A stretch of 64,000 nucleotides of DNA from Globomyces pollinis-pini (Eukaryota > Chytridiomycota > Chytridiomycetes > Rhizophydiales > Globomycetaceae). Below are positions 1-64,000 of this stretch, piece after piece; the first letter of the stretch is position 1; each line of letters opens with the position of its first letter. The position numbers and the translations under genes were made by a program. The notes under the pieces were generated by a model. That model worked only from the letters and a program-made list of their open reading frames with translations. It made no database searches and was not told the DNA's origin. Location: contig MU621114.1 of assembly GCA_025399215.1 (NCBI GenBank), forward strand, positions 46,999 to 110,998, in the 5' to 3' direction.

Positions 1-926
1 GGAAACTTCGAAAGTGAATCTGCAGTCCTAATTGCAGTTATTAGAAGCTACTTGGAATCCGTAAACTGCAACTTTTCAAATCAAATCAACAAATCAGAAT
101 TGGAATTTGCTTACAAGTTTGATACCAAATTTATTCTTCGGGTAGAAGCAAATGAAGTTAATTTATCTACCAATGAATTATCATTGACAATGAAGAAGTT
201 TTTCAAGGATTTGTTTGTGGATGGGTTGGAATTTCCTATTAATATTGAGTTGGGAAGAGCAAACACAGTTTTGATTGATTCAAAAGTTGTTGATTTTCTA
301 ATCGATTTCACAAAGAAATTGTTGTCAAATATTATTCCAGATTTAGCCAAACTGTAACATATGATGTATTTAATTTCAGTCCACCAGTTACATCCAAAGA
401 TTTGATGGGATCAAGTAGCTCCCGGGAAGCTAGTTCATCAAGAAACTTTCCTGGAATACCTGAAGCAAGTCGGATGCCTTATGCTCCCAACTTTGGGGTT
501 CCTAGTTATGGTCAACAACCTCCATCTGCACCAAATCCTTTTGGGGTTGGCCAATCTGATTTGGACCCCTTTGGTGCAGGGCCAGGTATGTTGCCTTCTC
601 ACCCTGGTATGCGGCCAGGAGGAGGGATGTTTGTTGGACCGTAATCTAATAATTATCATTTAAACTTTAGAGATCACCCAATGTTTTCTGGTGGAGGTAT
701 TGGTGGGCCATCGTTTGGGCCTATGGGAGGTGGTCGCGGAAGCTTCCATCCACCTGGTGCCCGATTTGATCCAGTAATGCCATTTGGCCCTGGGTCTGGA
801 AATGGAATGCCACGGAGACCAAATGGTGGACAATTTAGGTAAGGTCATGTACTTACTAAATCATTTAGTGGAGATCCAGATAATGACGAACTCCCTCCTC
901 CAGGATACTATGATAGGTTTATGTAA
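1..926 (+). CDS. PI31-like proteasome regulator (5' end missing)
   Basis: Homologue of PI31 (PSMF1; Fub1 in yeast), a proteasome-binding regulator in cytosol and nucleus. The frame is open from base 1, so the start lies left of the window. Residues encoded by 1-353 resemble the end of the N-terminal FP domain. The rest is the typical Pro/Gly-rich disordered tail, ending in GDPDNDELPPPGYYDRFM; the conserved DPDNDxLPPPGxxDxF C-terminus is the family hallmark. Introns at 354-379 (26 nt), 641-670 (30 nt) and 839-868 (30 nt) restore one frame of 280 codons including the stop. The downstream small ORF is convergent. Confident in the family from the C-terminal motif; the missing N-terminus cannot be judged. 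Confidence 0.85.
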
Positions 927-1009
927 CCAAGAGTTTTTTGTTTAAAATATATTGCAAATGTTCATACTTTACAAAATAACGAAATATTCAAACTGTACAT
1001 TTTATTTTA

Positions 1010-1216
1010 TTATCTGCTGACAAGTTCTAGTTGATCGACGTTCGATAAATATGGATTATCATCCCCACTACTTGTATAACCACTATCTAAATCATCTATA
1101 TCTCCAAAGTGATCAGCAATTAATGGGATAAACTCTCTAAAATGATGTTCTAAAATAGATTCAGTATGAAATGTTTTACCATCCAAACAATCGTAGGTGT
1201 CACTTGTTTCGGTCAT
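1010..1216 (-). CDS. small acidic hypothetical protein (68 aa)
   Basis: ATG at 1214-1216 and TAA at 1010-1012 give a 68-residue intronless ORF. It is rich in Asp, Ser and Leu, with a C-terminal stretch GDIDDLDSGYTSSGDDNPY. No signal peptide, membrane segment or known domain was recognised. It is convergent with the PI31 gene, whose stop lies 83 bases away, a spacing typical for real neighbours here. It could be the last exon of a longer gene whose upstream exons I cannot find, or a chance ORF. No function is proposed. Confidence 0.4.
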   Translation of the reverse strand: MTETSDTYDCLDGKTFHTESILEHHFREFIPLIADHFGDIDDLDSGYTSSGDDNPYLSNVDQLELVSR

Positions 1217-1803
1217 CTACTTGTTAATTTAACCGATCGTTACTTGACATTTCCCCTGGTAAGCATTTTGAATCATTATTTTCAGATCCAGTTGTTGAAA
1301 GGCTTTCAAATGATCTTTCAGATTGATTTCACAACAAAATGAGTGTCGGTTGAGAAATAAGAATATCAAATAATACCGGAAACATTTCTGTCTATTACTG
1401 ATATCATTCATCCTTGATATATCTTTATGTGAAAAAATCAATCAGATTTCATTTAATTTATACTGTTGAGTTTGTTTGTTTTGAAACTCAGCAATGTCGG
1501 AGACAAGAACGCGACAACAAACACTCAAAAGTGTTTGATTAGGACCATCCAAAGAAACGTTTGTATGTTGATTATCAGATACTTGTATGTCCAAGGTTGA
1601 GTATAAGATATCTTTTCAGTGATTGACCAAAATCTGGCATAAGAGTAGCAAGTGCGATTACTATAGTGATTAAAAATGTTCATTCATGTAATAATTTGAT
1701 ATTATTTCATCTACATGTTTATTTTATATTGCATCATTAGACTTGCAGTTATTAAAAACGCGAATAAGGTCATTTGTTTGAATTAATAAATCTAACGATC
1801 ACA
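1217..1803. other. intergenic, no gene recognised
   Basis: About 590 bases between two divergent genes. Open frames on the minus strand (for example 1229-1441) are short and of low-complexity composition and match nothing I recognise. It presumably holds the promoters of both neighbours. Confidence 0.5.
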
Positions 1804-4214
1804 ATGATGCAAACTGGTACAATTACAATTTTAAACCCTCTAGATTCAGTTATTACCGAAGAGCAACGTATTCAAGTCAAATCGTTAAAGAAAGAATTAA
1901 AAGAATGGGAATATCAATTTGTTGAAGATAACGGTAGAAAACCAAATAAACAGGATATAGCATCAGTTCCTAACATTGGTATTTTATCAAACTAATCGAA
2001 AAAGCGATGCGATACAAGAGTTATGCAAGGTTAAAAGCTCTAATTGAAAAGATTGATGATGGGGACAATATTCCAAAACGAAAATCCAAAATCAAGAACT
2101 TACCAGAGGTTGTTGTCATTCCAGAAAAAACCAACATTAACTTGACGGAATCTTCGACAAGTATTACAACTTCAGATGCCAGAGACTCTCGAAATAGACC
2201 TTCATCGACCAATCTTTCAGCTAATTTGACACAGGAGACTCTAACGGGATCAAGCATTGAATTGTCGAATCTTAATTTAAACAAATCTATTGAATCATCT
2301 ACAAATAATTTACACGATAATTCAACTTCTATTGCACGTAATAAGATTCGAAAGTCGAATATTGCGGCTGGTCCTGTTGCAACATCTGATATTGGTTCCA
2401 GCTACGACAGATTTGCGAGAAGGGCATTACAACAACAGCAACAACTTCAAAAACAAGGTACGAACGTTGATATATATTCATTTTTAATATAGAAGCTACC
2501 CAACAGAACAACATATTCATCAAATCGGCTATTAATAACACAAAGATAGACAAGATAGAGCAGCCAGACTTGCAGAAACCAGAGTATGGGGTCAACACCG
2601 AACTAAAAGGGTTTCAACAACGGAAGGAACAATTACAAGGAATGTCAGTCACACCAAAATTGCAATCAGATATTTCAACAAAATCAGACTTAATACTCCC
2701 AAACAGCAAAATAATGGAAGACGCTATTGAAACGGTTAAACAGCCCGTCATTAGTACAATGGCGAAACCCAAAATCATTCATGTTGGAAAACATTATACC
2801 GATAGTTTGGATAACATACAACAGTCGGAAATCGAAGCTTTTAGCGAGACTGTGGAGCCATTGAAACCATCTTCCCCTCCCAATCTGAGTTTTCAAAATA
2901 GTGCAGAATGTTTAGAAATAGTTAATGATATTCTTAAAGAACATCCAAAACTTTTAGAGAAACATATTAGAGCAGAAAGAACTAAATTGGACGCAGAAAA
3001 TAAAAAACCACCCAAGAATGAGATACTTGAGGAGCAAGTTAATACAAGGCGTTCTAGTAAAGCAATCTCAACGATAGAAGAAAAAGGAAACTCAGAATCT
3101 CTTGGAAGCGGTGGGTCTGTAGTTTCAAAGGAGGATTCAAAGACAGATTCCTCTCAAAGTTTGTTTGAAAACAAACATATTGAACAAAGAAAAGAAGATG
3201 TAGAAGTTTCTATGGATTCTTTGATCAATGCTAAAAGTCCTGAAGTTTCAGTCCAACCTACTGAAGAAGAGATAACAGCAACTATAGCATCAACTAAGAA
3301 TGGCGTAGAACAACAGGAAAATGCTCTAGGATTACCATTGAACGCTTTAGTGAAAAATCTACCATCGTTAATGGTCACAAATATCAACAGGCAAGACTTG
3401 AAAATTAATTTTATAGTCGTATGGAGAAACACGGTGTACTTCGTTGTAAACTGTATCGAAAAAAGAACTTGTTGGGTCAAACAAACCCAACATATATTTT
3501 ACACAATGAAGCCGATAATTCATTTCTACTTGCAGCAAAGAAAATGCTATTATCAAAATCGATCAATTATATTATCTCGGATAGCCCTGATGATTTTTCA
3601 AAGGATTCGATTCACTACGTAGGAAAACTCAAGTTATACATATTTAATGCTGACCTTTAGGGCAAATTTCAAACGAACGAGCTTTATATTATCAGACACA
3701 AGAAGCTCTACATCCCAAAAAACTCAACGTGAATTGGCAATAATCAATTATGTAAGATTAAGAAATTAATTTTGTTAGAGTAAAAATGTATTGCCTAGGG
3801 AACTACAAGTAGCTATTTCAGCAATGACCATACCAGAAGATACAGTAAATTACATTTATGATTTAATTGAAAAGGCTTTAGGACATTCTACTGATATTAC
3901 TGAAGATTTTAGAATTCGCAATGAAAATACATTGTTATTTCTGAAAAATAAACCTCCAAGATGGAATGAGGCTACTCAATCACACTGCCTCAATTTTGGT
4001 GGTAGAGTTACACAACCAAGTATCAAGAATATGCAATTGATCTCTGATATAACTGGAGGTAAGAATTTTGTTTCTCATGTTTGACGTTTATAATGTATTA
4101 CAATTTGGTCGATGTGGATCCGATTTCTTTTCTTTAGATGTACGATATCCGATGACGGTATTGGAAGCATTTGGAATTGCTTTGACTACTTTTGATGCAT
4201 ATGATAGCGCTTAG
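1804..4214 (+). CDS. tubby-like protein with Sld2-like N-terminal module
   Basis: About 743 residues. Residues near 20-70 (1850-2040) carry [20 protein letters not shown] followed by an [10 protein letters not shown] segment, resembling the helical module of Sld2/RecQL4 N-termini. A long Ser/Glu-rich disordered region follows. The C-terminal half is a tubby domain: [27 protein letters not shown], the [20 protein letters not shown] motif and the closing [19 protein letters not shown]. Tubby proteins bind phosphoinositides and in animals help ciliary trafficking. Introns: 1979-2004, 2458-2492, 3391-3416 (GC-AG), 3633-3660 and 3752-3778. At 4059-4095 a frame change lies between two conserved tubby segments with no AG acceptor available (see findings). 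Start: first in-frame ATG, 1804. Confidence 0.85.
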
Positions 4215-4263
4215 AGAAAATAAAGTTTAGTAATAGTGCAAGTTCTTTATTTTTACTGTCCAA

Positions 4264-5100
4264 CTAAACATTTGGAACTACCGAATCTGTCATTTCATAG
4301 GAAATATCGTTGTTGCTATCTCGATCATTTTCTAGAAAGTCATAGAACTTTGTAGAGTGAGTTCTGCTTAAAGATACAATTTTAGCTATATCATCATAAG
4401 ATTCAGGAGTTCGATCAATGGAGGATGATTGATTATCTTGAATTGCCACAGTCGTTTCCGCTTCTTCCTGCCCATCGCCCGAGCCAGTTACACATACATC
4501 AGTGGATAAAATGGAAGGAAAATGTAGATCTTCAAACTTTACTTTTTCATCTAAAATGTTAGTCAAAATGATCCTAACCGATTTCCATATGATTTTCAGG
4601 TGCTTGCCATTCAAAGGACATATTTTTAGTATTGTAAGTCAAGATTTCGTTCAAACAGACACCTTCAAACTTTGTTGGTATTTCATTTTCTTTTGTCCAC
4701 TGTTCAAAGTATTGGATACATTCATCTGAAGTATTATGAGCGATGGATTTTTGTGGTTTTGGTTGCTGTTGCTTTTGCTTTCGTATTTCATCTAATTATG
4801 ATTAAGTATTAAAATGTACATGAATTCCTTAGTTTATGTAAGCGATGACAAGTTATATCATCAAATGATTGAGATCGATTATGTTTAGTTTTTAAAATGA
4901 CCGAGAAACCACCCTTTGCAAATCTACGTTTTCTAATGATTCTCCCTTCAAATGGATGAGACCTTTCTATTAGATTGAATAAATCACTGTGTTCTAATTC
5001 CTTTAATAAAATCAGAATTACGTATTAAAGCTGCTTTCAAAATATTCTGATTTTGTCTCCATTGAAAAAGTCAAGAGACAAAAAATGACTTCAGAGACAT
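4264..5100 (-). CDS. hypothetical protein (239 aa, four introns)
   Basis: Reconstructed from ATG 5098-5100 to TAG 4264-4266 with introns 4994-5021, 4792-4819 and 4551-4578 (28 nt each) plus a less certain first intron 5057-5089 that would use a GAG acceptor. The product starts MSLKQNQNILKAALIQHSDL, has a basic patch (RIIRKRRFAKGG), a short Gln/Lys/Pro run (KQKQQQPKPQK), a WTKENEIPTKFEG segment and an acidic Ser-rich tail. I recognise no domain. It is divergent from the OTU-like gene, with 112 bases between the two start codons, so they may share a promoter. The alternating frames joined by introns of the local type argue that it is real. Confidence 0.55.
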
Positions 5101-5212
5101 TTGTGTAACACTAAGGTTTAACGAATACAAAAACCATGGAGAATCGGGAGGCGGTTGAGTTGATGGAGATTGTTTGATTTGTCATCAACAATGGAATTCT
5201 GAACTTACCCTC

Positions 5213-6591
5213 ATGGATTTATCAACTCTCTCTAATGAAAACCAATTAATTACTGCTGTCTCTAATGACAAACTATCAGTATCAGATACTCATCCAAGAA
5301 CTCAACATGATCTATCTAACTCTATTTCTGCAATTTTACAATCAAATCTATATTCAAATTCTCATGTAACTGACAAACTATTCGAAAAATACGAGGAAGG
5401 AATGTTAATTGATCATCAAAGTGACTATGATGATCCTGAGGTGGAAGATAACATGCCATCTGCAATATCAGATATTAGTTTGACGGATTATGATCAACAT
5501 ATCAACCATGGAGATGCATATGAAGGATATATTGTGGCCATGGTAAACCAAGAAAATCAACAATCGCTTCAAGGATCTTTGGGTAAGCGATTATTACTAA
5601 TCTCTTTAGCACATCAATTGTACAAGGATGCGGAAAAGTTTGATAAACTAGAAAGAGATTGTCAAGAGTTTCTGGTATCACAAACCCTCAATTAATATTT
5701 AGAAACACCAACAACTGAAGCAACCATTAGATTTAAGCAAACCACCATTGCAACACCACCGAATTTACCTGCAGTTGGTTGCCAATGTTTACCAGCGAGC
5801 AATCCACATTCATTTAGCAATCAAATCTCGGCCTGTCGAAATCATCAGTCCGTTTGAAAGATCATTCAAAGAACCAATACATTTATTACAGTTTGGTATT
5901 AATAGATATGCATCTTTGAACCCGAACTTTTCAACCACAAGACGTAAAAGTGTTAAGGTAGTTAGTTACTTTTGACTAAAACGCAAAGATAAATGCAGAC
6001 TCTCAAATTATTAATGATGAATCAGGTTCATTACGTGATGAAATTGTTCAATCATTCATAGCTGGACAGCAATGGACTGAAGAAGATGATAGAAAGCACC
6101 AATTGACCCTTAAAGGATCTTCCAGTATCAATGATAGTTGTTCATATATGATCCAAGGCCCAAGCCCATCATTTGACCAATCTTCATATATGATCCAAGG
6201 ACCAAGGCCATCGTTTGACCAATCTTCATTTATGATTCAAGGCCCATGCCCATCATTTGACCAAGGTGGAGGTTCATATCATGGATTATATGAGGAAGAC
6301 TCATTGGCAAGTAAAGTGGAATCAAGCAACCACTATTCCCCATCATTAAAAAGAAAAATTAAGGTGCCAAAGGAATCTAGCAAGGAAAGTAATTTGAACG
6401 ACGAAGAATTTTATGAGTTGCAAAGAGCGTTACAAGAATCGATTCTTGATCAAAAGCAACAGCCATTTGAATCTAACATAGAGGAGTCCTTTGATGAAGA
6501 ACTTCAAATGGCTTTGGAGTTGTCACGTCAAGATTTACAAAAACACTTACCATCTGATAGCAAAGGGAAAGGGAAATTAAAGCATGCATAA
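5213..6591 (+). CDS. OTU-like protein with UIMs, probable pseudoprotease
   Basis: About 430 residues after removing introns 5583-5609, 5675-5702 and 5958-5988. The segment GSLAHQLYKDAEKFDKLERD matches the helix that follows the catalytic Cys in OTU deubiquitinases (consensus DGxCLFRSLAxQL). LQLVANVYQRAIHIHLA and PIHLLQFGINRYASLNPNF match the later strands and the His box. By that alignment the nucleophile position is Ser and the His of the HYxS box is Arg (INRYAS). The C-terminus has two ubiquitin-interacting motifs, FYELQRALQESI and FDEELQMALELSRQDL, after a 3x14-residue repeat. Likely a ubiquitin-binding factor. Start: ATG 5213, the first in frame. A short uORF lies at 5136-5177, and an in-frame DGDCL (5162-5176) sits just upstream behind a stop. 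Confidence 0.6.
6142..6267 (+). repeat. 42-nt coding tandem repeat, 3 copies
   Basis: Three direct copies (6142-6183, 6184-6225, 6226-6267), each encoding S-[YF]-MIQGP-x-PSFDQ-[SG]. They differ at a few bases, mostly at the position encoding Ser, Arg or Cys after GP. The unit keeps the reading frame of the OTU/UIM gene. Confidence 0.9.
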
Positions 6592-6650
6592 CTAAACAAA
6601 AAAAATAAATTGAATGCCATATGATCTTATTAAGGTTTCGTTCTACTTAA

Positions 6651-7784
6651 TCATTCCATTTCATCAAGAATTTTATCCAATACCTCACCACTTAAATCCT
6701 TTTTGTAACATTCATCCATGTTTTCAGCGATAAACTTGGACAGATATGATCTTGCTCGAACTCTGTCAACATGATCCATTTGAACATAACATCTTGCCAA
6801 ACAGGGTAAAGCAATATTGACACCATTATCCACCGCTCGATGATAATTTTCGCGAGCCAACTCTCTATTTTGATCGCATCCTATGAAATTCTTATCAAAT
6901 AGTTAGTTTACCTTTTCCTGTCCATTGACAATGAGCCAAGTAGAGATATGCATTTGTGTCACCAGTTAGTAACCCTTCTGAATACAGTTGGAAAGCTTTT
7001 TCGGGATTCTCGTTCACCAAGCCTTCTTGACCAGTCGAGTAAGCATGTCCCAATGAAACCAAACTTGGATTAGACGCGGATCTGTTAAGGTTAACCAAGT
7101 TTTCATACCGTGCAGCTTTCAAAAACAATGTCATAGCTCTTTCACCATCTCTAGGGACACCAATTCCATGATAGAGTATATATGCAGCTCTGATATAAGA
7201 TTGAATATCACCAGCAACACCAGCCTTGACAAACAAGTCCACTTGATTAGTAGGTTCACTATCTTCATCCTCAATTAACGTTGACCATTCGGCTAATAAT
7301 CGTAAACTTTTTGAACATCCCAAATCTGCAGCTAATTTAGTGTATTTATACAAATCAGACTCTATATCAAAACAGATGTCTCTTGATTGGTAGTACTGTG
7401 CGAGATTCAAGATTGCTTTTGGATGTTGATGACCCGCCGCTAATGTCCAATATTCAACCGTTTCATCTAGTTCGCCATTTGAGTAGTAGTATTCTGCAAT
7501 TAGCATCATAGATTCAACATGTTGAAATGTAGTCACTGCAGTTTTCCAAGTAACAACAGCTTCTTCAATAGCATCCATAGATAAATGCCATTGAGCAAGT
7601 AATCTCAAAGAATCCAGATCCTCTTCTGCAATGGCAGATAGTTTTGATATGGCAGCCTACTGTTCAGAAAGTGTCTCATCTTTACCTCTTGATCTTTTTC
7701 CACCTCTTTCATTGAGTTTCCTTCCCAAAGATCAATGGCTTCCATCTTGGTCTTTAGCTTGTCTGGACTCGATTGATACCACAT
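6651..7784 (-). CDS. Sel1-repeat (TPR-like) protein
   Basis: About 357 residues from ATG 7782-7784 to TGA 6651-6653, introns 7657-7685 (29 nt) and 6881-6911 (31 nt). Residues from about 50 on form Sel1-like repeats, e.g. GDIQSYIRAAYILYHGIG, PSLVSLGHAYSTGQEGLV and NAYLYLAHCQWTGKG, each with the A-x2-L-G-x2-Y pattern of short alpha-helical solenoids. Such proteins are adaptors, for example in ERAD (Hrd3) or chitin synthase activation (Chs4), but the sequence here does not identify a partner. No signal peptide or transmembrane segment, so probably cytosolic. It converges on the OTU-like gene, stops 60 bases apart. Confidence 0.8.
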
Positions 7785-8056
7785 TGAATTTCAAAAAATA
7801 AAATCATCTTTTGCACTACATAGCCAGAAAGTTTAATTTTTTTTAGTTACTGACCCCAACAGAACATCATGATGAAAAAGCAGCTTTGACGATGGTGGGA
7901 ATGTAAAACAGTAATCATTAAGGAGAGATATGCACATGGACTTCGAAAGAATCTTCAATTAGCCTTTGTCCTACCAATCACACGAAAGAAGCCTATAAAA
8001 TCATATTTCTCAATCAGTTTACGAGTTGGATGAATAGCATTACTTTTATTAATGAA

Positions 8057-8632
8057 TCAACAATTTTCCTTTACACACATAATGTTGTCAATCAGAATTG
8101 ATAATCCTCCCACGGCACAAGTAACTCCCATTGACGCAGCACCACTAACTGCACACGTAACGGCACTTACTGCTGCTCCAACCCCTGCTTCGATCAAACA
8201 CTCCTCCAATCCCTCCTTATCGCAAGGTCCATAGCATAATCCTGCAATATTAACCTGTCCGTCATTTGGACACGTCGCTTTTCGTGAAATCGTTCTAATT
8301 GGCCATCGAAAACAATCTACAATCCAAGATTTATAGCAATCATGATACCCCCAAATCCCACTTTTTCTTCTTGCTCCACTATGACATCCAACAGCTCCCC
8401 AACTATAATTCCAGTATCCTCCACACCCTTTGGTACTACAAGTCAATGGAAATGAATTCCAGTCAGCAGGACATGGTGCATAATTTGGAATATCTACTGA
8501 CTTTGATGTATGTGGGAGTCTTTGTGATCTAATACCAGCCAATGATTGAGATCTGCTTGAAGAACTTTCATGGTGCTTGGTACTGGAACTGTAAACCATT
8601 ACCAGACATAACAATACATTAATTAGATACAT
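8057..8632 (-). CDS. secreted cysteine-rich protein (191 aa)
   Basis: Intronless ORF, ATG 8630-8632, TGA 8057-8059. The N-terminus MYLINVLLCLVMVYSSS is a clear signal peptide; a Ser/His/Arg-rich linker follows. The mature part has about a dozen cysteines in segments such as CPADWNSFPLTC, GCGGYWNYSWGAVGCH and CPNDGQVNIAGLCYGPC, then a small-residue hydrophobic stretch (GVGAAVSAVTCAVSGAAS) and a C-terminal Cys. The CPxxxxxxxGLCYxPC pattern recalls secreted Cys-rich families of protists and zoosporic fungi, but I cannot name the family. The hydrophobic stretch could insert in membranes or pack in the core. Likely exported; role unknown. Confidence 0.7.
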   Translation of the reverse strand: MYLINVLLCLVMVYSSSTKHHESSSSRSQSLAGIRSQRLPHTSKSVDIPNYAPCPADWNSFPLTCSTKGCGGYWNYSWGAVGCHSGARRKSGIWGYHDCYKSWIVDCFRWPIRTISRKATCPNDGQVNIAGLCYGPCDKEGLEECLIEAGVGAAVSAVTCAVSGAASMGVTCAVGGLSILIDNIMCVKENC

Positions 8633-8893
8633 TGTAAATTAATCGGTAATAACTTTGAAGTAAAATTGATTTTAAAATGTGTTCCGCCAGTTTCGCCCTT
8701 GAGCGTTCGAATAAGCTTGTTTGACCCTTTTCACAGCCCTCAACCAACCAAATTCAACTGAACAACTAGCAATTAGGAAGAGCATTACGTGCTCTACTCT
8801 AAGATGCCCTATAAACATAACATAGTCTCTTCGATAAAACAATACATAATAAAAAGATTTTCATAACTTGGTATTTCATTAATAAAAACACAA

Positions 8894-9611
8894 TTAATTT
8901 TTAATGGCAGCAGTAAAGAATTTCTTTCCAAGAGTATCCAAGATTTCATGTCGACGTTCATCAGTCAATTTACTGAAAGCTTCATAAACAGAAACACCCT
9001 TCATATCACGCACTTTACCTGCACGATTACCATAGTAACCACCAGCAATAGCACCAGGGATGTTGAGGACGATGAATCCTAACATGACTCCTGCGACAGA
9101 GCCAATTGGTTGCCAAAAGTATGATGGATTTGGGACTTCTATAAAAGTATTAGCTGGTCAATTATTTAATCATCTGGAGTCAATTAGGAGTTAATTCAAT
9201 ATCAATTGGATCATTTAACCATAAAATTTGAATATGGAGGTTCAATTAGGAAAAGAATAGCATAACAATACCTGGAACCATAAGATCATTGAACATTTCA
9301 GCAAATATATCGATTGGATTAATCTTTTCATCGAATGAAAAGGTATTTTCAAGATCATAAGCAGCTCTACGATCCTTATCACTAACCAGTCAGCAACAAC
9401 GTCAAGAAATACCTTAAGACATAGTAGGCATTAGCGACTTCTTGGAATCGCTCAGTAGCGTCTGGGGCTGGATTTCTATCAGGATGAAATTGCAACTACA
9501 GAATTGATTAAAGCAATTGACTAATACTGATTCTCTGATGTATCCAGTTCTGATTTCATTTTCAGTTGCCTTTGGGGTGACTCCTAACACTTCGTAGTAT
9601 GTTCTTGACAT
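8894..9611 (-). CDS. J-domain (Hsp40) protein, probably membrane-associated
   Basis: 173 residues. The J domain at the N-terminus (YYEVLGVTPKATENEIR, then the HPDRNP motif and ERFQEVANAYYVLSD) would stimulate an Hsp70. The C-terminal part has a hydrophobic segment (VAGVMLGFIVLNIPGAIAGG) followed by YYGNRAGKVRDMKGVSVYEA, a glycine-zipper-like block found in small fungal J-proteins. Introns 9496-9527 (32 nt), 9382-9412 (31 nt) and an unusually long one at 9139-9271 (133 nt) restore the frame. The HPD triad is intact, so it should be active. The compartment is not determined. Confidence 0.85.
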
Positions 9612-9855
9612 GAGGTCGTTTAATAGTTGGACAAAAAGAATTCAGGAATTGTTTCTTGAAACGGTGAAAGCTTGAAAGGACGGCTCAAGCGGCAAAACAA
9701 TTCTCCTGTACCCAGAATGTATTGAATAGAAACTTATTTAAGTGTATGAAATCATACTTGTGAACTGCGTACAGTTGTACGAGAGCATGTAAACTAATTC
9801 AGTTCATTTGAAGTACTCTTTGATTGACAACATTAGGAATATATTTAGCTAAAAT

Positions 9856-11382
9856 CTATTCTTTATCCGTTTTTAGCCTTTTGTTATTCGCCCTGACATT
9901 CTTGAACGTTGGTTTGTTGAGAACAACTCCATCTTCGTCAACAGTAGTACAACTCAAAATGAAGCCTCCACCACCAGACGTCATCATCATTGGGTGGGTT
10001 CCAGATGAAAATATTGGAACTTGATATTCTCTAATCCAGCTTTCCGTAAGTTGGGTATTGATGAATTCTTTGGTTTTCTGTACATGGAGTAATGCTAAGA
10101 ATTATTATAATAGTTAAATCACCATCCATCAACATCTATAATAAGTCACATATATGATATTACCTCTTTTCTAGGATCATAAACTACCACAGGAGATGAA
10201 CTACGCAAATATGGTGCCAACTTTTCAATGACATCTTTCGCTTTAAACTTCGATGCTACAATCAATCTTAATACTGATCAATACAAAATCTTTCAATTAC
10301 CCTTCAAATGATTTAGACTGAAACATTTCATAAACTTTCTCTGCTCTAGCAGTACCAACTTTTGCACGTTCAATATGAACTGGGTCATCACTGTTCACTA
10401 AAATTAAACACATAAATATCATACTGACACATTCAACTGGTTTACCAATTGATGACCATTTGCATGGAAAACAAGAGTCATTAACTTTTGATGCCCACAT
10501 ACCAGCTTTCATCATATGCAAGTCTGCATTTGGACCATCGTGTATGAAAACGAGCTCTCCCACTCCTATTCATTGAGATAAAACATTTTGCTGAATATAC
10601 CATGGGTGCGTTCCAGCAATGCTGTTCCTATTAATCCGCCAGTATCATCCACAACTAAAAGTCTGGAGCCTGATCGCACATTAATCAAAGTCAGCATTTG
10701 AGATAGAGTATCAATTCGTAATTCACGAATCTTGTCAATATTTTTCTCTCTCCAATATTCAACCAAATTTTTAGCAGTTGTTTGTAAGGGTGTAAAGGTT
10801 TTTGAAAATCTGTTCATTAATTTTGATGGTATTACTTTTCTACTTTTCGTTTAATATACTTTGCTTTTGAAAACTCGGTCTTGGAATCAAAATTTTCATT
10901 GTTGGACACCAAAGTCTTGATGATAGTCTGTAATTCAAAATTAAATTCATGGTAATTACATGATGATCAATTGATCCTTCTAAACTCTTTGATTTCATTT
11001 CTTCAATTTCCACACGTGATAACTTTTGAGTTTTCGAATCATCCAACATCTCTTGATTAGTCGCTTCTGTTTCTTCCTTTGGATTTATATCTAAATAAGT
11101 TAATTGTGGTTGAATAGAAATACTAAAACTATCCAAATAGTTTCCAATTGGTAAACGTTTAATACGATCCCGATCATAGATTTCATATTGACAAGAATAC
11201 AATTGTCCAATCAATTCATCTGACTTGAATTTTCCAAACTAGCCAATAAAACATTAATCTGGAGATACCTTTCCAAGATCCACCACTGAACCCGAGTTGA
11301 TGGTCAATATCTTTTGATTCCCAGATGGAAGTTTGATTATAATACTATCATTTGCAGAGATAATGTCTTTGGAAACGGTCAT
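9856..11382 (-). CDS. TRM6: tRNA m1A58 methyltransferase non-catalytic subunit (Trm6/Gcd10)
   Basis: About 426 residues. Trm6 pairs with Trm61 to methylate A58 of tRNAs in the nucleus. Family landmarks in order: LPSGNQKILTINSGSVVDLGK at the start, GKFKSDELIGQLYSCQYEI, FDSKTEFSKAKYIKRK, QMLTLINVRSGSRLLVVDDT, IHDGPNADLHMMK, GLIVASKF and the C-terminal SWIREYQVPIFSSGTHP then SGGGGFIL. Introns: 11239-11268, 10928-10959, 10810-10835, 10566-10600, 10398-10430 (33 nt, no stop), 10267-10300, 10136-10163 and 10095-10122. The last two flank a 13-nt microexon (10123-10135) that is required for the conserved helix. The frame stays open a little upstream of the ATG, so an upstream exon is possible. Confidence 0.92.
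10123..10135 (-). other. TRM6: 13-nt microexon in TRM6
   Basis: Lies between two 28-nt introns, each with GT...TAG ends. Including it gives MLMDALLHVQKTKEFINTQL in frame, the expected Trm6 helix; skipping it shifts the frame. Confidence 0.8.
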
Positions 11383-11478
11383 TGATTTTAATTCTGGTGT
11401 TGTCTCAATTGAACTGAATTAAAAAAAAAACAAAAAAAATTCAATGCAATTCAACATTGGTCATGTATTCAAAAATAA

Positions 11479-14400
11479 TCAAGAAGAAATAAACAAATTA
11501 GAGAGGCCTTCCACGACTTCTTCCACATTACTTACATGCCATCTTGCGGCAGAACTCTTGCATCCAACTGTACAGGTGATGACTTTCAATTCGGGGTTTC
11601 TTGGAAGAGAAGTGGTAGTAACTTCAGTAGGTGCAGATTCTTGATACGAAGAAACAGAGTTGGTTTCTAATGATTGGTTATCATCTCCCAAAATGAGTGA
11701 AACGTCTCCACCACCATTCATATTTCGTTGTTTCTTCAACAATTTACGAAGATATTCGAACATATACTCATCGGCTCGATCATTTCCAATACATAATATA
11801 AGATCGCAGATTTCATTCTTGATTTTTAATTCTGTGAGATCCGTCCTAATTTTAACTTCGCCAGGATCGCGGTTTTTGAAGTCGGATATGCTATGTCTTT
11901 CACCAATGACACTAGTACGATCGCTGATGATACTGGAACGTTGTTCTGCCACTACACTATTTCTTTCACTTACAAAACTTGCTCGTTCAGTTAATGTTGG
12001 AGTATGGGGAAGTTCAGAATCGGCACTATGGATTGCCGCTTTGTAATACTTGGCTTGATGATGCTGTAAAATTCGCCGAATACCAGTAGCCTTTGATACA
12101 TTTCGTAGGTACACTTCAATACAACGTTTTCTCTGTAAGATATGGATTGGAAAGTTCTGAAGAGTATTGTTAATATGGTTTTGACATTCGGCCGCTTGCC
12201 AATCTCCATACTTCATGTCTGCACTACTGTAATGCCATGCAATTCCAATCTCTTTTTCTTCGATAAAAGACCCAGGAGTTCGACTAAAATTAATCTATTA
12301 GCTGTATTACTCGGTATAGTATTCAAATACTTCACGCACTTTTCCTCGCCAAGAAAGGTCTGACCCAGAACTAACCATGGACTCCCATGAGTTTCTATCT
12401 GGAAAACGAATAAAGCAGCCACTCTCAGCACTAACTTCGTCAATATTGAAAAGTGTTACCAAATACCCAAATTTGGAATTGATAGGTGCTTTAGTTCAGC
12501 TCGCGGTCTACTGCTCATCAAGTATACCATGTTCTTAGGATCACTACAAAGAGTCTCCAGTAATTTAGTCATGCGTGTAACTTGTGATGGGATGTACTCT
12601 TCTTTACATTCTCCCGTCAACAGGGTCCCGTCGTCGTCCAACAACTATTTATTAGTAATCTACTGACAGTTACCAAAAGGCGTTTTTGTGACTTTGAATA
12701 TTCGTATCGTACATATTCGAATGACAAAAACGGTATACTGGTTGCCAAAGCACGAGTATTCTCTTCATGTCTATTCCGCAAGTCTTCCAAATAAGTCTCA
12801 ACAAATTTCTGTGCAGTGTTTTCAGATACATACGAATATAGCATTTTCCATCTATATTCCTTGTCTTCGGAAGACATTGTTAAAGCTTCATGGATTGCAT
12901 TGGCCACTTCTGTTGTATCCCATGGATTTACCTATATATATTACGAAAGATATGCGTACCCTTAATGCAGCACCGAAACTACTATATGTGCCGGCAAACT
13001 ACAGCGTTTAATAGCAATGTAATTACTTCGCTAATAATGAGAGGACTATGTTTTTCGTCCTGACAAACAACGTATTCATGAGAGGTTAAATTCATTCCAT
13101 CACGAAGCGATGTAATTAGACATGCATCCGCCATCTAAAATTGATTAAAACAGCATTTAATACCGTTAATAAGGCCAAATAATGATTGAATGAAATATCT
13201 TGGTGTAAGTAGACAATTGGAACATATTCAATGGTTCCAAACTTAGAGTTGATTCTTCCTACAATTCCTGATACTTTTGTTTCGAGTTCGTTTGCCTCTG
13301 CGGTAGATAATGAGACTTGAATCAAAACCACTTTTCCATGCATTTCGGGATGGTCTTCCAAAAACCTTTCAAACGCCAAAAGTTTAGGGGATACACCTTT
13401 AACATAATCATTCTTATCTCGCCCAATTACAACAAACTTTCCAGCATATTTCTCTTTCAAAAGCTCTACCAAATTTTTTACTTCAGGATGTTTGCTAATC
13501 GTTAAAACATCAACTATACCGTTTTCGATTCAAAGTTTCTAAATCAATGCCAATAGGATAACTACCAACAGCTACGGTTGAATTATCCATCAAAATAGCC
13601 TTTGGTGTAGAATCTAATGATAATAATCGAGAGCAAGTCATAAGGAAATGTCGCATGAAGGCGTGAATCTAATAATTAAGTTGAAAAGCATATACTTGGA
13701 AACCAACTAAATCTAAAGGTTTAGTAGGTTATCATCTTTACCTGCAGCCAGTAAGCCATTTAATAACTGTTTTCGAACTACAATGTAATTAACATAGACA
13801 AAATCACCTGATAGGCATCGGAATATCTCACTTGAAGGAAAAGGAATATGAAGGAAAAAGCCTATTGTAGCCTTGGGTATTAATTTCCGAACCATCTCTG
13901 GTACTAGCATGAGGTGATAGTCATTGACCCAAACTAGACTTAATATTGATAAGTGCATACTTATATCTCCAGTTTGATAATTTTTAACAATCGAGTTTGC
14001 AAATAATTGATTGACTTGAATATAGTACTTCCAAGCATCCTCCTCCTTTCCAGTTGATTTAGAATAATCCGACAATTGGTAATGAAATGGCTTCCAAAGT
14101 ACCTGCAATGTCAATAATTTAACCGTACTTGTTTGCAGAACTGATTATAATGCCCTTCTACTTCATCCTGTGTGACATAAACAGGGTAACAATTATGATT
14201 GAAGGTTAATTTGTTCTCCAGTTGCCGTTTCTGAATATCATCAAGCTCATCAGTATTTGAACCTAAAGTTCCAATCCAAAAAGGTTCTGCCATCCGATTT
14301 TCCATGGATTTAACTGCGTTGTATAAACCAGGATTGCCAGTATTTGAAGGAGAGAATTCAGCAGTAAGTAAGTCTGAATTAAAAGACTTTAATGATTTTC

Positions 14401-14587
14401 TAGCATATTTCAACTCTGACAAAGTCGCCAGTGTGGAAATAAATGAATTTCGTTTTGTAGGAGTTGGAAAGGCAGTGATCTTGGCAGTATCTTTGGTAGC
14501 AGAAATAGGCAAAAACATAGCAGCGATCAGCGTACGTTGATTTGGATTTATTTTGCCAATCTTTGGTTGAAGATTAGCGTCTGACAT
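11479..14587 (-). CDS. trehalose-6-P synthase/phosphatase-family subunit (Tsl1/Tps2-like)
   Basis: About 923 residues. The N-terminal half is a GT20 trehalose-6-phosphate synthase domain: WVNDYHLMLVP, GFFLHIPFPSSEIFR, VVIGRDKNDYVKGV, DACLITSLRDGMNL and the RVNPWDT segment. The C-terminal half is a HAD trehalose phosphatase domain: LLLLDDDGTL, MSSRPRAEL, RTPGSFIEEKE and CIGNDRADEYMFEYL. The first catalytic DxDG is kept, but the usual GDDxxDE is GNDRADE, and a Ser/Arg-rich insert (TERASFVSERNSVVAEQRSS) interrupts the C-terminal half. It may be a phosphatase or a regulatory Tsl1/Tps3-type subunit of the trehalose complex. Twelve introns of 25-32 nt; 13934-13960 and 13778-13807 are stop-free multiples of three. 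Confidence 0.85.
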
Positions 14588-14800
14588 ATTTGGTGTTGAT
14601 GGAAAAAGTCAAAAGGAATTTGATGCAGTGAACTTTGGATCGTGTGATTTTTGCATATAAAATAAACGATGGTAAATACTTGGTGTTATGCATTAAGTCT
14701 CATTAATGTTAGTTATTAGAATTTTCTCAGTTAAATTAAGCAATTGCACAGTATAAAGAATGTGTGATTGCTACTTAAAACGTGTTACTATGTTACTAAT

Positions 14801-16084
14801 TCATTTTGATACCGTCAAGTGTAAGTTCGAAGTTGATCTGGATAAATCCGCTACATTATTGAACGAACGCGAATTAGGTACTGCATCTATCTTATCCGAC
14901 GATCCAAACAAGCTGGAAGATGATGTACTCTTTTCGGCATTTTGTAATCTGTTGAATTCTTGAGATGCTGATTTCGCTAAATTTGAGTGCGACAGTTTGT
15001 TCACTGCTTTCACCATTCCAATTGCCTTCTTGAAAGTTTTCTTCGCATTGAAACCCGATTGGCATTGTGGTAGCAAGTTGATTGCGGCTTCGTTCTTCTT
15101 TCTTTGAATTTGAAGCCATGGATGTTGTTTAGCTTGTTTGGCTGTCAACCTTTTAGTTGTGTCTAACAATAACAGATTGGAAATGAAATCCTTGGCTAAA
15201 AAGTAAATAAAATATTAGTATTCATACCATTTTCTGATACGTCCTTCCAATATTTGCTGTCGAACTGGAACTTTGCACGTAAAACGTTATCAAGTTCTTT
15301 CGCATTGTTTCCATGGGATTCAAATGGCATGTATCCACAGAGAAGAAAGTAGGCCATAACTCCCACAGCCCACATATCTACCGGCTTCCCATACCCAGTT
15401 TTGTTAAGAATCTCTAGATGTTAGATTCTAAAGAATACCGGGAGCCATATATCCTGGTGTACCACAAGTAGTTCTCAATCTTTCTTCATCTCCCTCCTCT
15501 AAAAACTTGGACAATCCAAAGTCGGCAATCACAATATCACTTGCTTCTTCACGATTTTTAAACAACAGATTTTCAGGCTGGTATTAGAAATTGCAAGTTA
15601 CTTTGATATCACGATGCACAATCTGACGTTGATGTAGGTAATCTAATGCATCTACTACTAGCCAAACTATTTCTGCTGCATCATGTTCAAAGAAATTTCC
15701 TCGATCACAAATTCTATCAAACAATTCACCACCTGTGCATAGATCCATCACCAGATACAGATTGTTTGGTGATTCAAAATAGTCATGTAAAGTCACAATA
15801 TTCTTATGTCCTTTGGATATCTTTTTTAAAATGTTGATTTCATTTATCACCAACGATTCTTTGCCTCGCATTAAACTCTTTGAAATCAACTTTATAGCAA
15901 AATGTTCCTTGGTAGCAATCTAACGTGTTTCTTTAATCTTTTAAAGCTTACTTTGATCGCTTCTTTCACTGTTCCATAACTACCTTTACCTAGTGTTTTT
16001 CCAGTCTAAAATCAATCAAATACACGAAACCTTATATTCGCACGCTGCCAATTTCTTTGGCTCTGCTTTCGTTTCTTCTGGCAT
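14801..16084 (-). CDS. CaMK-I-like protein kinase, copy 1
   Basis: About 381 residues. Complete kinase domain: GKGSYGTVKEA (Gly loop), FAIKLISK (VAIK Lys), [21 protein letters not shown] (DFG), [12 protein letters not shown] (APE) and GYGKPVDMWAVGVMAYFL. A basic stretch after the domain, KKTFKKAIGMVKAVNKLSHS, looks like the autoinhibitory/calmodulin-binding segment of CaM kinases, followed by a Ser-rich tail. Introns: 16006-16030 (25), 15920-15951, 15578-15601 (24), 15414-15438 (25) and 15196-15227. It lies 138 bases downstream of a paralogous kinase on the same strand. Calcium/calmodulin regulation is inferred from family features. Confidence 0.9.
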
Positions 16085-16221
16085 TTTGCTGTTGTAAAGA
16101 TAAGCTGTAAGTGACTACTTGGAGTTGCCATCTCCACATAACTGTGTGGTAAATTGAGCTATACGCCTCAAAAATCACACATAGCGAATACGATTGGAAA
16201 ATACTTTAAAAAGACTTTATT

Positions 16222-17596
<1,375 letters not shown>

Positions 17597-18010
17597 GGAA
17601 AGTAAAACTCCACAAGAATACCAAAAACAATGTTTTACAGATGGAATTCATTATACTTTTGATTCGGCAAACGTTAAAAAACCACAATGGAAATTGAATA
17701 TCTTTTAATTTTCTAAAGGTTTTATTAGGTATTAGGAATATGTATATGATTAAAGTGCTCACTCTTATTTTCCCCCTATAATACCAAAAAACATCATTAT
17801 TTATTATAAAACAGTAATTGTAAGGCAAGTTAAATGGTTTTAATGATCCCTGTTTTGGCTCCAAAATGGAAGAAAGTAAAAGGATGTGTTTTGAGAATAA
17901 GGCTTAGAAATGTTCCTTTCAATGATTAATATGAGAGGAATACAATGTTGAATAACTAAAAATGTTAAATTAACACAGCGCGTTTTTAATTGTTATAAGC
18001 TACCTAACCA
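17597..18010. other. divergent intergenic region
   Basis: About 410 AT-rich bases between the start of kinase copy 2 and the Zn-cluster gene. No coding frame recognised; presumably both promoters. Confidence 0.5.
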
Positions 18011-19624
18011 ATGAAAATCAATCTAATTCTATTCGAGGTTGGATCTACTCAATGTAAATAACTGAATTAATGATTTAGTGCTGTTTGAATCAATCAAGGC
18101 CAATCTCAATAACATTGTGAATCAATGGGAGAAAATCACAGACACTTACAACAAAAACCGTCCAGTTGGATGGGAGAAGAGAACAGTTAATGCTTTAAAA
18201 GACAAGCTAGAATTGATTTTGAATTTAGGTTAGTTGCAAATCATTAATCGAATTAGAACCAAATAGTATAGATGAACGTATTTTAAATTGGTTGACGTGT
18301 AACAATCTGTCAAGCGATAAATCACCGTAAATACCTATTCTTATTTAATGCTAGTTACCATACTGGTCCATTTCAATTATTATCATATGGACAACTGGAC
18401 CCACTATTAGATTCTGATAATGACTCGGATGCAACTGTTCATCCAGACAAACAAAGAAGTGCCAACAATCAACGATTAGATGAATCTGAGCCTTTACCAC
18501 CAGCTAATATAACCAGACCCAATATACTTCGTTTGAAGTTTAACAAACAAAAGATAAATAAGAGAGACTCATGTATGCGCTGTGGATTAATATTTGGTTA
18601 CAATAAGTTTTGCGACGGGGATAGATCAAAGCCATGCACAAGATGTACTGATTTGAACTTGGTTTGTAAACTTAAACCAAGGAAGGGGAGAAAACATAAG
18701 CCAATTCGATTTGGGGATTCTTTTAGAATGAAGAGACGAATTGCTCATCAATTGGCTGGCCATCGTTTTACAACAGAGTTGCATTATCTAACAAAAGGGA
18801 ATGGTCGTGTGGTGCACTCTAGCATCTTTACGTACTGTAGACGAATTCATAGAAGAAGAAGAACTGGTGCTTTTCGCCATATTTTGAATGACTGGGAATT
18901 ACTCTGCCCTCAGCAAGGAAACGCGTCCAATAAACCCAAAGGACAATCTATATCCATGGAAACTGTACCCAAAACAACCATCACTGGCCTCTCTCAATAC
19001 GACAAAATACTCGAAACTTCATTGAGCACAGACATTGTTCAACTTGAAAAAGAAATTGATCAACTGCATATTAAAACAAATCAAAATGAAACCAACAATA
19101 AAGTAATCGAAGAGAATCGAAACAAAACAATTGCAAGGTTCACCTCCAGTAACCAGCCTGCTTTCAGCGATTTTGATGAATACATGGAAAACAGATTTGC
19201 ACTCCCATCTAATGATTTACTTGATTCAATACATTCCTTCGTATCCGACAGATTAAGCAATAGGAATTATTCATTTGAAGGTAGATTCGCTCCTGAAACG
19301 TTACTAGCATTTGGTACTCTATTAAAATATTGAATCTCTTTAGGAATTTTGGTTCAAGAATTGATCCAAGATACATTTATCGAATCAGAAGGTGAGTGTA
19401 AAATGGCTAACCATAGCAGGACAGTATATATCCGATAAGGATGTGAAAACCCATGCCATCAACTTAATAGATTTATTGGGTATTCGAAACTTATGTGAAA
19501 CTAATCAATAGGTGAGGAAGTACTTGAAAACCCTGCTTGGGTAAACCGAAATCACTTTCCAGATAATCACGGACTTCTAGAAGAATCAAGATACTTTAGT
19601 CTATCACGTTTTAATGATTGTTAG
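18011..19624 (+). CDS. Zn2Cys6-like putative transcription regulator
   Basis: About 481 residues. The central region (18560-18690) has six cysteines spaced C-x2-C-x9-C-x7-C-x2-C-x6-C, from SCMRCG to LVCK, followed by a basic run (KPRKGRKHKPIRF). This fits a fungal Zn2Cys6 DNA-binding cluster except for nine rather than six residues before the third Cys. The N-terminus is helical (VNQWEKITDTYNKNRPVGWE). After the cluster come a basic region (YCRRIHRRRRTG), a heptad-like stretch (IVQLEKEIDQLHIKTNQNE) and a hydrophobic C-terminal helix (ETLLAFGILVQELI). Introns: 18054-18078, 18229-18256, 18327-18354, 19314-19343, 19392-19416 and 19480-19511. Probably nuclear; no target is evident. Confidence 0.65.
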
Positions 19625-19647
19625 AAAGAATATATTGAAATTATAAA

Positions 19648-22238
19648 TCATATACAGTGAAATTTTGAGGCAATCAATGTGTTGTTGATACAGTCTTGAT
19701 TTTCTAATACAGCTACATGTGACCAACGTCCTAACGGGTCTTTCCCTATTCCTTCTTCTTTACCATCAAAGTAGATGACGTATCTATTGATGACTTTACA
19801 ATTTCTTTCAAAAGAATTTATCATTTCTTTGTAAACAGTTTTGATATCTGCATCAAATCCCGAATAATCTTTTGATGTAAAAAGTGGAAACGCAAGAGCT
19901 CCTTCAAAATGCACATACAAATCCTGGGGACAGCCAAATAAGTTCACTGATTGGAAGTAGTTTATATTTTGGTCCTGTGATAAGTGATAGATTAAACATT
20001 GTCGTAAGTCGATGTGATCTTTCATGTACAATTGATCAATACAATCAGATTTCGAAAATGATTGATAAACGCTTAAAACTACTTGATTAGCATCATTTTA
20101 ATTTATACATGAACTCATGAGTAAATGTGAATGAAGAAATGAAGAAAAATGAGGTGTCGCTATGGTTGTGAAATTTTGGAATAATCTACGGTAAGGAGAC
20201 ATCATATCGTGACGAATAGCCATTCTATCATATTAATAAACTGATTGAAATTACCTCACAATAAGACCTCCTAAAGAATGTGCAACAAAGGAGATTTTGG
20301 ATATTCTGACTGAGCAAAATCGAATAAACGTGGCAACTTCAATGGCTAAGTTATGACCCATAGTAGCAATATGCAATGTCGTATCTTTCTCGTTTGATTC
20401 ACTGTATAGAATTAACAGATGATTTAAATCCATCCCTAAATTACTTAGGTTATGAAACAATTGATTTTTATATCTCCGAAAGTCAAAATTGGAACCTGTA
20501 ATTAAAACTGAACCGGTTAAACTTACCTAGAAATCCATGCACAAATACAATTAAATGTTTTCCATCCTGCGAAAATGCATTTCTTAGATCGTTTATCCAA
20601 TTAAGATTCACCTCACACTTGGGCTCCGAGACACATAACGGTGTAATAGGATCCGGTTGATAAGATATGCTTGAACCACTGCTATGTGCTTTTAGAACCT
20701 TATTGCAGTGTATTTGAATCAGGATTGGTGTTACTGACCAGGGCCATTTGGTAAAAATGCCATTTACTTCGGATTTGGGAATAAAATGAGAATATCTGTA
20801 ATTGTCAGCAAATCTCATAGTACTTTTCTGTTAAAACATTCTGGAATGGACCAAAGTTTTTGTGACAGATTCGTTTAAAAACATGATTGATTTTCATTTC
20901 TCGATACTGAAAGCGATTAACATTCTGATTAATAAAAGGTAGATGCATAATTGAATGAATCCATAGATTGGAGAGTGCTGTAGTTAAATTATTTAAATAT
21001 TCCAAAGAGTTTAAACCACCTAAATGAAAAGGAAACTAAAGATTAAAAAAAAAACTACTATTCACCTCCTCAACGACACTCTCCTCTAAAAATGAAATTA
21101 ATCTAAACTGAAATTCCGGGTCAATCAAAGCAGTGCTTAAGGGTATAGAATTGGGCATAATATTCAATGGTTTTTTGAACAAGGTAGATAAGCTTTGTTC
21201 AAAATTATCCACTGTGTCCGTTATATTGTATCCACTGGTTTCATTCATAAAAAGTTTAGATGCGATAATAAAGATTGCGTTGAGTTGATTTGTTAGTGGA
21301 GTTATCAATACATTGAACGGTATTTGACGATTGTTATATGATACTGACAGTTCAGATTGAAAAGAATCTACAGAATGCATGCTAGTGGTTGATTGAAGAG
21401 TATTTGCTGCTCCGATTAGACTTCTCAGATTTAAGGATGGCATCCTAGATACACCACTTCGTTTCCTCTTTTGATATACATGAGTTTGTGATATTGAACT
21501 TGACACTATTAGATCACATGAAGATTGGTAAACATCGTCAAATTCAATTTGATAGTATTGTTGTTCAATTACTTGACTGCTCAAAACGTTGTTAATCTTA
21601 ATCACAGCATTTTTCTTTGATAAAGTTTCATTATATATAGATTCAATTGGTCTAAAGTTAGATAACTATACCGTTACTTTTCATCTGATATAAAGAATAG
21701 TTCAATATCTAAATATAACGCATCTTCTTGAAGTGGTAAATCGGTAGTTAACTTTCGAGTGGGTATCTTTAAACCAAACATAATACTGCTATTGATTGGA
21801 ATATCATCATCCTCTTGTTGAATATAGATAACGCCAGAAACATATTTTGTTGGTAGTTCTGTCGTTGGAAGATTATCTTTCGGGGATGGTACATGATTTG
21901 CCTTACATCTCCAAGTGCAAATCTTGTGATTTTGCGTACATTGGTTATGGTTTATGGTACGTTCCTCTAGTATCGTCATACTTGGAATGCTCGGTTGATC
22001 TTCTTTCTTTTGCAGTTCATTTGCGGGAAATGTATTCAGAATAATTCCATCTATTCTCCTTGGATTTTGATTGAGTCTTCTGTGCTTTGCATATAAACGA
22101 CCTGAATATAAATAGTAATTTGAGCATACAACTTAATTGATAGTATCCTCGTTGGTAAATATCGATATTATGGAAACTACCAAGTTGTATTAGCACTCGT
22201 AGTCCTGTTTCAACCCTCAATTCGTACTCATCTATCAT
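19648..22238 (-). CDS. FAM135-type alpha/beta hydrolase (DUF676 lipase)
   Basis: About 795 residues. The N-terminus matches the FAM135 family (FHNIDIYQRGYYQL). The C-terminal DUF676 domain has VFVHGFLGSNFDFRRYK, the nucleophile elbow ISFVAHSLGGLIVR and GCPQDLYVHFEGALAF, with a candidate His in GRWSHVAV. A putative serine lipase/esterase of unknown substrate. Introns: 22102-22132, 21652-21677, 21036-21065, 20796-20823, 20496-20526, 20225-20254 and 20082-20108. Its stop is only 23 bases from that of the convergent Zn-cluster gene, and its start 55 bases from the stop of the esterase upstream. Confidence 0.87.
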
Positions 22239-22293
22239 TCACTATTTGAATTGGAAATTTTCACGTCAAGAACTGAGAGCAAAAAAACATTTA

Positions 22294-23221
22294 TTAACTG
22301 TGAAGATGCTTGGAATGAAACAATAAATGGTCATAGACTGTATTTAGTTAGTAACTGATATGCTGCTTACTAAAAGTTTGGATGAAGAAATACGAATGGT
22401 CATATCCTTCTTGAACGCGATATTCAACATTCAGGTGTTGGTTTTTGACACCAACAAAGTTTTCAGGAAGAAGTTGTTTTTGCTCAAGGAATGAATCTAC
22501 TGACCCTTGGTCAATCAGAATGTCTAATGGTGATCCAGAATACTGTTGAGCCAAATGTGTTGCATCATAAGCTTTCCAGAGTTCTTCATTAGTACCAAGA
22601 TATCCAGTAAATGCCTTTTTTCCCCATGCACAGTTCACTGGATTGCATATTGGAGCAAATGCAGAAACAGATTGATATTTGCCTGGATTTTTCAATGCAG
22701 ATATCAAAGCACCATGACCACCCATGGAATGCCCAAAAATGGATGCTTTTGATGTATCAATGCCAAGCTCTTTCGCTAGAGAAAATAGTTCCTCATTGAC
22801 ATATGAGTACATCTGATACTTTTCGAACTTTGCGATTGTAGCATTCTAAATGTAAGAATTCACTTGTCCAAACAGTACCACATAGAATCCAGCACCAGAT
22901 CCGAAGTCCCAAGAGTCATCTTCGCCTTCAATATTCAATCCTCTTGGTGAAGTATCAGGACAGATCAAAATCAAACCAAACTCCTGGGCATACCTTAATG
23001 CACAAGACTTTTGAATGAAATTATCTTCGTTGCATGTCAATCCAGAAAGGAAAAACAATGGTTTTGAATTTACTTTGGAAGGCATGAATACATTGAATTT
23101 CATCTCGCAACCCAGCAAATCAGAGTCATGAGAATATCTATAAAAACTTAGAGTTCATCAATTACTTTGTTAAAACACCATCAAATACTTTGTTCTTAGA
23201 GACTACAGACAAGGATCCCAT
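22294..23221 (-). CDS. S-formylglutathione hydrolase (esterase D)
   Basis: 277 residues. Hydrolyses S-formylglutathione to formate and glutathione, the last step of glutathione-dependent formaldehyde detoxification in the cytosol. Family blocks: [37 protein letters not shown], the nucleophile motif [11 protein letters not shown], and the His region [11 protein letters not shown] then [11 protein letters not shown] at the C-terminus. Introns: 23138-23165, 22846-22878 and 22338-22370; the last restores the conserved C-terminal IxDH-type end. Start at ATG 23219-23221. Confidence 0.93.
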
Positions 23222-23486
23222 TGAAGGTGTAAAAGTGGAAAAAGGAATTGAAGTAGACACCAGGAACTGAATACATAAAGAATGACGTGCAATTGTAAGA
23301 TTTGAATCAGTAATCAATGTGAAGTAGATCACCATCATGAACTGGTGAATTTCTCCTTGACTATACCTCCCACGTAATAAATCTTAACAAATAAGTGTAA
23401 TATATAATACAAATTATGAAGGAATTCATACCTCTTCTAATGGGTTAATCTACTTGCGTTGTGTCGTTTGAATTTTCTTTTTTATC

Positions 23487-25858
23487 ATGGAAGGGAATCC
23501 AGCAGTGGCCTACAGTTTCCCTGGAGTTTTACACTTCTTACAAGTAGAATGGAGGAGGTTTGAACGTGAAAGAAATGAATGGGAAATTGAACGATCTGAG
23601 CTAAAGGTTTGTTAAAAAACTAATTTTATGATCAGGTTAGTAGAAACGGGATTTTGATTTTAGACTCGGGTTGCTCTTCTTGAAGGAGAACGAAAAGCTA
23701 TTGACAATATGAAAACTGATTTGGTGAGAAGAGTTAAAATGTTGGAATATGCTTTACGACAAGAACGGTAATCGTTTTTCATTTATCTTCAAGATCAAAA
23801 GTTAGTAAGGATGCTACTGTACCAGAGACTGTTGAAAAGGATTTAAATGAAATCATTAAACCACCTGGTGGTCTGATGAATTATTCAAAAGGTTTTGGTC
23901 ACTCTAGGAGTAGAGAGATATTGAAGAGGTTTTATACACATCATCTCATATTATTAGCTATTTAAAGGAAGCAGATACTTTGCTGGCCTCGGCAACTGTA
24001 CATAGAAAGTCAGATAGAACCAATTTGGATGAATCCTTTATCCAGTCGGTGGACCAAAATTCAGCAATCCCAACAGAAACACTAATTAAAATGCCAATTA
24101 CTTTAGATTCAGGATCAGCTCAAGGTGTATCAAAACCACGTACAAGTATACCAGGTCAAGGGCTTAAGCCCGGTCAAATTTTGATTAGAAAACCAGACTC
24201 GGAGAATTCTAAATATTCCTTCAAACAACCTGAAGGAATGCAAGATGCTCTTAATTTACCTAGCCCTTCTAGTCAGGTTCCTTATTTTTAAGATTAACCT
24301 TTTACAAGACCGAAATTGGAAATTTGCCAACAAATTTTGGAAATTTACCTGGCAACTTTGAATCGATGAATTCATCCACAATTAAAGCTGATAAATCAAA
24401 GAAAGCAAAGAAAATTTCATCGAAAACAAAATTATCTACCAAAAAGGAAAAACCACCACACCCCAGCATGTCCACTTCATTCACTGGTATTGATTGATTT
24501 CATATGCTCATACAACAGAATCTTTTCAAGATCCATTAATGTCACCGGTTGAGATTACACCTTCAGAGCTTATTGAATCACCATTGTTTCGTCAATCAAA
24601 TAAGATTCCCAATCGAGACACTGATGCAGCCAATTCTATCATTACTGGAGTAAAAAATATTTTTTAATATTAGTCACCTAAAGCTTCAAGCTATGGGCAA
24701 TTCAATTCACTTCGAAGGTTCTAATTTACTCTAATGATTAGTCATCTAGATGCTGTCCGATCTTTATCATTCCATCCCAAAACTTTCGGGCTATTATCGG
24801 GCTCTGAAGACCATACAGTGAAATTATGGAAACTAAAAACGGATCAATTAGAGTACAAGAATAATAGTCTAATTATAGAACTAATCATGATCCGATTTTT
24901 ACTTTTAGAGGCCATTCAGGCCCAGTTACATCAGTGGAATTCTCTGCATTAGAAGATATTTGTTTTTCAGGAAGTGCAGATACTTCAATTAGGGTATGGA
25001 GGCTACCAGCGTTTGACATCTCACCTTATTCTAATCATGGTTTTTTCATTTAGTACTTACTTTAGTATCCGCACAATGTATACACACATTGGTTGGCCAT
25101 TCAGACATTGTCTGGGACATTGCTGCACATAGTACTTCTCCAAGATTATTGTCAGCATCAGCTGATGGGACAGTTAAACTGTGGAATGTCAGTAATGAAT
25201 CCTCAGCATTAGTATCCACTTTGTGGTATAATGGGCTTGGAAAAAGTAATACTAATGATAACCAAATACCAACGTCCATGGCTTGGGTCTCAGAAAAGAC
25301 CATGGCCGCATCGTATCGAAATAGTGCAATTCAAATGTTTGACCTCACTGTTGGAAAAATGGTGTTAAACTTTGAGAGTTACAACAATTTTGGTAATTCA
25401 AAAAACAATTGATGTTATAGATAATATGATTAATCCTCAAATCAATAAAATTAGAGCACATCCAACACTGCCGTTGATTATTACAGCGGATGAAGATGGG
25501 GATATCCGGTATTTTGATCACAACACAGGTATTAACAAAGTATGTCTGAATTGTATAGGGAAATGCGTTGGTCAATTTAAGGCACATCATGGTAGTGGTG
25601 TTAGCTCAGTTAGAATAAGCGATGATGGAAAGATTTTAGCATCAGGAGGTATTTTAACACATATTTATGTTAGGACACAACGGAACTGTAAAATTATGGG
25701 ATATTGAATCGCATGCATGTCTTCAAGAGTTCAAACCCAAGCCATCGATTGGAATATCATATGAGGGAGTCTGGGACGTTGCGATATCTAAGAATCACGA
25801 AATAATTGCCTCTGGAACAAGTAGCTCACTCATCAATATATACAAAAAGAATGTTTAA
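23487..25858 (+). CDS. striatin-family WD40 protein
   Basis: About 670 residues. The N-terminus FPGVLHFLQVEWRRFERERN is the striatin caveolin-binding/coiled-coil block, followed by ERKAIDNMKTDLVRRVKMLE and SREILKSYLKEAD. A Lys/Ser-rich linker leads to a C-terminal WD40 propeller (SHLDAVRSLSFHP, DPIFTFRGHSGPVTSVEF, LVGHSDIVWDIAAH, GHNGTVKLWDI). Striatins are the scaffold of STRIPAK (PP2A-kinase) complexes controlling fusion, polarity and signalling. Introns: 23607-23663 (two joined units), 23768-23793, 23929-23957, 24277-24308, 24487-24518, 24650-24673 (24), 24718-24741 (24), 24853-24878, 25040-25065, 25393-25420, 25529-25558 (stop-free) and 25649-25673. Confidence 0.92.
23607..23663 (+). other. 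two end-to-end intron units in striatin
   Basis: Units 23607-23635 (29 nt) and 23636-23663 (28 nt), junction CAG|GTTAGT. Removing both joins RSELK to TRVALLEGE in frame. Confidence 0.7.
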
Positions 25859-26171
25859 TAAAGATAATCAGTCATGAACTATAAAACATGATATTATTTA
25901 GTTAATCCGTCAATGAACCAGGGGAGATTGAAACTAAAACAAGCAATCATGAACAATTAAAATTGAATTACTAATTAAACACCAACATACATATAAAGAA
26001 TTGAATTGAATGCAATTTTACCATACAATAGACTGATATCAATGATACGGAATTGCCAACGCGAACTGTGTGGCGCAAACAACCTTCAAAATCAATCTTC
26101 TTTCACCTGCTTTTTGCTTCGTATTTCAACAATACAGTAAGTAGTAAACCACTGACTTTAGAATTTAAAAA
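25859..26171 (+). other. intergenic
   Basis: About 310 AT-rich bases between striatin and the Rab gene, on the same strand. No ORF of note; presumably terminator and promoter. Confidence 0.5.
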
Positions 26172-26955
26172 ATGAATCCTGAATAGTATAGTCTTTGGGT
26201 AACTAACCTTAGCGACTACCTTTTCAAATTGCTGCTTATTGGGGACTCTGGAGTTGGAAAATCATGTCTATTGCTGCGTTTTGCGGTATGTTACTATTTG
26301 AGTTGATTTATAGGATGATACGTATACTGAAAGTTATATCAGTACCATCGGTGTTGATTTCGTAAGTCTTTGTTGTTTAATGTCATAGAGAATCCGAACT
26401 ATTGAACTTGAAGGAAAAACTGTTAAACTTCAAATTGTAATTCAATTGATATTTAATAGTAGTGGGATACTGCTGGACAAGAAAGATTCCGTACTATTAC
26501 TTCTAGTTACTACCGGGGAGCTCACGGAATTATTGTTGTTTATGATGTTACTGATCAAGAAACTTTCAATAATGTCAAACAATGGCTTCAGGAAATTGAT
26601 AGATATGCTTCTGAAGGTGTCAACAAACTGTTGGTTGGAAACAAAAGTGATTTAGTTGAAAAGAAGGTTGTGGAATTCTCTGCTGCAAATGTATTTCATA
26701 TTTACATTTATAAATCACATAGGATTTCGCAACTCAATTAGGTATTTCATTTTTGGAAACATCTGCAAAGAATGCTACCAATGTTGAACAAGCTTTTATG
26801 ACCATGGCAAAACAAATTAAAGACCGGTAAGTTTAAAAAATAACTTATATATTTTTAGTATGGGAACTACCACATCAGCTCAGCCAAGTAAAGATAAGGC
26901 AAACATCAAAGTTGGACAGGCTGTCCCAACTTCGAGCGGAGGCGGTTGTTGTTAG
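26172..26955 (+). CDS. YPT1: Rab1/Ypt1 GTPase
   Basis: 203 residues. ER-to-Golgi Rab GTPase. All motifs present: GDSGVGKS (P loop), [20 protein letters not shown] (Rab1 effector region), [26 protein letters not shown] (NKxD), ETSAKNA (SAK) and C-terminal CC for geranylgeranylation. Introns: 26186-26212, 26286-26313, 26362-26388, 26437-26462, 26691-26722 and 26827-26858; the first splits the codon after MNPE. The fourth ends TAGTAG: only the second TAG gives an open frame. Confidence 0.95.
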
Positions 26956-27538
26956 GACATTTATTAGCTCCATAATTTTTTTGTGATTGGATCAATAAGA
27001 AATGATTTTGCTTTATTAAACACGTTAGTTTTAATCCTTGTTTTTTTACCATGTTGTTTTTCGTGAGGACTATCAGGATGTTATTAATTAAGCTTCCGAT
27101 TTGAGATTTTATTGGCACTCCTATCAGTGAGTAAATGCTACGGATCATATTAATAAATGGCGTGAGTTGTTGGTTAAAGGTAAACACGAGCTATCCATGA
27201 GGATTACAGATTCTTAATGAATACGCTATTATATCAACCAGCTTGATGCAATACATGAAGCATTGCTGATTTAAATTCAAAATCATATCGTCCCTGCTGT
27301 GATTATTGTTCATCCGCAAAATGTTTCACAAACCAACACTCCCCTTTACTTGACACGTATTAGAACACAATGACAACAGTATCAATTAGAGATAGATTTG
27401 TACTTTTAATTCCATTTATCCTCACCCACACTATTCACAGTTATTTCTCACGGACATCAGTGCATAAATATTTAAACACAACATCGTTCATGCTAAATTT
27501 TTGGTATAAAACTAGTCCAAAATCTTGCTAAAAGAAAA
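26956..27538. other. intergenic, no gene recognised
   Basis: About 580 AT-rich bases between YPT1 and the small-protein gene. The minus-strand ORF at 26906-27187 overlaps the end of YPT1, starts from a non-ATG codon and looks like chance. Confidence 0.5.
27505..27510 (+). promoter_or_regulatory. TATA box
   Basis: TATAAA, 28 bases before the ATG of the small-protein gene. Unusually clean for this window; its closeness implies a short 5' leader. Confidence 0.45.
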
Positions 27539-27851
27539 ATGACTAGGCAACGATATCAAGAAATCATTCCGATTACAGATACGAATATGCCTATTGCATG
27601 GAACACCAATATGGATGGAGATTTGTGCGTTTACTTGCGTTCATCCAGTGTTCCAAAGAATTTTCCATTGGATATAACATTATCAGAAAGTCCTTCTCAA
27701 TCACCATGTCGAAAACGAACCATAGGTAATAGTAATTGATCATTTATTTTTAGCCATTAAATTCCACCCTGAAAGCGATATTGAATGGTACACATTACCT
27801 AATGGGTCCGTAATGGTTTATGATGGCAGAGTGAGATATTACCTTCCATAG
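27539..27851 (+). CDS. small hypothetical protein A (94 aa), W-T-G-VY module
   Basis: Two exons joined by a 28-nt intron at 27726-27753. The product contains two similar segments, IAWNTNMDGDLCVYL and IEWYTLPNGSVMVYD, fitting W-x-T-x3-G-x3-VY, and ends GRVRYYLP. A related single-module protein is encoded at 29726-29938, on the other side of the succinyl-CoA ligase gene. No signal peptide, membrane segment or known domain seen. I do not recognise the family; a small beta-rich fold is a guess from the pattern. Confidence 0.6.
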
Positions 27852-28317
27852 ATCTATTAGACTGATATTCTTTTTTGAAATAAAATTTAATACTGTGCAA
27901 TTTATTTAAATGATTTACCAGATACAGGCTTGTAGACACGTAGATACAGAGATAGGATATGTCCTATATTAAACATCACCTAAATGCATTTCGTGTGATT
28001 GTATTTTTTGCAGATACGAATGCATAAAGATTCGAAAGCGGATTCCATTAATGCTATTTGTATGTTCTAAATGGAATGTTTGTCAAATCAATCTCATTAG
28101 GTAGGTCATCTACATGCCAAGAAATGATGAAAAACACGATCCGCTAGCAGGTAGGTAGACTATCGTATCAATCATAAAAACACAGTATTATGCTTATGGA
28201 AAGAACGTTATATCAACTGGACACTCAATAGTTACAAATCACGACATTAATGCAAATGGTAAATTTTCTTAAAAATGACGAGGTTCTCAAAATTCATGTT
28301 AAATATGATTCAACAGA
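27852..28317. other. intergenic, no gene recognised
   Basis: About 465 bases between convergent genes. The plus ORF at 28250-28465 is the antisense shadow of the ligase C-terminus. Confidence 0.5.
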
Positions 28318-29530
28318 TTATTGTAGGATTAATTTGTCCATCTCTTCTTTCATGAATACACCCAATTTGGCAGGTGAAGGAGTAACACGAACTCCAGCTT
28401 GTTCTAAAGCAAGAACTTTGTCTTCTGCTTTACCCTTTCCTCCAGAAATAATGGCACCAGCATGACCTAAAATCAGCCATTTCTTAAACTTACCCATACG
28501 ACGGCCTGGTGGGGCAGTGAGTCCAGCGATGAAAGAGACAACTGGTTTTGGTTGGGCACGGGATAGGTTATGTTCAATGAGATACTGAGCAGCTTCTTCT
28601 TCAGCAGATCCACCAATTTCACCAATTAAAATGATTCCTGAATATTAAGATATTGAAAATTACCTTCGGTTTCTGGATCATCCAAGAAGACTTTTAAGCA
28701 ATCAATGAAATTGGTTCCATTGAATGGGTCTCCACCAATACCGACACAGAGTGTTTGGCCAAGACCAACATTAGTGGTTTGGTTAACGGCTTCGTAAGTC
28801 AAGGTACCAGAACGGGATACAATTCCTAAAATCAAATTTCATTGAATAAAATACCAATTTTTCCTTTTTTGTGGATATGTCCAGGCATAATTCCAATCTT
28901 GCATTCTCCTGGTTTGATAATTCCAGGACAATTTGGACCAATTAATCTAGTAGCACTTTGGTTCTTTAATTTTTTCATCACCTTTGTAATTAACAAAAAA
29001 GACACATACTTTAACCATGTCTTGTTGTGGAACACCTTCAGTAATACATACAACAAGTGGGACTTCAGCTTCAATAGCTTCGATGATGGCAGCAGCAGCA
29101 CCTGGAGGAGGAACGTAAATGACTGAAGCATCTGGTTTGACTTCTTGGACAGCCTAAAGAATGGTTGGTAAATATAACAAATACTTCTTTAACAGAGCCA
29201 AATACAGGGAGTCCTAAATGGGTAGTTCCAGCTTTTTTTGGAGAAATTCCACCGACCATGTTTGTACCATATTCGATAGCTTGCTTTGAGTGGAAAGTAC
29301 CCTAAAATAAGAGAGTAAGCCAATACTTGTTTCCCAGTGAACCCTTGACAGATAACCTTGGTATTGCTATTGATAGCCATATTTGGCACGTTGTCTTGAT
29401 AAGTAGCATAAGAAGCAGAGTTGCTACTGCTTGACTGACCACCAAAATTGAAAAAGCTTCTAGTTCCTATCGGTCAATTACTAGGATCCTTGCCAAATAT
29501 GATTCGTGAAGTTTTAGATACTCTTAACAT
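28318..29530 (-). CDS. LSC1: succinyl-CoA ligase alpha subunit, mitochondrial
   Basis: 343 residues. TCA-cycle enzyme, succinyl-CoA + NDP + Pi to succinate + NTP. N-terminus [19 protein letters not shown], a basic Ser/Arg presequence, then [83 protein letters not shown] and the C-terminal [16 protein letters not shown]. The phospho-His should lie in the conserved HAGA motif. Introns: 29467-29481 (15 nt), 29302-29326, 29154-29184, 28982-29009, 28826-28854, 28638-28663 and 28467-28493 (27 nt, stop-free). Without the 15-nt intron the presequence is cut off by TGA. Confidence 0.92.
29467..29481 (-). other. LSC1: candidate 15-nt intron in LSC1
   Basis: On the coding strand GTAATTGACCGATAG: GT donor, TTGAC-like branch box, TAG acceptor. 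It contains the only in-frame stop between the presequence ATG and the conserved enzyme, and removing it keeps the frame. Confidence 0.6.
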
Positions 29531-29725
29531 TTTGAGTTCAGTGAGGATTTGAAAAAAATAAAAATTTACCGCTCTTTTGACTAAGCAGTAAAAAGATACG
29601 TTGGAGACCATCAATGCGAAGGATTCAATGCTTGTGCTACTGATGAGCATTATATGTTAAGCATTCACACGTTCTCTGCATGAATAATCTCATCTAGTCA
29701 ATATCCTGTGACTTACCCAACAAAA

Positions 29726-29938
29726 ATGACAGTGGAAAAGGAAGAACCGAATAAACCAACTTCAGATAACTGTCCCATTATCCTACCAATTGATGATACT
29801 GCTACCAATCATGTTCGCAGGGTACGTTCACGTCCTGTGTTGATTCCAAGTGGAAATACAGTATCTTGGCATACATTACCTAATGGTGAAATTGTGGTAT
29901 ACTTTGATGATAATCCTCCTATTTATCCTAAATGGTAA
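29726..29938 (+). CDS. small hypothetical protein B (70 aa), paralogue of A
   Basis: Intronless ORF from ATG 29726 (an upstream GTG at 29708 is not needed). It carries CPIILPIDDTA and VSWHTLPNGEIVVYFDD, matching EIIPITDT and EWYTLPNGSVMVYD of the protein at 27539-27851, and ends PPIYPKW. The Arg-rich middle (HVRRVRSRPVLIP) is unlike its paralogue. Unknown function. The repeated motif in two small neighbours supports both being real. Confidence 0.6.
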   Translation: MTVEKEEPNKPTSDNCPIILPIDDTATNHVRRVRSRPVLIPSGNTVSWHTLPNGEIVVYFDDNPPIYPKW

Positions 29939-30027
29939 AGCTAAATGTACATTTTTGAATAAACATGTATTTGCAATGAAAGGATCTCTTTATGAAGTGT
30001 GCATCGTGATACTATTTATTAAGAAAA

Positions 30028-30603
30028 CTACCATTTGATTTCAGGATTTAATTTGAACTTTTCATACTCTTCTTTTACGAAATAACTGATTTCCGTTTCA
30101 TTCTCTACCAATTATGACCATAGAGAATATACCTAAACCTGAAGCAGCTAGAGTTTGGTTATCATCCAAGAAACCTATATCATCAATGTTGATGATAAGA
30201 TTTTGACTCTAATTGATTGAATATAAATCTATGCTACCTTGTTTCCATGAGGTTGAAAATATAATTTAAGTGTATCTATTGAGCGAATGGTTATTTCCAG
30301 AATCATTACCTAATTAAAGTAAATATGGTTATCATTTACCTAAGACAAATTAAACTATCAATTTGAAATTACCTATAACAGTATTAGATGATGAATAGTA
30401 TACCAAATGGAGTATTTAAATAAGGTTTAAATCCAGAAGTAATTGGTAATTCTAGGTACCATTAAATCAAAAAGTTTACTGGATTGAATCAAAACTTTTA
30501 ATTCCCCAACAGTCATTTCTGGATCAATTTCTTTCAGTACCAAGCTTTTGGTTGTTCGGAATTCAAATGATTTGATGACTCTGACAGTGATTGTTAGTGT
30601 CAT
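30028..30603 (-). CDS. UPF0538 (C2orf76-like) protein
   Basis: About 120 residues. The N-terminus TLTITVRVIKSFEFRTTKSL and the C-terminus ASGLENETEISYFVKEEYEK then NPEIKW match the C2orf76/UPF0538 family, small ubiquitin-like-fold proteins of unknown role. The middle is FKPYLNTPFDTLKLYFQPHG and NLIINIDDIGFLDDNQTLAA. Introns: 30452-30479, 30276-30403 (four joined units, 128 nt in all), 30210-30238 and 30105-30132. The length agrees with the animal family. Start ATG 30601-30603. Confidence 0.85.
30276..30403 (-). other. four end-to-end intron units without exons between
   Basis: Coding-strand order: 30373-30403 (31 nt), 30340-30372 (33), 30310-30339 (30) and 30276-30309 (34). Each begins GTA and ends TAG, and each internal junction reads TAG|GTAA. 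Removing all 128 nt joins TPF to DTLKLYF with the expected Asp made from the split codon. Confidence 0.75.
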
Positions 30604-30791
30604 GATTGTCAAGATTTTTCATTCAAAGGATTTCAGCTTTATCTTTGAGAAATTTCTTTCCTTGAATTCATGGAGTTGGATTCATTGTTCATACCTAGTA
30701 TCTTCATTTAAATGGAAACATTCATCATAGTACAATTGAAAATCTCGTAATTAAATGCATGTTGAATCAATTTATTAAACTACAATGGTAT

Positions 30792-33315
30792 TCAAGCAAG
30801 ATAATGATAGTTTTGTCTAAAAAATCAGATAAAACAATAATAATAACCTATTTAATTCATCTCTTTCCAAGTATTCACGTTCAATCAAACTTTCTATCCT
30901 ATTTTTTACCATGGATGGAATAGGTGTAAATCTAGAATTTAACTGTCCAATAACTTCGGATATTAAGTTATTGTGATCAAGTGATTTTCTTGATTTCATT
31001 ATTCGAACGATGGTAGCTTCGATTTGATGTTTACGGTCTTCATTGACTTTATTGATCGTTCCCTACATCATTAATGGTGACTATTACTTGTCTTTCTGTA
31101 GAATCTTCTTGGTTGGATTTGATAGTTAATATTTTGATTTTTGACAATGGTGATGTAAAAGTGAGATTGTTTTGGAATTGATCGGCTGGGTTGATATCTT
31201 TTCCTTTAGAAAGTTTGGTTAGAATCCTGTGTTTTCCTAATGATAAACTCTGCAAAGTTCGCATCAAGTCGGGTGCTGGTATTTCAGTAGTTTGTTGAAT
31301 GGTTTCAAAAGTTACTGGTTCATTTTCCTGCTCATTGAAATGCGTCAAAAGAACAATCATAGCATATGTACTCATGTTTAACTCTTTGTTGGACTTTGGA
31401 AACACTGCTTTCAAATCAGCCGTACCCATATTTCGTAACCACAATACTTTTCTACCAGAATATCTAGATATATAAAACCTTTCAAATCGCATAATAGTGG
31501 AACTCAACACGTTAGGCAATAATGAAGTTGAATCTCCTGTTGAAAATGGCCAATAGGTTGATGTTAGTACATTCAATGATAAATCTGGAGTTTTTGTGGT
31601 CAATTCTAAATCTTTGATATGCTTCTTGAAATCAACCATCAAATCATTAGACACTCTGGTATCTGTAAACATTCCTTCGAGTTTGGCGGTGAATTGATAT
31701 CCACATTCAAGCTAAATATAAGCTATCACTCTCAAATTTACCTTCAACTTTCCAATCATCGTCTTTTCAGCATCTTCACTAATATTTTTTACATAAAGTA
31801 AACGTTTGGATAGATGTTGCTTATAATACCTTTCAAACATATCTTTTTCTTTCAAAAACCGAAAGATAGCAATTGCTTTATCACTGAGGGTATCAAACTC
31901 TTCCTCAAGTTTCTATTGTTAAATAAAATGAAATTACCCCTTTAGATTGCTGTCGTAACGAATGGTCAATATACAAACTGATATACTCTGCACTTTTGGG
32001 ATTGTCATTGACGATCGTTTGAAAGGCAGAGGTCATGCTGGTTTCAAAATGTGCATCTTTTTGAAAACATTGTTCAAACAAGATATCGAAATCAGCTTTC
32101 AATTTCAATATCTTTTCTACCCAAGTGACAGGAACACCATTTTTGGTTGTACCAGAGTTTTCAGTAACATTCATGACTTCCTCTAACACATCTTTACCCA
32201 ATTTTTTAAAGTAAGTACATAGATGAGATATAATTGCTGGTAAACCATTGCTAACTCTTGAAAAGAGAACATACATCTGTTTTAAACTTTCGAAGCGATT
32301 GTTTTCAATCATTGGAACCAGTCCAGACTTTTCTTTCTAATTTAAGAATCAATAATTTGTCATATCTAATACCTGGATAATTGCAGTGACATGATTACTT
32401 AACAATTGTTCATCAAGGACGTGAAGTAATTTTGATTCTGTTCGATTTTGTAAATAACTCTCAACTCGAGATCTTTCCTCACTCAATCTTGTTTCCACCT
32501 ATCTGTCAATAATAAAAAATTTAATACTTTTTTCAAATATTCAACAGCATCCAATGATTTTATCAATTCTTCTCCTTCTTTTTGGTAATATAAGGTGGTT
32601 GAGTTTAAAAGTTCTTGTTCAAAATCAGTATCGTATAAAGTAATTGAACGATTTGAAGCTATACAACTATCAAAATGATCAATTTTACCATTTCCAGGAT
32701 GAAGTGAATCCAAAATTTGAATACAAGCTGCCAAAAGTGTCTTATCAACAATATCACCATTTCGTTCATGTTCAACAAGTCTGAACAATGTACCTAAAAT
32801 ATTGTTTTTTACAGGGTGTGTGTTAGATCTAACAACTACATCCCGATAGACTTCAAGTCCCATTTCATAGGTTAGAGGTAAGTTTTTGGATGGTAGAAAT
32901 GTTCGATCCATGTACATCAATACATCACGAAACATACCCAGAGTTGTGGTATGATTAGACCAAGATGATTTCATGGCCCTTAAAAACAGTTCATCATCTT
33001 GAATGGATGAGTCTGTTCGAAGTTGAGGAAATGCAGGAGCAATATCGTTGATTATAACATTATTTAATTGATCTGTGATTGCATTCTTTACATTTCTATA
33101 TAACATATCACCATCTTTATAAATGACCATATTATATGCATTTCTATGATTAGCAATTGGATTTACCTATACAATTCTTCAAAAGATAATTGGGAAGCAT
33201 TCTGTTTGTATATTTCATTTATTCCATTTGCCAATACTTCCCAGTGTTCTTGTGAAGTTTTCCTGTTTGGAGCAGGAGCTCTTATTGGTCTTCCAATTCT
33301 GATTCTAGTGGACAT
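30792..33315 (-). CDS. cullin-3
   Basis: About 774 residues. Scaffold of CRL3-type E3 ubiquitin ligases, which use BTB adaptors. N-terminus [10 protein letters not shown]...[25 protein letters not shown] (cullin repeat 1), cullin homology domain [20 protein letters not shown] and [19 protein letters not shown], and the neddylation domain [20 protein letters not shown] with [20 protein letters not shown] ending YHYLA, the typical cullin terminus. The neddylation Lys is in RIMKSRK. Introns: 33144-33166 (23 nt), 32499-32527, 32337-32372, 31913-31937, 31712-31741, 31063-31087 and 30817-30847. Confidence 0.93.
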
Positions 33316-34797
33316 AAAAAGTGAATAAAGTTACCTGTGAATTTTTACTCCCTTACTAATGGTTATCTACTGTTCTAGGCATATCGATATGGACATTGTA
33401 GCACTCTTATTGCCTTTATATATTCGAAAACGTAGGTGGTATTTCAATGCTAGTAGACTAGTGAAAATCATACGAAAGAGTCATTGAAAACAACATCAAT
33501 TGCATAGATGATTGTTATTATATACTCGAAATCACCTATCATTTGAATGGATCAATTAGGAAACTCTGTAATTCAAAAGGAATTATTGTGAACATGAACT
33601 TTGTTATGATTTACACAATTAGACTCTCACTGGATTCGTAAAGTCTTTCAAGTATTGTATGTATAAATTATATATAATCACCTTACATCTTCTATCAGGA
33701 AAGACGTTCCTTACGTTAAAGTATTTTCAATAGTGTTAAAGATATTCGATTTGATGGAAAACATTTGACTGTCAGCCAATTACCTAATAACCAAAGTACC
33801 TGAAACTTAATTAACATGTACAAAATCCATTTCGTTCCATGTGTGTTTTACACAGTTTGCCACGATTCTGTTTCTTGTCCTTTACACGCCAGAGTCCTAT
33901 CAATCCTTAAACGTCAAGGTCCATCAAGCCATTTTTGAACTAAGCCATATATTCGGCTTTACAATTCTCTCTCATTTAATTAGACCAGCTGCTCATATTT
34001 TACTGTATCTAATTACTATCTCTCAGATGTCTTATGAAAATGAATACATCAACCAATACTTTGTTTTACACAGTTTGCCGCGATTTAGTTTCTCATCGCC
34101 AAGGAATCAAATCCGTGATTTGGTTTTGAACTAAGTAAGCAATGGAGTATTCTACCGAGGTTCAGTTCAGAATCCCAAAATGAGTAATGAATCAAATAAG
34201 CTACAGCGTCATCGAATTGGCTTTAATAATTTCTCTCATGTATTAATAGTTGAATCAGCTGTCCACATTTATGGCTCTAATCACTTTCTACTAGGCGGCT
34301 GGGATTGTAGGTAAATCAAACCACAGCCGACAATGAACACATCAACCAAAATTTGATGAAAATTACAGAATTCTAGCCTTGATGTACAGTATGTGGTTCA
34401 TTGGATAAATGCAGTTCAGTACGCGTAATGGAATAACATAACCCAAACTTTAATGATGAGTCTTTACGAAAGAAGAATCCATGCTGCGTTTCAATGTAAA
34501 TTGATTAACAACAAAGAACGGAGAGTACAGCATAACTATCAACAAAATCTGACTCACAAGATGGAATCAACAACGCATTTCAACTTTTTGGCGTTCAAAT
34601 CTTACCTTGGAGATTTATGGGAGATGAGTTTGAAATAAATGGAGATACACACCAAACAGGAAATTACCGACATCTCAATTCGTATGGGCTTTCCTATAAC
34701 AAATCAATTGGCTGAAAAAAAATATTAAATGGGACTAATGAAACAACGGCTTATCATGCTGTAGACTCATCTCCATAATGAAACTGTACCCATATAA
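33316..34797. other. gene-free region with a decayed duplication
   Basis: About 1.5 kb without a convincing gene. Two diverged direct copies of roughly 250-300 bases occupy about 33838-34057 and 34058-34350, sharing TGTTTTACACAGTTTGCC, TTTCTCTCAT and ACATCAACCA blocks in the same order. ORFs across them (33841-34134, 34453-34638) match nothing and differ between copies. TATA-like sequence before permease 1 near its 3' end (CATATAAATG). Confidence 0.55.
33838..34350 (+). repeat. diverged direct duplication (2 copies)
   Basis: Copy 1 starts at about 33841 and copy 2 at about 34061 with TGTTTTACACAGTTTGCC (one base missing or changed). Both then show, in order, a GGCTTTA...CTCTCAT block, CAGCTG..CA.ATTT, TCTAAT.ACT.TCT, and a GAA.ACATCAACCAA block. 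Indels of tens of bases separate the copies. Confidence 0.6.
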
Positions 34798-36336
34798 ATG
34801 AACAGATTCAGGAGTAACCCCCCACAAATTATGTCAGGGAAAAATCTGGAAGAAAACAATGTGGAAGTCGAAGATGGAATGAAGCGTGGTTTGAAAAACA
34901 GACATATTCAGATGATTGCCATTGGTGGTACTATTGGTACAGGTCTATTTATTGGAAGTGGTGAAGTATTGAAGGCTGTAGGTCCAATGGGGATCTTGAT
35001 ATCTTATGCTATTGCGGGAATGATTGTGTTTTGTGTTATCATGTCGTTGGGTGAGATGGCCACTCTCATTCCTGTATCTGGTTCCTTCAACGAGTATGCT
35101 GCGCGTTTTCATAGTCCTGCTCTTGGATTCATGTCTTCCTGGGCATACTGGTTTAATTGGGCAATGACACTACCAATTGAATTACAAGCTGCAGGATCTT
35201 TCTTGGGTTTCTGGTTTCCAAGTGTACCTCCTGTAGTATTTTATCTCGGCATTCTTTTCTTGCTCATGTCAATCAACTTATTCACTGTTAAAGGGTTTGG
35301 TGAAGTGGAATATTGGCTAAGTATTTTGAAGATCAAAGCTATCTTTGTATTTTTCTTTGCTGGTATCTTTGTGATCTTTCGCGACCAAATTGGGTTTGTA
35401 AACTATTCAAAAGCTGGAGGTGCAATGGCAGGAACAGATTTTTGGGGTATAGTGAACAAACTTCCTGCTGCAGTCTTTGCTTTTGGAGGAACTGAATTGG
35501 TGGGAATCACCGCTGGTGAAGCGGCTAACCCAAGAAAGAGTGTACCTGCTGCAATTCGAGGAACGTTTTGGAGAATAACGATCTTTTATTTTCTTACTGT
35601 ATTTGTAATGGGTATTGTACTTCCATCGGACTATGCCGAAAGTTTACATGTGGAGGGTGACCATGCCAGTTCTATTCTATCATCGCCATTTGTAGCAGTT
35701 ATGCAAGTTGCAAAGATTCCGTATGCTGCGGACTATATCAACTTTATTGCATTCATAGCAGTGTTCTCTGCTGGAAGCTCATCTCTGTATGCCACTTCCC
35801 GTACAATGATATCCACCTGTCAAGCTGGATATGGTCCAGAATTCCTTACTCGTACCAGCAGTGGAGGGGTACCAGTTGTACAAGTACTATTCGCGTCTGC
35901 ATTTGGCCTTATTAGTATTTTAACTACCGTTATTGGTGCTGAAGTGATCTTCACTTGGTTGATTAACTTGGTTGGTAATTTGATTGGAGTTTCTTGGGTA
36001 TTGATATCCATCGCACATATCTACTTTCGAAAGGCGTATCTTGCACAAGGGAATAGATTAGAAGATTTACCTTACCGATCCCCTATTGGTGTCATGGGAG
36101 ATTATTTCTCACTGTTTTTCAATTGTTTTGTATTGCTGTTTGCTGGAATAACTGGGTACATCAAAGGGGATCCATTTGAATTGGTTGGGTTTATCAGCTC
36201 CTACGTGTACTTGTTGCTACTGATTGTACTTTATGTAATTGGGGGAGTTTTGTATGGGTTTGGCCGTGTACCTTCCGAACAAGTTGACTTGAAGACTGGC
36301 CATGTATCGAAATACGATCATATGTACAAGGAATAA
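34798..36336 (+). CDS. amino-acid permease, YAT family, copy 1
   Basis: 512 residues, intronless. Plasma-membrane proton/amino-acid symporter of the fungal APC/YAT family (Gap1/Can1-like). N-terminal hydrophilic tail, then KNRHIQMIAIGGTIGTGLFI at TM1, SLGEMATLIPVSGSFNEYAA, FAFGGTELVGITAGEAANPR, then the GSSSLYATSRT loop; about 12 hydrophobic segments. Substrate range cannot be read off. Paralogues at 48357 (+) and 61795 (-) are each similar throughout. The MSLG|EMA position that holds an intron in copy 2 is uninterrupted here. Confidence 0.95.
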   Translation: MNRFRSNPPQIMSGKNLEENNVEVEDGMKRGLKNRHIQMIAIGGTIGTGLFIGSGEVLKAVGPMGILISYAIAGMIVFCVIMSLGEMATLIPVSGSFNEYAARFHSPALGFMSSWAYWFNWAMTLPIELQAAGSFLGFWFPSVPPVVFYLGILFLLMSINLFTVKGFGEVEYWLSILKIKAIFVFFFAGIFVIFRDQIGFVNYSKAGGAMAGTDFWGIVNKLPAAVFAFGGTELVGITAGEAANPRKSVPAAIRGTFWRITIFYFLTVFVMGIVLPSDYAESLHVEGDHASSILSSPFVAVMQVAKIPYAADYINFIAFIAVFSAGSSSLYATSRTMISTCQAGYGPEFLTRTSSGGVPVVQVLFASAFGLISILTTVIGAEVIFTWLINLVGNLIGVSWVLISIAHIYFRKAYLAQGNRLEDLPYRSPIGVMGDYFSLFFNCFVLLFAGITGYIKGDPFELVGFISSYVYLLLLIVLYVIGGVLYGFGRVPSEQVDLKTGHVSKYDHMYKE

Positions 36337-36550
36337 ATTAATAAACTGTTTAAATACCTCAACAGAGAGTCTACTTGACTTGTTTTCTATAGAACTTATA
36401 TAACATGATTTACAGTCAACCAACCACATGGTCAGTATGCAATATTATGAGAAAAGTGCATGAAAAAGGAGATTATTGAATGAGTACATCAACACACCAA
36501 CTGACTCAATATTACAATAGTATATTACAACCAGAGACTGCAAATGGATA

Positions 36551-36709
36551 CTATTGATACCAGATGTAAGCAATTAAGATACCACAAGTATTATATACTA
36601 CCAGTCCTTGATAAACAACTCTTTGAAGGTAATTCCATGATTCTCTCAGTTGTTTGCTGCTAGTCTTTTGTCCACTCCTGGATACTTTTTTTTGTTTTTG
36701 ATTTTTCAT
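36551..36709 (-). CDS. single-pass membrane microprotein (52 aa)
   Basis: ATG 36707-36709, TAG 36551-36553. A Lys/Ser/Gln-rich N-terminus ([20 protein letters not shown]) is followed by one hydrophobic C-terminal segment (VVYQGLVVYNTCGILIAYIW), the layout of a small tail-anchored protein of the ER or mitochondrial outer membrane. I cannot assign it to the TOM5/6/7, SERP or similar families. Its start codon overlaps that of exportin-1 on the other strand (shared CATG). Real gene likely but unproven. Confidence 0.45.
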   Translation of the reverse strand: MKNQKQKKVSRSGQKTSSKQLRESWNYLQRVVYQGLVVYNTCGILIAYIWYQ

Positions 36710-39700
36710 GGAAGCAATTCTTGATTTCAACTCAGAATTAAACATCACTTTGTTTGATCAAATTGTATCCACTTTCTTTAGAGGGGGGCCGGAACAACCT
36801 CAAGCAAAGTTGATCATCGAGCAGTTTCAAGAACACCCAAAAGCATGGGAACGAGCTGATCAAATTTTGGAACGATCTTCTTTACTAGAGTCAAAGGTAT
36901 CGTATTCATTATTGATTCTTGATAGTTTATCGCTTTACAAATCATGGAAAAGTTAATTAAGACAATGTGGAAAGTTTTGGATCAAACGAATAGGTTTGCA
37001 ACATTTGTATATTGAACTGAATCCATTCAGGCAAGGGATTAAAAACTTTATTATTGCCTTTATCATTAAAACTGCATCTGATGAAGTTTCTTTGGAAAGA
37101 AATCGAACACTATTGGGAAAATTGAATATAGTTCTCGTTCAAGTATTTGATTATGCTTTTCGCTAACTAGTTTCTAGATTTTAAAACAAGATTGGCCAAC
37201 AAATTGGCCAACATTCATTCCAGAAATTGTTGTGTCTAGTAAATCAAATTTATCCCTTTGTGAAAACAACATGGTCATTCTAAAGCTATTAAGGTATCTT
37301 TTATTGGTTTCTTAAAATATTAGGTGAACAATTAAATAATCTTACATATCTAGTGAGGAGATTTTTGATTTTTCGGCTGAACAGATGACACAAGCAAAGA
37401 CTAAAGCATTAAAGAATTCATTATGTGGAGAATTCTCTGAAATCTTTACTCTTTGTCACGAAATATTGGAACAAGCCGAGAAACCTTCCCTGATTAATGC
37501 AACCCTTCACACCCTATTAAGGTTTCTCAATTGGATTCCATTGGGATATATTTTTGAAACCAATCTGGTTACTTGCCTGTGTGAAAGAGTAAGATTTTTT
37601 CATTCTATAACAATTTGTATTCATCGTCTTTATTTGAAGGGACAGATTCTAATTTTTTTTAGTTTTTCCAAGTTCCACAATTTAGAAACGTTGTGTTAAA
37701 ATGTTTGACTGAGATTGGTTCTCTCCAAGTTGGTCCAGAGTATAATGAAAAGTTTGTTATCTTCTATAAGATTGTTTTAGAAGGAATTGTCAAAATTATG
37801 CCTATCACAACCAGTAAACATCATTATCAGCTCATCATTTAGACTTACCATCCATATATGAGGACAGTACTGATGATGACCAAAACTTCATACAAAATTT
37901 GGCTTTGTTCTTTTCTTCATTTTTCACTCTTCATTTAAAGGTAATTCTATAACACTCTTTTTTAGCTTTCACAAATTGAAAATCTTTTCATTACCCTTTA
38001 TTCATTTTTTAGCCATTAGAAGCTGCTGCAACAGCAGATCCTATGATGAGCGAGGGATTGGTTTTGGGACACAGATACTTGGTCAAAATTTCAGAGGTTC
38101 GAGATCGCGAAATTTTCAAAATCGCTCTTGAATATTGGACTAAATTGGTGTCAGAGTTGTACGATGATGTATCAAGCAACCCAAGGCTGGATAATCCAAT
38201 ACTAAATTTAAACAGCTTCAATGCAAGGACTTCCGGAAATCGCCGAGTGGCTGTTTATAGCGATATCCTTTCAAACCTTCGTGTTGTTATGATCGAAGCC
38301 ATGGTCAGACCAGAAGAAGTATTGATTGTGGAAAATGACGAAGGAGAAATTGTTCGTGAAACGTTAAAGGAAACAGACACCATTCTTTTGTATAAAAGTA
38401 TGCGTGAAGTATTGGTCTACTTGACCCATTTGGACGCTGAAAACACAGAACAGATTATGTCTGTGAAGTTGGAGAAGCAGGTTTAGCTATTTCTATTTAA
38501 CAAATCCAGATGAATGGTAGTGAATGGTCTTGGGACAATCTCAACAAACTTTGTTGGGCTGTTGGGTCAATTTCAGGTGCTCTATCTGAAGAAGCAGAAA
38601 AACGATTTTTAGTTATGGTTATTAAAGATCTTCTTAGCTTGTGTGAAATGAAACGTGGAAAAGACAACAAGGCTGTAGTTGCATCCAATATTATGTATGT
38701 GGTTGGGCAATATCCAAGATTTTTAAAAGCCCACTGGAAGTTCATGAAAACTGTTGTGAACAAATTATTCGAATTTATGCATGAATTGCATGAAGGTATA
38801 ATTCAAATAGTGTGATTTACATATACAGGTGTCCAGGATATGGCTTGTGATACATTTATTAAGATTTCACAAAAATGTCGTAGACATTTTGTAATCCAAC
38901 AACCACATGAACATATACCTTATATTGAAGAAATTCTTTCTACCATTGAGTCCATTACATCTGATCTACAACCACAACAAGTCCATACATTTTATGAAGC
39001 TGTCGGTTGTATGATTGCCGCTCAACCAAACAAAACAATCCAAGAACGATTAATCACCAAGTTAATGGAATTGCCAAACAAATCTGTAATTGTTTATTAC
39101 TTATTTTAGTGGGATTCATTAGTCCTTCAAGCGGGTCAAAATCAAGATCTTTTGAATAGCCCTGATAATGTGAAAGTATTGGCCAATATATTGAAGACGA
39201 ATGTTGCTGCATGTTCATCCATTGGTGCACCTTTTGTGAGTCAAATCGGAAGAATATTTTTGGATTTATTAGGTCTTTATAAAGTCGTTGGTGATTTGAT
39301 TTCCCAAGCAGTTGTACAACAAGGTTTGTCTTTGTATGACTTAATTTTTTTAAGGTTTAATCGCAACTAAAACTCCAAGGGTTAGAGGTTTGCGAACAAT
39401 CAAGAAAGAAGTGCTCAAGTTGATGGATACATATATACAAAAAGCTGATGATTTACCTGCAGTTAATAACACAATGATTCCAACACTTTTAATGGCGGTG
39501 TTGGTTGACTATAGTGCGAACGTTGAACCTGCAAAAGAAGCGGAAGTATTAAATGTGATGGCAAACATTGTAACTCGACTTGGAGTAACTGTTACATTTA
39601 TTAAATATTAGCCATTAATGTCCGATAAAGTAGTGGGAATACTCGATGCAGTTTTTGAGTGTACTTTGAACATGATTAACAAAAACTTTGAAGAATATCC

Positions 39701-40477
39701 GGAACACAGAATTGGCTTTTTTAAACTTCTGCAAGCAATTAATGCTTCCTGCTTTGATGGTATACCGGTCCATATTAACTATTAGCTCTTGTGAGACTGG
39801 CCCCACCACAATTTAGAATGCTTATGGATTCTATCGTTTGGTCATTTAAACATACCATGAGAGATATTGGGGAAGTTGGGTTAAACATCTGTATCGATTT
39901 ATTGAATAACTTTTCGAAATGTGACCCACAAATCTCAAATCAGTTTTTCCGAGATTATTATATTAACCTATTGCAAGATATTTTCTTTGTTCTCACTAGT
40001 ACATCTCATAAATCAGGTATAGTTGTGGTCTATCCTAAATTTTGATTAGGATTCAAATTGCAGAGTTTAATTTTGATGAATATGTTCCAATTGGTAGAGA
40101 ACAATTCTATAACTGTTCCACTATATGATATTGCTGCATTACCAAATGTGACATCCAACACTCAGTTTTTGACAAGCTTCATCTCAGATATGCTTGCATC
40201 TGCCTTCCCTCATCTTCAACCGTATTCTTTATCTTTTTAAACATTTATTAGTGTTCAAATACAGCAGTTCATTGCTGGTCTTTTCAAATTTGCAAAGGAA
40301 CCATTAGCTTTCAAGAATCATCTAAGGGATTTCTTGGCAACTCTGAAGGAATTTAGTGGTAGTGATAATGCAGAATTGTATTTGGAAGAACATGAAAACT
40401 TGCTAGCTGAAAAGAAGAAGGCTGAATATGAAGCAGCTTTGAAAGTACCTGGTATGCTGAAGCCTTCACAATTGTAA
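36708..40477 (+). CDS. XPO1: exportin-1 (CRM1), nuclear export receptor
   Basis: About 1,065 residues with 15 intron positions. Karyopherin that exports leucine-rich NES cargo with Ran-GTP. Start [92 protein letters not shown], the near-invariant [59 protein letters not shown] and [17 protein letters not shown]. The Cys of SLCEMKRGK is the residue alkylated by leptomycin B in sensitive species. Most introns are 25-37 nt; longer ones are about 74 nt at 37589-37662 and after SSFFTLHLK near 37940-38013. Intron 37294-37353 is two joined 30-nt units. Confidence 0.95.
37294..37353 (+). other. XPO1: two end-to-end 30-nt intron units in XPO1
   Basis: Units 37294-37323 and 37324-37353, each GT...TAG, junction TAG|GTGAAC. 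Removing both joins ILKLL to SEEIFDF, the conserved CRM1 sequence. Confidence 0.7.
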
Positions 40478-40844
40478 AATATTTGTTTTTTTGTTAATTG
40501 TTAGACCCGATGATGGAATGATGGACTAAAAAGTATACACTTGCTGAAATTAAATGGATTTTTTAAATAAAACAATCATTGAACTATATCTCTTGTCTCT
40601 AATTTTTTTTGGTGTTCAGTGTTCGTTTCAGTGACCAGATTCAAGTTGCATTTTATGATCCCTTAATAGATAGTAATGCATAATGGTAGAAAGAGTAATA
40701 ATAGGGCAGGTATATAGTTTATTATTTCTAGTTTCTCCCAATTGGGTGCATGAAACGATTGGTAAAGGAAACTACTGCCAGTACCGAAAACTAGTTTTCG
40801 GATCATGCAATTAAATCAAATGGAACAGATTTTTAATATGGAAA
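40478..40844 (+). other. intergenic
   Basis: About 365 bases between XPO1 and the LCCL gene. No gene recognised. An ATG at 40820 in another frame just before the LCCL start could be an alternative first exon or uORF. Confidence 0.4.
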
Positions 40845-42695
40845 ATGGAAAATTTGAGGCTCATACATTTGATTTCAAAGGGCGTTCGCGTTGATTACAA
40901 ACTTGTGCTTCAACTCCACGATCCAACTTACCATTTCACAACCTTTGTCAAACCAACAACGAATCCATTACAAACAAGAACCAGTACATTAATGTCACCT
41001 GAATCTTACATTTCTTTACAGAGCGCGACTGTTACATCCCATTTTAAAACTGTAAAATGGTTGTTCTATTCCAAGAACAAAACTGATTATAAAATCAAAT
41101 CATATTTCAAAAATCCAATGCCGAAATCCAAATATCTTTTACCATCATACCATATTGTTTTGTTCATCATATTTACCTTATTTACATACTTTAGTAATTT
41201 CGCACATTCTGAAGATATTCAATCTATATCATGTTTTCAAGCTATGGAATCAAGGCATAATTTAATCCCATTCAATAGAACAATTACTTATAAATGTCCA
41301 TCGTTTTGTTCGTTAGCAAATGCTTGGACTCCTGTCCAAGTTGGAATGAATACCATCCATCATTCTCCTTACATCATTGGTAATGAATTATATCGAGGTG
41401 ATAGTTGGATTTGTGGTGCTGCTTTACAACAAGGGATTATTACAAATATGTGGGGAGGCGGGGTAACTGCTAATTTAATCCCCAACTTGAATACTACATA
41501 CCAAGGAATAACAAAGAATGGCATAAAGTCTATTGATTTCAATTCAAATTGGCCTGGAACTGTAATCTTCAGTAAACCATCATCATGTGAATATTGTATA
41601 GATCTGTTTATACCTTCTACAATTACATTTATCTTGGCATTATACGTTCTTCCTTTTATTCACCAAACAAGGAAAATGTTTGTATTTTCCGTAACTGCTT
41701 GGACTATCTTATTCTGGACATTTCTTTCAAACGATACATCAAAATTGGGTTCTGGATTTGTGGAATCACTTGCCAGTGCCATACCATTATTTGCAGTAGT
41801 TTATGTGCTACAGAATTTAGTTTTCAAGCGTTCACTACCAAAGCCTAGTGAATTTCCTGTGGAAGTAGCAATGCTTTGGCTAAGTGGAAATTGGATTGGA
41901 TTGTTTCTGGAATACTTTTCAGCTTTACTACCGCCAATTCCTTCACTGTCTTTTGACGCAGCAATGTTTAAAAGACCCGATTCAATCACAACCTTGCTCG
42001 TTATAATTGGAATTTTTGTTGTAATCATTCTGTATCAATTTACTATCCATCGAAATAATCATACTTTGGTACCATTATTGACTGGCTATTCTATTGTCTT
42101 GCCAGTTTATATTTTGTTTGGCCGAATAGTAAAACTCAAAGTCCACTTTCACCATTACATGTTAGCATTAGTATTACTACCACTTACCAATGTTCAAACA
42201 AGATCTCAGCTATTTGTTCAAGGTTTATTATTTGGGTATTTTCAACAAGGTGTTATCAAATGGGGATTTGCGTCCCCTTATCAAACAGCTGGTGGACAGA
42301 TAGCAAATAATGGCTTCACCCTTGGCTCAACTACAACAGAGTGGATTTTGAATGACACAAAGATCAAAGATTTTGGAACAATTGAATGGAACTATCCAGT
42401 GAATTCAACTCTGAACATTACTGATTTGGATGCTAAATCAGTGAATCAATTCTCAGAACCATTCATTATCAATTATTACTCTTTAGTGATAAATGATGTG
42501 GAAATTTATCGTGGGAGAAGAGCTTCCTTTAATTTTTCGGATGATATAGATATACCGTTTACTAAAGAATTGAATACACCTTATTACTTCAGGGTAGCAC
42601 CTGTTACTCCCTTTGGTGTGTTAGATTATGGAGATATTTCAATGATATATTTTGGCAATGGATCACATATCGAATTCTCAAAATTCGAGTTTTAA
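40845..42695 (+). CDS. LCCL-domain multispanning membrane protein
   Basis: 616 residues, intronless. A hydrophilic N-terminus, a first hydrophobic segment (YHIVLFIIFTLFTYFSNFA), then a lumenal/extracellular LCCL domain with CPSFCSLANAWTPVQVG, YRGDSWICGAALQQGI, GGGVTANLIP and NSNWPGTVIF. About eight further hydrophobic segments follow (for example FILALYVLPFI, LLVIIGIFVVIILY), with a charged loop FGRIVKLKVHFHHYMLALVL, and a C-terminal soluble domain with several N-glycosylation sequons (NSTLNIT, NFS, NGS). This is the architecture of fungal LCCL membrane proteins; function unknown, probably cell-surface or vacuolar. An earlier ATG at 40820 is in a different frame. Confidence 0.88.
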   Translation: MENLRLIHLISKGVRVDYKLVLQLHDPTYHFTTFVKPTTNPLQTRTSTLMSPESYISLQSATVTSHFKTVKWLFYSKNKTDYKIKSYFKNPMPKSKYLLPSYHIVLFIIFTLFTYFSNFAHSEDIQSISCFQAMESRHNLIPFNRTITYKCPSFCSLANAWTPVQVGMNTIHHSPYIIGNELYRGDSWICGAALQQGIITNMWGGGVTANLIPNLNTTYQGITKNGIKSIDFNSNWPGTVIFSKPSSCEYCIDLFIPSTITFILALYVLPFIHQTRKMFVFSVTAWTILFWTFLSNDTSKLGSGFVESLASAIPLFAVVYVLQNLVFKRSLPKPSEFPVEVAMLWLSGNWIGLFLEYFSALLPPIPSLSFDAAMFKRPDSITTLLVIIGIFVVIILYQFTIHRNNHTLVPLLTGYSIVLPVYILFGRIVKLKVHFHHYMLALVLLPLTNVQTRSQLFVQGLLFGYFQQGVIKWGFASPYQTAGGQIANNGFTLGSTTTEWILNDTKIKDFGTIEWNYPVNSTLNITDLDAKSVNQFSEPFIINYYSLVINDVEIYRGRRASFNFSDDIDIPFTKELNTPYYFRVAPVTPFGVLDYGDISMIYFGNGSHIEFSKFEF

Positions 42696-42944
42696 TAGTA
42701 ATATATGAATTATAATATACAAATGGTAGTAAAATGCCCAAGATATAGAAATGGTAGTAAAATACCGTGCTGTGGCAATAGATCTGTGTAAACAAAGATC
42801 TGTATGACACCAACACTTTCCAGATCTTTAACGGATTCTTTCGCTTCCAACCTTTTTCCTTTAATTTGTTAACTTTCCAAATTTGGAATCATTGTCAACA
42901 CTGAAATTAGGTTTGTGTTTTCTTCACTTTTTTTTTTCAGACAA

Positions 42945-43425
42945 ATGAAGAACTACTCATATTTAAAATCCATCAAAGCCAATAGTCAGTCTGCTTCCCT
43001 GTCACCTAGTAAGAAACCGGTTGGTTCTCTTTCAAAAAAGAAGATGGTTTAATCATGTTTATACTAATATCTAGAAAACAGAATTACAATTAAAAAACAT
43101 TAAATCAGACGCTTACCATAAATTGAAACATCAAATTATTCATGAGCAAAATGTGTTCTATCAGCAGTTGATTTTACGCGACAATAATTTACAAAGTCAG
43201 CCTACTCCCAAATCTTCACTCACTGGTAACAATACTGCAAGTATTAGCACATCTCCAATAGAAAACCAAAGTTTAGATTTAGAGATTGGATTGGAATTGC
43301 TATATGAGGACATATGTAACCAACTATCTATGGAAAGTCATGAAGACTATCAGTTGGTGTACGAACACGAAGCAAATGAAGATTCTTATTATTATGATGA
43401 AGGAGCTTATGGCGACCTTTGGTAA
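42945..43425 (+). CDS. hypothetical protein (150 aa)
   Basis: ATG 42945, intron 43047-43074 (28 nt), TAA 43423-43425. A basic N-terminus (SLSPSKKPVGSLSKKKMK) is followed by a helical stretch (AYHKLKHQIIHEQNVFYQQL), a Ser/Thr/Pro/Asn-rich linker, and an acidic C-terminus with LDLEIGLELLYEDICNQL and EANEDSYYYDEGAYGDLW. No domain recognised. The T-run plus CAG just before the ATG resembles an acceptor, so an upstream exon is possible. Could be a small nuclear or regulatory protein; no function assigned. Confidence 0.55.
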
Positions 43426-43451
43426 TCAATGTATCTTTGTCCAGAACTTGC

Positions 43452-43470
43452 AAAAAAAAAAAAAAAAAAA
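43452..43470 (+). repeat. poly-A homopolymer (19 nt)
   Basis: A run of 19 A just downstream of the hypothetical gene's stop, in the short convergent gap before P450 copy 1. Homopolymer length is prone to sequencing error. Confidence 0.85.
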
Positions 43471-43684
43471 TACAATAGAATAATCGAATACCTGGCTTGA
43501 CTAACTCATATATATCAATCAAATCGTCTATATGAAATTGTTAAAAATCAAAAAAAATATAATACGCTTAACAACTGATTCAATTCTTTCAAATATGGTC
43601 GGTCACCAATCAAACCATCCATTTTCAAAGTTCGACTCTCAAAAATGCTTTGTTAAGGACATAAAATTTGTTTATTTAGCTTAC

Positions 43685-45454
43685 TTATCCTCTTTTGGTT
43701 AGAATCAAAGGCAACCCATTCTTTAATCCATGAGTCAAACTGGTCACAAACTCAAGATTGCTTCCTGGTACAATTTGAAAATTGTATCGCTTTACAAATT
43801 CAATCAATACCACCTGCCAATTAAAAAGGTAAACTTACTTTTGTTTCAATGAGTGCCATCTTTTGTCCAATGCAGTTATGTGGACCATCTCCGAAAGGTA
43901 GAAAGGCTCCAGCAACAACAGGCTGTGTCCATCGATCAGGATTGAATTCTAATGGATCTGTATAATACTCTTCTGATAAGTGAATCGCTCCAATGTAAAG
44001 ACTAAATCTGGTTCCTTTTGGAAATTCATACCCCATAACGGTTGTGGTTTTGGTGTTTGTTCTTCCAAGATTTCCCACAATTGATTGCAACCTTTGTGAT
44101 TCTCTAACTACAGAGTCCTTTCATCGATTAGAAAAAAGAAAAGTCACTTACAAGATATCTATCGTTAGTTGTGCACAAAAGTACTTCAGCTTTGGTAAAG
44201 TGTCCAATATAGATGCTTCGTCAAGATTAACTGTATGAACCTCCTCATACAGTTTCTCTAAAGCCTTGGGATTTTTGGTCAGGTTATAGATCGTCGTAGT
44301 CAAAGTATTTGATGTAGTTCTATCTGTTAAGAATATCATCATACTCATGACCAGCTAGGAAAAATCCCAAAAGTTCACCAATAATCTCTTCTTCCGACAT
44401 CAACCCCTTCTCATTAGATAAGAGTAATCGATGTAGGACATTCATGTTGAAGCCCTCTGGCATTTCTTTCAAGTCTTCACGACCTTTGACAATCAAACGA
44501 TGAAGGTATTCATGAACATTTTTTCGGGCCAGCGCAACCTTTGGAGATTTGAGTCCTGCACCAAAGTAATTCCATAAGAATTCGGGAATGAAAAATCTCT
44601 GATTGTGAGTTGAATGTCATTTACAGATGGAATCACATCAATTGAAATAGCATCCAAATCTTCCCATCGCTAAAGTTCAATAACAGTAAATCAAAATACT
44701 GAACATTTATCCGACCCAATACTTTGCACAGATCCAAGAGATTCACCAAAAGCAACTTTTGCAATAATATCCAGAGTAATACATGTGAAGATGGTGTAAA
44801 TATCAACTTCAAAAGTTTTGCTTTTCATGAATGTTTGGTCCCAAATCGCGTTCAATTCTTGCATTGCGTTTAATGAGACTATTGAAGCATGCTTTAAATG
44901 AGATGGACCAAACGCTGGCTGAAGTAGTTTTCGATGTCTCTTCCATCGTTCGCTTGTTGGATAAACAAACAATGCATGATCCAAAAGACCACTAAAATTT
45001 GTCAGTTAAATTATCATACCTCACTTTACTCTCAAACATATCATCTCTCGCAAAGGTGTCAGTTTCAGTCAACATGCGCTTCACTTCTGCTGCCTCAGAA
45101 ACCACAACCATTGGTCTAGATCTACACTTTAATAATCACTATTTTTACGAAAAGATTCCAGGTACTCTAAATATCTTTCCATACTTTGCTCTGTATTCTT
45201 TGAAAACTACGTGTGACTTTCCAGTCAAGAACAAACTATAACGTGAGGATATGAATGTTATACGGTAGTTTAGCAACATTCCCTACAATCGGAAGTCCTT
45301 TTGGACCAGGTAGTCTTGGAGATGGTCCAACATACCAATTCCACAAGTAGATCGTTCCACCTATTACCGCAGCGTATGATGTAATTTGTTTCCAATTAAG
45401 ATTGGACCAATCGATATCAATATTTTTGAGTGTTAATGGAATGCTTAGTTCCAT
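43685..45454 (-). CDS. cytochrome P450, copy 1
   Basis: Membrane-anchored P450 monooxygenase. N-terminal anchor (ITSYAAVIGGTIYLWNWY) and proline hinge (LPGPKGLPIVGN), ERWKRHRKLLQPAFGPSHL (helix C), I-helix FLAGHETTSNTLTTTIYNL after removal of a 25-nt intron at AGHE|TT, ESQRLQS (ExxR), FNPDRW (PERF region) and heme loop FLPFGDGPHNCIGQ with the Cys ligand. Several further introns of about 25-35 nt are present; I did not fix every boundary. The C-terminus ends GLKNGLPLILTKRG. Substrate unknown; the closest neighbour is the tandem copy upstream. The promoter holds a GC-rich repeat array. Confidence 0.92.
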
Positions 45455-45535
45455 TTTCGAAAAGAGTTAGAAAGTGTCTGTGCTGTCTGATCGACAATGT
45501 ACACAAACTATGGAAAATTAACGGCCTTTATCTAC

Positions 45536-45622
45536 CCGAGTCGGGCTAACTATCTTTCCGAGTCGGTGATTCAGTCCGGCAGTAATAGAGCACCGGACCG
45601 GTAGTAATAGAGCACCGGACCG
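45536..45622 (-). promoter_or_regulatory. CGG/CCG half-site array upstream of P450 copy 1
   Basis: Two identical CCGAGTCGG sites (45536-45544, 45558-45566) and two CGGACCG sites (45594-45600, 45616-45622) within 90 bases of otherwise AT-rich DNA, about 80-170 bases before the ATG. Paired CGG triplets are the typical targets of dimeric Zn2Cys6 regulators, so this is a candidate regulator-binding region. Confidence 0.5.
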
Positions 45623-45641
45623 GTAGTAATAGAGTACCAAA
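45576..45641 (+). repeat. 22-nt tandem repeat, 3 copies
   Basis: Copies 45576-45597, 45598-45619 and 45620-45641 of CCGG[CT]AGTAATAGAG followed by CACCGGA or TACCAAA. The first two are nearly identical, the third has drifted at its end. Confidence 0.85.
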
Positions 45642-45726
45642 CTGGTACTCTCTTATTCGTTATTAAATTACGCGATATTCATATTTAAATACGAAAGCAA
45701 GAACTATATTTGAAAATGTAAAAAAA

Positions 45727-47502
45727 TCAGGATCTTTTGGAAATCAGAAGAGGAAGTCCACCTTTTAATCCATGGGTGATCGTTGTCTCAAATTGAATTT
45801 TAGTCCCTTCGATCATCTCAAAGTTATATCGCTTGATAAACTCGATTAAAATAACCTTGGGTAAGTTGTTTAGTTTACCTTCGTTTCGATCAATGCCATT
45901 TTTTGACCGATACAATTGTGGGGTCCGTCCCCGAATGGTAAGAATGTTCCTACTTCAATCGGCTTTAACCATCTGTCAGGATTAAACGTTAGTGGATCTT
46001 CGTAATATTCTTCAGACAAATGTATTCCTCGAAGATAAACATTGAAACGAGTGCCCTTTGGAAAATCGTGACCTAATACAGTCACAGGTTGGCTACTTAT
46101 TCTTCCTAAAGATCCAACCACTGAATGCAATCTTTGCGACTCGCAGATAACATTGTCCTTAAAGTGAACTAACAGAATAAATACCAAATATCTAGCAATT
46201 AGTAGACAGACAATAATACTTCAAAGTTGATAATGTTTCTATAATCGACCCATTGTTAAAATCAACGTCTTTGATCTCTTCATACAGCTTTTTTAACACT
46301 TTCGGATTCTGAGTTAGATTAAGCATTAACGTTGTTAAAGTAGCAGACGTAGTTCTAAATCATTAGAACACAAAGTTACTCATGTCCTGCCAAGAAAAAT
46401 CCAAGTAATTCACCTATAATCTCATCTTCCGTCATAATTCCTTTGTCATTTGATAAGAGTAATCGATGGAGCATGTTCATGTTACAATCGCCATTAATGG
46501 ATTCCACCTCCTTTCGACCCTTTTCGATCAATTCATGTAAGAAGTCATGAATTCGCTTTCGAGGCTCTGAAACAGCTGGGGAAGTGATAGAGACACCAAA
46601 AACTTTCCAAAGAAACGATGGAAGTATTGATCTCTAAAGCATAAGCCAGCACAATGTATTTACCAATAATAGTACATCAGTTGTGATCGCGTCCAAGTCT
46701 TTCCAGCGCTACCGTCAATACATAGAACAGTTACTGTATATTTTCCAGATGCTAAGCCTTGAACAGAACCAAGAGACTCCCCAAACGCAACTTTAGCACT
46801 GTTACGGTTACTCTAAAATGTCTTCTTACATTATATCCAACGTCATGCAGGTAAAAACAGTAAATACGTCCTCTTGGATAGTTTCTTTACTTAGAAACTT
46901 TTCGTCCCATATATGACTCACGTCTCTTGTTGAGTTTAAAGAGACTTGTGCTGCATGGCGTAAATGTGATGGCCCAAATGCTGGTTGAATAAGCTTTCGA
47001 TGTTTTTTCCAAAGCGCACTGGTAGGATAAACGAACAACGCATGATCCAGCAGACCTCTATACTAATTAGCTCCATCCCACTTACGTCATCATCTTTTCA
47101 AAGACTTCATCTCGTTGAAACTTGTCGACTTCAGTCAGCATACGTTTTGCTTCAATTGGATCAGACACTACGACAGACGAGTTTAAACTACTAATCAACG
47201 ATTGAATTCCTACGAAAATAATCCCGGTAATAGATACATTTTGCCATACTTCTGTTTTAATTGTAGAAAGTATTCGTGGGTGGTTCGTCTCGAGAGTGGA
47301 CTAAGGAAGTGAATGCATCATTGAAATACATTAATATGGATATATTTCCCAGAATTGGAAATCCTCGTGGGCCAGGTAAATTGTTATTGAATAATCGTAA
47401 CCATTTCCAAGCGTACACACAACCAGCAGTTAATCCAGCAATCCAAAGAATGTCCTTCCCTATCGCATAAAATGAGTCAGGTAAATTGTCCATCAAATTC
47501 AT
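45727..47502 (-). CDS. cytochrome P450, copy 2
   Basis: Paralogue of the downstream P450. N-terminal anchor (DILWIAGLTAGCVYAWKWL), hinge LPGPRGFPILGN, ALWKKHRKLIQPAFGPSHL, I-helix FLAGHETTSATLTTLMLNL, ESQRLHSVVGSLGR (ExxR), FNPDRW and heme loop FLPFGDGPHNCIGQ. The C-terminus ends LPLLISKRS. A 25-nt intron interrupts AGHE|TT exactly as in copy 1, and the gap between the copies is 272 bases, indicating a tandem duplication. The intron set is otherwise only partly resolved. ATG 47500-47502, TGA 45727-45729. Confidence 0.92.
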
Positions 47503-47623
47503 TTATGGTTTTGAAGTACAAGGTAAAAACAACTCAAATTGGTTCAAACTGATCGATCAGGGACTTGTGACTAAGTACACTAAATACCCGCTTAATGAAT
47601 ATTGTATGATATAATATATTAAA

Positions 47624-48085
47624 CTATTCTTTTTCATTCATTTTAGCTTTCAGATCATCTGTAATATAAAAATGGGGACTATTTGGATATTTTCGAGGTG
47701 GTTCATTTCCTGGTGAAGAAATGGTGCATTTTACCCAAGTTCCTAGTGGTGTTATATCCAAATCTAAGTTGAATTAATGAATTTAAAATACGATTAGACA
47801 TTCCAAAAAAGAAGTCGTCCATATAACGAGCACATCGATGCGGTTTAATATTTTCCATATTCTTTTGAAATGTTCCATATCCGTACAGTGAATCCAATCT
47901 ATAATGTTAGAAATATTTGGTGAATGAATTGAATTGAGTCCATTGAATCAGTGATTTTAAAATATTTCATACTTTTCCCTTCTAACATTCATTATTCTGT
48001 TATATTCCTTTCTAGCTTCTGCAGGAGTCATTTTTTGAACTTGTTCAAATGTTGGAACATCAGAATTATCACTGACTTGTATCAT
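47624..48085 (-). CDS. hypothetical protein (119 aa)
   Basis: Three exons with introns 47899-47972 (74 nt) and 47764-47791 (28 nt) give 119 residues: MIQVSDNSDVPTFEQVQ, TPAEARKEYNRIMNVRREK, LDSLYGYGTFQKNMENIKPH, RCARYMDDFFFGMSNHLDIT, then GTWVKCTISSPGNEPPRKYP and an acidic/Lys C-terminus. The frame continues upstream of the ATG to about 48154 (FFQWLITEWELNSFQFRIFL), so a first exon may be missing. No domain recognised. Two splices that each restore a natural-looking frame support it. Confidence 0.5.
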
Positions 48086-48356
48086 GTGTGGAAGAAAAAT
48101 TCTAAACTGGAATGAGTTTAGTTCCCATTCAGTTATAAGCCATTGAAAGAACAAGATAAAAGTATAAGAAATGCAAGCATATTTTGCTTATGGTAACAAC
48201 GGTTAAATGCCCAATTGATTTTTATATTGGGACACTACTGATTGGACAAACTGGGATCGCTATGTCAGCAAATGAATCCCAAATCAGCTCATATAAGGTC
48301 TTGGCCATCATAGTAATTGAATACACGTCATTCTTTTCAGTTTTACAATCAACGAG

Positions 48357-50006
48357 ATGGCTCACAATTTGGAAGAAGATGAAATTGGGATATTGAATAA
48401 CGCAGAAGGAATCGCAGGCAAGAATATGGTGAGGGCAGAATCATCGATATTGAGTGTTGAAAACGTTGGGACACATAGAAAGTTAAAGGCAAGACATATT
48501 CAAATGATTGCGATTGGAGGAACCATTGGAACAGGCCTCTTTCTTGGTAGTGGAAAAACTTTGGCTTTGATTGGTCCATTAGGAACGTTATTAACGTTTT
48601 TACTGGCTGGAATTATAGTGTTCTGTGTGATTATGTCCCTTGGTAAATATTTAAATCACAATAAATTAACAATTGTAGGTGAGATGGCTACCATGATTCC
48701 TGTCACTGGATCGTTTAACGAATACGTAGCGAGATTTCATAGCCCTGCGTTAGGATTCACATCTGCTTGGGCATATTGGTTCAATTGGGCAATGACGTTA
48801 CCCATTGAAATACAAGCTTGTGGAGATTTCTTGGGATTTTGGTTCCCAAAAGTACCCCCAATTCAATTTTATATGATACTCTTATTGGTTTTACTCATGA
48901 TTAATTTGTTTACTGTGTCTGGATTCGGAGAAGTTGAATATTGGCTTAGCTTGATGAAAATTGTTGCTATTTTGATATTTATTATTGCTGGATTGTATCT
49001 TGTAATGGACCAAAACTTGGGATTCAAAAACTATGATGCCAATGGTGGCCCATTTGCCGGTCAAGGATTTTGGGGCATTGTAGCTGCTCTTCCTAATGCA
49101 GTCTTTGCTTTTGGTGGGACTGAATTAGTTGGTATTACTGCAGGGGAAGCTGCTAATCCCAGAAAGAGTGTGCCAGCAGCAATTAAGGGTACTTTTTGGA
49201 GAATTATGATCTTTTATATACTCAGCATCTTTACCATGGGATTGGCGCTTCCTTCAAACTATGCTTCAGGTATGGGTGACTCAAATAAAGATGTTCTGGG
49301 GTCACCATTTGTTGCAGTGATGGAAATTGCGAATATTCCTGGTGCAGCACATTTCATCAATTTCATTGCGTTTGTGGCAGTTTTCTCAGCTGGAAATTCT
49401 TCTTTATATGCGTCATCTCGAACAATGATGTCTTTATGTCAAAAAGGGTATGGTCCAAGCATTTTGTCTGGAATAAACAAATCGGGAGTTCCAGTTCTTC
49501 AGCTTTTCATATCAGCTTCTTTTGGATTAATCACAATTTTGACTACAGTAGTTGGAGTTGGAGTCATTTTTCAATGGTTAATGAGCCTAGTTGGAAATCT
49601 CATTGGCGTATCTTGGCTATTCATTTCCATCGCACATATATATTTCCGCAAAGCATATGCTGCGCAAGGATATAAATTAGAAAATCTGCCTTATCAATCT
49701 CCTATAGGGACAGTCGGAGACTATGTAGCACTGTTTTTCAATGGCTTTGTCCTTGTTTTTGCTGGAATAACCCCATACGTAATGGGTAAACCGTTTGATT
49801 TGCTGGAATGTGCTTCAAATTATATGTATTTATTCCCTTTGATTGTGCTTTACAGTGTTGGTGTGTACAAATATGGATATCATATTGTGCCATCAGAGAA
49901 AGTCGATTTACAAACTGGTCATGTTGGACTGCACGACATGGAGTATGAAATGGAGGCTATAGAATCGACCTCTATGTTTGGTAAAGTGGTGGATTGGATA
50001 TCTTGA
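48357..50006 (+). CDS. amino-acid permease, YAT family, copy 2
   Basis: 537 residues after removing a 36-nt intron at 48643-48678. Same family landmarks as copy 1: ARHIQMIAIGGTIGTGLFLG, SLGEMATMIPVTGSFNEYVA, FAFGGTELVGITAGEAANPR and GNSSLYASSRTMMS, about 12 hydrophobic segments. The intron is a multiple of three, has no stop, and would insert KYLNHNKLTIVG-like residues in the middle of the invariant MSLGEMA motif if left in; copies 1 and 3 have no intron there, so it was gained here or lost twice. Probably plasma membrane. Confidence 0.95.
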   Translation: MAHNLEEDEIGILNNAEGIAGKNMVRAESSILSVENVGTHRKLKARHIQMIAIGGTIGTGLFLGSGKTLALIGPLGTLLTFLLAGIIVFCVIMSLGKYLNHNKLTIVGEMATMIPVTGSFNEYVARFHSPALGFTSAWAYWFNWAMTLPIEIQACGDFLGFWFPKVPPIQFYMILLLVLLMINLFTVSGFGEVEYWLSLMKIVAILIFIIAGLYLVMDQNLGFKNYDANGGPFAGQGFWGIVAALPNAVFAFGGTELVGITAGEAANPRKSVPAAIKGTFWRIMIFYILSIFTMGLALPSNYASGMGDSNKDVLGSPFVAVMEIANIPGAAHFINFIAFVAVFSAGNSSLYASSRTMMSLCQKGYGPSILSGINKSGVPVLQLFISASFGLITILTTVVGVGVIFQWLMSLVGNLIGVSWLFISIAHIYFRKAYAAQGYKLENLPYQSPIGTVGDYVALFFNGFVLVFAGITPYVMGKPFDLLECASNYMYLFPLIVLYSVGVYKYGYHIVPSEKVDLQTGHVGLHDMEYEMEAIESTSMFGKVVDWIS

Positions 50007-50220
50007 TTTTGTTCTTGTTCAATATATGTTTTTTTTTCAACATTTTCTGAATGTTAGGTTAAATATTAGTTATTCTTTTATCAATTGCTACTACTTATGC
50101 TTTATTTAAGAAACTATGTTTTGTGGAATCTCTTACCAATTGGAGAAATACACACGAAATTAACCTTGAAGGTGGCGTTAAGCTTTTGTTGACAAATCAA
50201 CTCAAGGAAATCCATTCTCA

Positions 50221-51176
50221 ATGTCTAAACCATGCGCTAGTCTTCCGTTGGATATAGCCTATATGATTTCAAAGCATCTAACACTTAACGACTATCATAA
50301 TTTTCGCTTTGCAAGTATTACACATAACTTAGCAACATTACCTACGCTTACTTGGGAAGCTTATGAGGAATCTGCTAAAGATGGAAAAAATAGGAAAGAT
50401 TCTAAACATCAAGACTTATCTAAAGTTATGAAGCCAGAATTGACTTTTATTGACAGCCATCGTCTAAACAGGTATTTAATACGTATTTATTTACCTTTAG
50501 ACTTAACTGCCATCACCAGCATACCTTGGTCAATCGAGTTCTTACCGAACGTCCTTCTAGTATATCAGATGCTGTCAAAATTCGAATCTTTCGTCGGACT
50601 GTAAATAAAGGATGGAATAATACTTTCCATATTCTATTAAAACACACAGATGTAGCTAAATGTATAACTAATTCTGAACTGTTACGGATTGCTGCACAAA
50701 ATGGAAACGTGGATATTTTCCAAACATTGCATGAATTCCCACTTGTAAATCCTGCAGAGGAACACAATGAAACACTTCGTATAGCTTCTAAGAATGGGCA
50801 TCTTGATATCTTACGTGTATTATTGAAAGATGAACGATGTAACCCAGCAGACAACGATAATGAAGCAATTATACAAGCATCAACTCATGGTCATCATTTA
50901 TGCGTTAAATTATTGTTGAACGACCCTAGGACAAATCCTGCTGCTAGACTCAATCTGGCGTTACGTAATGCCGCCAAGTCAAATAAAATACAATCAGCAG
51001 CAGTTCTATTAAGGAGTGCAAGAGTTAGGCAATTACATAAGCAATTATTGTCACAAAATGCAAACTCAAGGACTGATAGTAGGACTATGGCAATCATCAG
51101 AGAGACCCAGAGAGCACAACAGATCTACCAAATGATCAAGTCTGAAAGGCAATCCTTCCATCACGATCAAGATTAG
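50221..51176 (+). CDS. F-box-like ankyrin-repeat protein
   Basis: 308 residues, one intron at 50472-50500 (29 nt). The N-terminus LPLDIAYMISKHLTLNDYHN resembles an F-box (LPxDIxxxIxxxL), suggesting recruitment to an SCF ubiquitin ligase. Four ankyrin-like repeats follow: NSELLRIAAQNGNVDIFQTL, NETLRIASKNGHLDILRVLL, NEAIIQASTHGHHLCVKLLL and NLALRNAAKSNKIQSAAVLL, each closing with an N/DP(A/R)-type turn as in the DPRxNPAxxxN ankyrin variety. The C-terminal tail is basic and Gln-rich. Substrate unknown. Confidence 0.75.
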
Positions 51177-51204
51177 GATCTATCCTACCTTGAAACTACT
51201 GATT

Positions 51205-51471
51205 TTATATATCTGACCAATAAAACCCCCTTTTAAGCAAAGAGTTTGGCGTAAACACCTGATTTCGTAGGTCAGCACCGGTTAAACTGTTAAGAGCGGA
51301 TACAATGTGGGTTATCAAGTAGATTTCGTCACCTGAGTAGTAGTCGTAACCTCGTGCACTATATCCAAGACATTTTGTGAAGCAAATGAAAATATCGTAC
51401 TGTTAGTTTCTTGGCAATACAACTATGATAGCCTAGATATTCAGCAATTGATTTACATCATGAGTCATCAT
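51205..51471 (-). CDS. possible small gene antisense to the ankyrin gene's 3' flank
   Basis: From ATG 51469-51471, removing two 24-nt introns (51433-51456, 51400-51423) gives 72 residues: MMTHDAIIYDIFICFTKCLG then YSARGYDYYSGDEIYLITHI and VSALNSLTGADLRNQ, ending at TAA 51205-51207. An alternative third intron after LRNQ would end at 51185. Composition is protein-like, but no domain is recognised, and 24-nt introns can be found by chance in AT-rich DNA. Could also be the 3' part of a longer or decayed gene. Confidence 0.3.
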
Positions 51472-51784
51472 AGGTAGGATATTCTGATTGTATCGCGGCT
51501 TCAAGGAGTTGATGAAAAAAGATGAGATTAAATTCGCGTGTAAATGTTTCACAGATGCAAATCTTACAATAAAAATCTACCAGATCGATCAATAAAAATA
51601 GGAAAAATATGAGACAAAGAGCAATAAAATATTTAAGTAGTAGATAAGCTTGAAATTTAGATTGTAGTCATTGATTTCCAGTTCAGAAATGAGTATCTAA
51701 AATACCTTGTGTGACAGTGGTTGTGACCCACATGTACGGCTGGCTTTTCAATCTCCATCAAATTGATCACCAATCATTCATTAA
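51472..51784. other. intergenic
   Basis: About 310 AT-rich bases upstream of the glutamate synthase leader. A frame rich in hydrophobic residues near 51480-51540 (minus) ends in a stop and is not convincing. Confidence 0.4.
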
Positions 51785-51823
51785 ATGCTGGAAAAATTGC
51801 AAAAATTCTTTACTAAACTTGAC

Positions 51824-51856
51824 GTAAGTCACAACACTCTTTGTAATTTACCATAG
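51824..51856 (+). other. GLT1: 5'-leader intron of glutamate synthase
   Basis: GTAAGT...ATAG, 33 nt, ending one base before the start codon. An ATG at 51785 upstream opens a short uORF that after splicing runs into the main start (stop TGA inside ATGACTGA). Confidence 0.55.
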
Positions 51857-51857
51857 G

Positions 51858-54800
51858 ATGACTGAAGAACAGAACAATCTGAGTTGGGCTGATAACCTAC
51901 CTCAAAAGCAAGGTTTATATGATCCAGAAAACGAAAAGGATGCTTGTGGTGTTGGGTTTATCTGTCACATTAAAGGTGATCGAAGACATGACTTGGTTCG
52001 AGATGCTAGGGGAATTCTCTGCAACATGACTCACAGAGGTGCTACTGGAGCAGATATCAGAGATGGGGATGGTGCTGGAGTAATGAGTGGGTAAGTGAAT
52101 TTGTTGACTTAACAATGTAGAATACCTCATGAGTTCTTATCCAAAGAGGCCCATAATGACTTTGGTGTTACTATTCCTCCAAGGGGAGAGTATGCTGTGG
52201 GTAATGTATTTTTCAACCCTGATGAGAACATCAGAGAAGAATGCAAGGCCCAATTTGAAGAAATTGCTCGTGATCTGGGTTTATTGGTACTATGCTGGCG
52301 TACAGTGCCTGTCCAGAGCCATATTCTTGGTCCTGTTTCCAAGTCCAAGGAACCTATGATCCTACAACCATTTATTGTGATGGCTTTTAGCAGATTAACA
52401 TCTGATAAAATGTCTACCACCTTTCAATCAAAAAATGCAGTGTTTGATGAAGCACTCTTTGAACGTCAATTGTACTTACTTCGAAAAAATGCCACTAGAA
52501 CTATCGGTTTAAAGAAATGGTTTTATATATGTTCCCTCTCCACCAAAAACATCATTTATAAAGGTCAATTGTCCCCTGTACAGGTTTACGAATATTTTGA
52601 TGATTTACGAAACATTGATTATAAGTCTCATTTCTGTTTGGTACACTCTCGTTTCTCAACAAATACATTCCCAAGTTGGGATCGAGCTCAGCCAATGAGA
52701 TGGTGTGCGCATAATGGTATGATTTTGTTGCTTCTAATGTGTCCAGGTGAAATTAATACTTTGAAAGGAAATAAAAATTGGATGAGAGCAAGAGAAGGAG
52801 TCATGAAGTCAAGCAAGTTTGACTCCCAATTAGAATCACTATATCCAATTGTCGAGGAAGGTGGTTCCGACTCTGCCGCTTTCGATAACGTATTAGAACT
52901 GCTTGTCATGAATGGCGCTGTTTCTCTTCCAGAGGCCGTAATGATGATGATTCCAGAAGCTTGGCAAAATCAAATAAACATGGAACCTGAGAAACGAGCA
53001 TTTTATGAATGGGCCGCTTGTTTAATGGAACCATGGGATGGACCAGCACTTTTTACTTTTAGTGACGGAAGATATGTGGGTGCCTCTCTTGATCGTAATG
53101 GACTTCGTCCTTGCCGTTTCTATATCACCAGTGACGATCTGATGATTTGCGCTTCCGAAGTAGGCACCATTTCTGTAGCTACAGATACGATTGTATCCAA
53201 GGGGCGATTAAAACCTGGAAAGATGCTTTTGGTTGACACAAAAGAAGGAAGAATTGTAGATGATCGTGAGTTGAAAATGAAGTTGTGTTCATCAAGACCA
53301 TTTGGCCAATGGATTGAAGATAATATGTTAACAATGATGCAAATTCACGAATGGGTTGCAAAGAATGGTGCTATGAGGACTCATATTTTGGATAACAATA
53401 GTTTAAGCCAAGATCGAAGACTGCAAGCATTTGGATTGACCATGGAACAAATTAGTATGCTCCTTGTGCCAATGGTAATAGCCCCTTTCATTAAATTTTA
53501 GGTGCAAGATGGAAAGGAAGGACTTGGTTCAATGGGAACTGATACACCTTTAGCATGTTTGTCTCGTAACCCACGTTTGATTTATGATTATTTCCGTCAG
53601 TTGTTTGCACAGGTTACTAACCCTCCTATTGATCCAATTCGTGAAGAAATAGTCATGTCATTGACTTGTTACATCGGACCTCAAGGAAACATTCTTGAAG
53701 TTGATCAATCTCAATGTAATCGACTTAGACTACCATCTCCAATTTTATCTATTGAAGACCTAAATTGTCTCAAGGATTTACAAAAGATTCAACCCAAATG
53801 GAATGTCGCAGTGATTGATATTACATATCCTAAGGAATTAGGTGTTGGAGGATACACTGCTGCACTTGATCTTGTATGTGCAAAAGTTTCTGAAGCAATT
53901 CAAGAAGGTTACAAGATTGCAATTCTCTCAGATGCCAATGTTTCTGCTGATCGAATCTCTCTTTCTGCAGCAATTGCTCTTGGTGGGGTTCACCACCATC
54001 TAGTAAGAAACAAGCAGCGATCGAAAATTGGATTGATTGTTGAAACTGGTGAAGCGAGAGAAGTTCATCACTTCTGTGTGTTGCTTGGATATGGTGCCGA
54101 TGCTATTTGCCCTTATCTTGCTTTTGAATCACTTTTCAAGCTTAATAGAGAAGGCCTTCTGAAGCAAAAGATGGATGAAGAAAAGATTGTTTATAACTTT
54201 TTAAAAGCCAGTAATGACGGTATTAAGAAGGTTATGTCTAAAATGGGTGTTTCCACTCTTCAATCATACAAAGGAGCACAAGTATTTGAAGCACTTGGAA
54301 TTGATATGCCTGTAATCAACAAATGCTTCTTTGGAACTGCTTCAAGAATTAAAGGTGTAGGATTTCATATTCTTGCCATGGATACCATTGCATTCCATGA
54401 ATTAGCCTGGCCAACGAGATCAACTGTAGCCCAAGATGTTTTGCCAGAGTATGGTGACTATCACTGGCGTAATGGAGGAGAAAGACATATCAATTCTCCA
54501 AATGCTATTGCTAACCTTCATGATGCTGTTCGTCGTGAAAATCTATCTGCATACGAGAAATATTCCCTTGAATCATTTGAAGAAATTAAAGCTTGCACAC
54601 TCCGTGGTTTGTTAGATTTCAATTTTGCCAAAGCTAAACCAATTCCATTGGAAGAAGTGGAACCTTGGACTGAAATCGTCAAACGTTTCTGCACTGGTGC
54701 AATGTCTTATGGGTCTATTTCTTTAGAAGCTCATTCAACCATTGCTGTCGCCATGAATAGACTGAAAGGGAAGAGTAACACCGGAGAAGGTGGAGAAGAT

Positions 54801-57800
54801 CCAAGTCGATCTCTTGTGGATGCAAATGGAGACACAAAAAGATCTGCCATTAAGCAAGTAGCTTCTGGTAGATTTGGTGTCACGTCATTTTATCTTTCTG
54901 ATGCCGATGAACTGCAGATTAAGTTAGCACAAGGAGCTAAACCTGGTGAAGGTGGTGAATTACCTGGTTATAAAGTTAGTGAAGGTATTGCTGCCACTCG
55001 TAAATCTACACCTGGAGTTGGACTGATTTCACCTCCACCCCATCATGATATTTATTCCATTGAAGATCTTAAACAATTGATTTATGACTTGAAATGTGCT
55101 AACACTGCGGCTCGAATTTCTGTGAAACTTGTATCTGAAGTTGGTGTAGGTATTATTGCGTCAGGCGTTGCAAAGGCTAAAGCAGATCATATTCTTATTT
55201 CTGGACATGATGGTGGAACCGGTGCAAGTAGATGGACTGGTATCAAATATGCTGGTCTCCCATGGGAACTTGGACTAGCTGAAACTCATCAAACCTTAGT
55301 TTTGAACGACTTACGTGGCCGAGTTGCTTTACAAACTGATGGACAAATCAAAACTGGACGTGACGTCGCTATAGCTTGTCTATTAGGTGCAGAAGAATGG
55401 GGATTCGCAACAACTCCGTTGATTGTTATGGGATGTACTATGATGCGTAAATGTCATCTAAATACTTGTCCTGTTGGTATTGCCACCCAAGATCCAGAAC
55501 TTCGAAAGAAATTCATTGGTACTCCTGAGCATGTTGTAAACTTTTTCCATTATGTTGCTGAAGAATGTCGTACCATCATGGCACAATTAGGTATTCGAAC
55601 TATCAACGAAATGGTTGGTCGAACTGACTTCCTTCATGTCAATGACGCTTTACGCACACCAAAAACCGCAAACTTGGACTTATCTCCTATTTTGAAACCT
55701 GCATTTACTATGCGTCCAGGAGTAGCAACTCACAAAGTGCTGGAACAGAATCATAGGATGTCTGTTCGTCTTGACAATACCCTTATAAAAGAAGCAGAAG
55801 CATCCCTTACACAAAGAAAGCGAACCATCATCAGGGCTCGAGTTACCAACACTGATCGAACAGTCGGAACTACTTTGTCATATCATGTGTCCAAAAATTT
55901 CGGAGAGCAAGGATTACCACACGATACTATTCACTGTGAACTAAATGGATCTGCAGGTCAGTCGTTGGGTGCATTTTTAGCCCCAGGTATTTTGATCGAA
56001 TTGGAAGGTGATTGTAATGATTACGTTGGAAAAGGGTTATCTGGTGGAACTATAGTGGTTTACCCACCAAAGAACTCCAAGTTCATTGCTGAAACGAACA
56101 TTATTGTAGGAAACGTATGTATGTATGGTGCTACGTCTGGAAAAGCTTTCATTCGTGGTATTGCTGCAGAACGATTCTGTGTACGTAATTCAGGTGCTAC
56201 TGCTGTAGTAGAAGGATGTGGAGATCACGGTTGTGAATATATGACTGGTGGTAGAACAATTATTTTGGGAACTACAGGTCGTAACTTTGCAGCTGGAATG
56301 AGTGGAGGTATTGCATACGTATTAGATCTCAACTCTGAATTTCCACCAAAGTGCAATACTGAAATGGTTGATTTAGAAACTGTTAATGATCCTGAAGAAA
56401 TCGCTTGGTTACTCACTACAATCGATGAGCATCGATTTTATACCAGTTCGTCTATTGCCGATCGATGTCTGAAAAATTGGTCCAGAATGCTCACTAAGTT
56501 TGTCAAAGTTATGCCTAGAGATTATAAAGAAGCTCTTCTTTCAAAGAAAAAACAACTACCCAACTCGAATAAGACTGTCACTGTAATTAAACCATCGGAA
56601 CCTGTATTGCTCGATATTGAAGATGGTGCGTTAGACCAGGCACTAGCAATCAAGCAGAATGAAAAAATTGATAAACTTCGAGGATTTGTGAAGTACAAGA
56701 GACAAGGTGATTCATATAGAAACAAGAAGTCCCGTATTCGTGATTGGAAAGAAGTCAACCATAGATTAACTCCAAAAGAACTAAAGGTTCAAGCTGCTCG
56801 TTGTATGGGTAAATTTTCTTTGTCATTTAATATTAGACTGTGGGGTTCCTTTCTGTCAATCCGACTCTGGTTGTCCTATTGGAAATATTATTCCAAAATG
56901 GAACGACTTAGTCTTCAAGAATCAATGGAAAGATGCTCTCGACCGTTTGCTGATGACAAATAATTTCCCTGAGTTTACAGGTAGAGTCTGTCCAGCTCCT
57001 TGTGAAGGGGCTTGTGTCCTTGGGATTAATGAACTTCCTGTCTCTATCAAAAGTATCGAGTGTGCAATTATTGACCGCGGCTTTGAAGAAGGTTGGATTG
57101 TACCACATGTTCCAACGAAGCGTACTGGAAGAACTATTGCAATTATTGGATCTGGTCCTGCTGGATTAGCAGCTGCGGATCAGTTGAACAAAGCTGGACA
57201 TACGGTTACTGTATATGATAGAAATGATCGTCATGGTGGATTGTTGATGTACGGTATCCCTAACATGAAATTGGACAAGAATGTTGTCCAAAGAAGAATC
57301 GATTTGATGGCTGCAGAAGGTGTAGAGTTTGTGTCTAATGCTCACGTTGGAGTTAATATTGACGTTGTTCAACTCAAAGAAGAGAATGATATTTTATTAT
57401 TGGCTACTGGAGCAACTTGGCCTCGTGATTTACCAATTCCTAACCGAGACTTGAATGGTATTCATTTCGCCATGGAGTTCCTTCAAAAGAACACCAAATC
57501 TCTTTTAGATTCAGACTTAATAGATGGTCAGTATTTAACTGCGAAAGGAAGGAAAGTACTTGTTATTGGAGCTGGGGATACCGCAACTGATTGTATCGGA
57601 ACTTCTGTTCGACATGGTAATTTAAAGAAATTCTTATTGTAGGTGCTGCAAGTGTCATTAATTTCGAACTTCTTCCTGAACCACCAAAGACCCGAGCCAA
57701 CGATAATCCTTGGCCACAATTCCCTAGAGTTTTCAAGTACGACTATGGTCATGCCGAATCTACCACTGTATATGGATCTGACCCACGTCATTATGAAATC

Positions 57801-58268
57801 CTAACTAAAGAGTTTGTTTCTGATGGAAACGGAAATGTAAAAGGTGTGAATACTGTGAAAGTTGAATGGAAGAAAAATGCTCAAGGTGGATGGACGATGG
57901 ATCAATTGGCTGGATCTGAGCAATTCTATGAGTGTGATTTGGTCCTTTTGGCGATGGGTTTCTTGGGACCTGAAAAAGAACTTATCAACAAATTGGAGCT
58001 GAAGCAGGACATGCGTTCCAACATTGAAACTCCGAAAGGATCATACGCAACTACTGTTGCTGGTGTTTATGCTGCTGGTGATTGCCGCCGTGGTCAATCT
58101 TTAATTGTGTGGGGTATCAATGAAGGTCGTCAAGCAGCGCGTGAAATTGATATCTTCTTGGAAGGCAATACCAGATTACCAGTCTGTGGTGGAATTGAAC
58201 AAAGACAAATTGAAACATTGAAAGTCGTTCGAAAACCTGCCCAGGCTCTTTATTCAAGTGCACGTTAG
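51858..58268 (+). CDS. GLT1: glutamate synthase (GOGAT), single-chain NAD(P)H type
   Basis: 2,089 residues. Converts 2-oxoglutarate + glutamine to two glutamates, completing ammonium assimilation. Order: short propeptide; glutaminase domain beginning at the nucleophile Cys of [21 protein letters not shown]; central and FMN domains ([28 protein letters not shown]); 3Fe-4S region CxxRxCHxNxCPVG; GXGXG domain ([20 protein letters not shown]); then the beta-subunit part fused in one chain with Fe-S cysteines ([13 protein letters not shown]), FAD site [20 protein letters not shown] and NAD(P) site [15 protein letters not shown]. Introns: 52091-52120, 52717-52746 (30 nt, stop-free), 53475-53501, 56809-56836 and 57617-57642. 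Confidence 0.97.
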
Positions 58269-58337
58269 CGTTATTAATAAAACATACATTCAAAAGATAT
58301 AGTTATAGTGAACAAAATAATTTTATTTTGAATGTAT

Positions 58338-59922
58338 CTAGAGTCCATTCACAATGTCAATTCCATTCATCCATCTGTTGATAAATTCAAGAGAATGTTC
58401 AGGCTAATTTAATTAGTCATTCAATAATTTACTTGATCTAATGGAACAAAATGGCTTGATTCATAAACCCTTAAAAATCCAAGATTCCCGTAAGATCGAT
58501 ATTCTCCAGCTGGTTTACCAGTAGCAGCAGAAATCCATTTTCGATCAAGTTCTTTGTTGAAACCTTCTTTGCCAGTCCAGTCCAAAGCCAAAGTCCAAGC
58601 TTTATTTCCAATCCAATTGCAAATCCAATCAGCATCACCAGCATAAATAAGGACTTTCACACCATCTTCCAAAAGTGGTGCAATTGCATGTACTAATGGT
58701 CGTGCTTCATCTCCCTGAGTAGCGAAATCAACTCCGACAGGATCACTACAGTGAATATGAGTTTTCTCGACTCCTAAAGCGGATTTGACCTCTTTCTTTG
58801 CTAACCAAGCTTCTAAATCGGCAGACATATCCGTAAATTTTGTGCTGTTTGGTTCCAAACGAATGTCATAAGAATTTAGAAAAGTCTTTGAGAAAGCAGT
58901 TTCCATTGCATCGGAACAAAACTCACTAGCGGGCCTAAAAGTAGTTTAAAAACAACAATACTACTTACACACAGGTATAATTTGATTGAAAATGGTAACA
59001 TGCATCAATCAAAGTCTTACAAAATGGATATGCCTTACGCATCTTTTTAATGTCATGTTTTTTTAAAATAGGACCATATTTAGTGTCTTCAGCCATATCA
59101 GCATAATGTCCATATTGAATCAAAGGATCAGTCATTCCATTTCCAATTGCCAAAGATTTTAAGTTGATTAAGCCATTATCATTGTTTTCTTTTAATTCTT
59201 TATGATTCCCATTTTGTATGGCACGTCCAATTGCAGGAATATAGTGTCCTAAGAATAAGTGAGTGTTGACGAACCGGCATAAGATTCACCAGTAACATGG
59301 AAATCAAGTTTAGAATATTTTGGGAAAGCGTGAAAGAAGACTCTAAGAAATGCATAAACATCATCTGCTGCCTGGTCAGTTGTGAATACTTTCTTCTTGT
59401 CAGAGTAACTAAAACCAACACCAACGGGCTAATTGAGTAAGTGAAGGGCCTTAAATTTTACTTGGTCAAGGAAGAACGTATTAGCATTGGAGTTCCAAGA
59501 ATGAGGATTGATGGTAGTTGAGTCAGCACCTTTATCCACTCTACATGGACCTAACTCCATCAGCAACCCAGTGAACGAAGAGCAACCTGGACCACCATTC
59601 AACCACAAGACAACAGGGTCTGTTTCTGGTTTTGAACGAGATTCAAAGAACCAAAAATAGAAATGTCTGTCATCATCCTTGAAATCTAAATATCCAGAGT
59701 ACTAAAATAAATTTAACATCAACATACCTGCTGTACATTTGGATCACAAAGCTTCACATCCGACTTAATTCTGAGTGAATAATTAGGAAAGTCAGGGTTG
59801 GAGTAAACTTGAAAATCAGATGATATCTGAGGTTGAATTCGTGATGAATCCTGAATATTTAAAATCGGAATTGTAGAGCAGATTATCCTCCCCAATGCAA
59901 CCAGTCCAATAATCAATTTCAT
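58338..59922 (-). CDS. serine carboxypeptidase (S10, CPY-like)
   Basis: Secretory/vacuolar carboxypeptidase. Signal peptide [16 protein letters not shown]; the substrate-binding [10 protein letters not shown] block; [10 protein letters not shown]; catalytic Ser in [19 protein letters not shown]; catalytic Asp in [13 protein letters not shown]; catalytic His in [20 protein letters not shown]. The last exon (PEHSLEF...DIVNGL) follows intron 58404-58432 (29 nt). Further short introns lie near 59703-59728, 59430-59460, 59250 and 58936-58970; not all boundaries were fixed. All triad residues are present, so an active enzyme is expected, possibly supplying amino acids from peptides. Confidence 0.93.
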
Positions 59923-60232
59923 TTTAATTGAATAATTTAATTCAACCCATTTTTCTTCCTATAGACAAAATAGCAGCTAGTGGCACCGTCTGGTGATTCC
60001 ATTTAGTTACAAAACGGAACAATATACAAGAGTTCATCACAATAATTTCACTACGTTTAAATTAGAAAATGATTGCAGTCAAGGTAAAGTTATCCAAATT
60101 TGTTTGACAGAGACAAATCCTGTTCTTGCATTGGTCCATGCTATTCCTAATACGCTGAATTGTTCAGATTGATTACGTTTTTATGTCAACAATATCAATG
60201 TTCTCGGTTTTCGGTTTTCACTTCATTTTTTT

Positions 60233-61702
60233 ATGTTTTTTGTTAGACTCAAATGGACTCTAAAAATCCAAAGTTATTCGAAAGGATTCAAACTGCGCCA
60301 AATTTCATCTTTGGAATTGAAGAAAATGTGGGATAACCCAGAAGAAAAATCCAAAGTATCAAGAAGTTTGATAAACGAATATTTTAAATCCCAGTTGAAT
60401 CTTCCCTTACCAACCGATATTATACCCCCACCTCTATCATATTCACTGAAAGAGGAACTTCAAGATTGGCTAAAAAGGATTGAAAGTTTCGCAAACGGGC
60501 ATATTCAGTCTTTAGAATTCCAATACAATAAACTGGAATGGCATGTATATATTCTTACGAATCTCTATAACTTAAACTCGAATGATTGCTTGTCTATTCT
60601 ACAAAAGATGGAAAGCTCCGATATTAAACCAGATTTAAGTATATTGGAGCTGATGATTCAATCTATCCTGGTGAAAGATGGAATCCCCAAATGCATGGAG
60701 TTCATTGAATCTTCATATCATTTGCACTATCAGCATTTAACCATGAACATTTTGGTGATGTTGTCACAAGCAGCAATCAGGCTGGGAGATATAGACTTAC
60801 ACAATCGATTCTTCACAATACTGCGCAAAAATTGGTGGCCAATTTCAAGAAATGCTTATACATACCTATTTGCAGCGCATATAGATTTGCTGATTGCTAT
60901 TGAGCACATTGGAGTGCCAAAGTCTTCATCAGACATATTATCAAAGACTACTCCGAAGAACATCTTTCAATCATTGAAATGGAGTTTAAAGCACCAATCA
61001 ATGCTAAGAATGCGGATGGATGCCGAGCAGTACCATATTATCATAATGGGATTGGCACAAGGTGGGTTTTTGGAAAAAGCATTAGAATATTATTATTGGT
61101 ACATTGCCTACAATAGGAAACCAACTTCCGCAATGCTAGATGTGATGATGTGTAATATATGCCAACTGAAACCTGGATATCTAATCAACAGCGTTGTCTT
61201 TGGTCAGCCAACAAATGCCACAACGGTACAACAATATCTATTTCAACAGTACCAAAAATACGATCTTACACCATCTATAACAGCATTCGCATCAATGCTT
61301 CTGTTTTTAAACAAGACTGACAAGAAAGCATTTAAGCTGATATTCGAAATGTCTCAAAAAGAACCGTCTCAGACATTAAAAAAATTTTGTAATGATATTT
61401 ACGAAGCACTGGATGCTGGAAATACTCTTCCCAAAAATACTCTTTACATACTTAGGAAAGATAGAATATGGAGTCTAAAGTCCACCGCACCAAGCCCCTT
61501 TCATGATTCTGTCTTGTGGTCTATACCAGAAAGTATACAAACTCTCTCTTCTGCTTCAATTTACTCAAAGAACAATTGTTTATCAAAAGAGAACATTGAT
61601 TTGAAGAAGTCTATAATTGATGTTGGGCAGTTACGTAGAATAAGAGGTGCCAAAAAACCTACGTCTTTACGAAAAATACAATACTATATGAAAAGCTCCT
61701 GA
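60233..61702 (+). CDS. PPR-like helical-repeat protein, probably mitochondrial
   Basis: 489 residues, a single exon, which is unusual here. The N-terminus is basic without acids (MFFVRLKWTLKIQSYSKGFK), fitting a mitochondrial presequence. The body is alpha-helical with repeat-like segments, e.g. YILTNLYNLNSNDCLSILQK followed by MESSDIKPDLSILELMIQSI, and QYHIIIMGLAQGGFLEKALEYYYWYI, the last two resembling pentatricopeptide repeats (xxKPDxxxxxxxI, GxxEKALEYY). Likely an organelle RNA-binding factor; the exact orthologue is not recognisable. The C-terminus is Lys-rich. Confidence 0.6.
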   Translation: MFFVRLKWTLKIQSYSKGFKLRQISSLELKKMWDNPEEKSKVSRSLINEYFKSQLNLPLPTDIIPPPLSYSLKEELQDWLKRIESFANGHIQSLEFQYNKLEWHVYILTNLYNLNSNDCLSILQKMESSDIKPDLSILELMIQSILVKDGIPKCMEFIESSYHLHYQHLTMNILVMLSQAAIRLGDIDLHNRFFTILRKNWWPISRNAYTYLFAAHIDLLIAIEHIGVPKSSSDILSKTTPKNIFQSLKWSLKHQSMLRMRMDAEQYHIIIMGLAQGGFLEKALEYYYWYIAYNRKPTSAMLDVMMCNICQLKPGYLINSVVFGQPTNATTVQQYLFQQYQKYDLTPSITAFASMLLFLNKTDKKAFKLIFEMSQKEPSQTLKKFCNDIYEALDAGNTLPKNTLYILRKDRIWSLKSTAPSPFHDSVLWSIPESIQTLSSASIYSKNNCLSKENIDLKKSIIDVGQLRRIRGAKKPTSLRKIQYYMKSS

Positions 61703-61794
61703 AATTAATACATTCTAATCATTATTTCAATACTCTTTCCTTTCTATAAACAATATTAAAATTTACAAGAACGATATACAAGCAAATTATTTAT

Positions 61795-63315
61795 TCAAGC
61801 GACCATATCAATGAATTTACCCCATGTAGTAGTTGGTCCTTTATCATTTTCGAATTCCTTGTCGTGACTATCAACATGACCAGTGACCAGATCCACTTCC
61901 ATAGGAGATTTTACACTTGCTCCAAACATTGAAATCCCACAAATGTAGAGAGCGACAACTGGTAACAGATATATGTAATTTGCAACGAATCCGGTAGTAC
62001 CACCCAAGATAAATGGGGCTCCAAGGAAATAGTCAGTAATACCAGCGAAAATGAGGACAAATAATAGCAATGCAATAACAATATAGTCTGCAATTACACC
62101 AACTGGTGATACATAAGGAAGATCTTCTACTTTTTTCCCTTGTGCAATGTACGCTCTTCTGAAATATACGTGACAAATGCAGATGAATAACCATGCGACA
62201 CCAATTAGGTTTCCTAGCAGATTCACCATCCAAATAAAGATCTCTTCCGCACCAAATACAACAGTAAGTAGAGTCAATAAACCAAAGGAAGCTGTAATTA
62301 ACAATTGCAAGACTGGGACTCCGTTTGCACTAGTTTTGGATAGCATCTTAGGACCATATCCTTTTTTGCACAAGGCCATCATGGTTCGGGAAGAAGCGTA
62401 TAATGCAGAGTTTCCAGCAGAAAAAACAGCGACGAATGAAATAAAGTTGATGAAATGATCTGCTCCTGGAATGCTAGCCTTGACCATAACAGCAATAAAT
62501 GGGGATATTGAAACCTTTGCACCCTTTTCTACATTATCCAGATAGTTGTATGGGATAGCTAAACCCATTAAAAAGATTGTCAACACGTAGAATAGACTAA
62601 CTCGTATAAAAGTACCCTTGATTGCCTGTGGGATGCTTTTCCGTGGATTTGCTGCTTCACCAGCAGTAATGCCAACGAGCTCTGTACCACCAAAAGCGAA
62701 AACGGCACTTGGCAACTTTGATAAGAGTTTCCAAAAACCTGCTCCAGCAAACACGCCATCTCTAACATTGTAATTAGCGAAACCAAGATTTTGTCCAAAA
62801 ATCACAAACAGTGCCACGAAAATGAAGATAACGATTGCAAACACTTTGATGAACGAGAGCCAATATTCGACTTCTCCAAATCCAGCCACGGTAAACAGAT
62901 TTGTTGCCAAAAGAATGATCAGAATACCCATATAGAACCAAACTGGATGTACATTTGGTAACCAATAGTTCAAGAACACACCACACGCTTGAAGTTCAAC
63001 GGGAAAAACAACAGCCCAAATAAACCAATACACCCAGGCAGAAGTAAATCCAAAAGCTTCACTATGAAAACGAGCAGCATATTCATTAAATGAACCAGTC
63101 ACAGGAATCATCGTGGCCATCTCCCCAAGCGACATACACACGCAAAATACCATCATACCGGCAATCACAAAATTGAGTAGAGTTCCCAAAGGCCCAACAG
63201 CACCAAGCACCAGTCCACTCCCAATAAAAAGCCCTGTTCCAATGGTACCACCGATGGCAATCATCTGGATATGCCTGCTTTGCAATTGACGTTTAGTTCC
63301 TTCTTCTGAATGCAT
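61795..63315 (-). CDS. amino-acid permease, YAT family, copy 3
   Basis: 506 residues, intronless. SRHIQMIAIGGTIGTGLFIG, SLGEMATMIPVTGSFNEYAA, FAFGGTELVGITAGEAANPR and GNSALYASSRTMMA, with about 12 hydrophobic segments and a short N-terminal tail (MHSEEGTKRQLQ). Same family as the copies at 34798 and 48357; sequence around GLVLGAVGPLGTLLNFVIAG and the C-terminus (VDSHDKEFENDKGPTTTWGK) differ. It converges on the PPR-like gene, stops about 90 bases apart. Confidence 0.95.
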   Translation of the reverse strand: MHSEEGTKRQLQSRHIQMIAIGGTIGTGLFIGSGLVLGAVGPLGTLLNFVIAGMMVFCVCMSLGEMATMIPVTGSFNEYAARFHSEAFGFTSAWVYWFIWAVVFPVELQACGVFLNYWLPNVHPVWFYMGILIILLATNLFTVAGFGEVEYWLSFIKVFAIVIFIFVALFVIFGQNLGFANYNVRDGVFAGAGFWKLLSKLPSAVFAFGGTELVGITAGEAANPRKSIPQAIKGTFIRVSLFYVLTIFLMGLAIPYNYLDNVEKGAKVSISPFIAVMVKASIPGADHFINFISFVAVFSAGNSALYASSRTMMALCKKGYGPKMLSKTSANGVPVLQLLITASFGLLTLLTVVFGAEEIFIWMVNLLGNLIGVAWLFICICHVYFRRAYIAQGKKVEDLPYVSPVGVIADYIVIALLLFVLIFAGITDYFLGAPFILGGTTGFVANYIYLLPVVALYICGISMFGASVKSPMEVDLVTGHVDSHDKEFENDKGPTTTWGKFIDMVA

Positions 63316-64000
63316 CTCTTTAAGACAAGCTAATTTTTTCCTTCAACCTTTACCAATTTATACCACTCTATGGGTTTTTTTTTAGTCAAAAGGATACGCC
63401 ACATCATTACGTGACTTTTTTTTTTGGAATGAGTGTCATGGGAGATACTGTAACACAATGAGGCAATAAGAAAGTTTCAATACCGAGTAAATTGATGGTA
63501 TAGGAGTTACTGTATAAAATAAAAATATCATTAGCCTAGCATGAAAGAGATAGTAAAGTTTCGCTTGGTAAGTTTTACATGTATCGATTTGATCTGATTG
63601 TTTCCCAATTTAGGCCAAACATTGGCGTTTGATAAATTAGATTGATCAATCAGTTTCCAAGACGGGTTTACAATTAAATCATGTGCATGGTCATCCTTCT
63701 GTTAAATGAGATTCAGGCTGGGATAATTCGTTTAGCCTTCCAATGAATTAGTTGATAATTATATTTTAACAGATGCGATTTCTATGAGTATATGCTTAGA
63801 AGAAATCATAGGATAGGTGTGTTTAGTTCACATCTTAAGTATCATACGTTACTCAATGCTGGAAGATAAAAAGTTACAAGCAGTGGAATACAAAATTGGA
63901 ACTTAATCTCAAAAAATAGTTTATTGAGAACAACCTTCGAAATGATAAATATCAGGAGATGATTAGAGAAACACACCAGATTTGATGTGACTAGATGTAG
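63316..64000. other. right-edge region, mostly unassigned
   Basis: About 685 bases. T-runs near 63376 and 63418 in the permease promoter. A protein-like open stretch on the minus strand (63531-63698) is listed separately. Nothing else recognised. Confidence 0.4.
63531..63698 (-). CDS. possible 3' exon of a gene entering from the right
   Basis: Open frame on the minus strand after a candidate CAG acceptor at 63699-63701: DDHAHDLIVNPSWKLIDQSN then LSNANVWPKLGNNQIKSIHV, ending in TAA at 63531-63533. Balanced composition suggests coding, but upstream exons could not be joined, and a chance ORF is possible. Confidence 0.25.
   Translation of the reverse strand, partial: KDDHAHDLIVNPSWKLIDQSNLSNANVWPKLGNNQIKSIHVKLTKRNFTISFMLG

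Follow-up and report, generated by a model that had tools for sequence, protein, structure and literature searches.

Head-to-tail arrays of minimal introns in the chytrid fungus Globomyces pollinis-pini, putatively removed one unit at a time

Introduction

Exons of zero length are known from the ratchet points of Drosophila, where an acceptor and a donor are juxtaposed at AG|GT and leave a zero-nucleotide exon between them (PMC8906543). These ratchet points are described from long introns of tens of kb (PMC8906543, PMC8605326) and are reported to need a cryptic exon with its own donor (PMC8605326). The stwintrons of ascomycetes are described as nested: one intron splits a splice element of another, so that the inner one has to be excised before the outer (PMC5639578, PMC8469720). 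Finally, it has been described that introns can be gained by tandem duplication (PMC4974935).

Here we describe arrays of short introns that abut with nothing between them, starting from one gene in the window, by which we mean the whole 64-kb stretch of DNA that was analysed. Its source, Globomyces pollinis-pini, is an aquatic fungus, a chytrid of the order Rhizophydiales. Compared with Drosophila recursive splicing, the arrays are alike in the AG|GT juxtaposition; if they are removed in stages, each stage would regenerate a donor and the mRNA would be expected to carry the outer junction only. They are unlike it in that the segments are of 23-43 nt, up to ten of them occur, and the next intron begins at once. 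Note that each array unit has a GT directly after it, and formally could act as a cryptic exon, as in Drosophila. With the stwintrons, the arrays share a fungal host, more than one canonical intron and a presumed consecutive splicing under intron definition. However, in the array from which we started, that of the UPF0538 gene, all four units are complete, each with its own GT and AG ends, and lie side by side, not nested, and, unlike stwintron pairs, arrays reach up to ten units per site. Introner elements are introns that multiply in a genome; the arrays are alike in intron multiplication, and unlike them in that the one unit we searched for, from locus L037, has no copies outside its array. 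In the published tandem duplication, the duplicated stretch provides the splice sites of one new intron beside an exon (PMC4974935); a copy in our locus L033 also seems to include an exon end, whereas here whole introns are seemingly copied head to tail, repeatedly. A search covering part of the literature returned no report of abutting short-intron arrays among the matches listed.

Results and discussion

Four abutting introns in the UPF0538 gene

The UPF0538 gene (PF10209) extends from start to stop codon at 30028..30603 on the minus strand and has four intron sites. Three of them hold solitary introns, of 28 nt (30452..30479), 29 nt (30209..30237) and 28 nt (30105..30132), all on the minus strand. 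At the remaining site, an earlier note on this DNA had claimed four consecutive abutting introns with zero-length exons, and inspection upheld this. Thus, the 128-nt block from 30403 to 30276 (minus strand) is made of four adjoining GTA...TAG units, of 31 nt (30373..30403, GTATAC...TATAG), 33 nt (30340..30372, GTAATT...CTTAG), 30 nt (30310..30339, GTAAAT...ATTAG) and 34 nt (30276..30309, GTAATG...AATAG), with TAG|GTAA at all three junctions. The units have the form of ordinary introns of this genome (GTA...TAG, 24-36 nt, YTRAY near the 3' end), with YTRAY in three of the four; its A lies 5, 11 and 12 nt from the end, none at the usual 7-10. No pair of units (0/6) was more similar than 99% of the null of unrelated introns. 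TAGGTAA occurs four times on the plus and 12 times on the minus strand of the window; from this rate, our own arithmetic gives an expectation of about 1e-4 triples with a spacing of 23-45 nt arising by chance in its whole length. Rfam and tRNA scans of the same 64 kb were empty.

It had also been claimed that the outer splice restores the conserved sequence of the family, and the protein comparisons bore this out. A protein search returned BC833DRAFT_579361 (P0001) of G. pollinis-pini, to which the outer-spliced product is identical in 120/120 residues. The search found 81 other proteins, and in the 11 fungal homologues among them that were aligned with the product, TPF|DTLK was gapless throughout; in the homologue P0080, a deletion starts three residues past the junction. 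Since the junction is gapless in the homologues, the whole block is absent from the protein and no internal piece of it is retained. A hidden 15-nt microexon between TPF and DTLK, suspected from the human sequence, was ruled out by this fungal alignment, which has no gap there.

Our reading, drawn from sequence, is that the block represents four complete minimal introns placed head to tail, that it belongs to a genome-wide class of arrays with 2-10 units and that its units are removed singly. We give this reading a probability of about 0.8.

Arrays are a general feature of the genome

The UPF0538 array had been taken for a singular case, a view that had to be abandoned. When the whole genome (18.5 Mb) was scanned for runs of splice-junction motifs, in counts of repeats that are lower bounds, three TAGGT in succession with gaps of 18-40 were present at 225 places and with gaps of 200-222 at 10. 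The 100 triple matches listed represent about 65 separate loci, a few of which resemble coding repeats and not introns. Pairs of TAGGTA gave 395 places at gaps of 17-39 vs 61 at gaps of 200-222. The reversed pattern, a different motif used as a control, had absolute counts that matched or exceeded those of the splice motif (near and far, respectively, 322 and 227 for the triple, 407 and 329 for the pair). The ratios of near to far were 22 (triple) and 6.5 (pair) for the splice motif and 1.4 and 1.2 for the control; general clustering thus accounts for a factor of 1.2-1.4, and not for one of 6.5-22.

A home-made Viterbi gene finder was then applied to 20 regions surrounding array hits, 195 kb in total, and to the 64-kb window. 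With a flat prior of 18-320 nt on intron length, 285 of 412 introns were still of 20-39 nt. The final settings, with a prior favouring 20-45 nt and abutting introns permitted, called 108 genes with 844 introns. Internal exons of zero length numbered 136 in these calls, and each length from 1 to 60 had between none and six. Leaving out blocks with an intron >45 nt reduced the 47 arrays to 41, with 171 units, beside 599 solitary introns. The 41 called arrays, found in 259 kb, have 2-10 units, 27 of them three or more; they contain 130 AG|GT acceptor-donor junctions, and all segments are of 23-43 nt, with up to ten in succession. Note that 23 of the arrays come from the middle of the selected loci and that most arrays were thus found where they were sought. 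In unselected sequence, the window has four arrays and 148 solitary introns and the outer parts of the loci 14 and 313, which places arrays at 18/479 intron sites (3.8%) by gene-finder calls that are mostly unchecked. Arrays are a feature of the G. pollinis-pini genome, not a rarity.

In an AT-rich genome with weak splice signals, annotated by a home-made gene finder, chance tiling or an artefact of assembly has to be considered. We regard it as hardly credible, given the near and far counts above and the fact that proteins are rebuilt exactly. Moreover, with the flat prior and abutting introns forbidden, 16/124 blocks >45 nt still tiled, vs about 0.6 expected from shuffles, and shuffled blocks >110 nt practically never tiled; the UPF0538 array was not recovered as such under these settings. 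A misassembled repeat, for its part, would not be expected to yield diverged units.

Five of the called arrays lie together in locus L033, where three genes carry them over a distance of about 3 kb (2658-2774, 2883-2964 and 4086-4370 on the plus strand; 1194-1307 and 1518-1571 on the minus strand). Given this grouping, arrays may cluster in the genome.

Array units resemble solitary introns

The units were compared with 267 solitary introns with coding flanks, a comparison to be read knowing that the arrays were found by the same signals. Each array unit resembles an ordinary intron in its ends, its length and the placement of its branch point. The median length is 28 nt for array units and 29 nt for solitary introns (KS p 0.68), and unit length modulo 3 had no clear bias. 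YTRAY is present in 100/171 array units and 172/267 solitary introns (53 and 86 after shuffling), with its A at 7-10 nt from the end in 69/100 and 111/172, respectively. Median donor scores are 4.5 for solitary introns, 4.5 for the first unit of an array and 5.5 for internal units; the last value is in part trivially high, as the exon side of an internal donor is the AG that ends the unit before it. An A at donor +3 is found in 73% of first and 78% of internal array units vs 92% of solitary introns, and several arrays use GTT donors. This unusual donor recurs within single arrays, in 5/5 units at 4790-4928 (plus strand) of locus L045 and in 6/10 at 4780-5068 (minus strand) of L039, where its shared use may reflect common descent.

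The exon before an array ends in AG in 10/16 unselected arrays vs 66/267 solitary introns (p 0.002). A GT opening the next exon also appeared to be enriched (15/38 arrays vs 38/267). However, it was found in only 2/16 arrays outside the selection, and we take it as ascertainment.

Protein tests of the outer splice

The spliced products of arrays were then aligned to solved structures, for six proteins with seven array junctions, and 6/7 junctions were gapless. This was the case for PHYHD1 (ten units, 285 nt, vs 2opw), an E2 enzyme (five units, 155 nt, vs 5knl), DCN1 (seven units, 204 nt, vs 8or2; elsewhere, this model has a 317-nt intron that is doubtful), a SAMHD1-like HD protein (five units, 142 nt, vs 9mr6), CHMP3 (ten units, 289 nt, vs 3frt) and the CRM1/exportin-1 gene of the window, whose two-unit array (30 and 30 nt) is at 37294..37353 on the plus strand (vs 4fgv). 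The seventh, a called pair in the same HD gene (L047 3614-3671), was rejected: the alignment has a seven-residue gap there, and the pair is probably a miscall. With Pfam, in ten of 33 array proteins, nine of 13 array junctions fell inside the best-matching stretch, one of these nine at its very edge.

Of the three deposited models that we checked, only that of UPF0538 carries the outer splice. In the PHYHD1 model P0083 (299 aa), 19 residues are inserted at the array (L033 4086-4370, plus strand), where by our reading units 4 and 8 of the ten are retained as exons. The CHMP3 model P0204 (158 aa) starts inside the ten-unit array (L039 4780-5068, minus strand), with loss of the N-terminal part. 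These disagreements could in principle reflect real retention, and they would favour the view that some units are exons or alternative exons and that a block conceals coding sequence; every unit does sit between an AG and a GT and could be mistaken for an exon. We consider this very improbable. The deposited UPF0538 protein has none of the block and is gapless vs the 11 homologues, the PHYHD1 insert is missing from all five homologues aligned with P0083, and all three frames are closed by stops in 26/27 arrays with at least three units. We read the faults of P0083 and P0204 instead as a predictor's answer to a structure that it may not draw. Arrays break gene annotation, as we read it, in two of the three deposited models checked, which are wrong at the array.

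Our own gene finder merged CHMP3 with the neighbouring Cwf15/Cwc15 gene, recognised by a Pfam match, on the minus strand of L039; these are probably two adjacent genes. Cwf15/Cwc15 is, we assume, a spliceosome-associated protein.

Longer introns and the way arrays are removed

The earlier note had argued from length against a single 128-nt intron in UPF0538, which was only partly right. Untiled introns of that size with coding flanks were called: there are eight of 50-145 nt, seven of them of 71-145 nt, and because of these seven the idea that tiling is imposed by a strict upper limit on length was rejected. The introns of 71-145 nt appear as a second class, distinguished from the short introns and their weak donors by a fuller donor (GTATGT, GTAAGT, GTAAGA); examples are L043 3462-3559, L041 7550-7633, L034 3218-3362 and L040 6711-6781, all on the minus strand, and L040 3021-3096 on the plus strand. 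Introns of 40-69 nt are rare (8/844), in calls whose prior favours 20-45 nt.

These longer introns leave room for an array that exits in one step, at UPF0538 as a single 128-nt intron, with the internal TAG|GT as unused leftovers of its origin. The product would be the same, and a single outer intron agrees with the UPF0538 protein as deposited. We hold one-step removal to be unlikely, for two reasons. First, a G at donor +5 is present in 5/8 longer introns, in 8/41 first donors of arrays (p 0.02) and in 47/267 solitary introns (p 0.007), which, with small numbers, suggests that array donors resemble the short-intron class. Second, in most arrays the interiors of the units now differ as much as those of unrelated introns do, whereas the junctions, the unit length and the placement of the branch point are kept. 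That interiors are randomised with the junctions intact argues that the units are spliced one by one, since unused junctions should have vanished. This is our main argument for separate removal, and it is weakened because arrays with lost junctions would escape recognition.

In the unit-by-unit removal that we favour, each unit would be recognised by intron definition and excised on its own, and each TAG|GT junction would be the acceptor of one unit and the donor of the next. The AG of the junction supplies exon-side bases for pairing with U1. Since every junction would serve both ways, any order of removal, or the skipping of a unit, would yield the same mRNA. As two splicing events can hardly occur simultaneously on 28-nt introns, removal is probably sequential. 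The recursive splicing put forward in the earlier note gained partial support, which comes from elsewhere in the genome, where junctions look individually maintained.

It is in long introns of animals that zero-nucleotide recursive splicing is known. Arrays of introns of about 28 nt would show whether intron definition by itself can cope with exons of zero length, what the minimum spacing of two splicing events is and how introns multiply in place.

Unit similarity and the origin of arrays

In most arrays, similarity between units does not go beyond that of unrelated introns: no pair exceeded 99% of the null in 31/41 arrays, or in 17/27 of those with three or more units, and this includes the ten-unit array of L039 (0/45 pairs) and the nine-unit array of L032 (0/36). 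Similar pairs were found in L033 (17/45), L037 (8/15) and, weakly, in L040 (2/21). Without L033 and L037, 10/318 pairs exceed the threshold, with about three expected. Thus, the similar units of L033, L037 and L040 indicate that tandem duplication occurs, and elsewhere there is at most a faint trace of it. In L033, by our reading of the sequence, the copied stretch seems to take in the end of the preceding exon. Our reading is that arrays probably gain their units for the most part when an intron is duplicated in tandem.

It has also been considered that arrays grow by the insertion at AG|GT of intron copies from elsewhere, introner-like or by reverse splicing, and not by tandem duplication. 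This concerns the origin only and fits stepwise removal too. AG|GT junctions would be natural targets, the enrichment of AG before unselected arrays (10/16 vs 66/267) would agree with it, and so would the 31/41 arrays that lack similar neighbours. We nevertheless think growth by insertion improbable. The clearly alike units are alike within one array: a genome search with one L037 unit, allowing up to 3 mismatches, returned three matches, all in its own array. This unit, the only one searched, does not behave like a dispersed element, and the dispersed similar copies that mark introners were not found for it. Moreover, the likeness between units of different arrays is that of solitary introns (median identity 0.52 in both). 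Of the repeated insertion that the earlier note had offered as a second explanation, copying in tandem is supported by L033, L037 and L040, and the single unit searched gave no support to dispersed copies.

Under tandem duplication, the interiors of the units would diverge and the junctions would stay. If two units fused, a weak donor would have to serve an intron of about 57 nt, and the scarcity of introns of that length in this genome is perhaps why junctions persist. Since introns of 40-69 nt are rare, loss of a junction may well be harmful, and arrays could then grow and not fuse. We lean towards the view that this chytrid routinely performs zero-exon recursive splicing by intron definition alone, at about 4% of the intron sites in unselected sequence, in arrays of up to ten minimal introns that were born by tandem duplication and then locked in, since its weak donors could not serve an intron as long as the one left by a lost junction. 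As units can be counted, the birth of introns by duplication becomes testable between strains and species.

Other features of the window

In addition to the arrays of UPF0538 and CRM1/exportin-1, two others were called in the window, by the gene finder only. The first, at 23607..23663 on the plus strand, has two units (29 and 28 nt) and lies in what we take to be a striatin gene. The second, at 17460..17506 on the minus strand, also has two units (24 and 23 nt) or, alternatively, is one 47-nt intron; the gene around it is presumably a CaM-kinase. Finally, the window has three similar long open reading frames within 30 kb, at 34798-36336 and 48357-50006 on the plus strand and at 61795-63315 on the minus strand, which we assume from their appearance to encode amino-acid permeases.
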